Assembly: GCF_019890935.1 (NCBI RefSeq)
Contig: NZ_CP082333.1
Coordinates: forward strand, 1,514,001 to 1,578,000
Reading direction: 5' to 3'
Source: Exiguobacterium acetylicum
Lineage (GTDB): Bacteria; Bacillota; Bacilli; Exiguobacteriales; Exiguobacteriaceae
DNA: 64,000 nucleotides
The translations under genes and the position numbers were made by a program. This document shows positions 1 to 64,000 of the stretch, one piece after another. Every line of letters starts with the position of its first letter. Positions within the stretch are counted from its first letter, which is position 1. Under the pieces are notes generated by a model, which was not told the origin of the DNA, ran no database searches, and was given only the letters and a program-made list of their open reading frames with translations.

Positions 1-2
1 TC

Positions 3-674
3 AAACAACGGATCGGAGTCATGCCGGATACATCGAATCTGTATCATGATATGACGGCACGTGCGTTTCTTAACTACATGGCAGGATTATCAGGAGTTCG
101 CATCACGAAGCGAGAAATTGGACGATTGCTTGAACAAGTCGGATTAAGCGGAACGGAGCGACAAAAGATCGGGAGCTTCTCGTTCGGGATGAAGAAAAAA
201 ATCAGTATCGCACAAGCGCTCACCGGAAATCCGGAATTACTTTTTTTAGATGAACCGACGTCCGGTCTTGATCCAGAATCGGCGATTGAGATCCAGCGAT
301 TGTTGCTTGCATTAAAAGTGGACGAAAAAACGATCTTCTTGACCTCGCATAACTTGAATGAGATCGAAAAGATGTGTGATCGTGTCGCCATTATGACGGA
401 GGGAAGAATCGTCCGCTGTGGAACCGTTGCGTCCTTACAAGAAGCAATGAGGCAGGAGATTCAAATCCGTATTCGGACTGTTCCGCGATTAGAGCCATCG
501 CATCTGCCAGCATACGCTCGACTTTTGTCGCAAACCGATGATTGTACACGGCTTGATTTATCAACGGAAGAGGATATTCCAGAGTTACTCGTCATGCTTG
601 CGAAACAAGACGTCAAAGTCTACGAGGTGCAGATCGAACGTCAATCATTAGAAGAGATTTTCTTAGCGGTCTGA
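3..674 (+). CDS. ABC transporter ATP-binding protein, 3' part (start lies before the window)
   Basis: The frame is open from base 3, reading KQRIGVMPDTSNLYHDMTAR, which matches the stretch just after the Q-loop in bacitracin-exporter-like (BcrA/NatA) ATPases. The N-terminal part with Walker A is therefore upstream of the window. Visible are a variant signature FSFGMKKK in place of LSGGQ, Walker B LLFLDEP followed by TSGLD, and the H-loop LTSHNL. A C-terminal 80-residue extension ends in QSLEEIFLAV, typical of ABC-2 exporter ATPases. It most resembles the ATPase at 51297-52229, which shares the SFGMKKK signature. Its permease is not in the window, so the substrate cannot be stated. Its last 12 bases overlap the convergent YdeI-family gene. 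Confidence 0.9.
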   Translation, partial: KQRIGVMPDTSNLYHDMTARAFLNYMAGLSGVRITKREIGRLLEQVGLSGTERQKIGSFSFGMKKKISIAQALTGNPELLFLDEPTSGLDPESAIEIQRLLLALKVDEKTIFLTSHNLNEIEKMCDRVAIMTEGRIVRCGTVASLQEAMRQEIQIRIRTVPRLEPSHLPAYARLLSQTDDCTRLDLSTEEDIPELLVMLAKQDVKVYEVQIERQSLEEIFLAV

Positions 675-1274
675 CCGACTATCCTCTGATTCCGTCTCCG
701 GAACATCTTCGAGTAAAAGACGACCCCCGTCATTCCACTGACCGTACATCTGATTCCGTTTCGTTTTTTCAATCAACGTCTGCAGACGTTTTTCATAGAG
801 AACGGGATCCTTGCGTACACTTTGAATCGTATCGATCCGGATGCGTCGATAGAGCTCCGGGAAGTCATTAAACTGTTCATAGACGACCGGGTCTTCTTGT
901 AGACGTGTCTGGATGGCGTCATCAATGACGAACGCATCAGCGCGCATGTCTGGTAGAACCTGTCGTCCGGACGGTTGCATCAAGCCGAGACGTTCCAAGC
1001 GACGGACTCGTTCCTTGTTCAGTTCGGTCCAGTTGCTGTTCTTTCGACGTGGGGTGAACCGTTGCGCCAGTTCACCGTCTTCGGTCTTCTTTGCAATGCC
1101 ATCAATCCAGCCGAAGCAAAGTGCCTCTTCGACGGCATCGAGATAAAGTAACCCATCTCCGGCTTGTTTTCGACTGAGAATCACCCAGCAGAAGGTCGCG
1201 TGATCTGCGTGGTTCGTCAGCCACTGTCGAAAGCCATCGCGATCGGTAAAGCGTAAGACATTCGTGATTTCCAC
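663..1274 (-). CDS. YdeI/OmpD-associated family protein
   Basis: A 203-residue soluble protein of the YdeI/OmpD-associated family, sometimes labelled bacteriocin-protection protein. Family features are the N-terminal F..W...N...W..I.RK segment, the central LCFGWIDG followed by FTPRRKNSNWTELNK, and a C-terminal helical region with several Arg/Lys-rich repeats. No catalytic activity is established for the family. The start is GTG at 1274, seven bases after GGAGG. The 3' end overlaps the convergent ABC gene by 12 bases. The protein is predicted cytoplasmic, with no signal peptide or membrane segment. Confidence 0.85.
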   Translation of the reverse strand: MEITNVLRFTDRDGFRQWLTNHADHATFCWVILSRKQAGDGLLYLDAVEEALCFGWIDGIAKKTEDGELAQRFTPRRKNSNWTELNKERVRRLERLGLMQPSGRQVLPDMRADAFVIDDAIQTRLQEDPVVYEQFNDFPELYRRIRIDTIQSVRKDPVLYEKRLQTLIEKTKRNQMYGQWNDGGRLLLEDVPETESEDSRSDR

Positions 1275-1298
1275 GTTCGTTCCTCCATTTCAGATAGC

Positions 1299-1340
1299 AG
1301 TGCCCCCTTCACGTCACGCGAGGGGGGCACTTTTTTCTTT
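1299..1340 (+). terminator. Intrinsic terminator, U-tract on the plus strand
   Basis: A nine-base-pair GC-rich stem, AGTGCCCCC (1299-1307) with GGGGGCACT ending at 1331, is followed by TTTTTTCTTT. The U-tract is on the plus strand although both adjacent genes run on the minus strand. It is placed to stop transcripts from the ABC gene ending at 674. On the minus strand it could only act as a weak stop for the diguanylate cyclase gene. Confidence 0.75.
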
Positions 1341-2424
1341 AACGTAACGGGTCATGATGAAAGACACAATTCCGACCACTCTTCTTCGCTTGATAGAGGG
1401 CAGCGTCTGCCTGCTGGATCGTCTGCAGAAAATTATGGGTCTCAGACGGTTGATGCGTTTGGCGGGACACCCCAATCGATAACGTCACTTGCAGCGGTTC
1501 CGTCGCTGATAACTCATACGTCCGTTTGGCACTGGCTTCACAGATTTGTTCCGCGAGTCGACGCGTCTCCGGCAACGAATGCTCCGGCAACAGCATCATG
1601 AACTCTTCACCGCCGAATCGTCCGAGCACACAAGTTGGGGGACAATATGATGCAAGCAAAGAGCTGATTTGCCGTAAAATATGATCGCCGCGGTCATGAC
1701 CGTAAGTATCATTGACCTGTTTGAAATGGTCGACATCGATGATCATGATTGAAAAGTCTGTCTGTTGGGATTTGTACCGTTGGACGGTCTCTTCTAGACG
1801 ACGTCGATTATCAAGCCCTGTCAATGTATCCGTCAAAGCAAGACGCCGATGCATCCGGACTTGATTGAAGTGCCAGCGGACTTGATGCAAGATGCTGTGC
1901 AAGAGGAAACCGGCGCAACCATTCCCGATGAGAAAGATCGTCATCGCTGTCACGTCATTCGGTTGAACATGTTGAACGTATGGTAAACAGAGAATGAGTG
2001 CAATCGTGAAGATGACCGGAAACGAGATGAATCGATCCGGTGCTTCATTTTGTAAGTACAAGACAACGATGCTGACGATCAGATACGTACCGATCAGCCA
2101 ATAGGCATGAGCGGAATCAAAAACGAACGTTTGAAGAGAAGCGAAGACGAGGGTCGTGATGAAGCCGCTACTGATGCCTCCATAAATGAAAGCGATGACG
2201 ATTAAGGTAATCGACAAATCGAAACGGAATCCCTCATAGGTGATGGCGTTATGGATGACCCAGTAGCCGGCACCTGTCGCAAGAATCAGTACTAACAGAT
2301 TTTTCTTCAGCCAGCTGTCGAGCGTGTTTCGAAACTGAAATCGCTTAAAAAAGAACAGGGAGATGAGCACGAAGAAAAAGGTCAGAGCGACGTTGAGGAT
2401 AAGATGGTTCAGCGTATTCCACAT
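1339..2424 (-). CDS. Membrane-bound diguanylate cyclase (5TM-type N-terminus + GGDEF)
   Basis: Predicted to make cyclic di-GMP from two GTP at the membrane. About 190 residues form five to six membrane helices. One helix region (FRFDLSITLIVIAFIYGG) resembles the 5TMR-LYT sensor domain. A GGDEF domain follows, with LTDTLTGLDNRR at its start, the metal site DVDHFKQVNDTYGHDRGD, and the active motif GGEEF near residue 270. The inhibitory RxxD site is absent: the four residues at that position are PPTC, so product inhibition is not predicted. I chose ATG at 2424 because GAGAGGAA lies seven bases upstream. An earlier in-frame ATG at 2478 has no ribosome-binding site. Confidence 0.9.
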   Translation of the reverse strand: MWNTLNHLILNVALTFFFVLISLFFFKRFQFRNTLDSWLKKNLLVLILATGAGYWVIHNAITYEGFRFDLSITLIVIAFIYGGISSGFITTLVFASLQTFVFDSAHAYWLIGTYLIVSIVVLYLQNEAPDRFISFPVIFTIALILCLPYVQHVQPNDVTAMTIFLIGNGCAGFLLHSILHQVRWHFNQVRMHRRLALTDTLTGLDNRRRLEETVQRYKSQQTDFSIMIIDVDHFKQVNDTYGHDRGDHILRQISSLLASYCPPTCVLGRFGGEEFMMLLPEHSLPETRRLAEQICEASAKRTYELSATEPLQVTLSIGVSRQTHQPSETHNFLQTIQQADAALYQAKKSGRNCVFHHDPLR

Positions 2425-2577
2425 GTTCGTGTTCCTCTCAAATGAGTTCTGAAAAATAACTACAACAAAATGTTTCATTCAGTGAATATTTATTCTATAC
2501 AACCAACGATACCCTAAAGATGTATAAAAGTATCATGATTTCCGTATCTTTTAAAAAAGAAGAACTTCTCATCTAGT

Positions 2578-2961
2578 TCAATAATACTCTGAGATTTTCT
2601 CACGTGACGACTCGACTAGGTAGTCAAGCGAGACGAAATTGCGAATGTACGCATACGAGCCGATTTCTTCGAGGGGTAACCCTAATTTTTTTGCATGATG
2701 ACTGCGTTCATCCTCTTCCGATTGGAGCATCTCAAATCCAGCTGCTTGCATCCGCTCCCCATCGAATTCGAGCGTAACGACATCTCCATCCTGCCAATCA
2801 TTTTTTAATTGATGAAAGTGCGTTTGATACGCTGCGCTTGGAGGATCGACTTCAAAGGCGATCCATCCTGTTGGTGCATCGATTTGGAATGTCGGTGACA
2901 ATCCACCGCGTGTCACGATTGATTTCATGTGATGCCGATGTGTCATATGGCGTAATAGCAT
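2578..2961 (-). CDS. Uncharacterised 127-residue protein, ADP-ribosyltransferase-like N-terminus (tentative)
   Basis: I do not recognise the family with confidence. The protein is soluble and acidic. Its N-terminus HMTHRHHMKSIVTRGGLSP has the H-[ST]-..-l.sIl..GL pattern seen at the NAD-binding end of several small ADP-ribosyltransferase-fold proteins (DarT, Arr and relatives). The middle has VDPPSAAYQTHF, and the C-terminus IRNFVSLDYL has no obvious catalytic Glu motif. The start ATG at 2961 is preceded by AAGGAGTGG at a good distance. It stands alone between two other transcription units. The ART link is inference only; a hypothetical protein is the safe call. Confidence 0.7.
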   Translation of the reverse strand: MLLRHMTHRHHMKSIVTRGGLSPTFQIDAPTGWIAFEVDPPSAAYQTHFHQLKNDWQDGDVVTLEFDGERMQAAGFEMLQSEEDERSHHAKKLGLPLEEIGSYAYIRNFVSLDYLVESSREKISEYY

Positions 2962-3053
2962 GGTCAGACCACTCCTTTTTTTCTATTATTACGCGACCGC
3001 GTCAGAATATCGAGAAAAATTTTCAAAAGAGATGGAAGAATCTTGGATTTTTC

Positions 3054-3062
3054 TGGTATACT
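3054..3062 (+). promoter_or_regulatory. Extended -10 promoter element for the ABC-2 exporter operon
   Basis: TGGTATACT is a near-perfect extended -10 (TGn + TATACT) located 41 bases before the ATG at 3103. No convincing -35 is visible, as is common for extended -10 promoters in Gram-positive bacteria. Confidence 0.5.
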
Positions 3063-3102
3063 ACGTTTTCAGAAAGCGTTTGCACAAAAAGGGGGAGAAT
3101 AC

Positions 3103-4107
3103 ATGCAACCATATGCCATTGAGGCAACAGGACTGACGAAACATTATCAAATCCTCCAACGGGAACCGGGACTGCGCGGGGCGATCAAAGCACTCTTTCG
3201 CAGGACATACCGGATGAAAGAGGCGGTCAAAGCGATTGATTTGACGATTGAAGCTGGAGAACGTGTCGGCTACATCGGTTTCAACGGTGCCGGGAAATCA
3301 ACGACGATCAAGATGCTCGCTGGAGTCTTACGTCCGGACGCGGGGAACGTCCGGGTATTCGGACTTGATCCACATGCCGACCGCGTCAAGAACGCGTCAC
3401 AAATCGGAGCCGTCTTCGGTCAGCGGACACAACTGTTCTGGGACATTCCGGTCCAAGAATCGTTTGAGCTGTTGAAGGAAATCTATCAAGTGCCGACGTC
3501 CGAGTTTGCCGAGACGCTCGCGTGGTTTCGGGAGAAGCTCGATCTCGCACCGCTCCTAGACGTACCAGTCCGGCAACTGTCGCTCGGACAAAAGATGCGC
3601 TGCGAACTAGCCGCAGCCTTCCTGCATCGACCAAAAGTCGTCTATCTCGACGAACCAACGATTGGGCTTGATATCGAGATCAAGGAGACGATCCGTCACT
3701 TCATCCGCGAGATGAGTGATCGCTGGGGAACGACCGTCATCTTGACGACGCACGACATGCAGGACATCGAGGAAGTCTGTGACCGGGTGATCGTCCTCGA
3801 CGACGGCAAAATCATCTATGACGATACGATCGATCAGTTGAAGGCATCGTTCAGTCACGAGCGGACACTTCGAATCACGCTCGAAGAACCGGTGCCGTTC
3901 GTTTTACCGACGGCGTTGATCAATCGTGTGATCGTGTTTGAGACGAATGAACAAACGTATGAGCTCGCCTTCGACGACCGAGAACTGTCAAGCGGTCAAG
4001 TCATCAAGGAAATCGTTTCGCTGTACGCCGTTCGGGACGTCTCCGTGTCCGTCCCGAAGATGGAGACGTTAATCCGCAAGCTCTACCGAGCGGGGATCAG
4101 TGCATGA
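3103..4107 (+). CDS. ABC-2 type exporter, ATP-binding subunit
   Basis: A 334-residue ATPase of the uncharacterised three-gene ABC-2 exporter family (COG4586 type). Residue order: Walker A GFNGAGKST around 60-68, Q-loop GQRTQLFWD, signature LSLGQKMR, Walker B VVYLDEP plus TIGLD, H-loop LTTHDM, then a long C-terminal extension ending in RKLYRAGISA. The N-terminal insertion before Walker A (LRGAIKALFRRTY) is typical of this subgroup. ATG at 3103 follows GGGGGAG by six bases. Its stop overlaps the next start in ATGA, so the two permeases are translationally coupled. The substrate is unknown. Confidence 0.93.
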   Translation: MQPYAIEATGLTKHYQILQREPGLRGAIKALFRRTYRMKEAVKAIDLTIEAGERVGYIGFNGAGKSTTIKMLAGVLRPDAGNVRVFGLDPHADRVKNASQIGAVFGQRTQLFWDIPVQESFELLKEIYQVPTSEFAETLAWFREKLDLAPLLDVPVRQLSLGQKMRCELAAAFLHRPKVVYLDEPTIGLDIEIKETIRHFIREMSDRWGTTVILTTHDMQDIEEVCDRVIVLDDGKIIYDDTIDQLKASFSHERTLRITLEEPVPFVLPTALINRVIVFETNEQTYELAFDDRELSSGQVIKEIVSLYAVRDVSVSVPKMETLIRKLYRAGISA

Positions 4108-4898
4108 GAATCCGTAAATATACCGCGTTGATGCGGTCCCAAATCAAGGTTGATCTCGCCTACACGGCCTGGTACTGGGCAAGCATGTTCAGCGTGACGA
4201 TGCGCTTGTTCATTCTCTATTTCTTCTGGCAAGCCGTGTATGCCAATAAGACCGATGTCTCCGGTATCTCACTGTCGACGATGCTGACGTATGCGGTGCT
4301 TGCGACGATGATCGATCAGTTCCGCGGGGGTGCCGGACGCGATCTCGCCCGGATGATCAAACAAGGGGCGATCGCAATCGAGTTGCTCCGTCCGTATCAC
4401 TTGCTCGATAAGTTACTCGCCCAAGACATCGGCTCAAAAGTCTCGGTCTTGTTCCGCTCGATCCTGCCACTCGTCCTCGTCTCGATCTTGTTCATCGGCG
4501 TGGATCGACCACAGTCATGGCTGGCTGGCATTGCCTTCGTCGGTAGTGTCCTTTGTGCCGTGTTGCTTGCGACATTGATTGATCTGCTCGTCGGCATCTT
4601 CGCGTTCTATACCGTCAATATTTGGGGACTATCCGTCTTACAAGACGCCGTCATCACGATCATGTCCGGTGCAATCGTCCCGTTGACGCTGTTCCCGGAC
4701 TGGTTTCAGACGATCAGTCTGTACTTACCGTTCGCTTCACTCGTCTACGTCCCGGTTGCGATCTATACGGGAGAGATTGGCGCAAGCGGCATCTTGCAAG
4801 CGTTACTGATTCAAATCGGATGGTTGATCGGATTCTTCGTCATCTTGCGAATCACGTTCGCGCTCGCGATCCGGAAAGTGACGGTGTTCGGCGGATGA
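4104..4898 (+). CDS. ABC-2 type exporter permease subunit 1
   Basis: A 264-residue integral membrane protein with about six hydrophobic segments, matching the first permease of the COG4586/4587/3694-type exporter. A short cytoplasmic N-terminus (MRIRKYTALMRSQIKVDLAY) precedes the first helix. A conserved amphipathic stretch FRGGAGRDLARMIKQGAIAIELLRPY probably forms the coupling helix facing the ATPase. It overlaps both neighbours by four bases (ATGA), forming a tight operon with the ATPase at 3103 and the permease at 4895. Confidence 0.9.
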   Translation: MRIRKYTALMRSQIKVDLAYTAWYWASMFSVTMRLFILYFFWQAVYANKTDVSGISLSTMLTYAVLATMIDQFRGGAGRDLARMIKQGAIAIELLRPYHLLDKLLAQDIGSKVSVLFRSILPLVLVSILFIGVDRPQSWLAGIAFVGSVLCAVLLATLIDLLVGIFAFYTVNIWGLSVLQDAVITIMSGAIVPLTLFPDWFQTISLYLPFASLVYVPVAIYTGEIGASGILQALLIQIGWLIGFFVILRITFALAIRKVTVFGG

Positions 4899-5686
4899 AA
4901 CGATACATAAAACTCTACTGGCTATATGCCAAAAGTCATTTTAAGGTCATGATGGAATACCGAATTGATTTCCTGATCGGTGTCTTGTCGGTCTTCGGTC
5001 AACAGTTCGCCTCACTCTTTTTCCTGTCGGTCGTCTTTCAGCATATCGAGATGCTAAACGGTTGGGACTTTTACGAGATTCTATTCATTTACGGGATCGC
5101 CTTTTTAGGACGAGCCTTACATCATATCTTCTTTGATAACCTTTGGACGATCGGCTGGCAGTACATCCGGACCGGGAATCTGGATCGGTTGTTGATGCGC
5201 CCCGTCAATCCGTTGTTTCAAATCATCGCTGAGCGCGTCCAACAAGACGGATTCTGTCAACTGTTGATTGGTGGTGGGGTGCTCTATGTTGCTTCCAATC
5301 ACCTCGACATGATCTGGAGCTTCGGTGATGTCTTGATGCTGATCGTACTTGTTCTTTCGAGCGGATTGCTCTATATCGCGATCAATCTGTTTTTTGCGAC
5401 GTTCTCGTTTTGGATGGTCGACAGTTTACCGATCGTCTCAGCAGTTTTCAGTTTGAGTGATTTTGCTCGTTATCCGATGACGATCTACTCGAAGGTGTTG
5501 ATGTTCGTCTTGACTTACATCATCCCCTTCGGCTTTACTGCCTTCTACCCGGCGATGTATTTCTTTGACGGAAGAGGCTATAGCGTAATGGCTGTTGCGA
5601 CACCGCTTGTCGCGATCATCGCCTGTTTGATCGCTTATCGTTTCTGGTTGTTCGGACTGAAGGCATTTGCGAGTACGGGATCATGA
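4895..5686 (+). CDS. ABC-2 type exporter permease subunit 2
   Basis: A 263-residue membrane protein with about six helices, paralogous in layout to permease 1. It starts MKRYIKLYWLYAKSHFKVMMEYR, and its coupling-helix region reads QYIRTGNLDRLLMRPVNPLFQ. The start is ATG at 4895, overlapping the previous stop. A longer in-frame extension upstream is arginine-rich noise read through permease 1. The two permeases probably form a heterodimer with two copies of the ATPase. A strong terminator follows. Confidence 0.9.
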   Translation: MKRYIKLYWLYAKSHFKVMMEYRIDFLIGVLSVFGQQFASLFFLSVVFQHIEMLNGWDFYEILFIYGIAFLGRALHHIFFDNLWTIGWQYIRTGNLDRLLMRPVNPLFQIIAERVQQDGFCQLLIGGGVLYVASNHLDMIWSFGDVLMLIVLVLSSGLLYIAINLFFATFSFWMVDSLPIVSAVFSLSDFARYPMTIYSKVLMFVLTYIIPFGFTAFYPAMYFFDGRGYSVMAVATPLVAIIACLIAYRFWLFGLKAFASTGS

Positions 5687-5691
5687 AATAA

Positions 5692-5733
5692 GAAGAACCT
5701 TGAAGTGTTGCGACGCTTCAAGGTTCTTTTTGG
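5692..5733 (+). terminator. Intrinsic terminator of the ABC-2 exporter operon
   Basis: The inverted repeat AGAACCTTGAAG / CTTCAAGGTTCT forms a 12-bp stem around a small loop and is followed directly by TTTTT. Between here and the gene at 5949 I see only a promoter element. Confidence 0.9.
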
Positions 5734-5888
5734 ATGTTTTTATCAGCTCGTTCGTAAAGATTTTGCATAGTTGAAAGATCAGCGATGTCAACTGTGTACA
5801 GCAATGGATGATGGTTAAAAATCAGGTTAAGAAAAATAATCCGTTCCCTTGATTCCTGAAAAAGGAAATTTTAAGTATCTCGATTTTG

Positions 5889-5894
5889 TATAAT
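5889..5894 (+). promoter_or_regulatory. Consensus -10 box (TATAAT) upstream of the membrane protein at 5949
   Basis: A perfect TATAAT lies 55 bases upstream of the chosen start. No good -35 is visible at 16-18 bases, so confidence is moderate. Confidence 0.4.
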
Positions 5895-5948
5895 GAAGAG
5901 GGAAGACGGAAGGAATATAAACATTATTCAAAGGAGGAGTGTAGTGAG

Positions 5949-6479
5949 ATGAGAGTCGTAAGAGTAGACCGATTGGTAGTGGCATTGAGCATCTTTAGTG
6001 GACTTCTCGTATCCTTGGGTCGCTCGACGCAAGTGTATCCGCAATCAAGCAGCGGCAATGGTAATCTAGGGCTTATACCGCTCCTGCTACTCCTATTGAT
6101 TTTTCCATTTGGCATCAGTCTCGTGGTGCAATGGATTAGAGCAGCGCGGTTACGTTTTTTATCCCTAATCGGTTTATCGATCTGTACGATGATCTATCTT
6201 GTGTGTGGCATCTTCTATCAAGTCGAGCAATTCAGCCAGTATCAAGTTTTCGTTAAACAACAAGTTAGGGCGGAGAATGGAACGATCGATGAAAGTTACT
6301 TAACAAGTATTACGTCGGTACCTTCGCCCTATATGAACAGTCAGTTCTTTAACAGCAATACTTTCTTGATTTACTGGGCAAGCATCTTATTAGTGGCAAG
6401 CTTGATTGCATGGTGGACTCGAAATAAATCGTTATTGCCGGATTCAGATAAAAGGAATACGTTCCCATTTGAACAATGA
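5949..6479 (+). CDS. Uncharacterised membrane protein, about four helices
   Basis: A 176-residue protein, family not recognised. Hydrophobic segments lie near residues 8-24, 38-55, 66-85 and 140-158. A predicted external loop between helices three and four (QVFVKQQVRAENGTIDESYL) is polar. ATG at 5949 was chosen because AAGGAGG lies 11 bases upstream. An in-frame ATG 63 bases earlier sits inside the -10 promoter region. It stands alone and ends at a bidirectional terminator shared with the convergent MarR genes. Confidence 0.75.
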   Translation: MRVVRVDRLVVALSIFSGLLVSLGRSTQVYPQSSSGNGNLGLIPLLLLLLIFPFGISLVVQWIRAARLRFLSLIGLSICTMIYLVCGIFYQVEQFSQYQVFVKQQVRAENGTIDESYLTSITSVPSPYMNSQFFNSNTFLIYWASILLVASLIAWWTRNKSLLPDSDKRNTFPFEQ

Positions 6480-6480
6480 A

Positions 6481-6530
6481 AGAGTCCTTCTCTCTACTGT
6501 GCTTTCAGAAGAGAGAAGGACTCTTTTGTT
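6481..6530. terminator. Bidirectional intrinsic terminator
   Basis: A 15-bp perfect stem, AGAGTCCTTCTCTCT with its complement, has TTTTGTT on the plus side and TTTC on the minus side. It serves the convergent gene ends at 6479 and 6548. Confidence 0.88.
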
Positions 6531-6547
6531 ATAACGATTATGCGCAT

Positions 6548-6970
6548 TTAAAAGTGATCGCTTTGCATCTTATGGAGCAATTGGTCGAACGTCTCGTGGT
6601 CCTTTGATGTAAAGGCACGGAAATAACGATCATCAATCTCTTCGATTTCGGGAGCTGATGTTTGAATCAGCGCTGCACCATCTTCCGTCAAGAGAATCCG
6701 TTTTTCCCGGTTGATTCGTTTTCGGATGACGAGGTGTTCCGCGAGCAACTTCTTGACCGTTTGCGAAATGGCACCGCTTGAGAGTTCGAGCGTGCGTTCA
6801 AGTGATTTTTGTGTCGCACTCTCTTGATGATACAGGGTCATCAATAAATCGAATTGGGATTTTGAGAGCCCTTTTGGTTTCAGTACATCGTTGACTTCTT
6901 TCGAATAACGAGAATGGATTCGCTGAATGGCGTTCCAGTGTTGCATTGAAGTTTCGAATGTGAAGGTCAT
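6548..6970 (-). CDS. MarR-family transcriptional regulator
   Basis: A 140-residue winged-helix regulator. Residues 30-105 carry the MarR fold: LSKSQFDLLMTLYHQ, a recognition helix in LSSGAISQTVKKLLAEHLV, and a wing RKRINREKRILLTEDG. Flanking helices would form the dimer interface. It has no cysteine, so thiol sensing is unlikely. ATG at 6970 follows GAGGAGG. It lies 19 bases downstream of a second MarR gene in the same direction, so the two are probably co-transcribed. Confidence 0.9.
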   Translation of the reverse strand: MTFTFETSMQHWNAIQRIHSRYSKEVNDVLKPKGLSKSQFDLLMTLYHQESATQKSLERTLELSSGAISQTVKKLLAEHLVIRKRINREKRILLTEDGAALIQTSAPEIEEIDDRYFRAFTSKDHETFDQLLHKMQSDHF

Positions 6971-6989
6971 GATTTTTCCTCCTCTTCTG

Positions 6990-7409
6990 TCACGCAGGAT
7001 TGAGCTTATCGAAGAAACGGATTAATTCTTCCTGTTGTCGAGCCGTCAAAGCAGCGAATTGTTCTTGTTGAAAACGTTCGTAGGCGGGCAACACTTCTTG
7101 CAGAATGGCTGCTCCTTTTTCCGTCAATAGCAGATAGTTCGTCTTCCATTTGCGTTTTCGGGTGATGAGTTGCCGATCAAATAAACGTTTGATTCCGTGT
7201 GAAATCGTGCCATCGGTCACTTGGATCCGTTCCGCGATTTCCTTCTGGCTCGTGCATGAGGTCGTTTGTAGGCAACGCAATACTTCAAGATTCGTATGGG
7301 AGAGATCCCATTGTTTCAAGAAAGCATTGACGCGCTTGATTTGTTGATTATGATACGTCGAAATCGTATGCCAGCATGTCATGGGATATGTCTCTGTCAT
7401 TGTTGTCAT
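6990..7409 (-). CDS. MarR-family transcriptional regulator, first of a tandem pair
   Basis: A 139-residue MarR protein. The HTH region SQKEIAERIQVTDGTISHGIKRLFDRQLI is followed by the wing RKRKWKTNYLLLTEKG. It contains three Cys residues (CWHT, CLQTTSC) near the N-terminal half, which could permit redox sensing, but this is not shown. The two MarR proteins in this operon are only distantly similar. No efflux or enzyme gene is adjacent, so targets may be elsewhere. The upstream region (7470-7481) shares a 12-base motif, AAATATGTAGTG, with the DUF5367 promoter at 28630-28641. Confidence 0.9.
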   Translation of the reverse strand: MTTMTETYPMTCWHTISTYHNQQIKRVNAFLKQWDLSHTNLEVLRCLQTTSCTSQKEIAERIQVTDGTISHGIKRLFDRQLITRKRKWKTNYLLLTEKGAAILQEVLPAYERFQQEQFAALTARQQEELIRFFDKLNPA

Positions 7410-7534
7410 GGGGAACCTCTTAAATGTAGAATGTACTGCTGATGAATTACTTTTACCATACCATATTAAAAATATGTAGTGCTACTAGTTTGAACGCAAA
7501 CCCATCACTTCCCATCATTGCCTAAGAACTATAC

Positions 7535-7560
7535 AAAAAAAGACCTGAACGTGTCAGGTC
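7535..7560 (-). terminator. Intrinsic terminator for the gene at 7564
   Basis: On the minus strand GACCTGA-CACGT-TCAGGTC is followed by seven T residues. It sits directly after the stop codon of the minus-strand gene. Confidence 0.88.
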
Positions 7561-7563
7561 GTT

Positions 7564-8094
7564 TCAGGAAGGAATCCCATTTGAGAGCGTGAGATAGGAA
7601 TCCGTTAACTGGAATCCATATTTCGTAAAACATTGATCGGAGACGCGTCCTTGTAAGGTGATCTTCGAATAATCGCCACGAATCGCGTAATGGGTATACT
7701 TTTTTTCGATGTCATGAATCAACGACTCAAGTAACAGACCACGCTCGCCGAGTCCTTCTTCCCGAACGTTGATTTCAAGTAAACAGAATGTACCGTATTC
7801 GGTGAGGGACGTGCGCTCCGTTCGTTCATGAAGCACAGTTAAGAACGAACGTTTTGAGATGAGGGATCGACTATTGGGTGGTTCAAGAATCGTGACGTAA
7901 TAACTGAGTGCCGGGGGACGCACGTTACGCGTGACTTCAACGACTTGACGTTGATTGTTGTACGCGAGACCAACGAATTGTTCCTGCGGATGATGCGGCA
8001 GGGTCAGTCCTTCTTGCTCACAAACGGTTTGCCACTCGGCTTCTGGAATCCAGACAGCCTCTTCGGTTTTCGCTAAAGCTTTAAAGAACTTCAC
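7564..8094 (-). CDS. Uncharacterised 176-residue protein
   Basis: I do not recognise the family. The protein is soluble with no signal peptide. The C-terminal third (LLESLIHDIEKKYTHYAIRG then FTKYGFQLTDSYLTLS) has the spacing of the last strands of a GNAT acetyltransferase, namely a helix, a strand, then a F..yGF hook. The classical acetyl-CoA loop RxxGxG/A is not clear (REEGLGERG is the nearest). It could be a diverged acyltransferase. The start is GTG at 8094, with AGGAGG 13 bases upstream. It is a single-gene unit, divergent from the Arr gene. Confidence 0.75.
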   Translation of the reverse strand: MKFFKALAKTEEAVWIPEAEWQTVCEQEGLTLPHHPQEQFVGLAYNNQRQVVEVTRNVRPPALSYYVTILEPPNSRSLISKRSFLTVLHERTERTSLTEYGTFCLLEINVREEGLGERGLLLESLIHDIEKKYTHYAIRGDYSKITLQGRVSDQCFTKYGFQLTDSYLTLSNGIPS

Positions 8095-8292
8095 GTTGAA
8101 CGGATGACCTCCTATAGGTATGTAAAATGACTATCCCCATCATGCATGATGGCTAGACAAAAAACGAGTTACAATCTGACGACAAATGGTCTTCCTTTGC
8201 TATAAGTATACCGTGAAATTTCGTTTTGAAACAGACTACAGCTGAATCAATCGACTGTCTATACTGAATGTATCCAGTCAGGAGGCGAGCGT

Positions 8293-8694
8293 ATGAAACC
8301 AGTCGAAGGTCCGTTTTTCCATGGCACGAAAGCCACGTTGCGAATCGGTGACGAATTGAAACCAGGGCACGCGTCGAATTTTCGTGAACGACCGCTCCAG
8401 CACGTCTATTTCACGGCAACACTTGATGCAGCGAAGTGGGGCGCGGAGCTCGCGCAATCTGACGCTGCGGAGCATATCTACCTCGTCGAACCACTCGGAG
8501 CGTATGAGGATGATCCGAACTTGACGAACAAACGGTTCCCAGGTAATCCGACTCGGTCGTATCGTTCGACGGAGCCCGTGAAGATCATCGCTGAACTCGG
8601 AACGTGGGAACGGCATACGGATGAAGAGATTGAGACGATGAAAGCATCCCTGCAGCGGTTACGCGCAGAAGGGAAGGATACGATCATCGACTAA
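8293..8694 (+). CDS. arr: NAD+--rifampin ADP-ribosyltransferase
   Basis: A 133-residue Arr enzyme that inactivates rifamycins by transferring ADP-ribose from NAD+ to the C23 hydroxyl. Seen directly: the FFHGTKA start with His10, VYFTATLDAAKWGAELA with Tyr39, and EDDPNLTNKRFPGNPTRSYRS with the Asp73/Asp74 pair. These correspond to the family's His-Tyr-Asp NAD-binding residues. Length is close to the roughly 140-residue norm. ATG at 8293 follows AGGAGGCGAGCGT. It lies 18 bases upstream of an unknown gene, probably in one transcript. No integron or transposon feature is nearby, so it looks like an intrinsic chromosomal copy. Confidence 0.96.
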   Translation: MKPVEGPFFHGTKATLRIGDELKPGHASNFRERPLQHVYFTATLDAAKWGAELAQSDAAEHIYLVEPLGAYEDDPNLTNKRFPGNPTRSYRSTEPVKIIAELGTWERHTDEEIETMKASLQRLRAEGKDTIID

Positions 8695-8712
8695 ACGAAC
8701 GGGGGAGAAGAC

Positions 8713-9228
8713 TTGCCTGTATATGATTTTAAATCGATCCAACCGACGAACGTGAACGTCATTGATCAATTATTGGTCAATCACTTACATGCCATCCGCC
8801 TGAATCAACAGGATGAGCGATGGATCAAAATCCTCGAAGATCCGTTCGTTCCACCCATTGAAACGATCGTTGGCGTCTATTGTATTTACCGAAAATCAAT
8901 TCTTTATCTGTTGCAAGGTAGGATAGCCTCCATCGAATCGTATGACTTTCAGAATGCATCTGTGAAAGACAAACTCCTGACAGCAGAAAGCGTCGAAGGA
9001 GTGCTTGATATGGCGACATTCGTCGTCATCGCATCAGAAGACGACACCTATATGTCTCACTACTTCATCGGTGGTGATGCAGAGAAACTCAATTCGATCT
9101 TAAACGTATGCTTCGGTCATCCGAATTTAATTGACGATCGATCGACGGAACGTTTCATCAAACGCTTCGAGCAGGATGTTTTGATCTTTGAAAAGATGGG
9201 ATTCATGAAATTACTTCGAAATGAATAG
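8713..9228 (+). CDS. Uncharacterised 171-residue protein downstream of arr
   Basis: Family not recognised. The protein is soluble and slightly acidic. It begins MPVYDFKSIQPTNVNVIDQL and has a hydrophobic core strand ETIVGVYCIYRKSILYLLQG. The start is TTG at 8713, supported by GGGGGAG six bases upstream; there is no usable ATG. Close spacing to arr suggests co-transcription, but nothing in the sequence ties it to rifamycin resistance. Confidence 0.75.
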   Translation: MPVYDFKSIQPTNVNVIDQLLVNHLHAIRLNQQDERWIKILEDPFVPPIETIVGVYCIYRKSILYLLQGRIASIESYDFQNASVKDKLLTAESVEGVLDMATFVVIASEDDTYMSHYFIGGDAEKLNSILNVCFGHPNLIDDRSTERFIKRFEQDVLIFEKMGFMKLLRNE

Positions 9229-9308
9229 AGAAACGAATTGAATTGAATGTAAGATAAGCACTACCACGGATTCTTTTTGACAGAATGTACTGCAAGGTGA
9301 AGATAGAA

Positions 9309-9317
9309 TGGTACAAT
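9309..9317 (+). promoter_or_regulatory. Extended -10 promoter (TGGTACAAT) for the small protein at 9340
   Basis: TGgTACAAT lies 22 bases before the ATG. A TTGACA at 9277-9282 is too far upstream (29 bases) to be its -35, but is 21 bases from TAGAAT at 9304-9309. Confidence 0.45.
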
Positions 9318-9339
9318 ATGTAAAAAGGGGGTCGTTTAT

Positions 9340-9516
9340 ATGTCTCGCTTCAAACAAGAAAAGAAACAAGCACTCGATCATCTCCGCGATGGTGTCGATC
9401 AAGGTCTCGGTAGTGCCGTGCCACGTGGGCAAAACGACGGGATGCGTGGTCTTGAGATGCTCGCGGTGCTTGTCGTCCTCGGTGGAGGATATCTACTGTA
9501 TCAATGGTTTTTCTAA
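9340..9516 (+). CDS. Small membrane-anchored protein, 58 residues
   Basis: A short gene overlapped by longer spurious frames. The product begins MSRFKQEKKQALDHLRDGVD, a charged helix, continues through a Gly-rich linker (QGLGSAVPRGQNDGMRG), and ends in one membrane segment, LEMLAVLVVLGGGYLLYQWFF. AAAAGGGGG precedes the ATG by about eight bases, a promoter sits just upstream and a terminator just downstream. The codon pattern matches neighbouring genes. Function is unknown; tail-anchored topology is predicted. Confidence 0.8.
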   Translation: MSRFKQEKKQALDHLRDGVDQGLGSAVPRGQNDGMRGLEMLAVLVVLGGGYLLYQWFF

Positions 9517-9520
9517 AGCA

Positions 9521-9557
9521 AGAAGCATCGCTCCTCATGAGGACGATGCTTCTTTTT
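9521..9557. terminator. Bidirectional terminator
   Basis: A 10-bp stem, AGAAGCATCG / CGATGCTTCT, is followed by TTTT on the plus strand. It overlaps the last codons of the convergent Rrf2 gene, so both genes end inside the same hairpin. Confidence 0.8.
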
Positions 9558-9966
9558 GTTCGATTTCACTGACGATATCATCCAGTGTGACGTGAGCGAG
9601 TACCTTCTCAAGCGCAGATTGCGCAAGCTCGAAGATGGGTGTGACCGTCGATTGTATGTTTCGTCCGACCGGACAATCTGGATTCGGTGCAGCATGGACG
9701 CCGAACAGTTCCTTATCCGGCACGACAGCAACGGCGTGATAGACGTCAAGCAGCGTAATCTTAGACAACGGGCGGGCGAGTCGCGCACCGGCGACACCCG
9801 GACGGACCTCGATCAAATCAGCTTTTTTCAACATGCTCATGATTTTACGGATGACGACCGGATTCGTATTGACGCTGCCAGCAATCAAGTCGGATGTCAT
9901 CTTCTCGTCGGTTGCGATCAACGAGAGAATATGGATGCCGACGGAAAAACGAGTACTGATGGCCAA
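9535..9966 (-). CDS. ywnA: Rrf2-family transcriptional regulator, YwnA-like
   Basis: A 143-residue winged-helix repressor of the Rrf2 family. The N-terminal ISTRFSVGIHILSLIA is typical, as is the HTH SDLIAGSVNTNPVVIRKIMSMLKKADLIEVRPGVAGARL. Only one Cys (NPDCPVG) is present, so it lacks the three-Cys iron-sulfur site of IscR/NsrR and belongs to the YwnA-like branch. The start is TTG at 9966, after AAGGAGGG. It is divergent from a YwnB-like gene with two operator-like palindromes between them, matching the ywnA-ywnB arrangement of Bacillus subtilis. It probably represses ywnB and itself. Confidence 0.88.
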   Translation of the reverse strand: MAISTRFSVGIHILSLIATDEKMTSDLIAGSVNTNPVVIRKIMSMLKKADLIEVRPGVAGARLARPLSKITLLDVYHAVAVVPDKELFGVHAAPNPDCPVGRNIQSTVTPIFELAQSALEKVLAHVTLDDIVSEIEQKEASSS

Positions 9967-10054
9967 CGGATGACCCTCCTTCTTAAAAACATTGTTCTCT
10001 CATTATACGCTGTATCGTTCATTTGGCAAGAAACGGGGAATAGGAACAACACTG

Positions 10055-10083
10055 TTGACAAACAAAGATATTGTAACTATATT
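10055..10083 (+). promoter_or_regulatory. Sigma-A promoter for ywnB
   Basis: TTGACA (10055-10060), exactly 17 bases, then TATATT (10078-10083). The -10 lies inside the spacer of the first operator, so a bound repressor would block polymerase. Confidence 0.85.
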
Positions 10084-10109
10084 GGTTACATGTAATCATT
10101 TTAGTTACA
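10072..10109. promoter_or_regulatory. Tandem operators TGTAAY-N7-GTTACA
   Basis: Site 1 is TGTAAC-N7-GTTACA at 10072-10090 (perfect arms). Site 2 is TGTAAT-N7-GTTACA at 10091-10109 (one mismatch). The sites abut with a 19-bp period, placing two dimers on nearly the same DNA face. They lie between the divergent Rrf2 regulator and ywnB and are the likely binding sites of that regulator. Confidence 0.8.
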
Positions 10110-10129
10110 TATAAAAAGGAGGAATCATC

Positions 10130-10765
10130 ATGAACATCGGAATCATTGGCGCAACAGGAAAAGCAGGGCAGTTGATTTTACAAGAAGCAATCAAACGTGG
10201 ACATGACGTCAAGGCAATCGTCCGTAACGCGGCAAAAGTGACGGCAGACGTCACGATTCTCGAGCGCGATGTACTCGCACTGACAAAAGACGATCTGAAC
10301 GGATTTGACGCCATCATCAACGCGTTTAATGCAGCACCGGGTGAGGAGACGAAGCATATCGAAGTCGGGCGTCATTTAATCAACGTGTTAGCAGGAAGTA
10401 AGACACGACTATTCGTTGTCGGTGGTGCGGGAAGCCTATTCGTTGATGCCGAGCATACAGTACGCGTCATGGAAACACCGGATTTCCCAAAAGCGTATTA
10501 TCCGACAGCCTCGAACATGGGAAAAAACTTGATCGAACTGCAAGGGCAACACGACGTGACGTGGACGTATCTCAGCCCCGCTGGATTCTTTGATCCAAGC
10601 GGTCAACGCACAGGAACGTATACAGTCGGCGGCGAGCAGATGATCCTAAACGCAAAAGGGGAAAGCTACATCAGTTACGCGGATTACGCCATCGCGGTAG
10701 TCGATGAGCTAGAAAACGCGCAATATCTCAACGAGCGGTTCTCGGTCGTTGGCGAACAAGGGTGA
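10130..10765 (+). CDS. ywnB: NAD(P)-binding oxidoreductase-like protein, YwnB-like
   Basis: A 211-residue atypical SDR/NmrA-like protein. The dinucleotide motif GIIGATGKAG spans residues 4-13; IVRNAAKV follows the second strand, with Arg likely contacting NADP phosphate; DAIINAFNA is next and VVGGAGSL further on. The usual catalytic YxxxK is not obvious, as in flavin-reductase or NAD-sensor-like members. ATG at 10130 follows AAAAGGAGG. It is expressed from a repressible promoter facing the Rrf2 gene, so it is probably induced by electrophile or redox stress; that is inference. Confidence 0.88.
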   Translation: MNIGIIGATGKAGQLILQEAIKRGHDVKAIVRNAAKVTADVTILERDVLALTKDDLNGFDAIINAFNAAPGEETKHIEVGRHLINVLAGSKTRLFVVGGAGSLFVDAEHTVRVMETPDFPKAYYPTASNMGKNLIELQGQHDVTWTYLSPAGFFDPSGQRTGTYTVGGEQMILNAKGESYISYADYAIAVVDELENAQYLNERFSVVGEQG

Positions 10766-10772
10766 TGGTGTC

Positions 10773-10800
10773 AGACCGACTTACGTAGTCGGTCTTTTTT
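10773..10800 (+). terminator. Intrinsic terminator of ywnB
   Basis: AGACCGACT-TACGT-AGTCGGTCT is followed by TTTTT. Confidence 0.92.
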
Positions 10801-10894
10801 AGTGGGCGGAGTGAGAGATACGGCGGAGGACGGATGGCATAATAGCATGGTTTGTTTAATATGAGAATAGAAACGACTAAAGGAGTATAAAATC

Positions 10895-11077
10895 ATGATG
10901 CGACGAGTTTTTAGTATCATCAGTCTGTTAGCTGTCTTGATCGTCTGTACGACATCGACGCAACCGTCTCGGTTCGAACGTTCGAAACCGGTCGCGACGA
11001 TCGAGGATCATTACGAGGGACAAATCAATTGGCCGAGTGAAAGTGATCCGTTGCTGGAGCTTAACGCTAAACCGTAA
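10895..11077 (+). CDS. Small exported protein, 60 residues
   Basis: A short protein with an N-terminal signal-like segment, MMRRVFSIISLLAVLIVCTTS. The LIVC stretch resembles a poor lipobox (Val at -1 is atypical), so it is either a lipoprotein or a secreted peptide cut after TTS. The mature part is polar and acidic (IEDHYEGQINWPSESDP). AAAGGAG precedes the paired ATG codons at 10895/10898. No family is recognised. It is a single gene with its own terminator. Confidence 0.72.
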   Translation: MMRRVFSIISLLAVLIVCTTSTQPSRFERSKPVATIEDHYEGQINWPSESDPLLELNAKP

Positions 11078-11094
11078 TCTACATATTGCCGACC

Positions 11095-11128
11095 AAAGCC
11101 CGTCTCCTTGAAGAAGACGGGCTTTTTG
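11095..11128. terminator. Bidirectional terminator
   Basis: AAAGCCCGTCT / AGACGGGCTTT encloses an eight-base loop with TTTTT on the plus strand and a short T-run on the other. It separates convergent genes ending at 11077 and 11135. Confidence 0.88.
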
Positions 11129-11134
11129 GTAACG

Positions 11135-11416
11135 TTAAATGACAGTCATTGCGTTCAAGAAGACGAACAAGAACGTAATGCCGCTCGTCAAAATCAAAAA
11201 GGGGAGGACGATCAGTAATTCAAGATGCGGACGAACGCCATGGTAGAACAGAAAGAACAGTGACAAACAGGCGGTCGTGATCGTCAGCGCAAGTGAGGCA
11301 ATCAATTCATGAAGGGGTTCAACGAACGGAATGAGGGACGATCCCGTGATCGTGTCGAAGGCGAAACCGAAGGACAAAAAAATGAGTAAGTACAAAAGTG
11401 ATTTTTGACGAAACAT
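11135..11416 (-). CDS. Small membrane protein, three helices
   Basis: A 93-residue hydrophobic protein with segments near residues 4-22, 35-58 and 66-90. No family is recognised. ATG at 11416 follows AAAAGGAG by nine bases. A longer in-frame ATG at 11446 would place the ribosome-binding site inside the gene. It lies near the repeated four-helix membrane genes and shares their style, but I see no clear sequence repeat with them. Confidence 0.65.
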   Translation of the reverse strand: MFRQKSLLYLLIFLSFGFAFDTITGSSLIPFVEPLHELIASLALTITTACLSLFFLFYHGVRPHLELLIVLPFLILTSGITFLFVFLNAMTVI

Positions 11417-11505
11417 GCGGCATGTCTCCTTTTCTGAACGATACATTCAGTATAATGCCTAGCTTGTCATTCTTACCTAACAAAAATGTAAGAATGTGGC
11501 TGAAT

Positions 11506-11901
11506 TTAAACAACCTGGTCTTCTTTATATAATAACGTCAAACGTGTCATCATAAAGTAGAGGAAAGCGGCGCTACTCGCGATTGTCTGAAAATAGAGCG
11601 GTTGAAACAAAGCATTGAAAACGATTAATAAGATGCCACCAATAAGTAAGGCGATGCCTTGATTCAGGAAGAGATGTGATGCAAAAGAAAGTGGACGCGT
11701 TCGGAAGCCGAAGTAACGAATCGCGTCAGTCAGGATGCCGCCGACTGTGATGACAATCATAAACGACAGCAATGTCTCAAAAACACCTGAATAATACCCA
11801 GCGTCCGTCTCGAGCATAAGGCGAGGTGACGATGGGAGATGTTGATACAGCATTAAAAAAATCCAGTTAGTCATCAGTAGTCGAAATGACAGACGGATCA
11901 T
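11506..11901 (-). CDS. Four-helix membrane protein, single copy of a repeated module
   Basis: A 131-residue membrane protein. Its C-terminal half (HLFLNQGIALLIGGILL ... AAFLYFMMTRL) matches both halves of the neighbouring 267-residue protein. There the same signature recurs as HLLVHQGTVFVFAGAF ... AAFLYLMVTRL and RFILNQVVALFASIVL ... VALMYLIVSES. The shared pattern is [HR]xxLxQ followed by a long helix and then a final helix ending in YxMxTR-like residues. ATG at 11901 follows AAGGAGG and overlaps the upstream gene by 35 bases, so the products are made together. Function is unknown. Confidence 0.8.
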   Translation of the reverse strand: MIRLSFRLLMTNWIFLMLYQHLPSSPRLMLETDAGYYSGVFETLLSFMIVITVGGILTDAIRYFGFRTRPLSFASHLFLNQGIALLIGGILLIVFNALFQPLYFQTIASSAAFLYFMMTRLTLLYKEDQVV

Positions 11902-12670
11902 GGTGTTCCTCCTTCCCGGTTTTCATGACGATGAATAGGCGGGTGACCATCAAATATAAAAAGGCAGCGACTACGTTTCCGGTGAAAAATACCGCAGGAA
12001 GCGAAGTGAACAAAATGAACGCGCCAGCAAACACGAAGACCGTGCCTTGATGAACGAGGAGATGTGTCGTCCACGGTAGCGAACGCTTCGTGAAACGGAC
12101 AGCTAACAGCATGTCAGCCATCGCGATGCTGCTGAAGAACAGAAGCATGACAGCGTCTAACTGTTCATTGACCAACTGCTCCGCATAAGACAGAAACGGA
12201 ATCATCATCGTCATCGATCCAAACAAATGGAGAAACAAAAAGAAGCTGAGGACGGTCCGACCGAGCCACCCGAACAGATAGGGGAGGAATGACGGATACT
12301 TCCGTGCCGACTCGGAGACGATAAGATACATCAACGCTACACCAGAACAGAATACGATCGGAACGAGCGAAAACGAATGCGGCTGCACAAGTAGATAGAG
12401 GACGATGCTTGCGAACAACGCGACGACTTGATTGAGAATGAACCGTTGTGTGAGTGAAATAGTCGAACGGAATAACAGGCGTGGAAGCCCTTCTGTTAAG
12501 AGTGCACCAATCAGGATGAGAGGACCGGCAAACAGTAGACCAATCAGGAAGAAGTCGGTGAAGGACGTGCCGTAGATTGCTGGATCCCCCATCTCAAGCC
12601 CAGCAATCAGTGCGTACAAGAAAGCAAACAATATCGCAGAAACGAAACTGCTCTTTACGATAGACAACAT
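11867..12670 (-). CDS. Eight-helix membrane protein made of two copies of the module
   Basis: A 267-residue protein built from two tandem copies of an approximately 130-residue, four-helix unit (roughly residues 1-125 and 126-255). Each copy ends in the signature described for the gene at 11506. Short charged loops (LPRLLFRST, KRSLPWTTH) precede the third helix in each copy. The C-terminal tail KTGKEEHHDPSVISTTDD is cytoplasmic and His/Asp rich. The start ATG at 12670 follows GGAAAGGAC. The downstream gene supplies a third copy, so the complex would hold three modules if assembled one to one. No known family is assigned. Confidence 0.8.
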   Translation of the reverse strand: MLSIVKSSFVSAILFAFLYALIAGLEMGDPAIYGTSFTDFFLIGLLFAGPLILIGALLTEGLPRLLFRSTISLTQRFILNQVVALFASIVLYLLVQPHSFSLVPIVFCSGVALMYLIVSESARKYPSFLPYLFGWLGRTVLSFFLFLHLFGSMTMMIPFLSYAEQLVNEQLDAVMLLFFSSIAMADMLLAVRFTKRSLPWTTHLLVHQGTVFVFAGAFILFTSLPAVFFTGNVVAAFLYLMVTRLFIVMKTGKEEHHDPSVISTTDD

Positions 12671-12695
12671 GAGATAAGTCCTTTCCAGCTGACGT

Positions 12696-13235
12696 TCAAA
12701 ATAGTTTGTACCAATAAAGTGTCAGATTGATGTGTGGATTGGCGAATTGTTTTAGGCTATCGACACCGCCAAGCACGAAGCCTTCTCGCGCGTAAAACCG
12801 GCAAGCTATCAGATTATCGTCCTGTGCTTCAAGGGACAGACCAACCAACTCACGTTGCTGTGCCCACTTCTTCGCAGCGGCAAGCAGTTGGTGTCCGACG
12901 CCTAGTTTACGAAACGTTTGTTTAACGGCGATGTTCTCGATGTAAGCGAAACGGTTCCAATCACGTACGAGACGGATCTGTCCAATACAAGAAGTGCCGG
13001 AGAAGGCGAGTAGGACGATACGATCTTTATGATCAATATAAGTAGACCAATCGAGACGGTCGTCCGGGAAATGGGTCTCGGTAGCTGTTTCATAAAGTTC
13101 TTCCGTGTAGGACCAAGTGGTACCGGAGAACTGCGGAACAATACGTCCGATGATTGGGAACGGTTCGTTGGCATCATTAACGAATGGAATACTTTCGGTC
13201 GAGAGCGGGCAAATCGTCAGCTGTTTTGTCTCTTT
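12696..13235 (-). CDS. satA: Streptothricin N-acetyltransferase, SatA/YyaR-like GNAT
   Basis: A 179-residue GNAT enzyme of the SatA (YyaR) group, which acetylates the beta-lysine amine of streptothricin. Group features: SCIGQIRLVRDWNRFAYIENIAV, then the acetyl-CoA loop RKLGVGHQL, then LEAQDDNLIACRFYAREGFVLGG and a C-terminal NLTLYWY. The N-terminal half, with SYTEELYETATETHFPDD, also matches. I chose ATG at 13235, six bases after AAGGAGG. The gene follows the membrane-module genes on the same strand by 26 bases but has its own ribosome-binding site upstream of them, so it may be the first gene of that transcript. Confidence 0.88.
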   Translation of the reverse strand, partial: KETKQLTICPLSTESIPFVNDANEPFPIIGRIVPQFSGTTWSYTEELYETATETHFPDDRLDWSTYIDHKDRIVLLAFSGTSCIGQIRLVRDWNRFAYIENIAVKQTFRKLGVGHQLLAAAKKWAQQRELVGLSLEAQDDNLIACRFYAREGFVLGGVDSLKQFANPHINLTLYWYKLF

Positions 13236-13452
13236 CATCGTCATCCTCCTTCTATCCTTAAAAATATACTTCACTCTCTTCATCATCTCCTAAATGCTGA
13301 GAACTGTCACGAGGAGAGATAAGAGAACAGGTCAATTTTAGCTAAAAACGGGTTTTAATTTTTCTAAAAAAGGAATTGCATGAACAGGAACGAATACATA
13401 GTCAGAAGACGATGAAACAGTACAGAGAGACAGCAGTAGAGGACGTGACAAC

Positions 13453-14082
13453 ATGAACATGGATACGGTCAACCAGTATCTCGATGCCTATGGATATGGC
13501 GTTATTTTCATCTTTTTATTTTTTGGCATCGTCGGGATTCCGGCACCGGAAGAATCACTACTCGTCCTGATTGGAATCTTAAGTGGTCAGAACGAAGAAC
13601 GTTTGATTTATTCGATCTTAACGGCATACGCTGGGACGTTCGTCGGTATGTTGACGGCATATGGCGCGGGCCGCTTCTTTGGACCGACTGTCTTACGATA
13701 CGGTCGGTTCATCGGATTGACGAGGGAGCGCTGGGAGCGGGTGTCGAACGGCTACATGGGACGGATTAATCGGACGATTATCGCCGGTCTTTATATCCCG
13801 GGCGTGCGGCAAATCAATCCGTATTTTGCGGGGATGAAGCGGATTCCGTTCGGTCGGTATTTCTGGGTGTCGGCACTTGGTTCTGCGCTATGGGTCGTTC
13901 CTTTCGTCTTACTCGGTCACTTTGCCGGAAAGACGTTTCATATCAAGCCGGAAGTCGTACCGTATTTCGGACTTGCCTTACTCGTATTGTTCCTGCTTGG
14001 AGTACTCGTCAAATGGCTCAAGCGTAAACGGCTCGAAAAACGCGTCGTTTCAGGGAAAAACCAAGCGGGAAAAGAAGACTAA
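13453..14082 (+). CDS. DedA-family membrane protein
   Basis: A 209-residue DedA/VTT-domain protein, the family that includes undecaprenyl-phosphate and phospholipid flippases. Family marks are the early acidic re-entrant motif GIVGIPAPEESLLV, the central G-x-Y/A-GAGRFFG segment, and the re-entrant GLYIPGVRQINPYFAGMKR with the conserved Arg. A basic cytoplasmic tail (KWLKRKRLEKRVVS) follows. It leads an operon with a glycosyltransferase and a polysaccharide deacetylase, which suggests a role in lipid-carrier or glycolipid handling at the envelope. In B. subtilis comparable genes (ykoN/ykoX region) lie near one another. Confidence 0.9.
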   Translation: MNMDTVNQYLDAYGYGVIFIFLFFGIVGIPAPEESLLVLIGILSGQNEERLIYSILTAYAGTFVGMLTAYGAGRFFGPTVLRYGRFIGLTRERWERVSNGYMGRINRTIIAGLYIPGVRQINPYFAGMKRIPFGRYFWVSALGSALWVVPFVLLGHFAGKTFHIKPEVVPYFGLALLVLFLLGVLVKWLKRKRLEKRVVSGKNQAGKED

Positions 14083-14136
14083 GCGATACTTCTTTTTAAA
14101 GGATTTTTGCGGATAGTTTGAAGGAGTGGACATACG

Positions 14137-15264
14137 ATGCAAAAAATAGTGATCTTTCCTTTTTTAAGGATGCGATCCGGTCATCATCTCGTCGCGGAAG
14201 CCATCGCTGAACGATTGCAGGGACCAGATGTTGAAGTCAAGGAAGTAGAGTTACTCAGTACGATCAGCCCGTTCGCAGAATGGGTGACATCGAAATTTTA
14301 TCTGAACTGGATCCGACATTTCTCAAACGGTTATAGTCGTTTTTACCATCGGCATATTGCCGGGCGTTCGAGTAACGCGCGTTCGACCGGATGGACGTCG
14401 CATTATTTCCAACAGCAGATGTTACGAATCATCCGAACGGAACAACCGGATGTCATCATCTGTACGCATGCGTTTCCGTCCTATCTCTTGAATCAATTGA
14501 AGGAACGAAACCTTTGTGATGTACCCGTCATCAATGCCTATACCGATCTATTCGTCAGTCGCGTCTGGGGAAAGACGCATATCGAGTACCACTTGTTACC
14601 GAATCGTGAGGCGAGGCGGGAATTACACGCGCACCATGCTGTACCAGAAGAGCGGTTGTTCGTGACGGGAATTCCTGTCCATCCAGCCATTTCTGGTGGT
14701 TCGATCATTCGTTCGACGCAGTCGCGCAAACAAATTCTGGTTGCTGGCGGAAACGGTGGACTCGGTCAACTCGAGACGTTGCTGACGCAAATCGAACAGT
14801 GTGAGGAAGCCGATTTTCATGTCTTGTGCGGGAACAATCAGACGCTTTATAAACGGTTAGCCACTCGACGTCATCCACATATCCATCCACTCGCCTATAT
14901 CGATTCAAGAGATGAGATGAATCAATTGTACGAACGGATGGATGCGATCGTCACGAAGCCGGGTGGCGTGACGGTTAGCGAAGCGTTCGAAAAACGTGTA
15001 CCGCTGTTCATTCAACACGTCCTACCGGGGCAAGAAGAGATCAATCGCACATATTTGATGGAGAAAGGGCTTGCGTTCTCCTTTAATCAAACGGATTCAC
15101 TCGCGGACGTCATCCGTCGGACGCTTGAGAACCCGGACGTCATGCATGCTTGGCAACAAGCGGTCATGCAGTATCAAAATGATCGTGTCATGGCCGATCA
15201 GCGATTTTTCGCAGAACGAATTGCGGGTTGCCTGCAAGATCGTCGTCAAAAAGCAAATGGATAA
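14137..15264 (+). CDS. MGDG-synthase-type (UgtP/YkoN-like) glycosyltransferase
   Basis: A 375-residue GT28-fold enzyme. The N-terminal MGDG synthase domain begins IFPFLRMRSGHHLVAEAIAE with the conserved GHxxxA acceptor-site motif. The C-terminal donor-binding part holds VAGGNGGLGQ, VLCGNN, YIDSRDEMNQLYERMDAIVTKPGG and PGQEEINRTYL. It probably transfers a hexose or GlcNAc from a nucleotide sugar onto a lipid such as diacylglycerol; the exact sugar is not readable. ATG at 14137 follows GAAGGAG. It lies 54 bases after the DedA gene and 17 before the deacetylase. Confidence 0.9.
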   Translation: MQKIVIFPFLRMRSGHHLVAEAIAERLQGPDVEVKEVELLSTISPFAEWVTSKFYLNWIRHFSNGYSRFYHRHIAGRSSNARSTGWTSHYFQQQMLRIIRTEQPDVIICTHAFPSYLLNQLKERNLCDVPVINAYTDLFVSRVWGKTHIEYHLLPNREARRELHAHHAVPEERLFVTGIPVHPAISGGSIIRSTQSRKQILVAGGNGGLGQLETLLTQIEQCEEADFHVLCGNNQTLYKRLATRRHPHIHPLAYIDSRDEMNQLYERMDAIVTKPGGVTVSEAFEKRVPLFIQHVLPGQEEINRTYLMEKGLAFSFNQTDSLADVIRRTLENPDVMHAWQQAVMQYQNDRVMADQRFFAERIAGCLQDRRQKANG

Positions 15265-15281
15265 TAAGGGAGTTAGTTTAC

Positions 15282-15968
15282 ATGCGTTCACGTCTTGTCA
15301 CAGCGGGAGTTCTCGCGACACTTGCCTATACGGTCGTTCCGTATATGGCGTCACGCGTCTTTGGATGGCGCGTTACGAAATCACTGGACTCACGATTCGT
15401 CGCCTTGACGTTCGATGACGGTCCAGATCCTGTCTATACGGCAGAACTACTGGATCTCTTACAACAAGAAGGCATTCACGCGACGTTTTTCGTCGTAGGT
15501 CATAAAGCAGAAGCACATCCGGACCTCATTCGCCGGATCCACGAAGAAGGACATCAACTCGGGATTCACAATTATATCCATCGTCCGAACTGGTCGATGC
15601 GACCGTCGACAGTCCGTTCAGGCATCGAGCGGACGGCTACAATCATTGAACGGATCACGGGCGAACGTCCGACGGTCTATCGTCCACCGTGGGGCGCACT
15701 CAATGCTGGGGATGTCCTCTGTCCTCCTTCTTACAACATGATTCTCTGGTCGAAGATGGCAGAGGACTGGAAGTTAGAGGGCGGAAAGGCGAAAATCAAA
15801 CGGCTGCTATCAAATGTGTCAGAAGGAGACATCATCTTGCTCCACGATAACGGGGATACGTTCGGTGCAGATCCACAAGCACCCGTGCAGACGATCGCGG
15901 CGCTGAAAGAACTCTTGCCGGAGTGGAAAGCACGTGGTTTACAGTTTCGTCGAATCGATCAAGCGTAA
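15282..15968 (+). CDS. Membrane-anchored polysaccharide deacetylase
   Basis: A 228-residue NodB-homology enzyme with an N-terminal membrane anchor (about residues 4-22) and the catalytic domain outside the cell. Motif 1 is TFDDGPDP (Asp-Asp metal and base). Motif 2 is altered to GIHNYIHRPN, keeping two His spaced for metal binding. Motif 3 is YRPPWGALN, and the last motif is LLHDNG. It likely removes acetyl groups from an envelope glycan or glycolipid made with the upstream glycosyltransferase. ATG at 15282 follows AAGGGAG; an in-frame ATG at 15228 lies inside the previous gene. Confidence 0.92.
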   Translation: MRSRLVTAGVLATLAYTVVPYMASRVFGWRVTKSLDSRFVALTFDDGPDPVYTAELLDLLQQEGIHATFFVVGHKAEAHPDLIRRIHEEGHQLGIHNYIHRPNWSMRPSTVRSGIERTATIIERITGERPTVYRPPWGALNAGDVLCPPSYNMILWSKMAEDWKLEGGKAKIKRLLSNVSEGDIILLHDNGDTFGADPQAPVQTIAALKELLPEWKARGLQFRRIDQA

Positions 15969-15970
15969 AG

Positions 15971-16006
15971 AAAGAGGACTTACCGGTTTCATGGTAAGTC
16001 CTCTTT
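15971..16006 (+). terminator. Terminator of the DedA-glycosyltransferase-deacetylase operon
   Basis: AGAGGACTTACC / GGTAAGTCCTCT makes a 12-bp stem followed by TTTG. The 105 bases to the next gene end hold nothing else I can name. Confidence 0.87.
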
Positions 16007-16111
16007 TGCATGGATGAAGCATTGCGTGATATGTCGTCCTCCGATGATAGGGGATCTGTTTTTGCATCACCCAGCGCAGTCTACTCAATAATCGAATGGG
16101 TATGATAAAGA

Positions 16112-17221
16112 TTAAGAACGGACCGGTTCGCGGTCTTGCGTCGTCATCGCTGCCTCAGCATCGACCTCGTACAGAATGACACGGTTCCGCCCTTGTTCCT
16201 TAGCGGCATATAACGCTTCGTCGGCAAGAATATTCATCCGCTGAGCAGCGACGTGTTTCCCATGGGCGATGCCAACGGACGCTGTGATCGAGATGGCGGG
16301 AAAGCCGTCGAGCTGAAAGCGCGTGTTCGCGATCCGCTCCCGGATTCGGTTGGCGACCTTCGCGACTTTCGACGGCGTCAAATCATAGACGAGGACCATG
16401 AATTCCTCTCCCCCGATGCGCGCCGTGATATCATGCGGACGCGTTTCTTCCTGTAAGATCCGTGCGAACTGTTGTAAGACGAGATCCCCGTTCGCATGCC
16501 CGTATGTATCGTTGACATGCTTGAAGTGGTCGATGTCGAGTGCGAGCACATTGTAGACCCGTCCTTCTTCTTCGAGCAACGCCGTCCGATCGTCCCAAAC
16601 ACGGCGATTGTACAGTCCCGTCAAGTGATCGAGTTCCGCTGATTGTTTATAGCGCTGTACTTGTTCGTTGAGCAACTGAAAATCAATCGTCAACAGACTC
16701 GATAACAGCCCGACCGCCAGTCCGATCGTCCATGTCGAAGCGAGCAAACGAAGAGCGGCGTCACTAAAGCCGAGATTGATCGAGACGGCAATCGAGATCA
16801 TGAACAACGCCCAGACGTTCATGATGAGATTTTGCAGGAATGGTCGGTGGAGCAACCGTTTATGGATGAAGTACATCCCGGAGCTGATGCCAAGGACTGC
16901 AAGAAACGCGACGACCGCTTGTGGTGTCCAGCCGAAATAGAACCGGGAGCAGCCGATGATTAGCGTTGCGATGATCAGGGGCGAGCGGACGCCATAAAAA
17001 GCGAGCAGGACGAGCGGTAAATGACGCAAATCCATCCGTAACGACTCGTTGACGGCGATCCCCTTGAACATCAATAGCACCCCGAGCAGCCCGGTCGCGA
17101 GACCGACGATGAGGGATTTCAAGCTACTTGACGCAAGACGCTGACTATAGATGATTTTGGCGATCAAATAAAAGCCGGTGAAGGCGATGCAAGCATTCAA
17201 TAACAACTCGGCAATGAACAT
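16112..17221 (-). CDS. Diguanylate cyclase with 5TMR-LYT membrane domain and an intact I-site
   Basis: A 369-residue membrane enzyme making c-di-GMP. The N-terminal half has about six helices with the 5TMR-LYT signature MDLRHLPLVLLAFYG and CSRFYFG, as in LytS-like sensors. The GGDEF domain begins LDHLTGLYNRR, the metal site is DIDHFKHVNDTYGHANGD, and GGEEF is near residue 269. RPHD lies five residues before GGEEF, matching the RxxD inhibitory site, so product inhibition is predicted. ATG at 17221 is ten bases from AAGGA; a GTG three codons earlier is too close. It is a single-gene unit. Confidence 0.92.
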   Translation of the reverse strand: MFIAELLLNACIAFTGFYLIAKIIYSQRLASSSLKSLIVGLATGLLGVLLMFKGIAVNESLRMDLRHLPLVLLAFYGVRSPLIIATLIIGCSRFYFGWTPQAVVAFLAVLGISSGMYFIHKRLLHRPFLQNLIMNVWALFMISIAVSINLGFSDAALRLLASTWTIGLAVGLLSSLLTIDFQLLNEQVQRYKQSAELDHLTGLYNRRVWDDRTALLEEEGRVYNVLALDIDHFKHVNDTYGHANGDLVLQQFARILQEETRPHDITARIGGEEFMVLVYDLTPSKVAKVANRIRERIANTRFQLDGFPAISITASVGIAHGKHVAAQRMNILADEALYAAKEQGRNRVILYEVDAEAAMTTQDREPVRS

Positions 17222-17317
17222 CGGTTCCACATCCTTGAGTATGATACTTTCACGATAGCAGTTTGTTAAAGGATGTCAACGAGAGAGTCTCAAAATTTTA
17301 AAGATTCAGGTAAAGAC

Positions 17318-17345
17318 TTGCTCAAACAAATTTATTTGGTAAAAT
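17318..17345 (+). promoter_or_regulatory. Promoter for the DUF402-Nudix operon
   Basis: TTGCTC, 16 bases, TAAAAT, with TGG immediately before the -10 (extended -10). It lies 26 bases from the start codon at 17371. Confidence 0.6.
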
Positions 17346-17370
17346 TAGAGAGCTTTAGGGAAGGAGTGGG

Positions 17371-17910
17371 ATGAGAATGGAACTGAAGCATGTCACGATA
17401 GAAGCGCGAAAATTTGATGGACGTCCGCACTATTCATGGGACGGCTATGTCCTTGAACAGACGGAAAACTATCTGCTCGTCGCGAATACGCCCGGGCGGA
17501 CTCTTTTACATCATCGTCGCGAAGCGGTTTATACATACGACAATTATAGTCTCGAATTCTATCCGCTTGATGCGGATTTTACGGTCGGTCTCGATTTAGA
17601 GCGGACGGGAGAGGTGACGTACTACTGTAACATTTGCTTACCGCCGGTTCTTCAAGGAAATAGCTTATCGTTCATTGATCTGGATCTCGATCTCGTTCAT
17701 CGTGACGGCGTGTGGACGGTCGTCGACGAGGACGAATTTTTAGAGAACCAACAATTGTACGACTATCCGCCTGATGTGATTGAACGAGCCCGTGCATCGT
17801 TACTGAATCTACAAGAACGAATCGCGCAGCAACAGTTTCCGTTTGACGGCTTTTTGGATCCATTCATCCCGACCGTCCTGCAGATGAAGAGAAGGGGGAA
17901 TGACACATGA
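17371..17910 (+). CDS. DUF402 protein, probable nucleoside di/triphosphatase
   Basis: A 179-residue DUF402 protein. The family includes Staphylococcus nucleoside tri/diphosphatases that use a FomD-like fold. Seen here: YSWDGYVLEQTENYLLV, VGLDLERTGEVTYYCNICLPP, and the acidic pair LDLDLVHRDG and VVDEDEF, which would bind metal. AAGGAG lies four bases before ATG 17371 and ten before ATG 17377; either could be used. Its stop overlaps the Nudix start by four bases, pointing to a nucleotide-clearing pair. Confidence 0.85.
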   Translation: MRMELKHVTIEARKFDGRPHYSWDGYVLEQTENYLLVANTPGRTLLHHRREAVYTYDNYSLEFYPLDADFTVGLDLERTGEVTYYCNICLPPVLQGNSLSFIDLDLDLVHRDGVWTVVDEDEFLENQQLYDYPPDVIERARASLLNLQERIAQQQFPFDGFLDPFIPTVLQMKRRGNDT

Positions 17911-18392
17911 AGACGATTCGTTGCCACCGGGCATTTGGTGTCTATGGATTATTGATGAAGGAGGATGCCTTACTCGTCATCGACAAGAATGGTGGACCGT
18001 ATATCAATCGCTATGACTTACCAGGGGGAAGCCTCGAAGAAGGAGAGACGCTCGCTACGGCGATGCGCCGGGAATTCACGGAAGAGACAGGGCTCGAAGT
18101 GGCACTCGAACGACAGATCGGCGTCGCGGACTTCAAGCTTCCGTGGGATTGGCGCGAGTTCGACGAAGTCCATCACATCGCCGTCTTTTATCTCGTCCGA
18201 CAGACGGGTGGAACGCTGAGTATCCCCGAACAATTCGTCGGACAAGACTCACTCGGTGCGCGCTGGGTCAAGGCGAGTGACGTCTCGATTGATAACGCGT
18301 CTCCGCTCGTACTCGAAGCGTTTCGCTGGATCGAGGAACAGCAACTCGATCTCGAGGCACGACACTTTTCGAATTGGGACGTCTTAAAATGA
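17907..18392 (+). CDS. Nudix hydrolase
   Basis: A 161-residue Nudix enzyme. The full Nudix box starts GGSLEEGETLATAMRREFTE and continues with ETGLEV. An N-terminal HRAFGVYGLLMKEDALLVI strand and an RFDEVHHIAVFYLV-type strand follow the fold. The substrate cannot be read; relatives include pyrophosphohydrolases of damaged nucleotides and cofactors. It is translationally coupled (ATGA) to the DUF402 nucleotidase upstream. Confidence 0.92.
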   Translation: MKTIRCHRAFGVYGLLMKEDALLVIDKNGGPYINRYDLPGGSLEEGETLATAMRREFTEETGLEVALERQIGVADFKLPWDWREFDEVHHIAVFYLVRQTGGTLSIPEQFVGQDSLGARWVKASDVSIDNASPLVLEAFRWIEEQQLDLEARHFSNWDVLK

Positions 18393-18397
18393 ACAGG

Positions 18398-18428
18398 AGC
18401 GCTCTTCGTTAATGGAGAGCGCTTTTTT
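18398..18428 (+). terminator. Terminator of the DUF402-Nudix operon
   Basis: AGCGCTCT / AGAGCGCT is followed by TTTTTT. Confidence 0.9.
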
Positions 18429-18490
18429 ATGTCTGCAATGTCATAAAGACGAATCGTCAGGAGTGTTGGTCAAACCAAGCAGCATCATCT

Positions 18491-18522
18491 GATTGGTTCG
18501 CATGTATTTTTTTCGAACAATC
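18491..18522. repeat. Inverted repeat upstream of the lysis-type operon
   Basis: GATTGGTTCG (18491-18500) and CGAACAATC (18514-18522) pair with one bulged base around a T-rich spacer. A smaller TTGGT-CAA-ACCAA palindrome lies about 30 bases upstream. Position just before the first gene suggests an operator. The arms are in the opposite order to a LexA box. Confidence 0.45.
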
Positions 18523-18565
18523 CTCGACCTCTTCCTGTCATATTTCCTAGAAAGGAGGAATCACC

Positions 18566-19321
18566 ATGCAAGTCCCATATCTCCCGGTTCCCCATACGCT
18601 CTTAAGGAGCGGGACGGCATTTGCGTCCGTCCATGAAAAGATGATCTATCTGATCCTTGAAAGCTTCAGTGGTCAGGATGGTCAAGCATTCCCGTCCTAT
18701 CAGACGATCGCCGACGCTGTTCCGTGCAGTAAATCGACGGTTAAGTCATGTATCCAGTCCTTGATCGCAAGCGGTCGGATCGAGAAAGTCGAACGGTTCA
18801 CGAAACACGGAGGACAGACCTCGAATGCTTACCGTGTCCTGCCCCGTGTCGACACACCGTCCCCGTCGAGTCAGGAGGCGACTGCTCCCAAGGTTTCTGC
18901 TGCCTCCGAAGAAGAAGTCTTGAAGAATACGACTTTAAAAAAGGAGCTGGTGCAGCAGTACGAAACGAATCTCGGCAAGGCGACACCACGAATCGAGCAG
19001 GAATTGCTACAGCTGGCAACAGACCATCCGATCGAGCACATTCGGTATGCGATCGAAGAAGCGGCGCGAGCGAACAGTCGTCATTTTGGTTACATCGAGC
19101 AAGTCGTCAAGCGTCTTGCGACTGGATTACCAGTTGAACGGCGGAAACGAATAATCAAACGTTCAAGAAGAGACACTTCATTATTTCAATTACCGAATTG
19201 GATAGAACAAGAAAAAGCAGCGCAACGAGCGTATGAAGCACACCAGAAGAAGAAACAGAGCATACCTGACGACGCCGAAATTGCTGAACTATTACAAGCA
19301 CTGACAAGGGAGGGAGCCTGA
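18566..19321 (+). CDS. Phage-type HTH_36/DnaD-domain replication-initiation-like protein
   Basis: A 251-residue protein. Residues 20-95 form an HTH_36 winged helix (VHEKMIYLILESF, FPSYQTIADAVPCSKSTVKSC, HGGQTSNAYRVLP). A linker rich in Ser/Ala/Glu follows. Residues 130-190 match the DnaD/DnaB_2 fold (YETNLGKATPRIEQELLQLA ... HFGYIEQVVKRL). Such proteins are usually phage replication initiators that help load helicase. The C-terminus is strongly basic then acidic. Strong AAAGGAGG precedes ATG 18566. Its stop overlaps the endolysin start (TGATG). No replicase, integrase or structural gene is nearby. Confidence 0.85.
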   Translation: MQVPYLPVPHTLLRSGTAFASVHEKMIYLILESFSGQDGQAFPSYQTIADAVPCSKSTVKSCIQSLIASGRIEKVERFTKHGGQTSNAYRVLPRVDTPSPSSQEATAPKVSAASEEEVLKNTTLKKELVQQYETNLGKATPRIEQELLQLATDHPIEHIRYAIEEAARANSRHFGYIEQVVKRLATGLPVERRKRIIKRSRRDTSLFQLPNWIEQEKAAQRAYEAHQKKKQSIPDDAEIAELLQALTREGA

Positions 19322-19956
19322 TGCAACTGGAAGAATTACTCCGACGTGCCAATCAAAAACTATCCGTTCCTGGCATGCATCCGTCTGTCGTCGGGATCAC
19401 GCGTGACGTGATACGAGAGCTTTATCCGCATGGGATCAAGCTCGGTATAGCGCAAAGCTTTCGGAGCATCGCGGAACAGGATGCGTTGTATGCAAAAGGA
19501 CGGACGACGCCAGGACCCATCGTGACGCAAGCCCGCGGCGGACAATCAAACCATAACTTCGGTGTCGCAATCGACGTCTTTCTCTATCAGGATGGGGCGT
19601 TGTTCCTTTCTCCGCCAGATGCGCGACTCCGACGAATCGTTCGCGCGATGAAACGACGCGGAATGGACTGGGGAGGCGATTGGTCTCGTTTTCCAGACTA
19701 CCCACACTTTGAACTGTACGATCATGTCAGTCTAGCGCGCCATCACGTGCCAAAACAAGGTCACTATCTCCGGGAAAAAATCCAAGCACCGGAACTCGTC
19801 CGAGCCCTTGAAAAACGCTTGGGTCTTGTGGTGACAGGAATCTTTGATGCCCGATTGACGCACGCCGTTCGAACGTTCCAACAGACATGTCGTCTAGTCG
19901 CTGACGGAATCGTTGGTCCGCAAACATGGCGTCGTCTCTTTCCGGTGTCACCATGA
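19321..19956 (+). CDS. Endolysin: M15-type L-Ala-D-Glu peptidase with peptidoglycan-binding domain
   Basis: A 211-residue cell-wall hydrolase without signal peptide, as expected for a holin-dependent endolysin. The catalytic part resembles CwlK and phage A500-type peptidases: QSFRSIAEQDALYAKGR, then the zinc motif SNHNFGVAIDV (His and Asp), and DYPHFEL (catalytic and metal His). Residues 150-208 form a peptidoglycan-binding domain (VRALEKRLGLVVTGIFD ... FQQTCRLVADGIVGPQTW). It is coupled to the DnaD-like gene upstream (1-base overlap) and to the holin downstream (4-base overlap). Confidence 0.93.
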   Translation: MQLEELLRRANQKLSVPGMHPSVVGITRDVIRELYPHGIKLGIAQSFRSIAEQDALYAKGRTTPGPIVTQARGGQSNHNFGVAIDVFLYQDGALFLSPPDARLRRIVRAMKRRGMDWGGDWSRFPDYPHFELYDHVSLARHHVPKQGHYLREKIQAPELVRALEKRLGLVVTGIFDARLTHAVRTFQQTCRLVADGIVGPQTWRRLFPVSP

Positions 19957-20198
19957 TTCGATTTCAGGCGTGGATCCGTCTCTTGATTCCGCTCTATGTT
20001 TTTCTTGAGTTACTCTTACCGACGCTCGGTTTTACAGCATTGCCAGTGTCGGCAAGTGACGTCGAGCGATTCGTGACGGGTCTAGTCGGACTAGTTGGTC
20101 TACTCGTCGCTTGGTGGAAGAACAATGACGTGACTGAGCGGGCACTGAGACGAAGGCAGGCACAGGAACAGTTGGAAAACACATCCTTGACCGATTAA
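19953..20198 (+). CDS. SPP1-family holin
   Basis: An 81-residue holin of the phage SPP1 family. Two membrane segments (IRLLIPLYVFLELLLPTLGF and RFVTGLVGLVGLLVAWW) flank a short loop, LPVSASDVE. The family-typical WWKNNDVTERALRRRQA tail is basic and cytoplasmic. ATG at 19953 overlaps the endolysin stop. It would form membrane pores that release the endolysin to the wall. Gene order endolysin-then-holin is retained. No antiholin is visible. Confidence 0.9.
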   Translation: MIRFQAWIRLLIPLYVFLELLLPTLGFTALPVSASDVERFVTGLVGLVGLLVAWWKNNDVTERALRRRQAQEQLENTSLTD

Positions 20199-20253
20199 GA
20201 AAGCTGGAAGCGTTTGGAATGTGTCGGCAACGGGCATTATTTCATACAAACGA

Positions 20254-20281
20254 CTAACAGTTTGATTTCAAGACACCGATA
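20254..20281 (+). promoter_or_regulatory. Possible sigma-D-like promoter before a diguanylate cyclase
   Basis: TAAC (20254-20257), 16 bases, ACCGATAG (20274-20281), compared with the motility sigma consensus TAAA-N15-GCCGATAT (9 of 12 match). A similar element precedes the PAS chemoreceptor at 28876. Speculative. Confidence 0.3.
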
Positions 20282-20332
20282 GAAGGGATAGACTTTAGTC
20301 AATTAGAAAGAGAAAGAAAGGTCGGTCTTTTT

Positions 20333-21469
20333 GTGAAATGGTCAACGTTGCAGCGCTATTTGTTTTTGGCACTCTGTGCGCTATTGTTTACAAGCGTTTG
20401 GAGCTATCAAGCTTTCCTGAAAATCGAACGAGAGAATGCACGCATCTTAAACGAGGCGATTCCGATCTCGACGGAAGCAGCGGAGTTGTTTCCGGCGTTA
20501 CTAAATCTTGAACTGGTCGTTCGCAGTTACATCCTCTCACCGAACGAGGCGGATCTAGCCCAGTATGATCGGACGATTGATCGGCTTGATCAAACGGTCA
20601 AGCGACTCAATCAACTCGATGAGAATCATCCGATCATGCGAAAGCTCGTCCGAACGGAAGCGATTCCCCGGATCGAGACAGCTATCCGATTTTATGATGC
20701 CCAACTGGCACTCGTTCGAAACGGGGATCAAGCAGCCGCTGAGGCAAAGCGTTATCAAGGAATGCAATATATCGAGACATTTCGTCCGATCGATGCCCGT
20801 CTACGGACGGACGTCAACCGAATCATCGCCGAAGCAACGAATCGTTCCGAGCAAGCATCGAGTGCTGCGAAATGGGTCATCGTCGTTGTCGCAAGCATTG
20901 CCGTTCTTGTCTTAATTGCCTTCATCCAGACGTTTCGGATGGAACGCAGTAAACAAGCCTTGATTCATCGTTCGCTTCACGACGCCTTGACCGGCATCCC
21001 GAATCGACGGGCGTTCGATGAACGATTGGAGCAACTTCTCGAAGAAGCCAAACAACACCAGACACCACTCTCCCTGATTTTGATCGATGTCGATGCCTTT
21101 AAGTCGTATAATGATACGTATGGTCATTTAAAAGGGGATGAATGTTTAAAAGAAGTCGCCCGCGTCTTGAAGCGTCAAGCACGGCATGGACAAGTCGCAC
21201 GGTACGGTGGAGAGGAATTCACAGTCTTGTTGCCGCGTGGAGCAGAAGAAACCCGGCGCATTGCAGAACGCATCCGACAGGACATTCTCGATTTGAATAT
21301 CGTACATGAACGCTATGAACCACTTTGCCGGGTCAGTGTCAGTCTTGGCTTGACGTCGCTTGTACCCGGAGCAGAAACGACAGAAAAAGAGGTGATCGAC
21401 CAAGCCGATCAAGCGTTATATCGGGCGAAAGAGAATGGTCGGAACCAAATCGGTGACATGGCAGGGTAA
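20333..21469 (+). CDS. Diguanylate cyclase with extracytoplasmic four-helix sensor
   Basis: A 378-residue membrane protein. A first helix (residues 8-24) and a second (about 183-200) bracket a periplasm-equivalent helical domain of CHASE3/four-helix-bundle type (ESFRPIDARLRTDVNRIIAEA-like heptads). The GGDEF domain follows: LHDALTGIPNRRAF, DVDAFKSYNDTYGHLKGD, and GGEEF near residue 292. The RxxD I-site is missing (ARHG at that position). The start is GTG at 20333; the upstream ribosome-binding site AGAAAGG is modest and about 12 bases away. It is monocistronic, with no clear terminator before the next gene 24 bases downstream. Confidence 0.9.
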   Translation: MKWSTLQRYLFLALCALLFTSVWSYQAFLKIERENARILNEAIPISTEAAELFPALLNLELVVRSYILSPNEADLAQYDRTIDRLDQTVKRLNQLDENHPIMRKLVRTEAIPRIETAIRFYDAQLALVRNGDQAAAEAKRYQGMQYIETFRPIDARLRTDVNRIIAEATNRSEQASSAAKWVIVVVASIAVLVLIAFIQTFRMERSKQALIHRSLHDALTGIPNRRAFDERLEQLLEEAKQHQTPLSLILIDVDAFKSYNDTYGHLKGDECLKEVARVLKRQARHGQVARYGGEEFTVLLPRGAEETRRIAERIRQDILDLNIVHERYEPLCRVSVSLGLTSLVPGAETTEKEVIDQADQALYRAKENGRNQIGDMAG

Positions 21470-21493
21470 TGCATAATCAGATGGGAATGAAGA

Positions 21494-22030
21494 ATGCTGA
21501 TACAGGTAGGATTTGTTTTTGAAAAAACGCAAGATATGGAACACGCTGCTCGAACGGTCTTGGATGCATTTCATTCAGACATAAGATGTCTCGGATACAG
21601 TTACGCGACGGATATTGATGGATCACACTGGGGCGAGGAAAAGGGTCTTCCGAAAGACTGGCGTCCATTACTGAATCATCATTACGGGAATGCCTCGCTC
21701 GTCTTCTTAGCGTATCATGGTTTAATAACAGTACCGGTTCGAATGACGATTGAAAAAGAGCCTGACTGTTTTGGTTTTCGATTCGGTTTTCAAGAAGAGA
21801 AGTTAATTCCGTTGACGACCGACCAGCAAGAATTGATGTTCATGGAGGACATGCAAAGGATTGCTGACAGGTCAAGCGCTCTGTATGCCTTTTGTGATTT
21901 TGATGCGGAAATCGAGCATGCGATAACAGAACGGGAACACATCAATCGAGAATATGCGATCGTCTACTGGTCCAAGGAGCAAACTTATTTAAAGAATGCA
22001 TGGAAAATCGATGGTTTTACAGACCGATGA
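21494..22030 (+). CDS. Uncharacterised 178-residue protein
   Basis: Family not recognised. The protein is soluble, acidic and rich in aromatic residues, beginning MLIQVGFVFEKTQDMEH. A central segment, HYGNASLVFLAYHGLITVPV, looks like a buried beta-strand pair, and the C-terminus is helical. The start ATG at 21494 has GGGAATGAAGA upstream. The size and style are like small immunity-type proteins, but there is no adjacent toxin. It ends at a shared bidirectional terminator. Confidence 0.72.
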   Translation: MLIQVGFVFEKTQDMEHAARTVLDAFHSDIRCLGYSYATDIDGSHWGEEKGLPKDWRPLLNHHYGNASLVFLAYHGLITVPVRMTIEKEPDCFGFRFGFQEEKLIPLTTDQQELMFMEDMQRIADRSSALYAFCDFDAEIEHAITEREHINREYAIVYWSKEQTYLKNAWKIDGFTDR

Positions 22031-22033
22031 ATA

Positions 22034-22080
22034 CAAAAATACCCCGCGTGAGAATTTGCTTCTCATACGGGGTATTTTAA
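22034..22080. terminator. Bidirectional terminator
   Basis: AAAATACCCCG / CGGGGTATTTT is an 11-bp perfect stem, itself U-rich at both ends. An inner GTGAGAA / TTCTCAT pairing extends the hairpin. It serves convergent genes ending at 22030 and 22084. Confidence 0.9.
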
Positions 22081-22083
22081 AAT

Positions 22084-22377
22084 TCATTGTAAGATGACGC
22101 AATACGAACGATCGGAAATGAGAGGTGCCGATATGATGTAGACCGTTTTGACGGGAACACCCCCGACACGTGCATCAAGTTGTTTAAGCTGGGACCGAAT
22201 CTTGCGGCTTAAGCCATAGCGTGTTTCAGTACTGAGTTCATCGACATCTTCTTGGACGTGCAAGAGAAGTTGGAACGGTTCAAGTGAAAAGATTGAAAAA
22301 TCACAGGAAATCCGCGGATCCTCGAATTTTTCATTCAATTCCTTCTTGATGTAATAGGCTTCTTGTGCACTGATCAT
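22084..22377 (-). CDS. Uncharacterised 97-residue protein
   Basis: A small soluble protein, family not recognised. The pattern is an N-terminal helix (SAQEAYYIKKELNEKF), strands around SCDFSIFSLEPFQLLLHVQ, a basic helix TRYGLSRKIRSQLKQL, and a final strand VKTVYIISAPL. ATG at 22377 is preceded by GAGGTGAGAGAAG. It is monocistronic, and the 200 bases upstream hold no other gene. Confidence 0.65.
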   Translation of the reverse strand: MISAQEAYYIKKELNEKFEDPRISCDFSIFSLEPFQLLLHVQEDVDELSTETRYGLSRKIRSQLKQLDARVGGVPVKTVYIISAPLISDRSYCVILQ

Positions 22378-22534
22378 CTTCTCTCACCTCACTCTCCTGG
22401 TTGAACGACTTTTTCTCTACTATAGTCTATATTACCCAGTTTTCTGGCAACTAATCGTCTGATTTTGAAAAATAGTCAATCCAAATCTTAAAAACACTTG
22501 AAACCTTCTTTCAAGACGTTATCCTTACTGATTT

Positions 22535-22571
22535 CAATAAAAAAACCGCCAAGCTTCATTGAGCAGGGCGG
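22535..22571 (-). terminator. Intrinsic terminator for the gene at 22578
   Basis: On the minus strand CCGCC ... GGCGG encloses a partly paired loop and is followed by seven T residues. Confidence 0.78.
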
Positions 22572-22577
22572 AAGAAT

Positions 22578-23255
22578 TCAAGAGATCGATGACTGGACTT
22601 GGCATTTTCGAAGGTACTGCTCCATCGCTTGAACGAAGAAGGTCAATTGATGCGTCGAGATGACAGGCACCTTCCCGTATCGCACTTCGAAGTAGAGCGG
22701 ATCAACAGGAGAAGGGAACGCAATTCGGTCGAACCATTCCGTTACCGTCTCGTGGGTCCGGCGTTGTAAGGACAGCGGCAATTGTGCATTAAAGTGAGCG
22801 AGTTGTTTTCGAATCGAGTCAGCAGGCAGGTCTTTTGTCTCATAAATAAAAATCGGGAAGCGTGGCGGAAGCACATACCCTGATGGATCGATACGAGGTC
22901 GACGCAACCACTGGAGATAATGCCAGAAAAACCAGCTACAAAACAGGAGAATGAGACATAGTATGAGAAGATAAGGAGGTGTCGTCACCGAAGAATCGAA
23001 CCCTGTCCGGAACCATGGAGCTGGTGGATCGGCTTCGCTCATCGTGACCGTGCTCTCGCCATAAGACGTTCCTTCTTCGATCGTATCGAAGATCGATTCC
23101 TTTGGACCGCAACGGTCGACGCAATAGGTATTCGTTGCTGGATCGATTTGTCCAAGCAGTGACGTATAGAGCGACGGGACAAATTGTTGCACGGTAAGTA
23201 GTAGTAGACAGACAAGTGGAATAAGAAGCAATAAGCGAGTGCGAAGCGTTTGCAC
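22578..23255 (-). CDS. Membrane protein with DUF4129-like C-terminus
   Basis: A 225-residue protein with one helix at residues 6-24, an external loop of about 75 residues holding a CVDRCG pair of cysteines, a second helix (LLILCLILLFCSWFFWHYL), and a cytoplasmic domain. The C-terminal part THETVTEWFDRI ... YFEVRYGKVPV resembles the DUF4129 tail found next to or within membrane transglutaminase-like proteins. I rate that as tentative. The start is GTG at 23255, ten bases after AAGGAGG. It stands alone, divergent from the PLP enzyme. Confidence 0.72.
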   Translation of the reverse strand: MQTLRTRLLLLIPLVCLLLLTVQQFVPSLYTSLLGQIDPATNTYCVDRCGPKESIFDTIEEGTSYGESTVTMSEADPPAPWFRTGFDSSVTTPPYLLILCLILLFCSWFFWHYLQWLRRPRIDPSGYVLPPRFPIFIYETKDLPADSIRKQLAHFNAQLPLSLQRRTHETVTEWFDRIAFPSPVDPLYFEVRYGKVPVISTHQLTFFVQAMEQYLRKCQVQSSIS

Positions 23256-23379
23256 GATAGGGACACCTCCTTTGACGAGTACGTTTAACAGACTTTCGCT
23301 ACACAGTATAGCAAAAGTGGAGAGGGAATATTTTGATTTTTTCAAAAAATAGTCATTGATTTAGAAGGGAATGAACGAT

Positions 23380-24453
23380 ATGGATTTACGATCGAGTTAC
23401 CAAGAAACGACGAAACGTTTAGATGGACATGGGAATCGGACGGTCGGCGTGTTACAAGAAGCGCTCCAAACTGTATCGGCTGATCAACCAAGTGATATTT
23501 ATGGTAACGGCGAGTTAATCAAGACGTTCGAGCGCAAGATGATAGACTTACTCGGGCACGACGATGCAGTCTTTTTCCCGAGTGGCACGATGGCGCAACA
23601 GATTGCGTTACGTATCTGGTCGGATGAACAGAACAATCGTAAGGTCGCTTATCACCCGCTCTGTCATCTCGAAATCCACGAACAGGACGGTTTAAAAAAA
23701 TTGCACGAGATCGAACCAGTACTAGTCGGAGAAGCCGATCGATTGATGACGATAGACGACGTCAAAGCTTTACCGGACGTCAGTTGTTTGTTACTCGAAC
23801 TACCACAACGCGAACTCGGCGGATTGCTTCCGTCGCGTGAAGAACTCGAAATGATCTGTGCGTATGCCCGTGATCGAGGAATCCGTCTTCACTTGGACGG
23901 TGCCCGTTTACTTGAGGTCTTACCGTATTATGAGGCAGAAGCAAAGGACATCGCGCAACTGTTTGACAGTGTCTATATCTCTTTTTATAAGGGACTCGGC
24001 GGCGTCGCAGGAGCAATCTTAGCTGGACCAGAACCGTTTTGCCAAGAGGCACGAATCTGGAAACGTCGCTACGGCGGTGACTTGATCAGTCTATATCCGT
24101 ATATTCTGTCTGCCGATTTTTATTATGAACAACGAAAAGACCGCATGGCAGAATACCATGCAGCCGCGAAGGAGCTTGCGAGCAGATTGAATGCGATCTC
24201 AGGCATCTCGACTCGTCCCAAAGAGCCAGTCTCGAACATGTTTCATCTCTACTTCAAGGCAGAAAAAGCAGTCGTCGAAGAAAAATTGATTGAAATCCAG
24301 TCGCACGGAAAAGTTGGTATCGCTGGTTATCTCGTTGAGAAAGATAGTGGCTGCGCGATGGAAGTCAACATCGGCGATAGTTTTCTTACGTTGACGCCTG
24401 ACGAACGTGAAACGGTCTACCGTCAATTGACGGAGGCGTTCTTAGAGGATTGA
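23380..24453 (+). CDS. Threonine-aldolase / beta-eliminating lyase family PLP enzyme
   Basis: A 357-residue fold-type I PLP enzyme related to low-specificity L-threonine aldolase. Seen: SGTMAQQIALR (phosphate cup), H in YHPLCHLEIHE (ring stacking), LHLDGARL (Asp pairs with PLP nitrogen), and SFYKGLGGVAGA with the Schiff-base Lys. It departs from canonical aldolases around the substrate pocket, so the amino acid acted on is uncertain. ATG 23380 is nine bases from AAGGGA; an ATG at 23371 directly abuts it. Its 3' end overlaps the convergent MerR gene by 31 bases. Confidence 0.88.
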   Translation: MDLRSSYQETTKRLDGHGNRTVGVLQEALQTVSADQPSDIYGNGELIKTFERKMIDLLGHDDAVFFPSGTMAQQIALRIWSDEQNNRKVAYHPLCHLEIHEQDGLKKLHEIEPVLVGEADRLMTIDDVKALPDVSCLLLELPQRELGGLLPSREELEMICAYARDRGIRLHLDGARLLEVLPYYEAEAKDIAQLFDSVYISFYKGLGGVAGAILAGPEPFCQEARIWKRRYGGDLISLYPYILSADFYYEQRKDRMAEYHAAAKELASRLNAISGISTRPKEPVSNMFHLYFKAEKAVVEEKLIEIQSHGKVGIAGYLVEKDSGCAMEVNIGDSFLTLTPDERETVYRQLTEAFLED

Positions 24454-24830
24454 ACAACATCAGGAGCGGGAATCGTAGGATGAAGGCGACGATAAGTGTC
24501 GACTTTTTCTGCGATCATTCGCTCCGTTTCTTGTAATGCTGCTAGTTGTGCTAAGACGTTCGCATGGTGGGCTTCAAGCAATGCGAGCCGTTCTTGCGTC
24601 GTATCCTGCTCGCCGTGAGCAAGAAACAGCGTCACGTAAGAACGGATTTGCTCGATCGGCATATGCGTTTCGCGCAAGCGAAGAACGAACCGAAGCCACG
24701 TCACATCTTGGTCGTCGTATCGACGTTGACCGTTCTGACGCTTCGGAAACAGTAGCCCTTCTTTCTCGTAATAGCGAATCGTATGGGCACTCGTATCGGT
24801 CAATCGACTGATTTCAGAAATCGTATACAT
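24423..24830 (-). CDS. MerR-family regulator divergent from an SDR gene
   Basis: A 135-residue MerR protein: HTH MYTISEISRLTDTSAHTIRYYEKEGLL, wing PKRQNGQRRY, dimer helix LALLEAHHANVLAQLAALQE. It has no Cys in the effector part, as in the AdhR/BltR-like branch rather than metal sensors. The start chosen is ATG at 24830, giving the usual MYTI N-terminus. A dyad between -35 and -10 of the facing promoter, with the elongated 19-bp spacer typical of MerR activation, marks its target. The gene end overlaps the PLP enzyme end by 31 bases. Confidence 0.92.
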   Translation of the reverse strand: MYTISEISRLTDTSAHTIRYYEKEGLLFPKRQNGQRRYDDQDVTWLRFVLRLRETHMPIEQIRSYVTLFLAHGEQDTTQERLALLEAHHANVLAQLAALQETERMIAEKVDTYRRLHPTIPAPDVVQSSKNASVN

Positions 24831-24847
24831 ACATCTCACCTTTCTGC

Positions 24848-24878
24848 TTGACTTAGAGTTCACTCTAAGGATTAGACT
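24848..24878 (+). promoter_or_regulatory. MerR-type promoter with 19-bp spacer and central dyad
   Basis: TTGACT (24848-24853), 19 bases, TAGACT (24873-24878). The dyad CTTAGAG-TTCA-CTCTAAG fills the spacer at 24852-24869. This geometry needs DNA untwisting by a MerR protein to be active. It drives the SDR gene at 24913. Confidence 0.9.
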
Positions 24879-24912
24879 CTCACTATACCAAATCGAAAAG
24901 GGGATATGCTAC

Positions 24913-25662
24913 ATGAAGTACACGGTCATTACAGGAGCAAGTTCAGGAATTGGATATGAGACGGCAAAACTACTCGCAGGAAAAGGGAAATCACTCGTTC
25001 TCGTCGCGCGACGGACGTCAGAACTCGAAAAACTTCGGGATGAAGTCAAACAAATCTCATCAGATAGTGATGTCATCCTCAAGTCGGTCGATCTCGCAGA
25101 TAACCAAAATGTCCATGATTTATATGAGGGACTAAAGGAACTCGACATCGAGACGTGGATCAACAATGCCGGATTCGGCGATTTTGATCTCGTCCAGGAC
25201 ATTGAGCTCGGGAAAATCGAGAAAATGCTTCGCTTGAACATCGAGGCGCTGACGATTCTATCGAGTCTGTTCGTCCGCGATCATCATGACGTTGAAGGAA
25301 CGACACTCGTCAATATCTCGTCAGCAGGTGGCTACCGGATCGTTCCGAACGCGGTCACGTATTGCGCGACGAAGTTCTATGTCAGTGCCTATACGGAAGG
25401 GCTAGCGCAAGAACTGCAAAAAGGCGGGGCAAAACTCCGGGCGAAAGTGCTCGCACCAGCTGCGACTGAGACAGAGTTTGCGGATCGTTCGCGCGGCGAA
25501 GCAGGATTCGACTACAGCAAGAACGTTAAAAAATACCATACGGCAGCTGAGATGGCAGGCTTCCTGCATCAGTTGATCGAAAGTGACGCGATCGTCGGCA
25601 TCGTCGACGGTGAGACGTATAAGTTTGAATTGCGTGGTCCGTTGTTCAACTACGCAGGATAA
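24913..25662 (+). CDS. Short-chain dehydrogenase/reductase (MerR-controlled)
   Basis: A 249-residue classical SDR. TGASSGIG (residues 7-14) binds the nucleotide, VARR at the end of strand two favours NADP(H), NNAG is present, Ser in NISSAGG, and the catalytic YCATK (Tyr-x3-Lys). The C-terminal region varies and sets substrate; it probably reduces an aldehyde or ketone. ATG 24913 lies 35 bases from the MerR-type -10. Expression is likely induced by the carbonyl or electrophile sensed by the divergent regulator (inference). Confidence 0.93.
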   Translation: MKYTVITGASSGIGYETAKLLAGKGKSLVLVARRTSELEKLRDEVKQISSDSDVILKSVDLADNQNVHDLYEGLKELDIETWINNAGFGDFDLVQDIELGKIEKMLRLNIEALTILSSLFVRDHHDVEGTTLVNISSAGGYRIVPNAVTYCATKFYVSAYTEGLAQELQKGGAKLRAKVLAPAATETEFADRSRGEAGFDYSKNVKKYHTAAEMAGFLHQLIESDAIVGIVDGETYKFELRGPLFNYAG

Positions 25663-25669
25663 AATAGAA

Positions 25670-25708
25670 CAAGGTCCCTTTTTCGAATGAGAAAGGGACC
25701 TTGCTTAT
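25670..25708 (+). terminator. Terminator after the SDR gene
   Basis: CAAGGTCCCTTT / AAAGGGACCTTG makes a 12-bp perfect stem. The trailing sequence CTTATGT is U-poor, so efficiency is uncertain. Confidence 0.7.
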
Positions 25709-25762
25709 GTAATCATGATCGATACGAATTTCAAGAATGAATCAAAAAAGGACATCCATCAT

Positions 25763-25864
25763 TTATTTTTTAAAGAGTTTTTTTGCTAATTTCCATACGA
25801 CATAGACGACTGCGCCAATGATCAGAAGATTCATCAAGGCACCAAAAATCATGAATTGTCCCAC
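25763..25864 (-). CDS. Tiny single-helix membrane protein, 33 residues
   Basis: Read directly on the minus strand. It starts with GTG at 25864, with AAAGGTGG nine bases upstream, and ends TAA at 25763. The product begins MGQFMIFGALMNLLIIGAVV and ends in a basic tail, WKLAKKLFKK. One membrane helix plus a lysine-rich cytoplasmic end resembles small membrane regulators or type I toxin-like peptides. No antisense RNA can be proven from sequence alone. Confidence 0.6.
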   Translation of the reverse strand: MGQFMIFGALMNLLIIGAVVYVVWKLAKKLFKK

Positions 25865-25907
25865 GAGTTAACCACCTTTACATACTTATTTTGGAGCGAT
25901 GAGCATC

Positions 25908-26087
25908 CTATTTACGTTTTCGTTTGAAGAACCTCAAACTGATAAAAAATAACGCCATCAGCACGATAGCGATGTTCACGGCTAACGTTAATCGCTCATT
26001 TTCAATCACTCGACCATTCAAGAGATTCAAGATGATAACAAGCAACATAAATGACAATAAAAAGTATTTTATGGATTTTTTTATCAT
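25908..26087 (-). CDS. Small membrane protein, 59 residues, two helices
   Basis: Minus-strand gene from ATG 26087 to TAG 25908. The product starts MIKKSIKYFLLSFMLLVIIL, has a polar turn NGRVIENERLT, then a second helix ending in the very basic FFKRKRK. AAGGAAG lies upstream. It runs in the same direction as the 33-residue gene, 43 bases away, so the two may be one transcript. No family is recognised. A spurious plus-strand frame covers the same bases but has no ribosome-binding site. Confidence 0.62.
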   Translation of the reverse strand: MIKKSIKYFLLSFMLLVIILNLLNGRVIENERLTLAVNIAIVLMALFFISLRFFKRKRK

Positions 26088-26203
26088 GAATGACTTCCTT
26101 TTTTTGTGTTATTGTATTAGTTTAAACATATCTAGTTTTTAAAACAAGGGGAATGGAATCTGGAAATACGATATTTTTCTTACTTCTACTCGGGAGTGAT
26201 GAT

Positions 26204-26545
26204 ATGAAACGAATTTATGTATGGATTACGATAGTGATGATTCTAGGAGTGGGCATCATCGGTGCTTCAGCCTTTAAGGTGTTTTATTATGATGAAAAAC
26301 AAGAGGTCACTCAGGAAATCGATCATTATTTGAAGCAACAGAAGTATATGACATATGTGAAGAACAAGGAAATTCGATACGATACGAGCACGGGTGAATT
26401 CATTGCACGGGTCGTGTTCCAAGATGAACCGGAAAATGAATATGAGATTTATCGATCGGGATCTCATCGCTTTAAAGTCACGGGATTCAAACACGGCGAA
26501 CAAATTACGAACAAACAAGAAGGACGGTATATTTCAGAGTATTGA
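26204..26545 (+). CDS. DUF3139-family protein
   Basis: A 113-residue protein: one N-terminal membrane helix (IYVWITIVMILGVGIIGAS), then an extracytoplasmic domain. The domain reads YLKQQKYMTYVKNKEIRYD, then TGEFIARVVFQDEPENEYEIY, the pattern of DUF3139. ATG at 26204 follows GGGAGTG; an earlier in-frame ATG at 26153 has no site. It is the first of three plus-strand small genes. A second DUF3139-like gene lies on the other strand at 27110. Function is unknown. Confidence 0.78.
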   Translation: MKRIYVWITIVMILGVGIIGASAFKVFYYDEKQEVTQEIDHYLKQQKYMTYVKNKEIRYDTSTGEFIARVVFQDEPENEYEIYRSGSHRFKVTGFKHGEQITNKQEGRYISEY

Positions 26546-26580
26546 CAAAAAGTAGTCAAGAATGGAAGTGAGGTGACAAA

Positions 26581-26745
26581 ATGAAAAACATGATCTTTTT
26601 AGGAAGCGTCGTTGCGCTACTCATGGTACTCTTTTCACTTCATTACGGATTTCACGTAATCAGTGATACAACGCTTAAAATATCTTTATTGGCTTCTCTG
26701 ATCGTTGTATTGATCGCGCGGAACAAATGGAAGATTTCGTTTTAA
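26581..26745 (+). CDS. Small membrane protein, 54 residues
   Basis: Read directly: ATG 26581 to TAA 26745, preceded by GAGGTGAC. The product begins MKNMIFLGSVVALLMVLFSL, has a short polar middle (HYGFHVISDTTLK) and a second helix ending in RNKWKISF. It lies 35 bases after the DUF3139 gene and is followed by the 82-residue gene, probably one operon. Family not recognised. Confidence 0.68.
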   Translation: MKNMIFLGSVVALLMVLFSLHYGFHVISDTTLKISLLASLIVVLIARNKWKISF

Positions 26746-26792
26746 TGGGAGATTGAATCGGATGACAAAAGATTGTTTGGAGGAAAAGATAA

Positions 26793-27041
26793 GTGAACGT
26801 CAGTGAATTTTTTGACTGGAAAATCAACTTAGATGATGAACTGTATGCTGTCATTGATGAGAAGGCGAGAAAAATGGTAGTGATGGGGGACTTCATCGAA
26901 CTGACTGCGGTCTTGTGGTTGGATCGAAATGATGTCCTTCAGTTAAAGCCGACATGGGATTGTGTCATATCCATCGATGATGCTACAAAACAAATTACGA
27001 TTCGCTCGGCAGAATCACTGAACATGAAAGAAGAATGTTAA
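26793..27041 (+). CDS. Uncharacterised 82-residue protein
   Basis: A small acidic soluble protein starting at GTG 26793 with GGAGG about nine bases upstream. Sequence: NVSEFFDWKINLDDELYAV, a strand-rich centre (KMVVMGDFIELTAVLWL), and an ending rich in Glu. No family or motif is recognised. It is third in the small-gene run starting at 26204 and ends at a strong hairpin. Confidence 0.6.
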   Translation: MNVSEFFDWKINLDDELYAVIDEKARKMVVMGDFIELTAVLWLDRNDVLQLKPTWDCVISIDDATKQITIRSAESLNMKEEC

Positions 27042-27049
27042 GAGGTACA

Positions 27050-27096
27050 TAAATCGAGTCCATTCGTGCGATCGCTGAATGGGCTCGATTGTTATT
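27050..27096. terminator. Bidirectional terminator
   Basis: AATCGAGTCCATTC / GAATGGGCTCGATT (14 bp, one wobble) is followed by GTTATTT. It separates plus genes ending at 27041 from the minus DUF3139 gene ending at 27110. Confidence 0.78.
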
Positions 27097-27109
27097 TAAA
27101 GTACGATGT

Positions 27110-27436
27110 CTACTTCAATTCATGTTGAACGGAGCCAGTCACTTCAACATGATGCTGGTCGTATACAGTCGTCAGTACATGATCTTCGACGATTTCATAG
27201 TTGTATGTATAGTCTGGTTCATTCGTGTATTTGATTTCCAGCACGTATCTTCCGGTCTTCGACTCAAAGACCGTTTCCTTCTTTGAAATATCTTGGTCGT
27301 ATCCTGATTCAACTAACATTCGTTCAATCTTGATTTCGGTCATCGTTTTAGAAACGAAGAGGTAAGTCGGATAGGCAGCTATCAAGATGACGAGAACGAT
27401 AAGTGTATAGATGAGTGGACGTACTTCTTTTTTCAT
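27110..27436 (-). CDS. DUF3139-like protein
   Basis: A 108-residue protein with an N-terminal membrane helix (LIYTLIVLVILIAAYPTYLF) and an external domain MLVESGYDQDISKKETVFE, then TGRYVLEIKYTNEPDYTYNYEI. It follows the same DUF3139 plan as the protein at 26204: a helix, a GY-like turn, then a strand containing EPxYxY. The two genes converge and flank small membrane genes. ATG at 27436 is preceded by a weak GGAACGGATG region. Confidence 0.72.
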   Translation of the reverse strand: MKKEVRPLIYTLIVLVILIAAYPTYLFVSKTMTEIKIERMLVESGYDQDISKKETVFESKTGRYVLEIKYTNEPDYTYNYEIVEDHVLTTVYDQHHVEVTGSVQHELK

Positions 27437-27509
27437 ACAATCACATCCGTTCCGATGAAATGAATAGAGAAGCTAGGTATTCTATATTGAAGATGAGGAG
27501 AGATATGTA

Positions 27510-27803
27510 ATGGGAAAAAACAAAGACGAGATACCGTACTATATGAGGAACGTTCCGTTCTTCTTCCTAACGGCACTCCTCGCACCCGTCGCGGTACTAC
27601 TTGTACTGCTCAATTGGGATAAGCTCTCTACACAAATGAGAAATAACCATCTAACGTTTTCAATCCTAATGACCCTGTTATACATCTCAAAAATACTGCC
27701 TGACGGCCTATTTAAAATCATATTCGCAGTGTTTACGTGGACGTTGATTCTTTTCGTGACATACATCTACTTCGGTGGCGGTAGAAAAGGAGGGAAATCA
27801 TGA
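27510..27803 (+). CDS. Membrane protein, 97 residues, two to three helices
   Basis: A short hydrophobic protein. NVPFFFLTALLAPVAVLLVLL forms helix 1, after a polar N-terminus MGKNKDEIPYYMR. A middle segment HLTFSILMTLLYISKIL and a last helix IIFAVFTWTLILFVTYIYF follow, and it ends GGGRKGGKS. The start ATG at 27510 has AGGAGAG upstream. It overlaps the next small gene by four bases (ATGA). The N-terminal YYMRNVPF resembles small proteins with a short hydrophilic leader before four-helix modules, but no family is claimed. Confidence 0.7.
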   Translation: MGKNKDEIPYYMRNVPFFFLTALLAPVAVLLVLLNWDKLSTQMRNNHLTFSILMTLLYISKILPDGLFKIIFAVFTWTLILFVTYIYFGGGRKGGKS

Positions 27804-27994
27804 GTAAGTATCATTTATCGAGCATTCGGTTAGTTCTCATTGTCGTCATCACATCGTCAATCTTGTATTTTGGATTCGATTGGGAACTCGGGTATGGCAT
27901 CATTTTCTTAATAGTAACAGTAGGGTATACCATATATCTCAACTTCAAATCAGCCCAAAGCGAAAAGGCTGAAGCAGAGACGAAGAACGATTGA
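27800..27994 (+). CDS. Small membrane protein, 64 residues
   Basis: Two membrane helices (IRLVLIVVITSSILYFGF and YGIIFLIVTVGYTIYL) are followed by a charged tail, NFKSAQSEKAEAETKND. It is translationally coupled to the 97-residue gene. Family not recognised. The 203 bases after it hold only a long hairpin. Confidence 0.7.
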   Translation: MSKYHLSSIRLVLIVVITSSILYFGFDWELGYGIIFLIVTVGYTIYLNFKSAQSEKAEAETKND

Positions 27995-28115
27995 TTTCAT
28001 TTGAAGTCCATCGTTCTGTTTAAATATGACCCCACCGAACTAAATCTTCAAGGTAATCACAATACGATTCCGATTATTATCTTTTTCACCGCCACACTGG
28101 AATTCACCTGCTTTT

Positions 28116-28164
28116 ACACAAATAGACCGTTGGACGAGTGACGAGTCCAATGGTCTATTTGTGT
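28116..28164. terminator. Long perfect hairpin, probable terminator
   Basis: ACACAAATAGACC / GGTCTATTTGTGT (13 bp) plus inner TTGGAC / GTCCAA. There is no long U-tract on either side, though the stem ends are U-rich. It lies between convergent genes ending at 27994 and 28198. Confidence 0.6.
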
Positions 28165-28197
28165 TATTTGTCGTCCTGTAGAACACATTTCATCGCC

Positions 28198-28614
28198 TTA
28201 GAACATTTTATATCCCATTCGTCTCGCCTCGATGAAAGCAGCAGCAAGAAAGGCGAAGACCCCCCAAAGAATCCATGCTGCACCACGTCCGACGAATAAA
28301 GGATCTGTTCCATACAGCGATGTGCCCCACGTTAGAACGATTCCGTCTAAGAACGTCGCCACTAACAGTCCGAGACTGACACCCGGCACTATCTGTTCAG
28401 CACTTAAACGAGCAACTTTTTTTATGATGATGACGGAAATCCACGAGACTGGTAAACCGATCAGGAAGGCAATCACGTTTCCAGCGTTTTCGAACATACC
28501 GATTCCAGATCCAAATCTGACTGACAGGGCACCGACGAACCAGAATGCTACACCGAGTACGACCAAGATGATAACTTGTCCTTTCGAAAATAGAGGGGGC
28601 TTATCATGTGTCAT
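28198..28614 (-). CDS. DUF5367-family membrane protein
   Basis: A 138-residue protein with four membrane helices: VIILVVLGVAFWFVGALSV, AGNVIAFLIGLPVSWISVIII, QIVPGVSLGLLVATFLDGIVL and GAAWILWGVFAFLAAAFIEAR. The FLDGIVLTWG...YG...AAWILWGV pattern is that of DUF5367, often found beside transcriptional regulators. ATG at 28614 follows AAGGAGG. The promoter carries two operator-like palindromes, so expression is controlled, but no regulator is adjacent. Confidence 0.82.
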   Translation of the reverse strand: MTHDKPPLFSKGQVIILVVLGVAFWFVGALSVRFGSGIGMFENAGNVIAFLIGLPVSWISVIIIKKVARLSAEQIVPGVSLGLLVATFLDGIVLTWGTSLYGTDPLFVGRGAAWILWGVFAFLAAAFIEARRMGYKMF

Positions 28615-28633
28615 TTATATTTCCTCCTTAAAT

Positions 28634-28685
28634 ATGTAGTGTTTACTACATAAATAAATGTAGCATCTACTACGCTTTTTGACAA
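28634..28685 (-). promoter_or_regulatory. Promoter with two GTAG-N6-CTAC operators for the DUF5367 gene
   Basis: On the minus strand TTGTCA (28685-28680), 17 bases, TACATT (28662-28657). Two palindromes share the core GTAG-N6-CTAC: one at 28660-28673 spanning spacer and -10, and one at 28634-28651 with longer arms ATGTAGT-N4-ACTACAT near the transcription start. They are exactly 24 bp apart. The bound protein is unknown; a MarR, BlaI or TetR-type dimer is possible. Confidence 0.72.
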
Positions 28686-28778
28686 TGTCATGATGTAACG
28701 TTTTTAACTGTCACAAAATTTTTATAGAAGTGATTTCGTTTTCGCGAAAATCAACTTGGATAATCGCCATTTCAGCTA

Positions 28779-28804
28779 TAAAAAAGGTCAATCGATGACG
28801 ATAG
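28779..28804 (+). promoter_or_regulatory. Possible sigma-D-like promoter of the PAS chemoreceptor
   Basis: TAAA (28779-28782), 14 bases, GACGATAG (28797-28804), 10 of 12 matches to TAAA-N15-GCCGATAT. A motility sigma factor would fit a chemoreceptor gene. Not more than suggestive. Confidence 0.35.
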
Positions 28805-28875
28805 ATAGGTACAGATTGTTCTTGTATAAAACTGTCATAGAACATGAATGATACATAGAAGGAGTTAATGACAAT

Positions 28876-29781
28876 ATGAATGAAACCTTACCGAGACCAT
28901 TACGCTCTCCAGCAATTTTGTCGAGCCTGGAAGCAAACGTCGCGATGATCTATTTTGATCGCCAACGACGTGTCGTCGACGTCAATGACTTGTTTGCGAA
29001 AACGATGAAGTATAAACGGGACGAGATGATTGGCTTACAGCACCATACGTTTTGTACACCAGAATTCGCGAACAGCCGTGAGTATCAAGACTTTTGGACA
29101 CGCCTGTTTTCGGGCTTCAGTACAGCGGATAAAATCAAACGAGTCGATGCCCGGGGCGACATCTTGTGGCTTGAAGCAACCTACATGCCGATCTTTGAGG
29201 GAGAAGAAGTCGTCGGCGTCGTCAAGATCGCGAGTAACATCACGGACCGGATTGACCGGGTACAAGGATATGCAAAAAGCTTCCAGACGCTTGCTGAGGG
29301 ATTGAATTTGCAATCGGTTCATGGATCGAAAGAGGGCAACCAGCTTCAAGAGACGATGACTACGATCGCGAGTGAAACGGCAGAAAACCAACAGACGTTC
29401 GAAACGCTGTATGACCAAGCCATCGAGATCACAAAGATTGCTGATACGATCAAGGAGATTGCTGCCCGGACGAACCTGTTGTCACTGAACGCGGCAATCG
29501 AAGCGGCACGGGCTGGAGAACACGGTAAAGGCTTCACCGTCGTTGCCAGTGAAGTCAAAAACTTATCGGATTTAGTCGGCAGTGCAGTTGTCGAAGTACG
29601 CACGAATACGGAAACGATGAACCGTCAAATCATGGCGATGATGAAAAAGATTGAAGCGTCCCATCTCGAAGTTGCGTCGAGCCTTGCGACGGTAAAAGAA
29701 ACGATGCAACGCTTTACCGCAATCGAAGAGGTCGCACGACAACTCGAGCAGCAAACCGAGGATTTTCGGTCGTTTATTTAA
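28876..29781 (+). CDS. Soluble PAS-domain chemoreceptor (methyl-accepting signalling protein)
   Basis: A 301-residue cytoplasmic receptor with no membrane segment. Residues 15-130 are a PAS domain of BdlA type ([51 protein letters not shown]). The signalling hairpin follows, with its tip [20 protein letters not shown] and then [18 protein letters not shown], which binds CheA/CheW. The coiled coil is short, so it would be one of the smallest receptor classes. A close paralogue lies at 62675-63580. It probably senses a redox or ligand cue inside the cell; the PAS cofactor cannot be read. Confidence 0.93.
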
Positions 29782-29794
29782 AAAAAGATATGGA

Positions 29795-29828
29795 AAAAGC
29801 GATGGCAGTGGGTCATCGTTTTTTTTGT
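29795..29828 (+). terminator. Intrinsic terminator of the PAS receptor gene
   Basis: CGATG ... CATCG with flanking A/T pairs is followed by eight T residues. Confidence 0.75.
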
Positions 29829-29885
29829 TTAGTCAGATGAGTCGTTTTGGAAGAGTAAAGGCGTGGGATATAACAGATGAGCCCG

Positions 29886-29932
29886 TTGACCACAGAACGG
29901 AGGCACGTTATAATTCAAATAGACGTTTGAAT
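29886..29932 (+). promoter_or_regulatory. czcD promoter with ArsR/CzrA-type operator
   Basis: TTGACC (29886-29891), 17 bases, TATAAT (29909-29914). The palindrome ATTCAAA-N6-TTTGAAT (29913-29932) begins in the -10 and covers the start site. This matches the arrangement and TTTGAA-like half-sites of zinc-sensing ArsR/SmtB repressors such as CzrA. The repressor gene is not in the window. Confidence 0.78.
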
Positions 29933-29955
29933 GTAAGGTAAAAGGAGGCAACGTC

Positions 29956-30891
29956 ATGGCACATGATCATCATCACCACCATCATCATACCGACAATAAA
30001 AAGGTACTAGGCCTGTCGTTCCTAATCATCACCGCGTTCATGATCGTCGAGGTCATCGGCGGAATTTGGACGAACAGTCTCGCGTTGTTATCGGACGCTG
30101 GGCACATGTTAAGTGATTCGATTTCACTTGCGATCGCCCTGTTAGCCTTTCAGTTCTCGAGTCAAGCACCGGATGCGAATAAGACGTTCGGTTCAAAACG
30201 CTTTGAAATCTTAGCCGCCATCATAAATGGTGTGACGCTGATCGTCATCGCTCTCTATATTTTCATTGAAGCCATCCAGCGCTTCATCAATCCACCCGCT
30301 GTCGCAACGACCGGGATGCTGATCATCAGTGTCCTCGGGTTGCTCGTCAACATTCTCGTTGCTTGGATCATGACACGCGGCGGAGGGCATGAGCACAACC
30401 TCAACATGCGTGGTGCCTATCTGCACGTCTTAAGCGATATGCTTGGATCGGTCGGTGCGATTGCAGCTGCTCTTCTCATCATGTTCTTCGGTTGGGGATG
30501 GGCGGATCCCTTGGCGAGTATCATCGTCGCGATCCTCGTCTTACGGAGCGGCTATTACGTGACGAAGGCATCCGTTCACGTCCTGATGGAAGGAACGCCG
30601 AGTGACGTCGACATCGATGAGATCGTTTCTACCATTCAGACAAACGAAGCCGTCCTCGGGCTGCATGATCTACACATCTGGTCGATCACGAGTGGGTATA
30701 ACGCATTATCGTGTCACGTCGTCGTCAAGGACGACATGACTGTCCGGGAGTCAGAGTCGATTCGCGAACAAATTGATCACGATTTGAAACACGTCGGGAT
30801 TAACCATGCAACGATCCAGGTCGAGACGGATCAGCATGCTCACGGAAATACGTTGTATTGTGACGGCAAACACGAATCGCATACGCATTAA
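29956..30891 (+). CDS. czcD: Cation-efflux (CDF) transporter CzcD
   Basis: A 311-residue CDF antiporter that exports Zn2+ (also Co2+/Cd2+) in exchange for H+/K+. His-rich N-terminus (eight His within residues 4-11 after MAHD), six helices, and the transport-site residues DAGHMLSD in helix 2 and HVLSDMLGS in helix 5 (the HxxxD pattern). A cytoplasmic domain with GLHDLHIWSITSGYNALSCHVVV and a second His-rich tail, HESHTH, follow. AAAAGGAGG precedes ATG 29956. The ArsR-type operator in its promoter implies zinc induction. Confidence 0.95.
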   Translation: MAHDHHHHHHHTDNKKVLGLSFLIITAFMIVEVIGGIWTNSLALLSDAGHMLSDSISLAIALLAFQFSSQAPDANKTFGSKRFEILAAIINGVTLIVIALYIFIEAIQRFINPPAVATTGMLIISVLGLLVNILVAWIMTRGGGHEHNLNMRGAYLHVLSDMLGSVGAIAAALLIMFFGWGWADPLASIIVAILVLRSGYYVTKASVHVLMEGTPSDVDIDEIVSTIQTNEAVLGLHDLHIWSITSGYNALSCHVVVKDDMTVRESESIREQIDHDLKHVGINHATIQVETDQHAHGNTLYCDGKHESHTH

Positions 30892-30892
30892 A

Positions 30893-30934
30893 AAAAACGA
30901 GCACGCGTCCCAGTCGGACGGGTGCTCGTTTGCT
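30893..30934. terminator. Bidirectional terminator
   Basis: AAACGAGCACGCGTCC / GGACGGGTGCTCGTTT (16 bp with one wobble) is flanked by A/T runs on both sides. It serves czcD and the convergent gene at 30940. Confidence 0.9.
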
Positions 30935-30939
30935 TATGC

Positions 30940-31257
30940 TCAAATGATCGGCACCGTTGGTAGAAACAGCGTCGCGAACAGACTGATACTCAAGAACATC
31001 GAGTATCCGAAAAAGGTCGTTTTGGCATTTCCAGCCGCTCGGTTACCTAAGTACATGAATAAGACGATGGATAAGAACGTCAAACCCGTCAATACGGACG
31101 AGTGGTGTTGATCCGGCGAAGGAGCAAGCGACTGGACAAGATGCGCGAGACCAAGCGGCAGGACGATCAAAAGAAAGTAGTAGCCTAGACGTGCCTCGGA
31201 TGGGACGTCGACCTGTTCCTGTTCGGTTTCATAGTCATAACGCGTTTGCGTTTTCAT
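30940..31257 (-). CDS. Small membrane protein, three helices
   Basis: A 105-residue protein. The cytoplasmic N-terminus is acidic and aromatic (TRYDYETEQEQVDVPSEA). Helices lie at residues 25-45, 54-72 and 82-103. Family not recognised. ATG at 31257 follows GGAGGTGAAG. It is monocistronic and converges with czcD; no functional link is visible. Confidence 0.72.
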   Translation of the reverse strand: MKTQTRYDYETEQEQVDVPSEARLGYYFLLIVLPLGLAHLVQSLAPSPDQHHSSVLTGLTFLSIVLFMYLGNRAAGNAKTTFFGYSMFLSISLFATLFLPTVPII

Positions 31258-31432
31258 GGATCTTCACCTCCCTATGCGTTTTAGTATAGCGAATGAACAT
31301 GTCGGCTCTGTTACAGACGGGTAAGAATGCCTTAACAGACGATGACGATGTGATGACGAAAAAAGAATGGGCAGCAATTGAGAAAAATTGTAAGATGAAC
31401 AAGAAGTCGTTTTAGGAAAGGGATAAAACATC

Positions 31433-32632
31433 ATGTCACGTGCGTTTCGTTTTATGTATGTCTCGGATTTGTTATCGACCATCGGGACGAGTTTCGTCTA
31501 TATCGCGATCTACTGGGTAAGTGCGGAACAGATCAGTGCTTCCGGTGTCGCCTTGCTTGCGACCGGTGTCTTTTTGATTCGTTTTCTCGTCTCAACGTTC
31601 GTCGGACCGTGGATCGACCGGTTCGTCAGTGCATCGTTGTATCAAACATCATTACTCATTCGCTTGCTGGCGCTTGGGATCACGTTAGCGGGAATCGGAC
31701 TGACGGACATCGTCTTGCCATGGTTACTCGGCTTACTCGTCGTGCAGACGATTCTGCAAATCATTGGTGGCAATGCCGTCTTCACATGGGTCGTTGATTT
31801 AGTCGAAGATGACCAATTGCCGCAAGCGAATGCGTATCTTGCTACGATTGAGCGGATCGGTACGCTGAGCGGATTTTTACTCGGTGGGATGATGATCGCC
31901 CATTTCTCGATCGCGAGCATCTTATGGCTTGATCTTGGTCTACATCTCGTCTCCTGGTTACTCGTTCGACATATGTCAGGGCAAGTTGCAGAAGGTGTAC
32001 GTCAAGGGTCGTACCGCGAAGCGTTGCTCGAAGGGATTGGTCACGTCGTGCGTGACGGTCGCTTAAAATGGATCCTTGGTTGTGCAATCCTTGCAAACTG
32101 GATGATCACACCGATGAATACCTTACTTGCGCCATATGCCAAGGATGTCTTGTTGGGAAATGCCCAGACATTTTCTGCACTCGAGCTGGCGACGGTGATC
32201 GGGGGAATCGCGATGTCGCTCCTTTACGGAAAATGGGTCGCCTCCGTACGACAGGATAAGCTGTTTCGTTTTGCCGTCGTCTTGCAAGGTCTCGCGATTG
32301 CGATCGTCGCCTATGTCTCATCCGTCCCAGTGGCTGTTGGTGGTTTCGTCTTGCTCGGGATGGCGCTGACGTTATTCGGGATTCCATTTGCGACTTTGTT
32401 GCAGCGCTCGACGCCTGCGCATTTGCTCGGCCGGGTCCGGACGGCGATGGTCGCAGCATCAACGGCGTGTTCCGCGCTCTGTTACGGTCTGTCGTCGTAC
32501 TTGACGTCGTTCTTCAGTATCTCATTCGTTTTCCTGTTCTTTGCCTTAAGTGGACTTGTGATGACCAGTATCTGGTTGCTCCTTCATCGTACCGTTTCCT
32601 TTGCTGAAGAACGACAGGACAAGGTCGGATGA
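31433..32632 (+). CDS. MFS transporter, EntS/macrolide-efflux-like
   Basis: A 399-residue major facilitator with 12 predicted helices. The start of the fold (FRFMYVSDLLSTIGTSFVYIA) and the loop GPWIDRFVSAS resemble the MFS_3 group, which includes enterobactin exporter EntS and Mef macrolide pumps. A second-half motif, LLQRSTPAHLLGRVRTAMVA, is also typical. Export of a drug or small metabolite is likely; the substrate cannot be inferred. It is followed by a 36-residue membrane peptide gene 81 bases downstream. Confidence 0.9.
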   Translation: MSRAFRFMYVSDLLSTIGTSFVYIAIYWVSAEQISASGVALLATGVFLIRFLVSTFVGPWIDRFVSASLYQTSLLIRLLALGITLAGIGLTDIVLPWLLGLLVVQTILQIIGGNAVFTWVVDLVEDDQLPQANAYLATIERIGTLSGFLLGGMMIAHFSIASILWLDLGLHLVSWLLVRHMSGQVAEGVRQGSYREALLEGIGHVVRDGRLKWILGCAILANWMITPMNTLLAPYAKDVLLGNAQTFSALELATVIGGIAMSLLYGKWVASVRQDKLFRFAVVLQGLAIAIVAYVSSVPVAVGGFVLLGMALTLFGIPFATLLQRSTPAHLLGRVRTAMVAASTACSALCYGLSSYLTSFFSISFVFLFFALSGLVMTSIWLLLHRTVSFAEERQDKVG

Positions 32633-32713
32633 AATATCCGCCTTGAGGTGGAGGTAAGCGGTTTCGCACTCTTATACACTAGAGATAGAAATGAACGATG
32701 AGGAGTGGAGTCG

Positions 32714-32824
32714 ATGGAGAGTTTATGGGTCACAGCGTTATTGTTTTTGATTCCGATCAGTGGGATGACGGTCTTTTTGAATGTACTATGGCGTCGAATG
32801 GCAACGGAAGGCGTTTCGGAGTAA
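32714..32824 (+). CDS. Tiny single-helix membrane protein, 36 residues
   Basis: Read directly: ATG 32714 to TAA 32824, after GAGGAGTGGAG. The product is MESLWVTALLFLIPISGMTV continuing FLNVLWRRMATEGVSE. It has one membrane helix followed by a basic then acidic tail. It has its own ribosome-binding site and a terminator just downstream. It could be a small subunit of the upstream MFS pump (inference). Confidence 0.58.
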   Translation: MESLWVTALLFLIPISGMTVFLNVLWRRMATEGVSE

Positions 32825-32837
32825 GGATGAACAAATA

Positions 32838-32888
32838 GAACGCGTCTGCTCACCGATGTTAGATCGGACAGCGGACGTTTTTTATTGA
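32838..32888 (+). terminator. Intrinsic terminator
   Basis: An imperfect long stem (GCGTCTGCTC... with ...GACAGCGGACGT, inner CCGATgttAGATCGG) is followed by TTTTTT. Confidence 0.78.
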
Positions 32889-33005
32889 GGCATAAATGGT
32901 CGTAGAAGAATGACCTCAGATTCGTTAAATCAATACTTCCTGTGTAAACTGAAGTAGCAAGCGGTTTTATGATGTTGAGATTGAATATAAGGGGGAAGCA
33001 TCAAC

Positions 33006-33746
33006 ATGAAAGCAATCATTACAGGTATGAACGGTACGGTAGCACCCGTCGTTGCGGATGTCTTAGCAAAGCACGACATCGAGACAGTTGCCTGGGACCG
33101 AACGAAAGTCTCGACGACTGACGAATCGGCGATGCGCACGTTTTTAGAAACGGAACGACCAGATTATTTCTTACATATCGGGATGGGGTCCGTCAGTTGG
33201 ACGGAAGCGCTCGTCCGCTTGTGCCAAGAATATGCGATTCCGTTCTTCTTCACGAGTACGGTGTCTGTCTTCTCAGACGACGTGCCGGCACCAATCGACA
33301 AGGACGCTGTTCCAGACGCAACCGACGAGTATGGTGCCTATAAGATTGCTTGCGAACAAGCGATTCAAGCACTCGATCCACAAGCGAAGATCGTCCGGAT
33401 CGGCTGGCAAATCGGGACGGAAGCTGGTTCGAACAACATGGTCGATTTCTTTACGAACGAGATGAAACAGCACGGCGTCATTCGAGCGAGTCAAAACTGG
33501 TATCCGTCGAGTTCGGTGCTTGAAGATACGGCAGAAGCGCTCGTTACGATTTTACTTGAACAGGAAGCAGGTCTCTATCAGTTGAACGGCAACGAGCGTT
33601 ATTCGATGTACGACTTAGCGCGTGCCTTGAATACGCTTCACGCAAAAAACTGGACGATCGAACCGGTCGATGAACCACGCCGCGATAACCGAATGGCGAC
33701 GGACATCGTCTTGGTCCGTCCATTGTCGGAACGATTGCCCCTCTAA
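33006..33746 (+). CDS. NAD(P)-dependent sugar-nucleotide/RmlD-like reductase
   Basis: A 246-residue extended-SDR-like protein similar to dTDP-4-dehydrorhamnose reductase (RmlD). The dinucleotide motif is shortened to TGMNGTVAP. DYFLHIGMGS replaces the usual VVNxAA. FFFTSTVSVF carries the catalytic Ser/Thr and YGAYKIACE the Tyr-x3-Lys. Length is about 40 residues shorter than typical RmlD. No rhamnose-pathway genes are adjacent, so a different substrate is likely. ATG at 33006 follows AAGGGGGAAG. It is a single-gene unit. Confidence 0.85.
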   Translation: MKAIITGMNGTVAPVVADVLAKHDIETVAWDRTKVSTTDESAMRTFLETERPDYFLHIGMGSVSWTEALVRLCQEYAIPFFFTSTVSVFSDDVPAPIDKDAVPDATDEYGAYKIACEQAIQALDPQAKIVRIGWQIGTEAGSNNMVDFFTNEMKQHGVIRASQNWYPSSSVLEDTAEALVTILLEQEAGLYQLNGNERYSMYDLARALNTLHAKNWTIEPVDEPRRDNRMATDIVLVRPLSERLPL

Positions 33747-33749
33747 TCA

Positions 33750-33798
33750 AACATCCCGCTCTCCTTGACACGTGTCAAAGAGAGCGGGATGTTTTTTA
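33750..33798. terminator. Bidirectional terminator
   Basis: ACATCCCGCTCT / AGAGCGGGATGT with inner TTGACAcgTGTCAA, followed by TTTTTT on the plus strand and TTTGATT on the minus strand. Confidence 0.92.
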
Positions 33799-34935
33799 TT
33801 GTGCAACTGGAGTTTCTGCTGCAAAAGCAAGCGTTGGTCCAAAGATTTCGTAATGCAGTTTGTCGGGTGACGCAGTGAAGTGTTCGATCACATATTGAAT
33901 CATTGCTTCCGGACCACAGACGTATGTCGAATCCGTGATACCTGCGATAACGTCTTTCGGCAGGCGACCCGCTTGATCCATTGCCTGGTGTTCTGCGTAA
34001 CGAATGACGCGTGCGCCACGTTGCTCAAGCAAGGCAAGTTGCTCGTTAAATGGACGATGGCGTTCGTCTTGGACAGCGTGATGTAACGTGACCTGTCGAC
34101 CAGCAGCTAACGCTTTGTCAGCCATCGCAAGCATCGGTGTGATCCCGATCCCACCGGCAATCAGCACGACGGGTTCGTCTGACGCATCGAGTGTAAAAGC
34201 ACCCGCCGGCGCACTAATGAACACCGTGTCACCGACTTGCGCTGCATGTAAATAGTCCGAGACGATGCCTTCTCGTTTGACACCAATCGTATATGTTTCC
34301 ATGTTCGATGCCGTCGTCAGACTGTATTGACGATTGTGCCATAAGCCATCTTTGTCTTGAATCCGCACCGTGATGTATTGCCCGGCTCGATAAGCGGGGA
34401 GTGGACCGTCCGTGCGGAAGGTCAAGGCGCGAATCCCATCTGCTTGTTCCTCGACATCCGAAATCTCGACTGTCTGATATCCGGAAAAACCTTTCGCTTG
34501 TTCATCCTGTGCGTAAAGTTCGGCTTCAAGCGTGATGAACAGATTGGCAATCTCTCCGTATGCTTCTCCCCACGCGTGCAAGATGTCTGGCGTTGCGGCT
34601 TCTCCTAAGACATCTTGCATCGCTCCAAGCAATTCGTGCCCGACGATGGGATACATCTCCGGTTTAATTTGTAGACTGCGGTGCTTATGGAGCACGGGTA
34701 ATAAGACCGGTTTTAACGTCTCGAGTCGATCGATGTGAGCAGCAGCGGCATACACGGCGGTTGCGAGTGCTTGCGATTGGCGGTCGCTCCGTTGATTCGA
34801 TTGATTGAAGACGTGTTTCAGTTCCGGATGAGCTTGAAACAAGCGCTGATAAAAAACTTTCGTGATCGCGGCACCGTGCGACGCAAGGACGGGAACAGTC
34901 GATTGAACGATTTGAATGGTAGAGGTTGATAACAT
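33796..34935 (-). CDS. hmp: Flavohemoprotein (nitric oxide dioxygenase)
   Basis: A 379-residue Hmp that converts NO and O2 to nitrate using NAD(P)H. The N-terminal globin (1-140) has Tyr of the B10 position in VFYQRLF, a Gln in the E7 region, and proximal His in LHKHRSLQIKPEMYPIVG. The FAD domain has the RQYSLTTAS motif, and the NAD domain IAGGIGITPMLAMA plus STYVCGPEAMIQYV. All parts are intact. AAAAGGAAGTGG precedes ATG 34935. An NsrR-like palindrome upstream fits nitrosative-stress control. Confidence 0.97.
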   Translation of the reverse strand: MLSTSTIQIVQSTVPVLASHGAAITKVFYQRLFQAHPELKHVFNQSNQRSDRQSQALATAVYAAAAHIDRLETLKPVLLPVLHKHRSLQIKPEMYPIVGHELLGAMQDVLGEAATPDILHAWGEAYGEIANLFITLEAELYAQDEQAKGFSGYQTVEISDVEEQADGIRALTFRTDGPLPAYRAGQYITVRIQDKDGLWHNRQYSLTTASNMETYTIGVKREGIVSDYLHAAQVGDTVFISAPAGAFTLDASDEPVVLIAGGIGITPMLAMADKALAAGRQVTLHHAVQDERHRPFNEQLALLEQRGARVIRYAEHQAMDQAGRLPKDVIAGITDSTYVCGPEAMIQYVIEHFTASPDKLHYEIFGPTLAFAAETPVAQ

Positions 34936-35001
34936 AAGACCACTTCCTTTTCACTAAGTAATAAAGACAGTCTTAGTATTTCGCAGCCTCACTTTTAATA
35001 C

Positions 35002-35017
35002 AACATTTAAAATACTA
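35002..35017. promoter_or_regulatory. NsrR-like half-palindrome upstream of hmp
   Basis: On the minus strand TAGTATTTTAAATGTT shares the 11-base core GTATTTTAAAT with the B. subtilis NsrR consensus ATGTATTTTAAATACAT. The 3' arm is poor. It lies 67-82 bases before the hmp start. Confidence 0.45.
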
Positions 35018-35074
35018 GATTAAAGAATATCGTGCGTTTTGTCACAAGCAGGTCAAGATTTCGTCAACGATTCG

Positions 35075-36706
35075 TCACGATTGGTTGGAAATCCAGAGCT
35101 TCGAGAAATCAAAGTAACCGAAAGAGTCGATCGTGATGTTTTGCAATTCGATCGGATACGGAATCAGTCGTGTATCGTGATAGAACGGGATGAAATACGA
35201 TTCGTCGATCAAGTAACGCTCGATCGATTGGTGGATCGGAAGCCAGTCTTCGAACGGTGTCGCATCATATTGTTCGATCAATTTCAACATCTCTGGCATC
35301 TGCTGAAACAGTCGGATCGGTGGTGAGAACGTGTTCGTCATGAACTGATAAAAGGCGTACTGGATATTTCGCTCGAACACTTCGGCATGGATGGCGAGAT
35401 CAATCGTATCGTAAGCGTGAAAATCCGTGATGCTCTCTTCAAAGCCGACCTCGACGAACTCGTACGGAATCCCGTCTTGATCAAATCGCTGACAGAGCCA
35501 GCGTGTCACCTTGTCCGTAAAATCAGTCAGCTTGATTCGGATCGGTTGCGTGAACAAAACGGCAGGACCATCCGGGACAGTATACGGTTGACTATAGGAC
35601 TCAAGAAAACCACAGTCGTTCGGTTGTGCCCGTTCATGGAAGTCGTGAATGCCACCACGAACTTCCGCGACGAGCCGGTGGATATAATGTCGCGCGGCTT
35701 TTGATTCAAACGGACCACCGGCGCGTGGATGGAGCAAAACGAGACCAAACCCGGATTGCGTTGCGATCGTATCAATCGGACTGGAGTCAGATGCCGATGT
35801 CCGGTAGACCGGGTCATATTGCTCCGGCATCTGGATGAACTCAATCCGGTCGAGCAGGGCACGGATGCCAAAGTAATTCGGGAACGCTGTCAGAACGGTT
35901 TTCTTGTCGTCATGTTGCGTCAGTTGGAACGGTCCTGTCCCAATGCCATCCTTGATGATGCTCGTATGTATCGAGGCAAGTTGCGGCAAAATTGAACTCC
36001 GGCGCTGATCGAGTGTGAGATCGACCCGGTACGGACCGTTCGAGACGATTTGTTTCACGTGCCGGTAGGAATAGGCGTAAGCCGGATATTTGATCAAAGC
36101 ACGCAGACTCTTCGTCACTTCCTTACTCGTCAGGAGCGAGCCGTCATGAAAGCGGACGTCCTTCCGTAAGAAGAGGCTGAGCGTCGTTCCGTTCCAAATA
36201 TAATGATGGGCGAGTTCACCTTGGATGTTGCCGTCGACATCGATCGTAAACAGCCGGTTGAAGACGTTCTGGACGAGGTGGGCACTATGGATATCCGCTG
36301 CTTCTAACGGGTGGGTCGTTAAGAAATTCCGTTTTCGCGGAATCAATAACGCATCAGACGTTGTCTGTGTATAGCCGAATTTTCGTTCGAGTTGCCGCAT
36401 GAAGCGTCCTGCTTGCGCTGGCGACCAGTCCCATGTCAGTTCCTCCGTCACCGATTCGATCGAGTCACGGTCGATCCGCTCGAGCATACGTTTCGCATAT
36501 TCCCGTTCAACGTGACGCAACCAGACGAGTTCACTTAAGTTGCCTCGTCCGCGACCACTCGTGTAACCAATCCAACCGTCTTCCTGCCATTTATTGAGAT
36601 ATCGTTTCGTTTGTTTAGGACTGAGATGGATGGCGTCGGCAAGCGTCGCAATCGAGTAGTGTCCATTTCGGCAAGTCTTCCATAACATAAAAAGATAAGC
36701 ATCCAT
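35075..36706 (-). CDS. SgrR-like regulator: DNA-binding head plus solute-binding domain
   Basis: A 543-residue cytoplasmic protein. Residues 1-110 match SgrR_N (HLSPKQTKRYLNKWQEDGWIGYTSGRGRG, winged helix). The rest is an extracellular solute-binding protein family 5 domain (NVFNRLFTIDVDGNIQGELAHHY, FLRKDVRFHDGSLLTS, ASIHTSIIKDGIGTGPFQL) without signal peptide, so it acts as an internal ligand sensor. ATG at 36706 was chosen after AAGGAGG. The divergent MFS gene at 36809 is the natural target. The ligand is unknown, possibly a sugar or peptide. Confidence 0.9.
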   Translation of the reverse strand: MDAYLFMLWKTCRNGHYSIATLADAIHLSPKQTKRYLNKWQEDGWIGYTSGRGRGNLSELVWLRHVEREYAKRMLERIDRDSIESVTEELTWDWSPAQAGRFMRQLERKFGYTQTTSDALLIPRKRNFLTTHPLEAADIHSAHLVQNVFNRLFTIDVDGNIQGELAHHYIWNGTTLSLFLRKDVRFHDGSLLTSKEVTKSLRALIKYPAYAYSYRHVKQIVSNGPYRVDLTLDQRRSSILPQLASIHTSIIKDGIGTGPFQLTQHDDKKTVLTAFPNYFGIRALLDRIEFIQMPEQYDPVYRTSASDSSPIDTIATQSGFGLVLLHPRAGGPFESKAARHYIHRLVAEVRGGIHDFHERAQPNDCGFLESYSQPYTVPDGPAVLFTQPIRIKLTDFTDKVTRWLCQRFDQDGIPYEFVEVGFEESITDFHAYDTIDLAIHAEVFERNIQYAFYQFMTNTFSPPIRLFQQMPEMLKLIEQYDATPFEDWLPIHQSIERYLIDESYFIPFYHDTRLIPYPIELQNITIDSFGYFDFSKLWISNQS

Positions 36707-36808
36707 CGTCCTTCTCCTCCTTAAAAGGGGACATCTTTTTTTAATGACGTCCATTTTTCCTCTGTCTTGTCTTGTTTATGATACAGGTAGAGAATGGAAG
36801 GTGACAAT

Positions 36809-38044
36809 ATGAAATGGAAAGAAATACCGAAACCAATTAAAGTACGTCTCATCACATCGTTTTTCAACCGGGCTGTCTCGTTCTCCATCATGCCGTTCAT
36901 GGCCCTCTTGTTTGTCCGGGCATTCAACGAAGTCATCGCCGGTGCATTTTTGATCGCGATGGTCTTCGTCAGCTTCATCACGAATCTACTCGGCGGATAT
37001 CTTGCCGACCGCTTTTCCCGCAAACGTCTGCTCGTCACGACTTCTGCGCTCACAGCGCTGACGTTCATCACGATGACGATCTCATTGACACTCGACTGGA
37101 TGTTGTTGTTCATGGTCATCTACGCTGTCTTCTCGGTGACGAGTAATCTTGGTCGGCCGGCAATGAGCGCAATCATCATCGATGCAACGACGAAAGAGAA
37201 CCGCCAAGCGGTTTATGCGCTCGACTACTGGTTGATCAATCTCTCGATCGCCATCGGTACGGCGCTCGGGGGCTGGCTCTATGTCAGTAACCAATTGCTG
37301 TTGTTCTGGATCTTGAGCTTCACGTCGTCCGTTTTACCAATTGCATACTTCCTGTTTCTTGACGACACACCACGGACATGGCAACGTCAAAAACTTCGTG
37401 GTGTCCTCACGGATATTTTCACGAGCTATCAACTCGCTTGGCGGGACCGTCCGTTCGTTAAGGTTGTCTTCGGTTCGATGTGTATCTTAGCGGCTGAGTT
37501 TTCGATGGGCAGTTATGTCGCCGTCCGACTCGCCGATTCGTTTGAACCGTTATCATTTGCCGGGTGGTCGATCAACGGGGTTCGAATGATGAGTATCATC
37601 AACATCGAAAATACGTTACTCGTCGTCACGTTGACGTTCATCGTCCAGCGACTAGCGAAGCGCTTGTCTCCGCGCCGGACGCTCGCTGCGGGTCTCATGC
37701 TGTACACGATCGGTTATGTTGTCGTGACGAGTGCCAACAGCATGACGGCACTGATGGTCTTCATCTTCATCGCAACGATTGGCGAGTTGCTCTACTCCCC
37801 GGTCTTGAACACACAAAAAGCGAATATGATGCCAGCCGATCAACGTGGGGCGTACTCAGCATTCGCCGGGACGTCGTTTGCTGGAGCGGACTTACTTTCC
37901 CGGTCGACGATTCTCGTCGGGACCTTCTTGATTCCGTCGATGATGAGTGTATACCTTGGATTGATCCTCTTGACGGGCTTTGGATTAGTCTATACGAGTC
38001 TGTTCGTGAAGGAATCGGTCGAACGAGAGCGAAACGTATCTTAA
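36809..38044 (+). CDS. MFS transporter divergent from the SgrR-like regulator
   Basis: A 411-residue major facilitator with 12 helices. The loop 2-3 motif GGYLADRFSRKRLL is the MFS A-motif and VYALDYWLINLSIAIGTALGGWL is motif C-like, pointing to an antiporter-type drug or metabolite exporter of the MdtH/YdeR-like group. I chose ATG 36809, after GGAAGGTGA; an in-frame ATG at 36794 is less well placed. A GNAT gene follows 15 bases later, probably in the same transcript. Confidence 0.9.
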   Translation: MKWKEIPKPIKVRLITSFFNRAVSFSIMPFMALLFVRAFNEVIAGAFLIAMVFVSFITNLLGGYLADRFSRKRLLVTTSALTALTFITMTISLTLDWMLLFMVIYAVFSVTSNLGRPAMSAIIIDATTKENRQAVYALDYWLINLSIAIGTALGGWLYVSNQLLLFWILSFTSSVLPIAYFLFLDDTPRTWQRQKLRGVLTDIFTSYQLAWRDRPFVKVVFGSMCILAAEFSMGSYVAVRLADSFEPLSFAGWSINGVRMMSIINIENTLLVVTLTFIVQRLAKRLSPRRTLAAGLMLYTIGYVVVTSANSMTALMVFIFIATIGELLYSPVLNTQKANMMPADQRGAYSAFAGTSFAGADLLSRSTILVGTFLIPSMMSVYLGLILLTGFGLVYTSLFVKESVERERNVS

Positions 38045-38059
38045 TAAGGGGGAATACAG

Positions 38060-38632
38060 ATGAACTTACCAGATACTATCGAAACGCCACGGCACCTGTT
38101 ACGCCGTTGGCAAGAAAACGATGCAGCCGCATTGTATGCTTACGCCAAGGATCCAACTGTCGGACCAAAAGCAGGCTGGGCGCCGCACGCGTCACTTGAC
38201 GAAAGCCAAGAAGTGATCGGCATTTTCCAAGCGTCACCTGGCGAGTATGCCGTTACCGATAAGGAGACGGGAGCAGTCATCGGGAGCTTCGGATTTCACT
38301 TCAATCGTCGGCCGGACGATTCGATCACCCATGACCGTCAAGTCGAGATCGGCTATGTCCTCGCACCTGATTACTGGGGAGAAGGGCGGATGCCGGAAAT
38401 CGTTGAAGCAATACTTAATTTCATCTTCCGGGAACTACCAATCGATATCGTTTGGTGTGGTCACTTTGATTTCAATGACCAATCACGCCGTGTCGTTGAA
38501 AAACTTGGGTTTACGCCTGTTCTTGACCGACCATTCGTCTTAGAACGAATCGACGGACGGACCGTGACGAGCCATGTCTACAACTGGACGCGTGAGCGGT
38601 ATGAGGCAGAGAAGGGAATACAGAATAAATAA
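38060..38632 (+). CDS. GNAT acetyltransferase, RimJ/RimL-like
   Basis: A 190-residue acetyltransferase. N-terminal TIETPRHLLRRWQENDAAALYAYAKDP, strand VEIGYVLAPDYWGEGRMPEIV (acetyl-CoA loop, with the usual Gly-x-Gly altered to GEGRM), and C-terminal NDQSRRVVEKLGFTPV follow the RimJ/RimL plan. It acetylates an amine on a protein or small molecule. AAGGGGGAA precedes ATG 38060. Association with an exporter suggests modification of a compound, though this is inference. Confidence 0.9.
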   Translation: MNLPDTIETPRHLLRRWQENDAAALYAYAKDPTVGPKAGWAPHASLDESQEVIGIFQASPGEYAVTDKETGAVIGSFGFHFNRRPDDSITHDRQVEIGYVLAPDYWGEGRMPEIVEAILNFIFRELPIDIVWCGHFDFNDQSRRVVEKLGFTPVLDRPFVLERIDGRTVTSHVYNWTRERYEAEKGIQNK

Positions 38633-38639
38633 TATACAA

Positions 38640-38703
38640 AAACGACCTCAGCGATGGGGTCGTTTGAGCGAGAAAAAGATTCTTCACAAAAGAAGAGTCT
38701 TTT
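38640..38703 (+). terminator. Two consecutive hairpins, the second a standard terminator
   Basis: Hairpin 1: AAACGACC / GGTCGTTT (38640-38665), no U-tract. Hairpin 2: AAAGATTCTTC / GAAGAGTCTTT (38675-38703) followed by TTTTTT. Together they end the MFS-GNAT transcript. Confidence 0.82.
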
Positions 38704-38751
38704 TTTGTGCATGACGCGTGTGAGATCTTAGCGAAACAATAGCTATTTCTT

Positions 38752-38780
38752 TTTACGAATCATCGACCTTAACCTATACT
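38752..38780 (+). promoter_or_regulatory. Promoter of hemB
   Basis: TTTACG (38752-38757), 17 bases, TATACT (38775-38780), about 50 bases before the start. No Zur-like palindrome is evident here. Confidence 0.55.
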
Positions 38781-38811
38781 GATATAGCCTAGAAAAATTT
38801 ATGTGCTTTAA

Positions 38812-39825
<1,014 letters not shown>

Positions 39826-39834
39826 ATCAATAGG

Positions 39835-39886
39835 ATTCGAAACAAACGGTCTACCTTATCTAAAAGGTAGACCGTTTGTTTCGAAT
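39835..39886. terminator. 23-bp perfect hairpin after hemB
   Basis: Arms at 39835-39857 and 39864-39886 are perfectly complementary around a six-base loop (ATCTAA). No U-tract follows, but the arms contain T-rich ends. The stem is far longer than other terminators in the window. Confidence 0.7.
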
Positions 39887-39938
39887 GGAAGGTATCGTAG
39901 GGCTGTCCATTGCTTTAAGTAATCCCTTGTAGAAGTAA

Positions 39939-40685
39939 TCAATTTGTCTGAGTCTGTTTGGATTCACGGATGAAAACAATGGTGATCGTAATGGCAGCAA
40001 CAGCATATCCGACGAGTCCGGATGTCAATTCAGACCAATTAAATACAGAACGGAGAATGATTTGGGGAGCGAAATAGACGAACACTGCAATCGGTAAAAT
40101 CCATGTCTTCGTCTTCCATGCCGTGATTAGAATCCAGGCAATTAGAAGGGCGCCAATTAACCACCCGACGCTTGGAGATAAAGTGATTTTGGGCGAATCA
40201 ATGAGTCCGTTGACGATCAATAGTCCAATGATCAGGAGAATATGAACACTTCCATGAATACCATAACGCATGATGCGAGGGCGAGCGCCAGCACGTAATG
40301 CGTCTTGACGGAATAAAAACGCCAGGGTCGTCAAATAAACAGCGCTTATCAGTAGGAAGCCACCAACTAGCAAGATACTGAATGTTGTTGTTCCATTCAG
40401 CAGGTTTTGGAGATAGAGAAAACTCGATGCACCGAGAAAGACTTGCATGACGATCCAAAATGCTTCTATCGGATCGAACGCCATCTCTTTCGAAATCGAC
40501 TGGATGTAGTCAGCCGGACTGTCACCCGTGATCGCGCGAACCGATTTGCCATCCGCTTCCGCTTCAATCAGATGGTCTTCGAGTTCCAGGACGATCTCGT
40601 TCGTCGCTTGTTCATTTTTTCCCGAAGCAAGCAGGTAGACCTTCAAGTCTTCCAAAAATCGGGTTGATTCCGTTGATAGGGTCAT
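39939..40685 (-). CDS. HAAS-domain membrane protein paired with PadR
   Basis: A 248-residue protein. The N-terminal approximately 60 residues form a HAAS-like helical domain (FLEDLKVYLLASGKNEQATNEIVLELEDHLIEAEADGK, with GDSPADYIQSISKEM). About seven membrane helices follow. Such proteins are usually co-encoded with PadR repressors and may act as membrane partners. I chose ATG 40685, nine bases after AAAGGAGG. Its start lies one base beyond the PadR stop, so translation is coupled. Confidence 0.85.
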   Translation of the reverse strand: MTLSTESTRFLEDLKVYLLASGKNEQATNEIVLELEDHLIEAEADGKSVRAITGDSPADYIQSISKEMAFDPIEAFWIVMQVFLGASSFLYLQNLLNGTTTFSILLVGGFLLISAVYLTTLAFLFRQDALRAGARPRIMRYGIHGSVHILLIIGLLIVNGLIDSPKITLSPSVGWLIGALLIAWILITAWKTKTWILPIAVFVYFAPQIILRSVFNWSELTSGLVGYAVAAITITIVFIRESKQTQTN

Positions 40686-40686
40686 C

Positions 40687-41010
40687 TCAATCATCCTCCT
40701 TTAAAATACTTTCAACACTTGTCGAAAGGTGTTGCCATCTTTCCTTGAATGCGGTGAGTTCTTCTGCACCGCTCGTCGTGATCGAATAATACTTCCGTTT
40801 TGGACCGGACGGAGAGACGCGTGAAGTCGCTTCGATCCAGCCCAGTTTTTGCATCCGGATCAATAAGGGATAGATTGTTCCTTCGCTGATGTCAGCGAAA
40901 CCGTATGCTTTCAGTTTCGTCGCCAGTTCGTAGCCATAAATCTCTTCTTCCGCGATCAGTGCAAGTAAACAACCGTCGAGAATCCCCTTTAACATTTGCG
41001 TCGATGACAT
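40687..41010 (-). CDS. PadR-family transcriptional regulator
   Basis: A 108-residue PadR protein: MLKGILDGCLLALIAEEEIYGYELATKLKAYGF, wing-helix SEGTIYPLLIRMQKLGWIEA, wing SGPKRKYYSIT, then a C-terminal dimer helix. ATG at 41010 was chosen, eight bases after AAAGGA; a 36-residue upstream extension lacks conservation. Two palindromic repeats in the upstream DNA suggest autoregulation. It is the first gene of a two-gene operon with the HAAS protein. Confidence 0.9.
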   Translation of the reverse strand: MSSTQMLKGILDGCLLALIAEEEIYGYELATKLKAYGFADISEGTIYPLLIRMQKLGWIEATSRVSPSGPKRKYYSITTSGAEELTAFKERWQHLSTSVESILKEDD

Positions 41011-41026
41011 CCGCATCATCCTTTCG

Positions 41027-41080
41027 CTACTTGGTATTACAAGGTAATGATATACTAAGCTATTTTGTATTGCAAGGTAG
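41027..41080. promoter_or_regulatory. Two repeats TATTRCAAGGTA within imperfect palindromes, likely PadR operators
   Basis: TATTACAAGGTA (41035-41046) and TATTGCAAGGTA (41068-41079) are 33 bp apart, about three helical turns. Each is the right arm of an imperfect palindrome (CTACTTG-N6-CAAGGTA and CTATTTTG-N5-CAAGGTAG). They lie just upstream of the PadR start. Confidence 0.65.
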
Positions 41081-41169
41081 CAGGAGGAAAAAGATTCATT
41101 TCCCTGAAAAAAAGGTAAACAAATCATAAAGTAGATACGTCGCTTGTTTAGAAAAGGGAGGTATTGATC

Positions 41170-41940
41170 GTGGATAAGCGGAATACTGTCGTCTCGGCGA
41201 CCGTCGTCTTCATCATCATGGGTATCGTCATGGCTGTCTCTGCGTTTGGTTTCGGCATTCGTTACGGTGATCCGGAGTTGTTACGTATCGCGATCTTCGG
41301 TGAAGTCGCAACAGCGATTTTTCTCGTCTGGTACATTCGTCGTCATGCCACGTTTGCTGCTGTTGGGTTTTCGAAATTGCAGTCGCGGGGTCTAATCTGG
41401 TACATTCCGTTACTGCTGATCGTTCTCGTTCAAGTCGGATTGATCGTCAATGCGTTGTTCACGTCCTCGATATCATCATCGGCACTCCAACTTGTCGGAA
41501 TCGTCTTCCTGACGACCTTATTCGTCGGTTTCAATGAGGAAGTCTTGTTTCGCGGCATCATCTTACGCTATCTCAAACCGAACGAACATCCGTATCGTGC
41601 CGTCCTCATCAGTGCGCTTCTGTTCTCATCTTTCCACTTGCTTAATTTAATCGCCTTGATTCCACCGGCAGCGATGTTATTCCAACTTGCGAACACATTC
41701 GTCTTTGGTGTGTTCTTAGCGATCATCGCACTGAAGCTGAATAACCTCTGGCCATTAATCATTTTTCATGCGTTGTGGGATTTCGCGAGCATCGCTGCGG
41801 ATGTCGTGAATGTTAATTTAGGAATTACGGTTCTTTTGGCGCAAGTCTATCTTCTCGTTGCGATCGTCATTCAATTAATCTTGTTGAAACGACATGATCT
41901 CAGCCATCTGAATGGACCGATGAATCCACGTAACGTTTGA
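41170..41940 (+). CDS. CPBP-family intramembrane metalloprotease (Abi/CAAX-like)
   Basis: A 256-residue membrane protease-like protein with about seven helices. The family motifs are intact: NEEVLFRGIILRYL (Glu-Glu...Arg), SSFHLLNL (His) and FHALWDFASIA (His...Asp). CPBP proteins cleave within the membrane, and some process or protect against bacteriocins. The start is GTG at 41170, well spaced from GGGAGG. An in-frame TTG two codons earlier overlaps the site. It is divergent from the PadR operon and has its own terminator. Confidence 0.9.
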   Translation: MDKRNTVVSATVVFIIMGIVMAVSAFGFGIRYGDPELLRIAIFGEVATAIFLVWYIRRHATFAAVGFSKLQSRGLIWYIPLLLIVLVQVGLIVNALFTSSISSSALQLVGIVFLTTLFVGFNEEVLFRGIILRYLKPNEHPYRAVLISALLFSSFHLLNLIALIPPAAMLFQLANTFVFGVFLAIIALKLNNLWPLIIFHALWDFASIAADVVNVNLGITVLLAQVYLLVAIVIQLILLKRHDLSHLNGPMNPRNV

Positions 41941-41947
41941 ATAGTTG

Positions 41948-41976
41948 ACTCTCCGTTTTTTGACGGGGAGTTTTTA
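41948..41976 (+). terminator. Intrinsic terminator of the CPBP gene
   Basis: ACTCTCCGT / ACGGGGAGT (9 bp, one wobble) is followed by TTTT. Confidence 0.85.
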
Positions 41977-42008
41977 TATGGAATAAAGGTAGTATCAATG
42001 ATTAATAT

Positions 42009-42020
42009 GTAATATATTAC
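42009..42020. promoter_or_regulatory. Palindrome GTAATATATTAC directly before the GntR start
   Basis: A perfect 12-bp palindrome ends four bases upstream of the ATG at 42025. FadR-type GntR proteins often bind similar short palindromes (GT-N-AC cores), so autoregulation is likely. It occupies the place where a ribosome-binding site should be. Confidence 0.65.
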
Positions 42021-42024
42021 TTAT

Positions 42025-42690
42025 ATGAAACCTACAGATGATCTAGCCATTACACGACTTCCTCTTAGTGAGGAAGTGTATCGACGTTTACAGCATCACA
42101 TCATCACCTTACGCCTCGCCCCAGGTGAGAAGGTGAACGATCAAGCGCTCGCGGAAATGTTCGGAGTCAGCCGAACACCGGTCCGAGAAGCCTTGAAACG
42201 ACTCGAAGAGGAAGGATTGATTTTTGCGAAACGGGGCTCGCGGACGATCGTGACGGAGCTTGATGCTGAACAAGCACAGCAAACCTATCCGATCATCGCG
42301 ACGCTGCACGGACTAGCAGCGCGTCTAGCGGGACCACTCTTGACAGAAGACGACTTAACGGAGCTTCAGACGATTCACCAACAGTTCACGATGGCAATCG
42401 ATCAACAGGAGACGGAGACGGCGCTGACGCTAGACGATGCCTTTCACGATGTCTTCGTGTTGCGCAGTCAGAACGCTCAGCTACGGGAAACGATTCGCCG
42501 ATTGACGCCGCTGATCCGCCGGCTCGAATACGCCCAGTTCGATCGACTCGGTCGTCAATCGATTGCCGATCATGCGGCGATTTTGATTGCATGTCAACAA
42601 CGGGATGTCGAGCAGCTCGTCCAGGCGACGGAACATAACTGGAACGGGCTCGGACGTTTACTCGTCTCGACACTAAAGGAGGAGCGCTGA
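42025..42690 (+). CDS. GntR-family (FadR/FCD subfamily) regulator, possibly leaderless
   Basis: A 221-residue regulator. The N-terminal winged helix (LSEEVYRRLQHHIITLRLAPGEKV, SRTPVREALKRLEEEGLI) is followed by an FCD effector domain. The FCD metal-ligand pattern is partly visible: DDAFHDVFV then DHAAILIACQ. No Shine-Dalgarno precedes ATG 42025; the 12-bp palindrome lies there. The message may be leaderless or start elsewhere. It overlaps the EmrE-like gene by one base, and the operon may be controlled by this protein. Confidence 0.88.
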   Translation: MKPTDDLAITRLPLSEEVYRRLQHHIITLRLAPGEKVNDQALAEMFGVSRTPVREALKRLEEEGLIFAKRGSRTIVTELDAEQAQQTYPIIATLHGLAARLAGPLLTEDDLTELQTIHQQFTMAIDQQETETALTLDDAFHDVFVLRSQNAQLRETIRRLTPLIRRLEYAQFDRLGRQSIADHAAILIACQQRDVEQLVQATEHNWNGLGRLLVSTLKEER

Positions 42691-43622
42691 TGCGACCAAT
42701 CATTTATGGGATCTTGGCGGCGATGTTCTTTGCCGTCACCTTCATCTTGAATCAATCGATGCAAGGAGCAGGGGGGCACTGGATCTACAGTGCGTCGCTT
42801 CGATTCTTCTTGATGTTGCCGTTCTTCGTCGTCATCGTCTTGATGCGTCGGGGAATTGGTCGCGTCTTACAGGCACTGCGAGCAGATATCGGATTTTGGT
42901 TACTGTACGGAACGATCGGTTTCGGACTGTTTTACGGTAGTATTTGTCTTGCTGCCGATCATGCGCCAGGCTGGCTGATTGCCGGAACGTGGCAATTGAC
43001 GATCCTAGCCGGACCGCTGCTTGCGCCCTTGTTCAAGCAACGGATTCCGTGGTCGGCTCTCAAGTATTCCGTCTTGATCGTCCTTGGCGTCGTCGTCATG
43101 CAGTTATCCGTCGCAGTAAGTCTATCGCTACAATCCTTACTGTTCGGTGCCTTGCCGGTGCTCGTCGCTGCGATTGCCTATCCGCTTGGTAACCGGAAGA
43201 TGATGGAACGGTATGGGAATGAGCTCGATGTCTTTGAGCGGATCCTTGGAATGACGATCGCGAGTCTACCGTTTTGGATTGTGCTCTCCGTAATTGCTTA
43301 CATACAAGTCGGATTACCAAGTGTCAGTCAAGTGACCCAGTCCGGCTTCGTCGCCTTATTCTCAGGCGTCATCGCGACATCGCTCTTCTTCTACGCGACG
43401 TCACTCGTCCGGACGGAACCGGTCCGGTTAGCCGCGATCGAGGCGACTCAGTCGTTTGAGATCGTCTTCACCGTTATCGGGGAGATTTTGTTTCTCCATG
43501 CAGCACTACCGACTGGACTCGCGACATTCGGGATCATCCTCGTCATGCTCGGGATGACGTTGCATAGCCTGAATCAGGCGGAGCGGACGGTCGTCCGTCC
43601 TGCGAAACGAAAAATCAATTGA
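42690..43622 (+). CDS. EmrE-like putative multidrug/metabolite exporter (DMT superfamily)
   Basis: A 310-residue protein with ten helices of the drug/metabolite transporter superfamily, closest to the putative multidrug resistance efflux (PF13536) group: AAMFFAVTFILNQSMQGAGG, then W...SLRFFLMLPFF, and in the second half GNRKMMERYGNELDVFERI. AAAGGAGGAGC precedes the ATG, which overlaps the regulator stop (TGATG). Export of a small organic substrate recognised by the GntR protein is a reasonable inference. Confidence 0.87.
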   Translation: MRPIIYGILAAMFFAVTFILNQSMQGAGGHWIYSASLRFFLMLPFFVVIVLMRRGIGRVLQALRADIGFWLLYGTIGFGLFYGSICLAADHAPGWLIAGTWQLTILAGPLLAPLFKQRIPWSALKYSVLIVLGVVVMQLSVAVSLSLQSLLFGALPVLVAAIAYPLGNRKMMERYGNELDVFERILGMTIASLPFWIVLSVIAYIQVGLPSVSQVTQSGFVALFSGVIATSLFFYATSLVRTEPVRLAAIEATQSFEIVFTVIGEILFLHAALPTGLATFGIILVMLGMTLHSLNQAERTVVRPAKRKIN

Positions 43623-43638
43623 GAAAGTAGGCTGTCAG

Positions 43639-44340
43639 ATGGTTTTAACAGGTACACTCGTCAATACCGTCCTGATCATCATTGGGACGTTGCTCGGATT
43701 GATGTTCCACCGGATTCCGGAACGGATGAAGGAGACGGTCTTGCAAGCGATTGGTCTAGCCGTCGTCGTGCTCGGGATCCAGATGGGGATGAAAAGCACG
43801 AACTTCTTGATCGTCATCGGTAGTCTCGTTCTCGGAGGTGCGATCGGAGAATGGTTCCGCCTCGATGAGAAGCTCGATCGGATGGGGGCATGGCTCGAAC
43901 GTAAAATCAGTCGCGGTCGACCATCGAATATCGCCGAAGGCTTCGTTACCGCGACGTTGATTTTCGTCATTGGAGCGATGGGTGTCCTCGGTGCGCTCGA
44001 CGGTGGACTGCGTCAGGATCACGACGTCCTCTATACGAAGGGATTGATTGACGGCTTCACGGCGCTTGTCCTCAGTTCAACGCTCGGAATCGGCGTCATG
44101 TTCTCGGCGATTCCTGTCTTCCTCTATCAGGGGGCGATTGCACTGAGTGCCGTTGCGATCACGAAGTTCATTCCCGACGCCGCGCTGCAAGAATTCATCT
44201 TGGAGATGACGGCGACCGGTGGAGTGATGATTGCAGCGATCGGTCTCAATCTCGCCGGAATCACGAAAATCCGTGTCGCGAACTTGTTACCGGGCATCGT
44301 CATCGTCGCTGTCATCGTGACGGGCTTACATCTATTCTAA
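43639..44340 (+). CDS. DUF554 membrane protein (YdfK/YqgA-like)
   Basis: A 233-residue protein with about seven helices of the DUF554 family. Typical segments are LVNTVLIIIGTLLGLMF, LGGAIGEWFRLDEKLDRMGAWLE, and FVTATLIFVIGAMGVLGALDGGL. Family function is not established. It lies 16 bases after the EmrE-like gene and is the third gene of that operon, ended by a hairpin. Confidence 0.9.
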   Translation: MVLTGTLVNTVLIIIGTLLGLMFHRIPERMKETVLQAIGLAVVVLGIQMGMKSTNFLIVIGSLVLGGAIGEWFRLDEKLDRMGAWLERKISRGRPSNIAEGFVTATLIFVIGAMGVLGALDGGLRQDHDVLYTKGLIDGFTALVLSSTLGIGVMFSAIPVFLYQGAIALSAVAITKFIPDAALQEFILEMTATGGVMIAAIGLNLAGITKIRVANLLPGIVIVAVIVTGLHLF

Positions 44341-44343
44341 CGA

Positions 44344-44384
44344 AACATCCCCGCCTGTCCGAAAGGACGAGCGGGGATGTTGTA
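44344..44384. terminator. Hairpin between convergent operons
   Basis: ACATCCCCGC / GCGGGGATGT with inner TGTCC-GAAA-GGACG. The U-tract is short on the plus side (TGTATTATG) and TTTCG on the minus side. Confidence 0.78.
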
Positions 44385-44855
44385 TTATGTCTCAATCAAT
44401 TCATGTGTCTCGTATGCCGTGATTGTATGGCCATCATAATGAAAGTCATGCAGTAAAGGGTGCTCGGTCGACAGAGCAATCGGTAGGTAGTGCCGGAGGT
44501 TGCTGATGACACCCATGTTATCGTCGCCTAAAATCCAGTCGAGTGATTTCCAATCGAGGATTCCTTCAACTGTCATGACCGGTGTTGGAAACGGACGATC
44601 TTCTAAATCAGCCAGGTAGAGGTACATGCCAGAAGTCTCTTTCCCATGTAAGCGGACGATGCCTTTCGATGTCACTGAGGTGAGCGGGATGCCTGTCTCT
44701 TCAAACGTCTCGCGGATGACGGCGGCTTCCGGTGTCTCGCCCGGTTCGATCTTACCACCGACACCATTCCACATGCCCATCGCCGGACGTTTTTGCCGAT
44801 TGACGAGTAAAAAGTGGTCTGCGTGGCGGATTAAACAAAGTGTATAACGATCCAT
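44385..44855 (-). CDS. Nudix hydrolase, 8-oxo-dGTPase-like (MutT/YvcI)
   Basis: A 156-residue Nudix enzyme. Nudix box: GGKIEPGETPEAAVIRETFE then ETGIPL. The preceding KRPAMGMWNGVGGK matches the MutT/YvcI subgroup. A C-terminal extension reads LLHDFHYDGHTITAYE. It probably hydrolyses oxidised or excess nucleotides. It starts three bases after the NAT stop, so both are read from one mRNA. Confidence 0.9.
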   Translation of the reverse strand: MDRYTLCLIRHADHFLLVNRQKRPAMGMWNGVGGKIEPGETPEAAVIRETFEETGIPLTSVTSKGIVRLHGKETSGMYLYLADLEDRPFPTPVMTVEGILDWKSLDWILGDDNMGVISNLRHYLPIALSTEHPLLHDFHYDGHTITAYETHELIET

Positions 44856-44858
44856 GAT

Positions 44859-45605
44859 TTACGACTCCCGTCCTAAAAAGTGTGTGTTGTACAGCATCTC
44901 TAATTGGGCGGGACCTGCGACCGGTAACTCGGTCGTCGTCGTTTCTTCAATCCGTAACGTCCGCTCAGTCAACGTCTTTTGTCCGGTTGGCGTCCGCATC
45001 GCGACGAGGCGACCTTTATTGAACGGCGAAGCGTCGCTCTGCTGGATGATCTGTTCCATCTTCGATAAGTCATCTGTTGTAATGGACGTCTCGCGGTCGA
45101 ACCGGTATCCAGTCACAAACTCTGCTTGTCCCGTTCGCTTCATCTCAAGTATGTCATTATTGATGATCCGGTAACTGCCGCTCGCGGAATGAACGGTCTC
45201 CCCATTCAACGGAACAGGGACGAGCGGTAAATTAACGCCGAAGCCGGTATCGAGCAAGTGTGTTTCATTCCAAATGATCGCGACATGGGTCGGTCCGGTC
45301 GCTGACCAGGCGTCCGACTTCGTATCGTAAACAGTCGCTTGAACGAGCCGAACGGGACAATTCAGTTCCTGCAGGACCCGGTGCAGCAGTCCATTCAAGT
45401 CATAACAGACACCACCGCGTCGCTCTGTCAGAAACGTTTCGATGAAGCGCTCGTCGCTAAACGGACGGATGCGCTTCTCAAGGACGGTCGTATTCTCGAA
45501 CGGTAACTGGTAGGCGAAGGCTTCGAGTAAGTCAGGTAATTGATCAAACGTGATTGCATCGAGCTGAAACTCAATTCGCTGTTCTAAGTCTTTCATCCAA
45601 TCCAT
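44859..45605 (-). CDS. nat: Arylamine N-acetyltransferase
   Basis: A 248-residue cysteine-dependent NAT that moves acetyl from acetyl-CoA to arylamines and hydrazines. The catalytic triad is present: Cys in RRGGVCYDLNGL, His in THVAII, Asp in LLDTGFGVN. The N-terminal helical bundle with AFAYQLPFENTTV is typical. ATG at 45605 follows GGAGGGACC. It is the first gene of a two-gene operon with a Nudix hydrolase. Confidence 0.95.
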   Translation of the reverse strand: MDWMKDLEQRIEFQLDAITFDQLPDLLEAFAYQLPFENTTVLEKRIRPFSDERFIETFLTERRGGVCYDLNGLLHRVLQELNCPVRLVQATVYDTKSDAWSATGPTHVAIIWNETHLLDTGFGVNLPLVPVPLNGETVHSASGSYRIINNDILEMKRTGQAEFVTGYRFDRETSITTDDLSKMEQIIQQSDASPFNKGRLVAMRTPTGQKTLTERTLRIEETTTTELPVAGPAQLEMLYNTHFLGRES

Positions 45606-45741
45606 CTCTGGTCCCTCCTTTGTTCACTACCTGATTATCCCATATTCCTTCAGAAAATGTGGATTTCAGTCTATATTATCTGAAAATAAGGATTTCCCTT
45701 TTGTTCAATGGAAATCTTTGATATGCTGAGACAGGATTAAT

Positions 45742-45756
45742 TAAGAATGATTCTCA
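45742..45756. promoter_or_regulatory. Fur box
   Basis: TAAGAATGATTCTCA matches the 7-1-7 Gram-positive Fur consensus TGATAATNATTATCA at most positions (read on the minus strand: TGAGAAT-C-ATTCTTA). It lies 33 bases before the siderophore-binding-protein gene. Iron-dependent repression is expected. Confidence 0.85.
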
Positions 45757-45788
45757 ATGTCGAATCACGAATTAAAGGAGGTCTCACC

Positions 45789-46709
45789 ATGAGACGGAAA
45801 ACTTGGATGACAGCGTTGACGCTCCTCGTGTTGAGCAGTTTGATGCTTGCAGCTTGTTCAGGTCAAGCAGAGCAATCGAACGAAAAGACGCGGACGATCA
45901 CGCACGAAGCAGGAAAAACGAAAGTACCGGAAAAGCCGAAGAAAGTCGTCGCGCTCGAATTCTCGTTCGTCGATGCATTAGATGAACTCGGCATCACACC
46001 GGTCGGGATCGCACAAGAAAACAAGACGGATGTTTCTGGATTACTCGGAAAAGACATCTCGTTCACGGAAGTCGGTACACGCCAACAACCAAACCTTGAA
46101 GTGATCAGTTCCTTGCAACCGGATTTGATCATCGGCGACTTCAACCGTCATAAAGGAATTTACAAGCAATTGCAAGAAATCGCACCGACGATCATCTTGA
46201 AGAGTCGCAATGCGACGTATGAAGAGAACATCGATTCGTTCAAGACGATTGCGGAAGCGGTCGGCAAAACGAAACAGATGGACGATCGCCTTGCCCTGCA
46301 TGAAGAGCGCTTGCAGGCAGCGAAGAAGAAGGTTGATCCAAAAGATGACCGGAAAGTCATGGTCGGTGTCTTCCGCGCCGATTCACTGACAGCACACGGT
46401 GAGACGTCGTTTGACGGTGAGTTGCTCGAGAAGATCGGTATCGAGAATGCCGTTACGAAAACAGCGGAACCGACTGTGACGATCACGTTAGAGCAGATGG
46501 TCAAGTGGGATCCGGACGTCATCTTCATGGCGGAAGCTGATCCGAAGTTACTGAAAGAGTGGAAGGATAATCCGCTCTGGAATCAGATCACAGCGGTCAA
46601 AAACGGAGAAGTCTATGAAGTCAATCGTGACCTCTGGACACGTTACCGCGGTCTGGACGCTGCTGAACAAATCGTTGACGAAGCAATTCAATTGCTCAAA
46701 CAGAAATAA
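45789..46709 (+). CDS. Ferric-siderophore/citrate substrate-binding lipoprotein
   Basis: A 306-residue lipoprotein of the FecB/YfmC type. Signal peptide with lipobox LMLAAC, then ERKTRTITHEAGKTKVPEKPKKVVALEFSFVDALDELG-like opening (seen in pieces). The conserved QPDLIIGDF segment and C-terminal VYEVNRDLWTRYRG match iron-dicitrate and hydroxamate binders. It captures the ferric chelate outside the cell and delivers it to the FecCD permeases downstream. AAGGAGG precedes ATG 45789; a Fur box lies just upstream. Confidence 0.94.
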   Translation: MRRKTWMTALTLLVLSSLMLAACSGQAEQSNEKTRTITHEAGKTKVPEKPKKVVALEFSFVDALDELGITPVGIAQENKTDVSGLLGKDISFTEVGTRQQPNLEVISSLQPDLIIGDFNRHKGIYKQLQEIAPTIILKSRNATYEENIDSFKTIAEAVGKTKQMDDRLALHEERLQAAKKKVDPKDDRKVMVGVFRADSLTAHGETSFDGELLEKIGIENAVTKTAEPTVTITLEQMVKWDPDVIFMAEADPKLLKEWKDNPLWNQITAVKNGEVYEVNRDLWTRYRGLDAAEQIVDEAIQLLKQK

Positions 46710-46717
46710 CGAACGAC

Positions 46718-46744
46718 AAAAGCCGGAGCAATCTGGCTTTTCGT
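46718..46744 (+). terminator. Small attenuator-like hairpin between binding protein and permeases
   Basis: AAAAGCC / GGCTTTT around a ten-base loop, then CGTCTT. It may reduce permease expression relative to the binding protein or protect the upstream mRNA end. Confidence 0.5.
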
Positions 46745-46765
46745 CTTAGAAAGGGGAAAGATCCG

Positions 46766-47749
46766 GTGCAGCGGAAACGTCTGATTTTCGTACTTATCTT
46801 ACTCAGTGGCTTGGCCGTTTATAGTAGCTTGTTCTTTGGTATCACACAGATGAATCCGGTCCACTTAGTGCAGGAGTGGATCAGCGGCACGACCTCTAAA
46901 GCGGGACTCGTCCTGACGAATCTGCGCTTGCCGCGTCTCTTGCTCGGATTGTTGCTCGGAGCAAACCTTGCCGTCGCTGGAGCGATCATGCAAGCTGTGA
47001 CGCGGAACCCGCTCGCTTCACCACAAGTCTTTGGGGTCAATGCCGGTGCGTCGTTTCTCGTCGTCTTAAGCCTGCTCATCTTTCCGTCACTCGGGACGGC
47101 GAACTTGCTTTACTTCGCTTTTGTTGGTGCCTTACTTGGTGGCGTGCTCGTCTTTTCGTTCGCTTCGATTCGCGGGATGACGGCGTTAAAACTTGCCCTC
47201 GTCGGGATGGCAATCCATCTCTTGTTGACGTCGCTAACGAAAGGCTTGATTTTGTTCAACGACCGGATCACGAACGTCTTGTACTGGTTGTCTGGTTCGC
47301 TCAGTGATGCAAGCTGGCTCGAGCTCCGGATCGTCTTACCATGGTCGCTTGTCGGTTTGATTCTTGCGGCAAGTCTCGCGAAGTCGCTCGCCGTTTTCCA
47401 ACTCGGGCAAGACGTCGCGGTCGGACTCGGACAAAAAGTGACGCGGATCCGTCTGCTTGCCGGCATCAGTGTCGTGTTACTCGCAGGCGTGACGGTTGCC
47501 GTTGCCGGAGCAATTGGCTTCATCGGTCTGATGGTGCCGCATATCACACGTCGACTCGTTGGCGAGGACTACCGAATCGTCTTACCCGTCTCTGCCGTCA
47601 TCGGTGGTCTGTTGTTGACGTACGCCGATGTCCTGGCGCGCTTCATTGCCTATCCGTATGAATCACCAGTCGGCATCGTGACGTCATTGCTCGGGGCACC
47701 TTTCTTCCTTATCTTGGCACGTCGCCAGATGAAAGGGGGATTACGATGA
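46766..47749 (+). CDS. Ferric-siderophore ABC permease, FecCD family, subunit 1
   Basis: A 327-residue FecCD permease with about ten helices. Family marks: LRLPRLLLGLLLGANLAVAG, AVTRNPLASPQVFGVNAGAS, and GAIGFIGLMVPHITRRLVGEDYR, the coupling region for the ATPase. The start is GTG at 46766 after AAAGGGGAAAG. It overlaps permease 2 by four bases. The partner ATPase is not encoded here. Confidence 0.94.
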   Translation: MQRKRLIFVLILLSGLAVYSSLFFGITQMNPVHLVQEWISGTTSKAGLVLTNLRLPRLLLGLLLGANLAVAGAIMQAVTRNPLASPQVFGVNAGASFLVVLSLLIFPSLGTANLLYFAFVGALLGGVLVFSFASIRGMTALKLALVGMAIHLLLTSLTKGLILFNDRITNVLYWLSGSLSDASWLELRIVLPWSLVGLILAASLAKSLAVFQLGQDVAVGLGQKVTRIRLLAGISVVLLAGVTVAVAGAIGFIGLMVPHITRRLVGEDYRIVLPVSAVIGGLLLTYADVLARFIAYPYESPVGIVTSLLGAPFFLILARRQMKGGLR

Positions 47750-48714
47750 GAGAGATGCGTCGGATTCTACTTGTCGCAGTAATCGTTTTCGTCACAAGCT
47801 TCGCCTTATTGTCGGTCGGTTCGATTCAGTTATCGTTAACGGAACTCTGGCAGTCGTTCTTTGGTGGAAAGGATGCTTTCATCGTCCAAAATTACCGTCT
47901 GCCGCGAACGGTCCTCGCCTTTTTAGCAGGAGCGAGTTTCGCTCTTGCCGGGGTCATCTTACAAAGCGTCATCCGTAATCCATTGATCTCACCGGACGTA
48001 ATTGGGGTGACGAACGGAGCGTCTCTGTTCGCTGTTTTGACGATTGCCCTCGTGCCGGATGGTCCGCTCTTGTTGACACCGATCGCCGCCTTCATCGGAG
48101 CAGCACTCGTCATGCTGGCGTTGATGATGCTTGAGCGGGGAGGAAACGTCTCCCGCAGTTCGTTTGCGTTACTTGGTATCGCCGTTAGTGCGATCTGTGC
48201 TTCCGGAACAGAATACCTGTTGATTAAATTTCCACTTCAGACGAACGATTCACTCGTCTGGCTTGCTGGCAGTCTGTTCGGGAAAGGCTGGCAGCAGGTG
48301 TTGATCTTAGCGCCGGTGCTCGTCGTGATTGGTGCGATCCTCTTCTATCGACACCGTCAACTCGATGTCTTATCACTTAGTGAGGAAGTCAGCATTGGTC
48401 TCGGTTTACCGATTCAGCGGACGCGGCACGTCTTCTTGGCGCTCGCTGTTGTCCTAGCCGGTATTGCCGTCGCAACAGTCGGTGCAATCGGCTTCATCGG
48501 TTTGATTGCTCCACATATGGCACGCCGTCTTGTCGGACATAAACACCTCGCCGTCTTACCGATGGCGCTGTTACTCGGCGGCGGATTACTCGTCGTCGCT
48601 GATGCGCTCGGTCGCGGGATTCATCCGCCGCTTGAAGTGCCAGCCGGATTGATCACGGCGATCATCGGTGTACCGTACTTCCTGTATCTCTTACGGAGAG
48701 AGAAGGCGGCTTGA
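47746..48714 (+). CDS. Ferric-siderophore ABC permease, FecCD family, subunit 2
   Basis: A 322-residue FecCD permease paralogous to subunit 1: NYRLPRTVLAFLAGASFALAG, SVIRNPLISPDVIGVTNGAS, and GAIGFIGLIAPHMARRLVGHKH. The pair probably forms a heterodimer. The operon ends here at a strong terminator without a FecE-type ATPase. The complex must borrow one from elsewhere, as B. subtilis siderophore systems do with YusV. Confidence 0.94.
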   Translation: MREMRRILLVAVIVFVTSFALLSVGSIQLSLTELWQSFFGGKDAFIVQNYRLPRTVLAFLAGASFALAGVILQSVIRNPLISPDVIGVTNGASLFAVLTIALVPDGPLLLTPIAAFIGAALVMLALMMLERGGNVSRSSFALLGIAVSAICASGTEYLLIKFPLQTNDSLVWLAGSLFGKGWQQVLILAPVLVVIGAILFYRHRQLDVLSLSEEVSIGLGLPIQRTRHVFLALAVVLAGIAVATVGAIGFIGLIAPHMARRLVGHKHLAVLPMALLLGGGLLVVADALGRGIHPPLEVPAGLITAIIGVPYFLYLLRREKAA

Positions 48715-48722
48715 ACAAGTTA

Positions 48723-48796
48723 TTTAAAAAAAGACTCTCGGAAACCGAGGACAAGTGTGCAGCATCTGTCTTTCGGTCAGAGAGTCTTTTTTTGTG
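48723..48796. terminator. Bidirectional terminator
   Basis: AAAAAAAGACTCTC / GAGAGTCTTTTTTT (14 bp) with inner CTCGGaaaCCGAGG. Both strands carry long U-tracts. Confidence 0.92.
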
Positions 48797-49459
48797 TTAG
48801 TCGAGTTCTTGAAGCGTAATCATTCGATCATGTCGATTCGCGACATCTAGGTCATGCGTAACTGTGATGATTGTCGTCTGGACTGTTTGATTCAAGTCAA
48901 AGAGTAGATTCATGATCTTTTCTTTATTCTCGGTATCTAAAGAAGCAGTAGGTTCGTCTGCTAAGATGATATCAGGTTTCATGATTACGGCTCTTGCGAA
49001 GACGGCTCGTGAGCGTTGACCACCCGAACATTCATGTGGTTTCTTCTTTAAGATTGAAGCGATCCCAATGCGATGCACGACTTCCTTTACGTACGCAAGC
49101 GTCGTTGGGTCTTTCTCTAAATTAGCATATAAGAGAGGTAACTTAATATTATCTTCAATAGTCAACGAAGGGATCAAAGCGGATTCTTGGAGGACGAATC
49201 CGATTTTTTGATTTCGCCATGTGGCCAATTGTTTTGTGGTCAAGTCAGCCGTAGATGAATCGAAAAGTGTATAGGTGCCTTCATAGTGCGTATCAAGTAG
49301 TCCGAGTATATTCAGTAAAGATGTTTTGCCCACGCCGGACGGACCGACGATCGCCAGTTTTTCACCGGATTGAACCGTCAAGGTGAAGTTTTTCAGTATT
49401 GAAAAGTTCGATTTCGGAAACGTCTTCTGTTGAATTTCAAGATGAATGCAATTACTCAT
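48797..49459 (-). CDS. ABC transporter ATP-binding protein (MacB/LolD-type)
   Basis: A 220-residue ATPase of the FtsX-coupled class. Walker A GPSGVGKTS, Q-loop VLQESALIPSLTIEDNI, signature CSGGQRSRAVFARA, Walker B IILADEP plus TASLD, H-loop VTHDLDVA. ATG at 49459 overlaps the permease stop by four bases. A much longer in-frame N-terminal extension is Arg-rich and lies inside the permease gene. It resembles ATPases of bacteriocin export or immunity systems (lactococcin-972 type), but no bacteriocin gene is present. Confidence 0.93.
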   Translation of the reverse strand: MSNCIHLEIQQKTFPKSNFSILKNFTLTVQSGEKLAIVGPSGVGKTSLLNILGLLDTHYEGTYTLFDSSTADLTTKQLATWRNQKIGFVLQESALIPSLTIEDNIKLPLLYANLEKDPTTLAYVKEVVHRIGIASILKKKPHECSGGQRSRAVFARAVIMKPDIILADEPTASLDTENKEKIMNLLFDLNQTVQTTIITVTHDLDVANRHDRMITLQELD

Positions 49460-50676
49460 TCTAACACTCCTATTGAGATTGGAATCTGCTTTATTTTTTT
49501 CATCGTCAGTTCGACGATGATCGTACCGATGACGATATCGATCACAAGAACTGCTGCTAAAGCAACCCAATCGATATCGATCAAACCGAGGAATCCGTAC
49601 GTGACGAAAGCGGACTCTTTGGTCGTCCAAAATAGATGACGGCTATAAGCGACTGAAGACATTAAGACGACTAGGTTGATGAAAAATAGAATTGCGAAGT
49701 AACGATAGAACAATTTTCGGAGAGTGGCGTAACTCAGTCCGACGAGTAGATGAATCGTAATATCCTTGATCATCAGGCGAACACTGACGAAGCTGATCCA
49801 AATGCTTAACAGGAGAACAAGGAATAGCAACGCGACAGATAGCAGACTCATGAGCATCAGCGAACTGCTGTAGTATTCCTTAAAAAATGCATAGTTGTCT
49901 TGTTGTGTATAGAAATTGAATGTCATACCTGTATTTTGATGAATAAGTGTTCTTAGCTGGTTCATTTTTTTCTCGGATGAATCGAGCAGTACGAGATCCA
50001 TCAAAGCATTGACGTGGAGGTCAAGACCGGCATTTTGAATAAACGCTGAATCAACGGGAACAAACACTGCAAAGTTATAGTAATGCTTCGAATTCGGAGC
50101 ATAGAAGCTAGACCGATAGATATTTTTCTTTAATATGCCTTGCACATGTAACAGGACAGGTTTGTTCGTAACGGGATTGATCGTTTGGATCGTAGAACCG
50201 AGAGAATACGATTCCGCTAGACCGGGACCAATCAAGACAGGTAAGTGATCTTGTTTCCTTGTCTCCTCAAATTGGAGAGGTTTTCCTTTAGATAATGGAA
50301 AATCTCTTAACTGATAAGCGGCTTCGTTTATGTAGTTGAATTGAACTTCCATGTCCTGCTTATTCTTTAATGGAACGACGAACCCATCCGAATGGAGAAC
50401 GTAGTCGAAATTTTGATCTAAGTATTGATAAATTTTTTGAGTATCTTCGATGTCGATGCTGTCAAAGTCGGGATTACTATCAGGATCTAAGTTCGCTACG
50501 AAAGCGTTTCGATCATGTAAGGCGGTCATTTCTTGATATCCCTGATATGTACTGATGATTGAACGAACGGTAGAGAATGTCAGGTAATTCGCTGCAAAAA
50601 GCAAAATAACCATACCGAATACGAGAAGCCATCTTTTTAAGAAGATATTCCTGAAGAAATAACGGAAAAGTTTCAT
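49456..50676 (-). CDS. FtsX-type ABC permease, large subunit
   Basis: A 406-residue permease. An N-terminal helix (WLLVFGMVILLFAANYLTF) is followed by a MacB-like extracytoplasmic domain of about 230 residues. Three C-terminal helices (LMSLLSVALLFLVLLLSIWI, LFYRYFAILFFINLVVLMSS, and DWVALAAVLVIDIVIGTII) form an FtsX unit. The cytoplasmic loop VRLMIKDITIHLLVGLSYA contacts the ATPase. It overlaps both neighbours by four bases. Base composition is visibly AT-richer than the flanking Fec operon. Confidence 0.88.
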   Translation of the reverse strand: MKLFRYFFRNIFLKRWLLVFGMVILLFAANYLTFSTVRSIISTYQGYQEMTALHDRNAFVANLDPDSNPDFDSIDIEDTQKIYQYLDQNFDYVLHSDGFVVPLKNKQDMEVQFNYINEAAYQLRDFPLSKGKPLQFEETRKQDHLPVLIGPGLAESYSLGSTIQTINPVTNKPVLLHVQGILKKNIYRSSFYAPNSKHYYNFAVFVPVDSAFIQNAGLDLHVNALMDLVLLDSSEKKMNQLRTLIHQNTGMTFNFYTQQDNYAFFKEYYSSSLMLMSLLSVALLFLVLLLSIWISFVSVRLMIKDITIHLLVGLSYATLRKLFYRYFAILFFINLVVLMSSVAYSRHLFWTTKESAFVTYGFLGLIDIDWVALAAVLVIDIVIGTIIVELTMKKIKQIPISIGVLE

Positions 50677-51113
50677 TTTTGATTCACCCAACTTGTGAAT
50701 AGAATGATGTAGAAGACAAAGATAAAAACGAGTAACAGGCTACTTGTGATGTGTACCTGCAAAGACATATGAAGAACGAGTGAAAACATGAAGCAACAGC
50801 ATAAAATGAGTAAATGGTGGAGCATATAGCGGAAGGCGATTTGTTGTCTAGTGTCTCCAACAAGAATACGACACAAGATTTCAATTTTTCGTTGTCTTAC
50901 AAATTGATACTGAAAAATCAATACGAGTAATGTCGAGAACACAATCACGATCAGTTTGACATCTAAGATATTTTCAATGAAGGATTTAAATACCGGATAA
51001 CGTTCCAAGTTTAACGTTTGTGCGATTGACAATGCTGTATTGATAGAAAAACAAATGATGTAGAGGAGACTCAGCTCCACGTAGTCTCTTCGTCGAAATA
51101 AAGAATGTTTCAT
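50673..51113 (-). CDS. Minimal four-helix FtsX-like subunit
   Basis: A 146-residue membrane protein with four helices. Its centre VFSTLLVLIFQYQFVRQRKIEILCRILVGDTRQQIA follows the FtsX domain pattern: a helix, a basic loop with R-x-E-I, and [LV]G-T..Q (seen in pieces). It looks like an FtsX half without the extracytoplasmic domain and would pair with the 406-residue subunit. I chose ATG 51113, after AAGGAG; the earlier ATG at 51128 contains that site. It is the first gene of the three-gene operon. Confidence 0.75.
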   Translation of the reverse strand: MKHSLFRRRDYVELSLLYIICFSINTALSIAQTLNLERYPVFKSFIENILDVKLIVIVFSTLLVLIFQYQFVRQRKIEILCRILVGDTRQQIAFRYMLHHLLILCCCFMFSLVLHMSLQVHITSSLLLVFIFVFYIILFTSWVNQK

Positions 51114-51232
51114 CGAATACTCCTTCATTATGATAATTGGAATTTAATTTTATCATATATTGACAATTATTTAAAAAAAGGTAACGATTTTCACCTGTTC
51201 TTCGATGAGTAAGAGGACGCTAAGAAAATGAA

Positions 51233-51266
51233 ACACCCCTTCATTTCGTTGTGAAATGAGGGGGTA
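51233..51266 (-). terminator. Terminator for the ABC operon ending at 51297
   Basis: On the minus strand ACCCCCTCATTTC / GAAATGAAGGGGT encloses a five-base loop and is followed by GTTTCATTTT. Confidence 0.75.
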
Positions 51267-51296
51267 ATGGATTGAAAAGGTTATTTAGTGAGGGTA

Positions 51297-52229
51297 TCAA
51301 GCGGTACGTTTTTCCATACCTAAATTCAAGAAGATCTCTTCCAACGACGCTTCCTCAACTTCGAGTCGATACACGTTAACGTGTTGCGAGACGAGGTAGC
51401 TATTGATCGTAGCAATATCGTGTTCACTTTGGACGATGAACGTCGAGTGAGTAGAGGAGACGTTGACGTCTTTCGCAAGTGTCGACAACTTGGTCTGCAG
51501 ATGTTGTTGTGTATCATTATCGAGCGGTGCATGTTTTACGTGAACGGTGATGTTCTTCTCATGTTGTTCCCGTAACTCCTCCATCGTGCCTTGCGTCTGA
51601 ATCGTTCCGTCCTGCATGATCGCAATCTCCGTACACAGTTTTTCGACCTCGTCTAAGTTATGAGACGTTAAGAAAATCGTCGTTCCGTCTGCTGCGATCT
51701 TGCGAATCAACGTATGAATCCCGAGAATCGAGTTGGCATCAACGCCAGACGTCGGTTCATCTAAAAACAGGATTTCCGGTCGATTAATCAGGGCTTGGGC
51801 GATCCCGAGCTTTTTTTTCATCCCGAACGAGTAGTTCTTCGTTTTTACATCGATGGCGTCTTCGAGTTGGACATCACGGAGGAGTTGCTTTAACTCGTCC
51901 GTCGTCGTCTTCAGACCGAGGACTTTGCTGAAATACTTCAAGTGATCGAGCGCCGTGAAGTTTTCGTAAAAGGTCGAGTAATCCGGCAGGACGCCGATTC
52001 GAGTTCGGACGTCCTTCAAGGAATCGTTCGGTGCTCCGAGTAACTCGAACGTTCCGGATGTCGGACGGACAAGACCTGTGATCATGTTGATGAATGTTGA
52101 TTTACCGGCGCCATTTTGACCAAGGAAGCCGAAGATGGCCCCTTGTTTGATTTCGAGATTCAACTGGTTGACGACGGTCTTATTGCCGTACTGTTTCGTT
52201 AGATTGGTTGCGCGAAGGGCTAGCATCAT
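51297..52229 (-). CDS. ABC-2 exporter ATP-binding protein (BcrA-like)
   Basis: A 310-residue ATPase. Walker A GQNGAGKST, Q-loop IGVLPDYSTFYENFT, variant signature YSFGMKKKLGIAQAL, Walker B ILFLDEP plus TSGVD, H-loop LTSHNLDEVE. A C-terminal extension ends EASLEEIFLNL. It closely resembles the truncated ATPase at the start of the window. It is coupled by ATGA to the permease upstream. It likely exports a hydrophobic compound or peptide; the substrate is unknown. Confidence 0.93.
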   Translation of the reverse strand: MMLALRATNLTKQYGNKTVVNQLNLEIKQGAIFGFLGQNGAGKSTFINMITGLVRPTSGTFELLGAPNDSLKDVRTRIGVLPDYSTFYENFTALDHLKYFSKVLGLKTTTDELKQLLRDVQLEDAIDVKTKNYSFGMKKKLGIAQALINRPEILFLDEPTSGVDANSILGIHTLIRKIAADGTTIFLTSHNLDEVEKLCTEIAIMQDGTIQTQGTMEELREQHEKNITVHVKHAPLDNDTQQHLQTKLSTLAKDVNVSSTHSTFIVQSEHDIATINSYLVSQHVNVYRLEVEEASLEEIFLNLGMEKRTA

Positions 52230-52915
52230 AAATCTCTCCTTTTAAAGATCATCAAGCTCGCGATGACGAAGACGGCGATATGGATCAAGACAAGATACGT
52301 GTATGCAGTGTTTTCTTGCGTATAGTAATAATAGGGCGTCAAGTAAGACAACGTATCAACGATGACATTCTTCGAAATAAGACTCCACATCCCAATGACC
52401 GGAAGCGCGATCGAGATGAAGATACCGACGAACATCGTCATTGCAGAGCTGTTGACGACTGTCGAAAGAAACAGCGACAGACCGATGAAGTAAGAGACGA
52501 AGATGATGCTTTGGATCAAATCGACGATCGAGAACGATTTTGAAAACGGAACGATCAACAAGAGGGCAACTGTCAGACAGAGGACCCAGAACGAAACGTT
52601 GCCTAAAAACTTTCCGAAAATGATGTTCTCACGAGATGTTTTCGTCGCAAGAAAACGAATCGTCTTCGATTCAATCTCTTTGTTGACGCTACTATGAGAA
52701 ATACTCGTCACGAATAAAGGAGATGCTAAGAACAGAAGCAGCATCAAACCGATGATATAGGCATTGTCACCTAGACCGAGATCACTGAGTTGTCCTTTGA
52801 ACTGGCTGACGAGTTTAGCAGAACCAATCGTCACACCGAACAAGACGGCGATGATCAGGATGGCTCGAATACTTTGGAAAAGCGATTTAAATTCTCGAAG
52901 TGTAATCGCGAACAT
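52226..52915 (-). CDS. ABC-2 exporter permease
   Basis: A 229-residue membrane protein with six helices. N-terminal FAITLREFKSLFQSIRAILII, then the ABC-2 hallmark SVNKEIESKTIRFLATKTSRENIIFGKFLG, the cytoplasmic coupling segment, followed by four helices. It works with the ATPase at 51297 as a homodimer. The first gene of the transcript encodes a DUF4064 protein 24 bases upstream. Confidence 0.9.
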   Translation of the reverse strand: MFAITLREFKSLFQSIRAILIIAVLFGVTIGSAKLVSQFKGQLSDLGLGDNAYIIGLMLLLFLASPLFVTSISHSSVNKEIESKTIRFLATKTSRENIIFGKFLGNVSFWVLCLTVALLLIVPFSKSFSIVDLIQSIIFVSYFIGLSLFLSTVVNSSAMTMFVGIFISIALPVIGMWSLISKNVIVDTLSYLTPYYYYTQENTAYTYLVLIHIAVFVIASLMIFKRRDL

Positions 52916-52939
52916 ACCGACACACCTTTCTGTTTGAGT

Positions 52940-53353
52940 TTAGTATTGTCGTGCTATCTTTTTATTCTTCGTGACGTTAGTGATACCGGCAATCAAATAA
53001 GCGATTGAACCAAAGACACCGGCGAGTAATGTGAAGATCCCACCGAGAATTGCAGTAATGATCAACATCTTTCCTGCTGAACCGTTTTTGCGAATCCGGA
53101 CGATCGAGACGATTCCACCTATCGTACATAAGAGAGAGACGGCACCAAGGTACAAGAAGAATTGTTGGAAGGATGTGAGGATTTGGGTAGACGTGACATC
53201 CGTAATGTTCTCATCCTGGATGAATTGATCGACCAACTCCTTCATGCCAGCGTGATCCGCAATCGATCCAGACAATAGAAACCCACCTAAACATAATGAT
53301 CCAAACAAGACGATACCGATGACAGCAAATATGTATTCCGTTGTTCTTTTCAA
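52940..53353 (-). CDS. DUF4064-family membrane protein
   Basis: A 137-residue protein of the DUF4064 type. KRTTEYIFAVIGIVLFGSLCL opens helix 1; an external loop of about 35 residues is acidic. LGAVSLLCTIGGIVSIVRIRKNG and MLIITAILGGIFTLLAGVFGSIAYLIAGI follow. The TTG start at 53353 is eight bases after AAAAGGAG; a GTG three codons earlier overlaps that site. It is the first gene of the operon with the ABC-2 exporter. Function is unknown. Confidence 0.82.
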   Translation of the reverse strand: MKRTTEYIFAVIGIVLFGSLCLGGFLLSGSIADHAGMKELVDQFIQDENITDVTSTQILTSFQQFFLYLGAVSLLCTIGGIVSIVRIRKNGSAGKMLIITAILGGIFTLLAGVFGSIAYLIAGITNVTKNKKIARQY

Positions 53354-53540
53354 GTAAAACACTCCTTTTCCTTATTTTTCCGATTTGACAATCCTAAACT
53401 ACCATGACTCGAATCACTATGACAAGCGAAATAATGAATATATTTTAATTATTTATTGGTTAAATGTTTAATTAATATCAAAAATACTTTAACTTTATTT
53501 AAGTGAATGCTATTATGGTGACATGGGAGGGAAATGGTAA

Positions 53541-53843
53541 ATGAAAAAAGATGATGTTCCAGATTGGGTTTTATCTCTAGAATTGGAAGAGATGGAATTC
53601 GTTAAAAAATTCATCGTAAGCTCGGGTTCTTTGAAAGAACTGGCGAAACATTATGATGTCTCCTATCCCACAGTCCGGATTCGCGTCGATCGGATCATTC
53701 AGAAAATCGAAGTGAATGAGAAAATCGAGAATGAACCGTTCATCGCATACATTAAACAAATGGCTATCGAAGACCGGATCACGATTGAAGATGCCAAAAA
53801 AATCATCGAAAAATATCGACTTGAGAGGGGTAACAATCAATGA
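53541..53843 (+). CDS. DUF2089-like HTH regulator
   Basis: A 100-residue protein with the DUF2089 pattern: LELEEMEFVKKFIVSSGSLKELAKHYDVSYPTVRIRVDRIIQKI (seen in pieces), an HTH with the recognition helix VSYPTVRIRVDRI. A C-terminal helical region, IKQMAIEDRITIEDAKKIIEKY, likely drives dimerisation. GGGAGGG precedes ATG 53541. It is coupled to a small membrane protein and divergent from the DUF4064-ABC operon, so it is the obvious candidate regulator of that operon. Confidence 0.85.
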   Translation: MKKDDVPDWVLSLELEEMEFVKKFIVSSGSLKELAKHYDVSYPTVRIRVDRIIQKIEVNEKIENEPFIAYIKQMAIEDRITIEDAKKIIEKYRLERGNNQ

Positions 53844-54124
53844 ACTTTTTCATTTCTGCTCTAATTATCAGTATCTGTTTAGGAATACAGTATTTCTTAT
53901 CAAGCCGTCACAATCCGTATCTCGGTATCATCATGCCAATCATTTTAGTGATTTTCCTGACATGGCGTTACTTTGATGGTAGATACAATAGTTTTTTAGC
54001 CTATGTATTGATTTTAGGAGTCGGCATGATTTCACTGTGGGAACAATGGTCGCGTGGTCGAAAGAAGCTTAAAGAGAATCAAGAAAAAGAACTAGAACGG
54101 ATGCGCGTCCACGATACATTGTGA
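53840..54124 (+). CDS. Small membrane protein coupled to the DUF2089 regulator
   Basis: A 94-residue protein with three membrane segments (FISALIISICLGIQYFL, YLGIIMPIILVIFLTW and FLAYVLILGVGMISLW) and a highly charged tail, RGRKKLKENQEKELERMRV. It overlaps the regulator by four bases (ATGA). The HTH-plus-membrane-partner arrangement suggests the membrane protein may tether or inhibit the regulator (inference). Confidence 0.8.
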   Translation: MNFFISALIISICLGIQYFLSSRHNPYLGIIMPIILVIFLTWRYFDGRYNSFLAYVLILGVGMISLWEQWSRGRKKLKENQEKELERMRVHDTL

Positions 54125-54159
54125 GTTACAACCATACATAGCGTTTTTTAGAGAAAAAT

Positions 54160-54201
54160 GAGAGTCGCCTCGGTTTCGATGATGAAACCGAGGCGACTCT
54201 C
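54160..54201. terminator. 18-bp perfect hairpin, bidirectional terminator
   Basis: GAGAGTCGCCTCGGTTTC with its exact complement around a six-base loop, flanked by AAAAAT and ATTTAT. It serves convergent genes ending at 54124 and 54239. Confidence 0.85.
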
Positions 54202-54238
54202 ATTTATGTGATCCGGGCTAGATTCATATTACGTCATT

Positions 54239-57200
54239 TTAATCGAGTTCAATCTTCACTGTCGTATCCTTTGGAAACGCATCATCCGCAGCAAAGAGAA
54301 CGAATACCTTCTGGTCATCAGGAACTTGATAGACTAAATCAACGGTTGACTTATATGGTGAGAGATACTGATAACTGTTTCTGAATGCTTTCTTATTATG
54401 ATTGACGTAATCAACGGTTTCATATTCTTTTCCGTCGAGCGACGTCAATGTAAAGGTGCCGGGTCGGTAAATAGCATAAGCGCCTTTTACTCTATTGTCG
54501 GGATCGTACATGACAACAGGAACCGTAACGAACCGATAACCGCTCTTTTCCTTTAGATCGAGTTCTTTCGGTGTTGGAATGAGTGATTTAGCATAGAACA
54601 GTTCAGAGGTGGCTTCCGGATCGCCCGGATACGTTTGGATGACTCCTTTTTTCATCAGTTTTTTTAGTGCTGTTTGATCACCTGTTTTCTTGTCAGCAGA
54701 TGTTTTTGGATCAGTGGTCAAATCCTTTAATTTTTGTCCGCTCGTCTGTTGCTGAGGAGCACTCTGTGTTGTAGTCGTCGAGGATTCCGTTGAGGCGAAC
54801 AAGAATAGGCTTGCCACTCCGATACACAAGGAAGCGGCGATGGATCCAAGTGCCCATTTGAAACGCCGTTCTGTCGCTTGCGTATTTTCGACGATACTGC
54901 CGAGTGCAGCATTTGGTGTAATCCGGACGGCACGCTCGGCAGGGAGCAAGGCACCTAACAGACCCGTGATCACTGGAATCAAGAGCATGATGCTGAGGAA
55001 AGCAAGCTCTTGGACCGGGAATTGCCCGTAAACGAAGCCGATCATCCCAAGTGCTGTCAGAAGACCAATCACGCCAGCACATAGTCCTGTCATCATGCCT
55101 TCACTTAGCACGAGTAAACGAACTTGACCGTCTTGCCAGCCCGTTGCTTTAAGGACAGCAAGCTGATTCTTGCGTTCATTGACGTTTTGCCACATGATTT
55201 CTGTCGTCGTCAGGATGGCAATCAGTAAAGCGACACCCATCGCGACGTAATGCATCGTCCCGACTTCAAGCGCGACATATTCGCCGAGCCACGTTGCGTA
55301 CAAGACGCCTTTCAGTCGGAACGTGATGAAGAGGAAGAAGATGAACAGACTCGTCGGTAAGGCGATCGCAATGACCGAAAGCAATGTCCGTTGCCAGTAG
55401 GTGACGAGCTGATTGATGCTCATCCCGAGGGCGCTACGCGCACGAACGAAACGGCGACCTTTTGAGACTTCACCGGAACGCATGCTTTCGTACGGTTTGA
55501 TCCGACGGATGAGCGTCATCGGCACGAGCGTTCCACCCCAGTAAATAAGTAAACCAGCAAGACCAATCAATAAAATTCGACCGATCGCAATCGGGTTGTC
55601 CGTCGTGACCCAGAAAGAACCGAGAATCGTCCAGGCAATCAAGACGACGAGTGTCCCGAGCAATGTGGCCTCGAGGAACAATAGTTTCGACAGCTGACGC
55701 GGGCGCCAACCAAGTGATAGTAAAATCGCGAATTCTTTCTTTCGTGCATACAGCAGGATGATGTTCGAGCTGAAGACATAGACGAGCGCGACAGCGATGA
55801 CACTGGCGATGATGCCGCTCATCCCGATTTTTGCTTCCTGGAAGATCGCAATCGACGAGCCGAGCTTGATCCACGGTTGTTGAACCCAGCCGAGCGCTGA
55901 TTCGTCTTTTAGACCCGGTAAATAGGTCAAGGCGAGCTGCGGTGACGAGCCGAGGGTCACGTCCGTGATTAGACCTGTCTTCTGTTCGATTTCTGTCGCC
56001 ACCTGTTGGAGCTTTTTCTCGCTAGCAGCATTCATCGTCTCGACACCTTTGACGTTGACGCGGATGGCAGAAATCGCTTTGGCACCACGAATTTTAAACG
56101 CAGCATCGAGCGTCGTCAGCATCGACGGTGGTTTCGTCAGGAAATCATATGGATCGTTTGTTGGTTTAACGTCTCGAACCGGATTGACGGGACGTTCATT
56201 TTTATCCATGACCCACTGGGCTTTTGACGGGAAGTACGTCTCCATCGGCAGTTCTGTCAGCGGGTCTTTCGAGATATTCAATTTCTTCGGATCGAAGACC
56301 CCGATATAGTTCAAGTTGACTTTGGGCCAATCCACGCTATCTTTTCCGAACATGCGCGCTTCCCGGTACATGCTGCGTTTAGCGAGCAAGGAATCTTGGT
56401 CGACTTGTTTCGGTTGGACTTGATAGGTGAACGGCCAACGTGATGCGTACGGACTTTTGATTGAGCGGTAGTCGATCGGAGACGGTTTTAAGACAATCCA
56501 TGTAAAGGAATTGCTGTTCGTCTCTTCAGCAGTCGGTAACGTATGTTTTAAAATATCATTGACGAGCTTTTTCTGGACATCTTGTGTCGTGATCGTATAA
56601 CGTTTCGCACCACTTGTCGGTAAGGAGTCTAAGTATTTTTTTCCGCCTTTTTGTTCGACTTGTTGTACTAGATCGTTAATGGATGTCTCTTTCGACGGCA
56701 GCTCGACTTTTTCGTACGTGTAGATGCGCGACGCATCGACGTATTCACGATTGTTCAACAGGATCGGAATTTGGACACCATCTTCCCCGAACGAGGTGAC
56801 CTGATCATCTTTTGAAAAATAGTTACTATAGGTTCCTTTGGTCGTCGCTTTGTCCAAGCCGACGAGTGCGGCTTCCGCTTCGGGATCAACTCCCGCAATC
56901 ATGACTTGGCTCCCATACTCAAACAGAGGCTGCTTTCCAAGTGGGAGGGGCGACACACCTGATTTTTTGGCATCCCCTGTAGGTTCCCATCCTGCTGCTA
57001 AGTAGGTGACGCCACTCGAGGATTCGTTTTGTAATCCGGTATCTTGCATGTCTTTGATCGTCAGTTTATAAATCCCTTCTTGATCGATCGTATGCGTACC
57101 GATACTCGAAAGTGTTTGATTATACCCAATCATCGCGATGGGGGCAGCGACCTCGACGTCAGTCATTTTTTTGATTGTCTCGTATTGTTTGCGCGTGATG

Positions 57201-57457
57201 CCGCCATCGAGACCACTCATGTAGTTTGGCTCGAGTAACTTCAAGTCTTCCGTCACGCTCCGGCTGCCTTCTGGTCGGACGACGATGTCGTAAGAGGAGC
57301 CCCAACGCTTTTGCAGTTCATCGACGACGGTTCCGTTATTGGCTTGCGTCGTTCCAATCAAATAGCTCAGTCCAGTACTGACGATCAGAACACCGACAAG
57401 TAGCAGGATGAAACGCTCTTTGTTGCGCCACCAGGAATTCCAAATGAACTTAAGCAT
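54239..57457 (-). CDS. Large FtsX-family ABC permease with two FtsX domains
   Basis: A 1072-residue permease. An N-terminal helix (FILLLVGVLIVSTGLSYLIG) is followed by an extracytoplasmic domain of more than 450 residues. The first FtsX unit is near residues 545-690 (VIAVALVYVFSSNIILLYARKKEFAILLSLGW in pieces). The second is near 710-860 (ILTTTEIMWQNVNERKNQLAVLKATGW in pieces), then an external C-terminal domain of about 170 residues with a Ser/Thr/Gln-rich linker. ATG 57457 follows GGAGGGGG. No ATPase lies beside it, which is unusual. A 36-codon gene precedes and overlaps it by eight bases. Confidence 0.9.
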   Translation of the reverse strand: MLKFIWNSWWRNKERFILLLVGVLIVSTGLSYLIGTTQANNGTVVDELQKRWGSSYDIVVRPEGSRSVTEDLKLLEPNYMSGLDGGITRKQYETIKKMTDVEVAAPIAMIGYNQTLSSIGTHTIDQEGIYKLTIKDMQDTGLQNESSSGVTYLAAGWEPTGDAKKSGVSPLPLGKQPLFEYGSQVMIAGVDPEAEAALVGLDKATTKGTYSNYFSKDDQVTSFGEDGVQIPILLNNREYVDASRIYTYEKVELPSKETSINDLVQQVEQKGGKKYLDSLPTSGAKRYTITTQDVQKKLVNDILKHTLPTAEETNSNSFTWIVLKPSPIDYRSIKSPYASRWPFTYQVQPKQVDQDSLLAKRSMYREARMFGKDSVDWPKVNLNYIGVFDPKKLNISKDPLTELPMETYFPSKAQWVMDKNERPVNPVRDVKPTNDPYDFLTKPPSMLTTLDAAFKIRGAKAISAIRVNVKGVETMNAASEKKLQQVATEIEQKTGLITDVTLGSSPQLALTYLPGLKDESALGWVQQPWIKLGSSIAIFQEAKIGMSGIIASVIAVALVYVFSSNIILLYARKKEFAILLSLGWRPRQLSKLLFLEATLLGTLVVLIAWTILGSFWVTTDNPIAIGRILLIGLAGLLIYWGGTLVPMTLIRRIKPYESMRSGEVSKGRRFVRARSALGMSINQLVTYWQRTLLSVIAIALPTSLFIFFLFITFRLKGVLYATWLGEYVALEVGTMHYVAMGVALLIAILTTTEIMWQNVNERKNQLAVLKATGWQDGQVRLLVLSEGMMTGLCAGVIGLLTALGMIGFVYGQFPVQELAFLSIMLLIPVITGLLGALLPAERAVRITPNAALGSIVENTQATERRFKWALGSIAASLCIGVASLFLFASTESSTTTTQSAPQQQTSGQKLKDLTTDPKTSADKKTGDQTALKKLMKKGVIQTYPGDPEATSELFYAKSLIPTPKELDLKEKSGYRFVTVPVVMYDPDNRVKGAYAIYRPGTFTLTSLDGKEYETVDYVNHNKKAFRNSYQYLSPYKSTVDLVYQVPDDQKVFVLFAADDAFPKDTTVKIELD

Positions 57458-57560
57458 CGGCAACCCCCTCCTGGAGTAAGATGTACTGTCTTATGATGGA
57501 CCTTGCATTAACCATTAATTGAGGTGACGTGTAGCTATGGATGTGTACCGATTCAGTCAT
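57450..57560 (-). CDS. 36-residue upstream peptide overlapping the large permease
   Basis: Read directly: ATG 57560 with AAAGGAGG seven bases upstream, TAA at 57450. The product is MTESVHIHSYTSPQLMVNAR followed by SIIRQYILLQEGVADA. It is soluble, without a membrane segment. The ribosome-binding site of the large permease lies inside it, so translation is probably coupled. It may be a leader peptide or the fused remnant of a lost ATPase gene (N-terminal MTES and C-terminal LLQEGVADA look like ATPase ends). Both readings are inference. Confidence 0.55.
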   Translation of the reverse strand: MTESVHIHSYTSPQLMVNARSIIRQYILLQEGVADA

Positions 57561-57781
57561 GGATGAATCCTCCTTTGAAAGAACGTTTTTTATTCCATAT
57601 GTAAGTTAAAAAATCCAATCATTACCTAATTATAATTGAAGATTAAGAAAGTGAGCTACAAAAAAACAGAAAAATCAGAAAAATAGGTTGATCATTCAAC
57701 TAAATATCATGAAACCTGAAGGAATGTAAAAGCGTTAATGAATTGACACACGTTATACATTAAAACGAGAGAAAGGAGCGG

Positions 57782-58111
57782 ATGGTCGTGAGCGAATCCA
57801 TTGTTTATTTTGTAATTCTTATCCCTCTGCTAGTGTTTGCTATCGTTCTATCGAAAGGAAAAGGTGCATCATTGCTTGCAGGATATAATACGTTGTCTGA
57901 AAGTAAGAAACAAGACTATGACGAAGTCGCCCTATGTCAATTTATGGGTAAAATCATGTACGGCGTTTGTTTTAGCATCCTGTTGATCGCTGGGAGCGAG
58001 CTGTTTGGATATCAATCTTTGTTTAGTTTAGGCGTCATGCTACTATTCTTTCTTATTGTATTCGCAGTCGTCTATTCGAATACGAATGACCGATTCAAGA
58101 AAAAGAGATAA
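57782..58111 (+). CDS. DUF3784-family membrane protein
   Basis: A 109-residue protein: helix 1 (IVYFVILIPLLVFAIVL), then the DUF3784 signature LLAGYNTLSESKKQDYDEVALCQFMGK, then two more helices and a basic end, NDRFKKKR. The start is uncertain: ATG 57782 is four bases from AAAGGAG, and GTG 57788 is ten bases away. Function is unknown. It sits alone in an AT-rich stretch. Confidence 0.83.
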   Translation: MVVSESIVYFVILIPLLVFAIVLSKGKGASLLAGYNTLSESKKQDYDEVALCQFMGKIMYGVCFSILLIAGSELFGYQSLFSLGVMLLFFLIVFAVVYSNTNDRFKKKR

Positions 58112-58209
58112 TTTTGTTCACGTCAGCAAGACCATTATCATTTAAACCATAATGAGAAATCCTTTAAGACGATTAACATCAAATGACTTTCGTCGTTTAT
58201 ATGAAGATA

Positions 58210-58677
58210 TCAATCCTCATCAATCGTGTATGAAAAAATGTGTATGGGTAACTCCGTCGTCTCGATCGTCTCGACCAATGTCCATCCTAATTTTTTATAA
58301 TATGCTGAAGCGTTTTCTGTTTTTAAATAGATTGTTGTGATCTGTCGTGATTTGGTGTAGACGATTAATTGATTGATGAGTTGCTGCGCGATCCCTTGAT
58401 TCCGATAGACTTTTTCAACGAATAAAGAAGCGAGCCAAGGCGTATAGGCTGGTCGTTCGTTCAAGTCATTTTCAAAGAGGGAAACGGTTCCGATACACGT
58501 GGCATCATCTAAGGCAACGAACGTTACAGGATACGGTACACTTGGCTTTTTGTCTAAAAAGGATTTTATTGGTTCATAGGGTACCGACCCTTTTTTCTTT
58601 TGAACGAATTCGGTATGAATCATTGTGGCAACCACTTCTAATTGTTCAGGATGATTCGATAATGTATCAATGATCAT
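58210..58677 (-). CDS. GNAT acetyltransferase
   Basis: A 155-residue acetyltransferase. Strand VTFVALDDATCIGTVSLF, then LASLFVEKVYRNQGIAQQLINQL with the R-N-Q-G-I-A acetyl-CoA loop, and C-terminal IYLKTENASAYYKKLGWTLVE. The substrate is unknown. AAAGGAGGATG precedes ATG 58677. It converges with the DUF3784 gene and is divergent from the DUF3885 gene. Confidence 0.9.
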   Translation of the reverse strand: MIIDTLSNHPEQLEVVATMIHTEFVQKKKGSVPYEPIKSFLDKKPSVPYPVTFVALDDATCIGTVSLFENDLNERPAYTPWLASLFVEKVYRNQGIAQQLINQLIVYTKSRQITTIYLKTENASAYYKKLGWTLVETIETTELPIHIFSYTIDED

Positions 58678-58754
58678 CTTCTCATCCTCCTTTCTACAAT
58701 TGTTGTATCAATCATTAAATTAATCTGTCCTCATCAGAATAAAGGAGCTTTGAA

Positions 58755-59366
58755 ATGAACTTCGAACAATACTGGCAACAACATTTTGGGAAGGTGAACT
58801 TATTTGATCGTTCCTTTGTCGAGAAGGATTTAGTATTCCACGTAGACTTAGTGAAGGACCTGTATCAGTTAAAGAAAAATTCAGATGAAATCAACGAGGA
58901 ATACTTCAAACAGGCATACCAAAAATCAAACGAATTGTTTGAGGATCTATTCCGAGAAGAGGAGTCTCTTTATTTCGTCGTGCATGTGAGAAGGGGGCGC
59001 GGTAAGTATCAACAGTCAGCGTCGAAAGTGTTCCGTCACTTAAAAAGAAGAGAAGATCAATACAACATAAAGTTCGTAGAGAAAGTGATGGATGAAGACG
59101 AGCAGGTATCCGAATATGCCGTGTTATTACCGAACAAAAACGCATTAGATTATAAACGTTTAATCAAAGCGATCTGCCATCAGGATTTCCCACCGCTGCA
59201 ACCAAGATTTCGTCAAACATATACATACTATCCGGAGGTGTTTTTCGTGAACGTAGATCGAAAGATCGTCATGAATATTTATGATGATCGCGGTTGTTTC
59301 CTTCTATTCGGTGATTCAGTAACGTATGACGTGTTCAATAAGAACTATCGTCATGATATCAGCTAA
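58755..59366 (+). CDS. DUF3885-family protein
   Basis: A 203-residue soluble protein. The C-terminal VFFVNVDRKIVMNIYDDRGC is the DUF3885 hallmark, followed by LLFGDSVTYDVFNKNYR. The N-terminal region has LFEDLFREEESLYFVVHVRRG. The family is often found in polymorphic-toxin immunity-like neighbourhoods, but its function is not known and no toxin is adjacent. AAAGGAGC precedes ATG 58755. Confidence 0.83.
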   Translation: MNFEQYWQQHFGKVNLFDRSFVEKDLVFHVDLVKDLYQLKKNSDEINEEYFKQAYQKSNELFEDLFREEESLYFVVHVRRGRGKYQQSASKVFRHLKRREDQYNIKFVEKVMDEDEQVSEYAVLLPNKNALDYKRLIKAICHQDFPPLQPRFRQTYTYYPEVFFVNVDRKIVMNIYDDRGCFLLFGDSVTYDVFNKNYRHDIS

Positions 59367-59392
59367 TCAATTTTAATCGCATTTAGAAATAC

Positions 59393-59632
59393 TCAAGCTA
59401 GTGCCAAGAAACCGATCACTGAAAAAATAAAAAGTACCAATAGAGAAGTGAGCAATGTTAACGCGAGGATTTTCCCCGTATTTTTTAGACTTATGATGGC
59501 GCACACTAGCGCAAGCAATAGTCCAGCTAACATATAGTTCGTACCCCAAAAACCATTGAACGGTAAGAGCTTAACAGTAAGGAAAGTGAAAACGACGATG
59601 CCGATTGAGATCCATCCCAGGTGCTTTCGCAT
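59393..59632 (-). CDS. Small membrane protein, 79 residues
   Basis: Three helices (LGWISIGIVVFTFLTVKLL, NYMLAGLLLALVCAIISL and ILALTLLTSLLVLFIFSVIG). ATG at 59632 follows AGGAGG by seven bases. A longer in-frame start at 59767 lacks a site and reads through the promoter. Family not recognised. It converges with the DUF3885 gene. Confidence 0.7.
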   Translation of the reverse strand: MRKHLGWISIGIVVFTFLTVKLLPFNGFWGTNYMLAGLLLALVCAIISLKNTGKILALTLLTSLLVLFIFSVIGFLALA

Positions 59633-59824
59633 AAACTGCCTCCTCTTAAAATGAATACGTATAGTCATAATTTGGTTCTTTTTTAGCATATCATTACAAA
59701 TGTTTACAGCGAAAGAGTTTTGTAATTGTCTCTTAAAGATAACCTGAATGAAATACGTGTCAGACAACTGCTCGTCACGGGACGTACCAACAAGCAGAAA
59801 ACATTTGAACAGTCATCGACCGAC

Positions 59825-59862
59825 AAACAATCCCTCACTCTAATCAGAATGAGGGATTGTTT
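59825..59862. terminator. Terminator for the VOC gene
   Basis: AAACAATCCCTCA / TGAGGGATTGTTT (13 bp) with a partly paired loop. It follows the stop of the minus-strand gene at 59873. U-runs are short on both sides. Confidence 0.75.
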
Positions 59863-59872
59863 CGTTTCATCA

Positions 59873-60250
59873 TTAGATTGTCAACTCAATCACATTACCT
59901 TCCGGGTCAGCGATCGTACTTTCATAATACCCGTCACCCGTCGTCCGAGGACCATCAAGATGTTGTACACCGGCATCCTGTAACCGAGCTGTCCAGTCAT
60001 CGACTGCTTGTTTACTGCCTAGCGAAAAGGCGAAGTGGGCATACCCGAGTGCATTCATCGTCCGTTCCGTGATATCCGTCCGTTGCATCAACTCAAGACG
60101 CGCACCACTCGAGAACGTCAGGAAATACGACGTGAACCCTTTCGTCGGATTATGATACCGCTCGCCTGCCGTAGCATCAAAATGTGTTTCGTAGAATTGA
60201 CGCATTCCTTCCAAGTCTGCCACCCAGAGGGCGATATGTTCAATCTTCAT
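59873..60250 (-). CDS. VOC-family (glyoxalase/dioxygenase fold) protein
   Basis: A 125-residue VOC protein made of two beta-alpha-beta3 units. Metal-ligand positions are His in IEHIALWV, Glu in ARLELMQ, His in YAHFAFSL and Glu at GNVIELTI, the usual H/E/H/E set. This suggests a glyoxalase I-like lyase or a resistance-type VOC protein. ATG 60250 was chosen, nine bases from AAGGAGG. It lies 16 bases after the MFS gene, likely third in the ROK-MFS-VOC transcript. Confidence 0.88.
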   Translation of the reverse strand: MKIEHIALWVADLEGMRQFYETHFDATAGERYHNPTKGFTSYFLTFSSGARLELMQRTDITERTMNALGYAHFAFSLGSKQAVDDWTARLQDAGVQHLDGPRTTGDGYYESTIADPEGNVIELTI

Positions 60251-60266
60251 CTCCATTCCTCCTTTT

Positions 60267-61430
60267 TCAAGACGCTTTTGCCAATCGCTGTCTGAACAAC
60301 ATCCGGTTCAACCCTTCCGTAGCGACCAGCATCAAGAAGATGAGACTGATCGTAAACCAATGGAACAACGATAAGGAGTAGGACGTCGCCAGCCATCCGA
60401 ACAATGGCGGCATGAAGGTACTACCGGTATAAGCGAATGCCATTTGTACCCCCATCAGCCGTTGCGCCGCAGCCTCCCCGAAGCGAACCGGTGTCTCATG
60501 GAGCATTGCCGGGTAAATCGGTGCGAGACCAAGACCGACAAGTACGAAACCAAGCGGCATCCAGGCAGCGGGTGCGAGGATGAAACAGGCTGCTCCGATG
60601 AATGCCGTCCATTGACCGACACGAATCAAACGACGATTCGACCAGCGTAGCGATAGAAAACCACTGATGAAGCGCCCCGCAGTGATGCTTCCATAGTAGA
60701 CGGAAATCCACGTCGCTGCTGACGTTACGGAAAAGGACCGGACTTGGACAAGATAACTACTGCCCCACAGCCCGACGACCGCCTCAACCCCGCAATAAAA
60801 GCAAAACGCTGCGAGAGCGGCGACCAATCCGCGTGGTTTTCCGGATGATGTGTTCACGGTCTGAACCTGTTCAGACACCTGTTTCGGAGCCCGCTTCCAG
60901 AGGGGTAAGCTGACGATTAAGACAATCATCAAGACGAGTTGCAATGCGCCGACGACGAGGTAACCTAAACGCCAGCCGGAATCGAGCAATACACCAGCCA
61001 TGATGAGCGGACCAGCCGTCGCACCGATGCCCCAGAAGCAATGGAGCCAGTTCATATGATGTGCTTGATAATGGGTGGCAACGAAGTGGTTTAACGCCGC
61101 GTCGACGACTCCAGCACCGAGTCCAAGCGGGATTGCAAGGACGAAGAGCCAAATCAAGGACGGAGCAACGAAAAAACCGATCAATGCCAGTGCCGTCAAA
61201 CCAGCAGAAGCTGCCGTGATCGGACCCGTTGAATAACGTTCAATCAAGCGACCGCTAAACAGACTCGAAACGATCGTTCCGGCAGCGATCGTCATGAAGA
61301 GCCAACCTGCCATGTCGAGCGGTGCGTCGAGATCGAGCCGCATCACAGGCCACGCTGTACCGAGTAATGCATCCGGCAGACCAAGACTGATGAAAGCGAG
61401 ATAAATCAAAGGTAACAGTAAACGGGTCAT
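60267..61430 (-). CDS. MFS transporter co-transcribed with a ROK protein
   Basis: A 387-residue major facilitator with 12 helices. LIYLAFISLGLPDALLGTAWPVM and NWLHCFWGIGATAGPLIM match the FHS-like sugar/nucleoside branch (fucose and glucose permeases). The second half has the GLGLAPIYPAMLHETP motif typical of that branch. It overlaps the ROK gene stop by four bases. Sugar uptake, or sensing linked to the ROK protein, is the simplest reading. Confidence 0.9.
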   Translation of the reverse strand: MTRLLLPLIYLAFISLGLPDALLGTAWPVMRLDLDAPLDMAGWLFMTIAAGTIVSSLFSGRLIERYSTGPITAASAGLTALALIGFFVAPSLIWLFVLAIPLGLGAGVVDAALNHFVATHYQAHHMNWLHCFWGIGATAGPLIMAGVLLDSGWRLGYLVVGALQLVLMIVLIVSLPLWKRAPKQVSEQVQTVNTSSGKPRGLVAALAAFCFYCGVEAVVGLWGSSYLVQVRSFSVTSAATWISVYYGSITAGRFISGFLSLRWSNRRLIRVGQWTAFIGAACFILAPAAWMPLGFVLVGLGLAPIYPAMLHETPVRFGEAAAQRLMGVQMAFAYTGSTFMPPLFGWLATSYSLSLFHWFTISLIFLMLVATEGLNRMLFRQRLAKAS

Positions 61431-62410
61431 CGGGCGAGACCTCCTAACGGAATTTGTTCAATGAATGACTGAATACTCAGTTGCATCAGACCATCTAAAT
61501 AATCAGTTTCCCAGTCGCCTTGCCTCAATTGAGGTAATTTGTCGAGCGGAAAGCGCTTGGCGCATCGTTCCGTCAACCGTGCTAATCCGTCATCCGAGAC
61601 ATCGGACGCTGTAAACAAGATGACATCTGGATTCAAAGTGACGCTAAACGAGAGAATGATTCGACATAACGCTTCATACCAGTCGTCAGAGTGCGGTGCA
61701 GTCGTCGCGAGGACTTGACCGACATTTCGCTTCTCGTCAAACGGGATGAACGAGATCTCTCCAGCGAAATGATGCGCTCCGCGGATGACATGACCGGAAA
61801 CGGCGACGCCGGCGCCCGGTCCGTTCGTCCCGAGATACACATAGACAGTCGTCTCGTTATCAGAAGCTTGTGCACGGACCGCCGCGTTCATATCATTTTC
61901 GACGATGACGGGTCGCCCGAACCGTTCCGTCAGTTCTTGTTGCAAGGGGCGACCGTCTAGCGTCGGATAATCTGGGGCGAATAGGATCGTGCCGGTGGTA
62001 TCAACGGCACCAGCAACACCAATCGCAAGCGTTTGAATAGATGGATGATCGTCGAGTAATGTTGTCAGCGTTTTCAATAAAATAGATCCATGATCCGACG
62101 AATCGAACGTCAACCGATCTGTTGCGATCAGATGTCCACCGACGTCGTGGATGCGATACTGCAGATACGTGCGTTCGAGATAAAGAGCAAGTCCGTGGAA
62201 GTGATCCGCGCGATAGCGATACCGTTTTGCCGGACGCCCTCCGCGAACCAATTCAAGTGGTGTCTCTTCAATTTCCCGAGCAGCGATCATCTGATCGATC
62301 TGTTTGCTCGCAGTCGGAAAACTAACATCCAAAACGTGACGAATCGCAGGGATCGTATCGAGATGCTCGACTAAAAAAGCGTGACGTGTACGTGAAATCA
62401 GTTCAGTCAA
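61427..62410 (-). CDS. ROK-family transcriptional regulator lacking the zinc motif
   Basis: A 327-residue ROK protein. The N-terminal winged helix (SRTRHAFLVEHLDTIPAIRHVL, FPTASKQIDQMIAAREIEE) is followed by a sugar-kinase-like fold with AIGVAGAVDTTG, the catalytic-position Asp in VENDMNAAV, and VYLGTNGPGAGVAV. The canonical CxCGxxGCxE zinc site of ROK proteins is absent: the region after GAHHFAGEISFIPF has no Cys. The start is TTG at 62410 after GGGAGG. A 24-bp palindrome upstream is the likely operator. Confidence 0.88.
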   Translation of the reverse strand: MTELISRTRHAFLVEHLDTIPAIRHVLDVSFPTASKQIDQMIAAREIEETPLELVRGGRPAKRYRYRADHFHGLALYLERTYLQYRIHDVGGHLIATDRLTFDSSDHGSILLKTLTTLLDDHPSIQTLAIGVAGAVDTTGTILFAPDYPTLDGRPLQQELTERFGRPVIVENDMNAAVRAQASDNETTVYVYLGTNGPGAGVAVSGHVIRGAHHFAGEISFIPFDEKRNVGQVLATTAPHSDDWYEALCRIILSFSVTLNPDVILFTASDVSDDGLARLTERCAKRFPLDKLPQLRQGDWETDYLDGLMQLSIQSFIEQIPLGGLAR

Positions 62411-62432
62411 ACAAAGACCTCCCATCTAAATT

Positions 62433-62456
62433 ACTTATTAAATTAATTTAATAAGT
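62433..62456. promoter_or_regulatory. 24-bp perfect palindrome, ROK operator
   Basis: Half-site ACTTATTAAATT is followed directly by its exact complement. It is centred 35 bases upstream of the TTG start of the ROK regulator and is AT-rich like known NagC/XylR operators. Autoregulation of the ROK-MFS-VOC operon is expected. Confidence 0.85.
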
Positions 62457-62674
62457 ATCGATTTGAGTATAGCAGGTTGGGAACAAAAGACAAGTTTAAA
62501 AAAGAGGTGTAGGATATGAATATTTAGAGAAAACGCGTTTCATTCCATCGCTGTCTGGCTATATGTAAAGAAGATAAAAAATTTTAGTCATATATCTTTA
62601 ATTCATACTATTCCGATTTGTAATATCTTGGATAGCCTGTAACAGGAGGTAGATGGCGAGAGGAGCTTGTAATC

Positions 62675-63580
62675 ATGACCACCCAACTTTCAACCGACCT
62701 AGGATCCCAAGATATTTTAGCCTCCTTGCGAGATAATGTCGCAATGATTCGATTCGATCGGCAACGTCGTGTCGTCGACGTTAATGGTTTATTCGCAAAG
62801 ACGATGAAGTATAAACGAGAAGAGATGATCGGAATGCAGCATCATCTCTTCTGCACGACGGAGTTTGCAATGAGTGACAGTTACCAAGCATTTTGGCAGA
62901 AGCTGTTTAGTGGCTTCAGTACGGCAGATAAAATTGAACGCATCGATGCGCATGGTCAATCGATTTGGCTAGAAGCAACCTATATGCCGATTTACGATGG
63001 AACGGAAGTGACAGGTGTCTTGAAGATTGCCTCCGATATTACGGATCGTCAGCAGACGATTCAAAAGTTCGCGACTTCGTTTGACACGATTGCTAGTGAT
63101 TTGAATACGCGATCGACGCATGGCGAGCAGGAAAGCGAAGCGTTACGGCGAACGATCGAACAGATGGCCGAGACGACTCGTGATAATCATCAGACGATTG
63201 AACGGTTGCAACGCCAGGCACAGGACATCACTCAAGTGACGGAGACGATCAAAACCATTGCGTCACAGACGAATCTCTTGTCACTCAATGCATCGATTGA
63301 GGCAGCGCGAGCTGGAGAACACGGCAAAGGATTCAATGTCGTCGCGACGGAAGTCCGAAATCTCTCAAAGCTCGTCGAACAAGCCGTCGTCGATGTCCGG
63401 CAAACGACACAACGAATGAATGATGAACTGCAGCGGATTGCCCGTGCGATGACGCAAGCAACGACCGATGCGCAAGCAAGCGTCACGGTCGTCGCGGAAA
63501 CGGTCGATCGTTTCCATGACGTGCAGAGTGCAGCATCGTCGTTAACGGAGACAGCGCGAGATTTTACAAAAGCGATTTAA
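62675..63580 (+). CDS. Soluble PAS-domain chemoreceptor, paralogue
   Basis: A 301-residue protein, the same length and plan as that at 28876. PAS domain ([40 protein letters not shown]), then the MCP hairpin tip [20 protein letters not shown] and [18 protein letters not shown]. The PAS parts are nearly identical between the two. The linker and C-terminal coiled coil are more diverged, so ligand sensing may be shared while output differs. No membrane segment. GAGGAGC precedes ATG 62675. It is a single-gene unit. Confidence 0.93.
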
Positions 63581-63587
63581 GTGAGAG

Positions 63588-63617
63588 ACGGCATTCCGAT
63601 AACCGGAGTGCCGTTTT
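63588..63617 (+). terminator. Terminator of the second PAS receptor gene
   Basis: ACGGCATTCCG / CGGAGTGCCGT (11 bp, one wobble) is followed by TTTTG. Confidence 0.85.
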
Positions 63618-63689
63618 GTATAAAAAGTACCCCTACACTTTGGAATAATATGTTAATATACTACCAAACGAAAAGGGAGCGAACTTCTG

Positions 63690-64000
63690 ATGAACATTCG
63701 TACTGCCCGTCCTGACGATTTTCAGGCATTGATTCCATTGTTCCAGCAAATCCACGATCAACACGTCGCCTTACGACCTGATCATTACCGTCCGCACGAG
63801 ATGCCGGTTCCGGAAGACTTATTTCTGTCGCAACTCGAGAATCCGGATTATGCATTACTCGTTGCGGAACAAGATGGGCTTGCCGGTGTGATCGTCCTAA
63901 AGGAAGACATCTTCGAAGGAAGTGGTTTCGTCTTCGATACGCATTACTTACGCGTCATCAGTCTCGTCGTTGCGGATACGCATCAAAAACAAGGAGTTGG
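63690..64000 (+). CDS. GNAT acetyltransferase, 5' part (runs off the window)
   Basis: The frame starts at ATG 63690, with AAAGGGAG 11 bases upstream, and is open to the window end (103 complete codons). The product begins MNIRTARPDDFQALIPLFQQ, with strand ALLVAEQDGLAGVIVLKED and then VISLVVADTHQKQGVG, the start of the acetyl-CoA loop (Q-x-x-G-V-G). It is therefore a GNAT enzyme. The missing C-terminal third would carry the rest of the fold. Confidence 0.88.
   Translation, partial: MNIRTARPDDFQALIPLFQQIHDQHVALRPDHYRPHEMPVPEDLFLSQLENPDYALLVAEQDGLAGVIVLKEDIFEGSGFVFDTHYLRVISLVVADTHQKQGV

Follow-up and report, generated by a model that had tools for sequence, protein, structure and literature searches.

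A phage-type lysis operon kept at one chromosomal site in Exiguobacterium and preceded by an element shared with other host genes

The window analysed here, G000:C1:1514001-1578000, is a stretch of 64,000 nucleotides from Exiguobacterium acetylicum, and within it three phage-type genes on the forward strand, each overlapping the next, make up a short operon. The features on which the argument rests, in window positions, are as follows; clades A and B are the two groups of Exiguobacterium genomes described further below.

18510 to 18540, forward strand: promoter-like bipartite element, TTTTCGAACAA-N13-CCTGTCA, with CGAACAA at 18514-18520 and CCTGTCA at 18534-18540
18552 to 18559, forward strand: ribosome-binding site AAGGAGGA of the DnaD-like gene, seen in the sequence and kept in the upstream alignment of clade A
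18566 to 19321, forward strand: gene for a DnaD-like protein of 251 amino acids, with an HTH_36 winged helix-turn-helix and a DnaB_2/DnaD domain (Pfam, PHROGs, NCBIfam and predicted fold)
18866 to 18970, no strand assigned: strong synonymous constraint over codons 101-135 of that gene, in the inter-domain linker (resampling per clade, both clades)
19321 to 19956, forward strand: endolysin gene, 211 amino acids, M15 peptidase and PG_binding_1 (Pfam, PHROGs)
19953 to 20198, forward strand: SPP1-type holin gene, 81 amino acids, start ATG at 19953 (Pfam, PHROGs)
20333 to 21469, forward strand: CHASE3-GGDEF diguanylate cyclase gene, a conserved neighbour outside the operon as counted here

How firmly can the three genes be assigned to their families? 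In Pfam the DnaD-like protein matches HTH_36 (2.1e-12) and DnaB_2 (1.5e-5), with DnaD_N staying below its curated cut-off, and in NCBIfam it scores just above the cut-off of DnaD_dom. The endolysin matches Peptidase_M15_4 (3e-16), PG_binding_1 and VanY, the holin matches Holin_SPP1 (5.5e-13), and PHROGs names the same three genes a DnaD-like helicase loader, an endolysin and a holin. A structure model of the DnaD-like protein, built with 13 of 18 sequences, shows a winged helix-turn-helix and a helical DnaD-type part (pLDDT 71, pTM 0.34), and the single PDB match of this moderate-confidence model at E≤0.001 is the DnaD chain 9a5c_B, which is part of an integrative model. The winged helix-turn-helix and the DnaB_2/DnaD domain are thus combined in one protein, as in DnaD-like replication initiators, and its role in replication or regulation is putative. 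Likewise, holin and endolysin genes are adjacent and both intact, as in a phage lysis cassette, and their products are presumed to act together as the lytic agent. In the window the DnaD-like gene overlaps the endolysin gene by 1 nt (TGATG), and the endolysin gene overlaps the holin gene by 4 nt (ATGA). The 4-nt overlap is found in all 18 orthologous loci, whereas the 1-nt overlap is limited to the nine genomes of clade A, clade B having gaps of 13-21 nt there. An alternative start of the holin, ATG at 19926, would lengthen it to 90 amino acids. By reading, the motifs SNHNFGVA and PHF of the endolysin and AWWKNN of the holin are present in 18/18. Genome G000 has one Holin_SPP1 match, and two M15 relatives of the endolysin elsewhere, with 49% and 41% identity. 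A free-standing protein of M15 plus PG_binding-like make-up (L109, 9723-10373; 216 amino acids, 49% identical to the endolysin) is encoded next to ribosomal protein genes, as far as can be read, and relatives of about 50% exist in most genomes of the genus.

Upstream of the operon are genes for DUF402 and NUDIX proteins, and downstream the cyclase is followed by an Imm64-family protein, two genes without Pfam match, a beta-eliminating-lyase-type enzyme, a MerR regulator and a short-chain dehydrogenase; all the neighbours scanned with Pfam are cellular. Neither Pfam on 13 neighbouring proteins nor reading of 53 translated ORFs of at least 170 amino acids brought out another phage gene in the window, and by reading it holds no integrase and no structural genes, which does not fit a prophage or its remnant. 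Direct repeats at least 14 nt long are absent within 17850-20400. The preliminary description had reported an HTH/DnaD-like gene, an endolysin gene and an SPP1 holin gene, overlapping by 1 and 4 nt and intact in frame, in a region free of other phage genes; each of these points is borne out at the coordinates listed above, the last within the reach of the Pfam scan and the reading, and the frames are intact not only in the window but in 18/18 copies. It had also linked an upstream inverted repeat with the module, and this link has to be given up. The repeat (18395-18426) follows the NUDIX gene, to which it belongs as a terminator-like hairpin, and among the nine clade-A genomes it is found only in G000 and G017, the other seven having a reverse-strand gene there; as an operator or any other part of the module it is ruled out.

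Several further observations on the surroundings may be added. The Imm64-family (immunity protein) gene, at 21494-22030 of the window, lies directly 3' of the cyclase gene and is found, by clustering, in 5/9 genomes of clade A and in none of clade B. Upstream of the cyclase there is a sequence resembling the sigma-D promoter consensus, reading ACTGATA in G010, G011 and G017 and ACCGATA in the other clade-A genomes; the cyclase may also be co-transcribed with the lysis operon. On the chromosome the operon is on the terminus side (G000:C1:1532566 and G004:C1:1380479), that is, 48% and 45% along contigs that both begin with a gene reading as dnaA, and the GC skew goes negative about 105-150 kb (G000) and 130-190 kb (G004) beyond it; a search for a dif-like terminus motif gave no match.

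How widely is the operon distributed? The three genes stand together with open frames in 18 of the 19 genomes of the genus, all beside the same diguanylate cyclase gene, and since they are intact in so many genomes the operon is more than a chance assembly. (In G003, G012, G014 and G007 they are partly masked by other ORFs or unclustered in the ORF map, and were located separately.) These genomes fall into two clades of nine. In clade A the DnaD-like protein is 83-93% identical to the copy of the window, the window's own being excluded, and in clade B the identities to the window are 42-50% for the DnaD-like protein, depending on the aligner, 52-59% for the endolysin and 39-50% for the holin, so that overall the proteins of the operon share about 39-59% between clades. 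On the 3' side the cyclase gene is common to both clades, as are nearly all the genes that follow, while the 5' side differs. G005 is the only genome of the genus without the three genes: its DnaD-like match spans 49 residues of another protein, and a search for the endolysin finds only a distant M15 relative. Its cyclase and lyase-type genes lie about 44 kb apart among other neighbours, and on the cyclase tree it branches outside the 18 with support of 0.993, its position on the tree of the lyase-type gene being unresolved. Hence either the branch leading to clades A and B gained the operon, or G005 lost it. In 19 genomes of the sister genus, searches with the DnaD-like protein gave only weak partial matches, most of them to the C-terminal 50-60 residues of a protein of about 470 amino acids, and Holin_SPP1 was found in one of the 19. 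Among named genomes, relatives of the DnaD-like gene were seen at nine loci, all of Exiguobacterium (including E. sibiricum 255-15, E. antarcticum, E. undae and E. indicum), in a scan with two peptide patterns that reaches close relatives only and does not by itself prove restriction to the genus.

Selection on these genes was estimated as dN/dS by the Nei-Gojobori method, taking the median over pairs with dS between 0 and 1.5. In clade A the medians are 0.135 for the DnaD-like gene, 0.079 for the endolysin, 0.077 for the holin and 0.051 for the cyclase (36 pairs; for the holin, one pair with dS 0 is left out), and in clade B they are 0.209 (29 of 36 pairs), 0.102 (22), 0.208 (19) and 0.058 (13), respectively. 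The highest single values are 0.41, for the endolysin in clade A, and 0.37, for the DnaD-like gene in clade B. All three genes of the operon are therefore under purifying selection, less strongly than the cyclase. When a tree of the three genes is compared with one of the flanking cyclase and dehydrogenase, for the 17 genomes that have the flanking dehydrogenase (G016 does not), 9 of 14 splits are common, and the five conflicting splits in each tree have support of at most 0.869. This agreement is consistent with vertical descent, and exchange within clades is compatible with it as well.

What, then, controls these genes? In alignments of the upstream DNA one bipartite site is conserved in both clades, shortly 5' of the ribosome-binding site. 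Its core, CGAACAA-N14-CTGTYA, is exact before the operon in 18/18 copies and occurs 84 times in the 19 genomes, against 8 occurrences of the reversed pattern; the longer TTTYCGAACAA-N13-CCTGTYA, with up to two mismatches, occurs 98 times against 17. Four gene groups carry the site in front of genes, in intergenic or gene-end DNA, and account for 59/84 exact and 65/98 relaxed sites; sites were assigned to groups by their similarity, the downstream genes having been read in 7, 7 and 3 genomes for the second, third and fourth group. The first group is the lysis operon, with the long pattern in 18/18 (no mismatch in 12, one in 5, two in 1). The second is an operon encoding DUF1659, DUF2922 and a protein of 297-299 amino acids, with the long pattern in 19/19; G005, which lacks the lysis genes, has it with two mismatches before its DUF1659 operon. 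The third is the gene of a protein of about 136 amino acids, p136 (18/19), and the fourth that of a protein of 45-55 amino acids next to genes that read as conjugation genes (10/19). The core site before the DUF1659-DUF2922 and p136 genes is present in both clades. Pfam supports the assignments of DUF1659 and DUF2922; the 297-aa, p136, 55-aa and 41-aa proteins have no match above cut-off in Pfam, nor p136 in NCBIfam, and the confidence of the predicted structure of p136 is too low for use. The DUF1659-DUF2922 operon, noted at L142, L151, L154, L174, L178 and L101, is kept throughout the genus including G005, and p136 genes under the shared element were noted at L144, L149, L152, L157, L158, L160 and L179.

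The sites outside these groups count against a regulon. Exact sites of this kind number 25 of 84 (9 of L143 type, 9 of L145 type and 7 single), those of the L143 and L145 types being found in clade A only and, by reading, inside or antisense to genes. Relaxed ones number 33 of 98: 14 others and 19 in one coding sequence, which reads as aconitase (read in L173 and L177) and contains one site per genome in 19/19. The sites at L147, L148 and L175 were read and placed in none of the four groups. Because the site within aconitase recurs in every genome, recurrence alone is no proof of a regulon, and the argument is based on exact cores, on placement before start codons and on spacers that diverge while the cores persist. 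At p136, moreover, the site overlaps the 3' end of the preceding gene or comes shortly after it, and a terminator-like hairpin stands between site and gene (G000 and G009, by reading); such a hairpin is beyond what a plain promoter explains and counts against one. Still, the site is asymmetric with fixed spacing, so that a sigma-type promoter is the simplest reading; it is probably the promoter for an alternative sigma factor, and possibly the target of another DNA-binding protein. A bipartite promoter-like site shared by several operons, here before four gene groups, is what an alternative-sigma regulon should display. That the element is a shared host element is well supported by these patterns, and since it is common to the lysis operon, the DUF1659-DUF2922 operon and two other small genes, it suggests a small host regulon.

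Which factor might recognize the element? G000 has ten sigma-region-2 genes, and upstream of none of the ten is there a convincing copy of the site, which speaks against an autoregulated sigma gene. One candidate is a sigma-like protein of 144 amino acids, well conserved in the family in that it is found in 38/38 genomes, for which reason its distribution does not track the operon; its gene (L170, G000:C1:2767891-2768322) is followed by one of tyrosine-recombinase type. Leads toward the regulator may come from what is reported for other bacteria: in Staphylococcus aureus, SigS directly activates sroAB and SroA affects sigS mRNA (2026 preprint, PMC13192611), expression of S. aureus sigS goes up with DNA-damaging agents (PMC4265319), and in Bacillus subtilis SigO-RsoA drives yvrJ (review, PMC8103513). 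Against the SroA model the DUF1659 protein scores 17.4 bits where the cut-off is 80 (E 0.0032), so that its link with SroA is weak, and a literature search found no work treating DUF1659 together with DUF2922.

All three genes come from phage families, and a phage source of the operon is likely. In the phage collection the DnaD-like protein finds 11 records, none matching more than 45% of its length, the endolysin finds 151 records, all below 60% identity, and the holin finds none; the DnaD-like protein also finds 2 plasmid records over 28%, while viral contigs gave no relative of it within the sensitivity of the scan. The donor phage was not found among the phage, plasmid and viral-contig collections searched, and prophage-like loci of the genus itself hold nearer relatives of the lysis pair. 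Literature searches on Exiguobacterium endolysins and on domesticated DnaD-endolysin-holin modules, judged by the titles listed, gave no description of the module. The families are known; what is new is their joint fixation in a genus under a shared host element, and the constrained stretch in the DnaD-like gene.

Taken together, we consider it about 65% probable that an ancestor of Exiguobacterium captured a phage lysis operon and that this became part of a host regulon serving regulated lysis or release. With intact genes at one site, purifying selection and the shared element, it seems to be a device for lysis or release under host control, not the relic of a phage. The preliminary description had put forward two possibilities, domestication as a regulated module and a satellite remnant. 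Its first proposal gains from the comparison of relatives and from dN/dS (medians 0.08-0.21 for the three genes), besides the shared element, and domestication is well supported; the second loses, as the signs that would mark a remnant, decaying frames and direct repeats (of 14 nt or more, within 17850-20400), were looked for and are absent (0/18 for the frames). Its suggestion that the DnaD-like protein became the regulator fares less well, for the upstream element, which recurs before other genes, suggests instead that a host factor is in control. How might such a device work? The ancestor of the two clades would have captured an operon of a replication-initiator-type DnaD protein, an endolysin and a holin, which would then have been inherited vertically at one chromosomal site. 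Under stress an alternative sigma factor with a role like that of SigS or SigO might switch it on, probably in few cells. The holin would open the membrane and the endolysin, for which no signal peptide is evident, would cut the wall; the cell would then lyse and release DNA or proteins, while the DnaD-like protein, keeping its DNA-binding fold, may set the timing of the operon or act on DNA. The likeliest output seems to be regulated lysis of some cells, with non-lytic release as its main rival.

In that rival, unlikely in our estimate, the operon is a device like type 10 secretion, in which holin and endolysin let host cargo out with limited wall cutting or none and the cell survives. The make-up of holin plus peptidoglycan hydrolase without phage particles is that of such systems, on which there are reviews and examples (PMC9527704, PMC10847048), and a gene for a large surface-type protein lies 3' of the p136 gene in G000, G004, G010 and G018, a point of position alone. 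However, the operon contains no cargo gene, none is conserved next to it, and a DnaD-like gene is ill-suited to secretion.

Can the DnaD-like gene itself tell us more? Over about 105 nt (18866-18970) synonymous differences are far below expectation in both clades (18 genomes). The expectation is drawn from the four genes only, and codons of clade B are numbered as in G003. Among all 30-codon windows of these genes the lowest lies at codons 101-130 in clade A (ratio 0.39, 163 windows) and at codons 111-140 in clade B (ratio 0.15, 167 windows), and codons 106-135 have p of 1.5e-4 (A) and 5e-5 (B) in 20,000 resamplings. Codons 1-15 are low too, as are codons 16-90 to a slight degree (p 0.049 and 0.021). 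In genes of phage initiators the origin is often located in the part coding for the linker. None of the short repeats of the region falls within the constrained stretch. An RNA structure was considered and found no support: no pair in a fold of eight clade-A sequences is changed on both sides, and Rfam has no match within 17300-21600. A programmed frameshift at the TTTAAAA/A-run of the gene is not supported either: the run is in register in 16/18 genomes, being absent from G012 and out of register in G003, and the -1/+1 extensions vary from 8 to 71 codons. It is conceivable, if rather improbable, that a host factor would switch on the DnaD-like initiator to act at an origin-like element in its own gene, the constrained stretch, before holin and endolysin lyse the cell, so that a stressed cell would amplify its DNA and spill it as a public good or for transformation.

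Similarly improbable is that the operon is the lysis part of a dispersed phage-derived particle, a gene transfer agent or tailocin, with structural genes elsewhere in the genome. Dispersed particle systems can keep lysis genes at separate loci, but among the genes read in the four site-sharing groups no phage structural gene was seen. The operon could also be a defence device, with a phage-like DnaD protein that detects phage replication or interferes with it and lysis genes by which infected cells are killed. This would explain why a host keeps phage-type genes intact, but it is very improbable: no defence genes are among the neighbours scanned, the Imm64-family gene is downstream in part of clade A only, and defence genes are not usually fixed at a single site across a genus. 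A decaying prophage remnant or minimal satellite, suggested by the phage families of all three genes and by the prophage lysis pairs of the genus, is hardly credible, and a recent prophage remnant is ruled out, with 18/18 copies intact at one site in two diverged clades, low dN/dS, a conserved upstream element, no direct repeat of at least 14 nt within 17850-20400 and, as far as the scan was sensitive, no relatives in viral contigs.

If capture and host control of the lysis operon are true, a common environmental genus carries a fixed, host-wired lysis operon without a phage, which has its upstream element in common with the operon for DUF1659 and DUF2922; the S. aureus counterpart of the latter responds to SigS, a stress sigma factor. 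Such a case would offer a simple system to study programmed bacterial lysis: which cells lyse, when, and who benefits? It would also link small proteins of an unexplained class with a physical output and give a case of a phage replication protein retained for use after the phage is gone.

How does the operon compare with known systems? The lysis pairs of Exiguobacterium prophages (L106 in G007, L107 in G003, L105 in G009) have the same order, with the lysin gene ahead of the holin gene. Their holin belongs to the same family in L106, L107 and G009, the endolysin is of M15 type in L106 and L105 (64% identity over residues 5-136 in G009), and L107 has the 4-nt overlap too. In contrast, L106 and L107 lie beside phage tail genes, L107 has an amidase in place of the M15 lysin, and the ORF maps show no adjacent DnaD-like gene in these pairs. 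With phage DnaD-like replication initiators (phrog_186 and relatives) the operon protein shares the winged helix-turn-helix and DnaD-type domain, but the best phage matches (11 records) cover at most 45% of it and no replication genes stand beside it. As for S. aureus SigS and sroAB, the passages seen of the description mention no lysis operon (PMC13192611), while the likeness is that a DUF1659-type small protein pair is the target of one alternative sigma factor. Finally, type 10 secretion differs in that the present operon includes a DnaD-like gene and has no cargo gene beside its three genes; in the available parts of its descriptions, one case has lysis of specialised cells, and the likeness lies in the use by a host of a phage-type holin and a wall hydrolase without particles (PMC10847048, PMC9527704).
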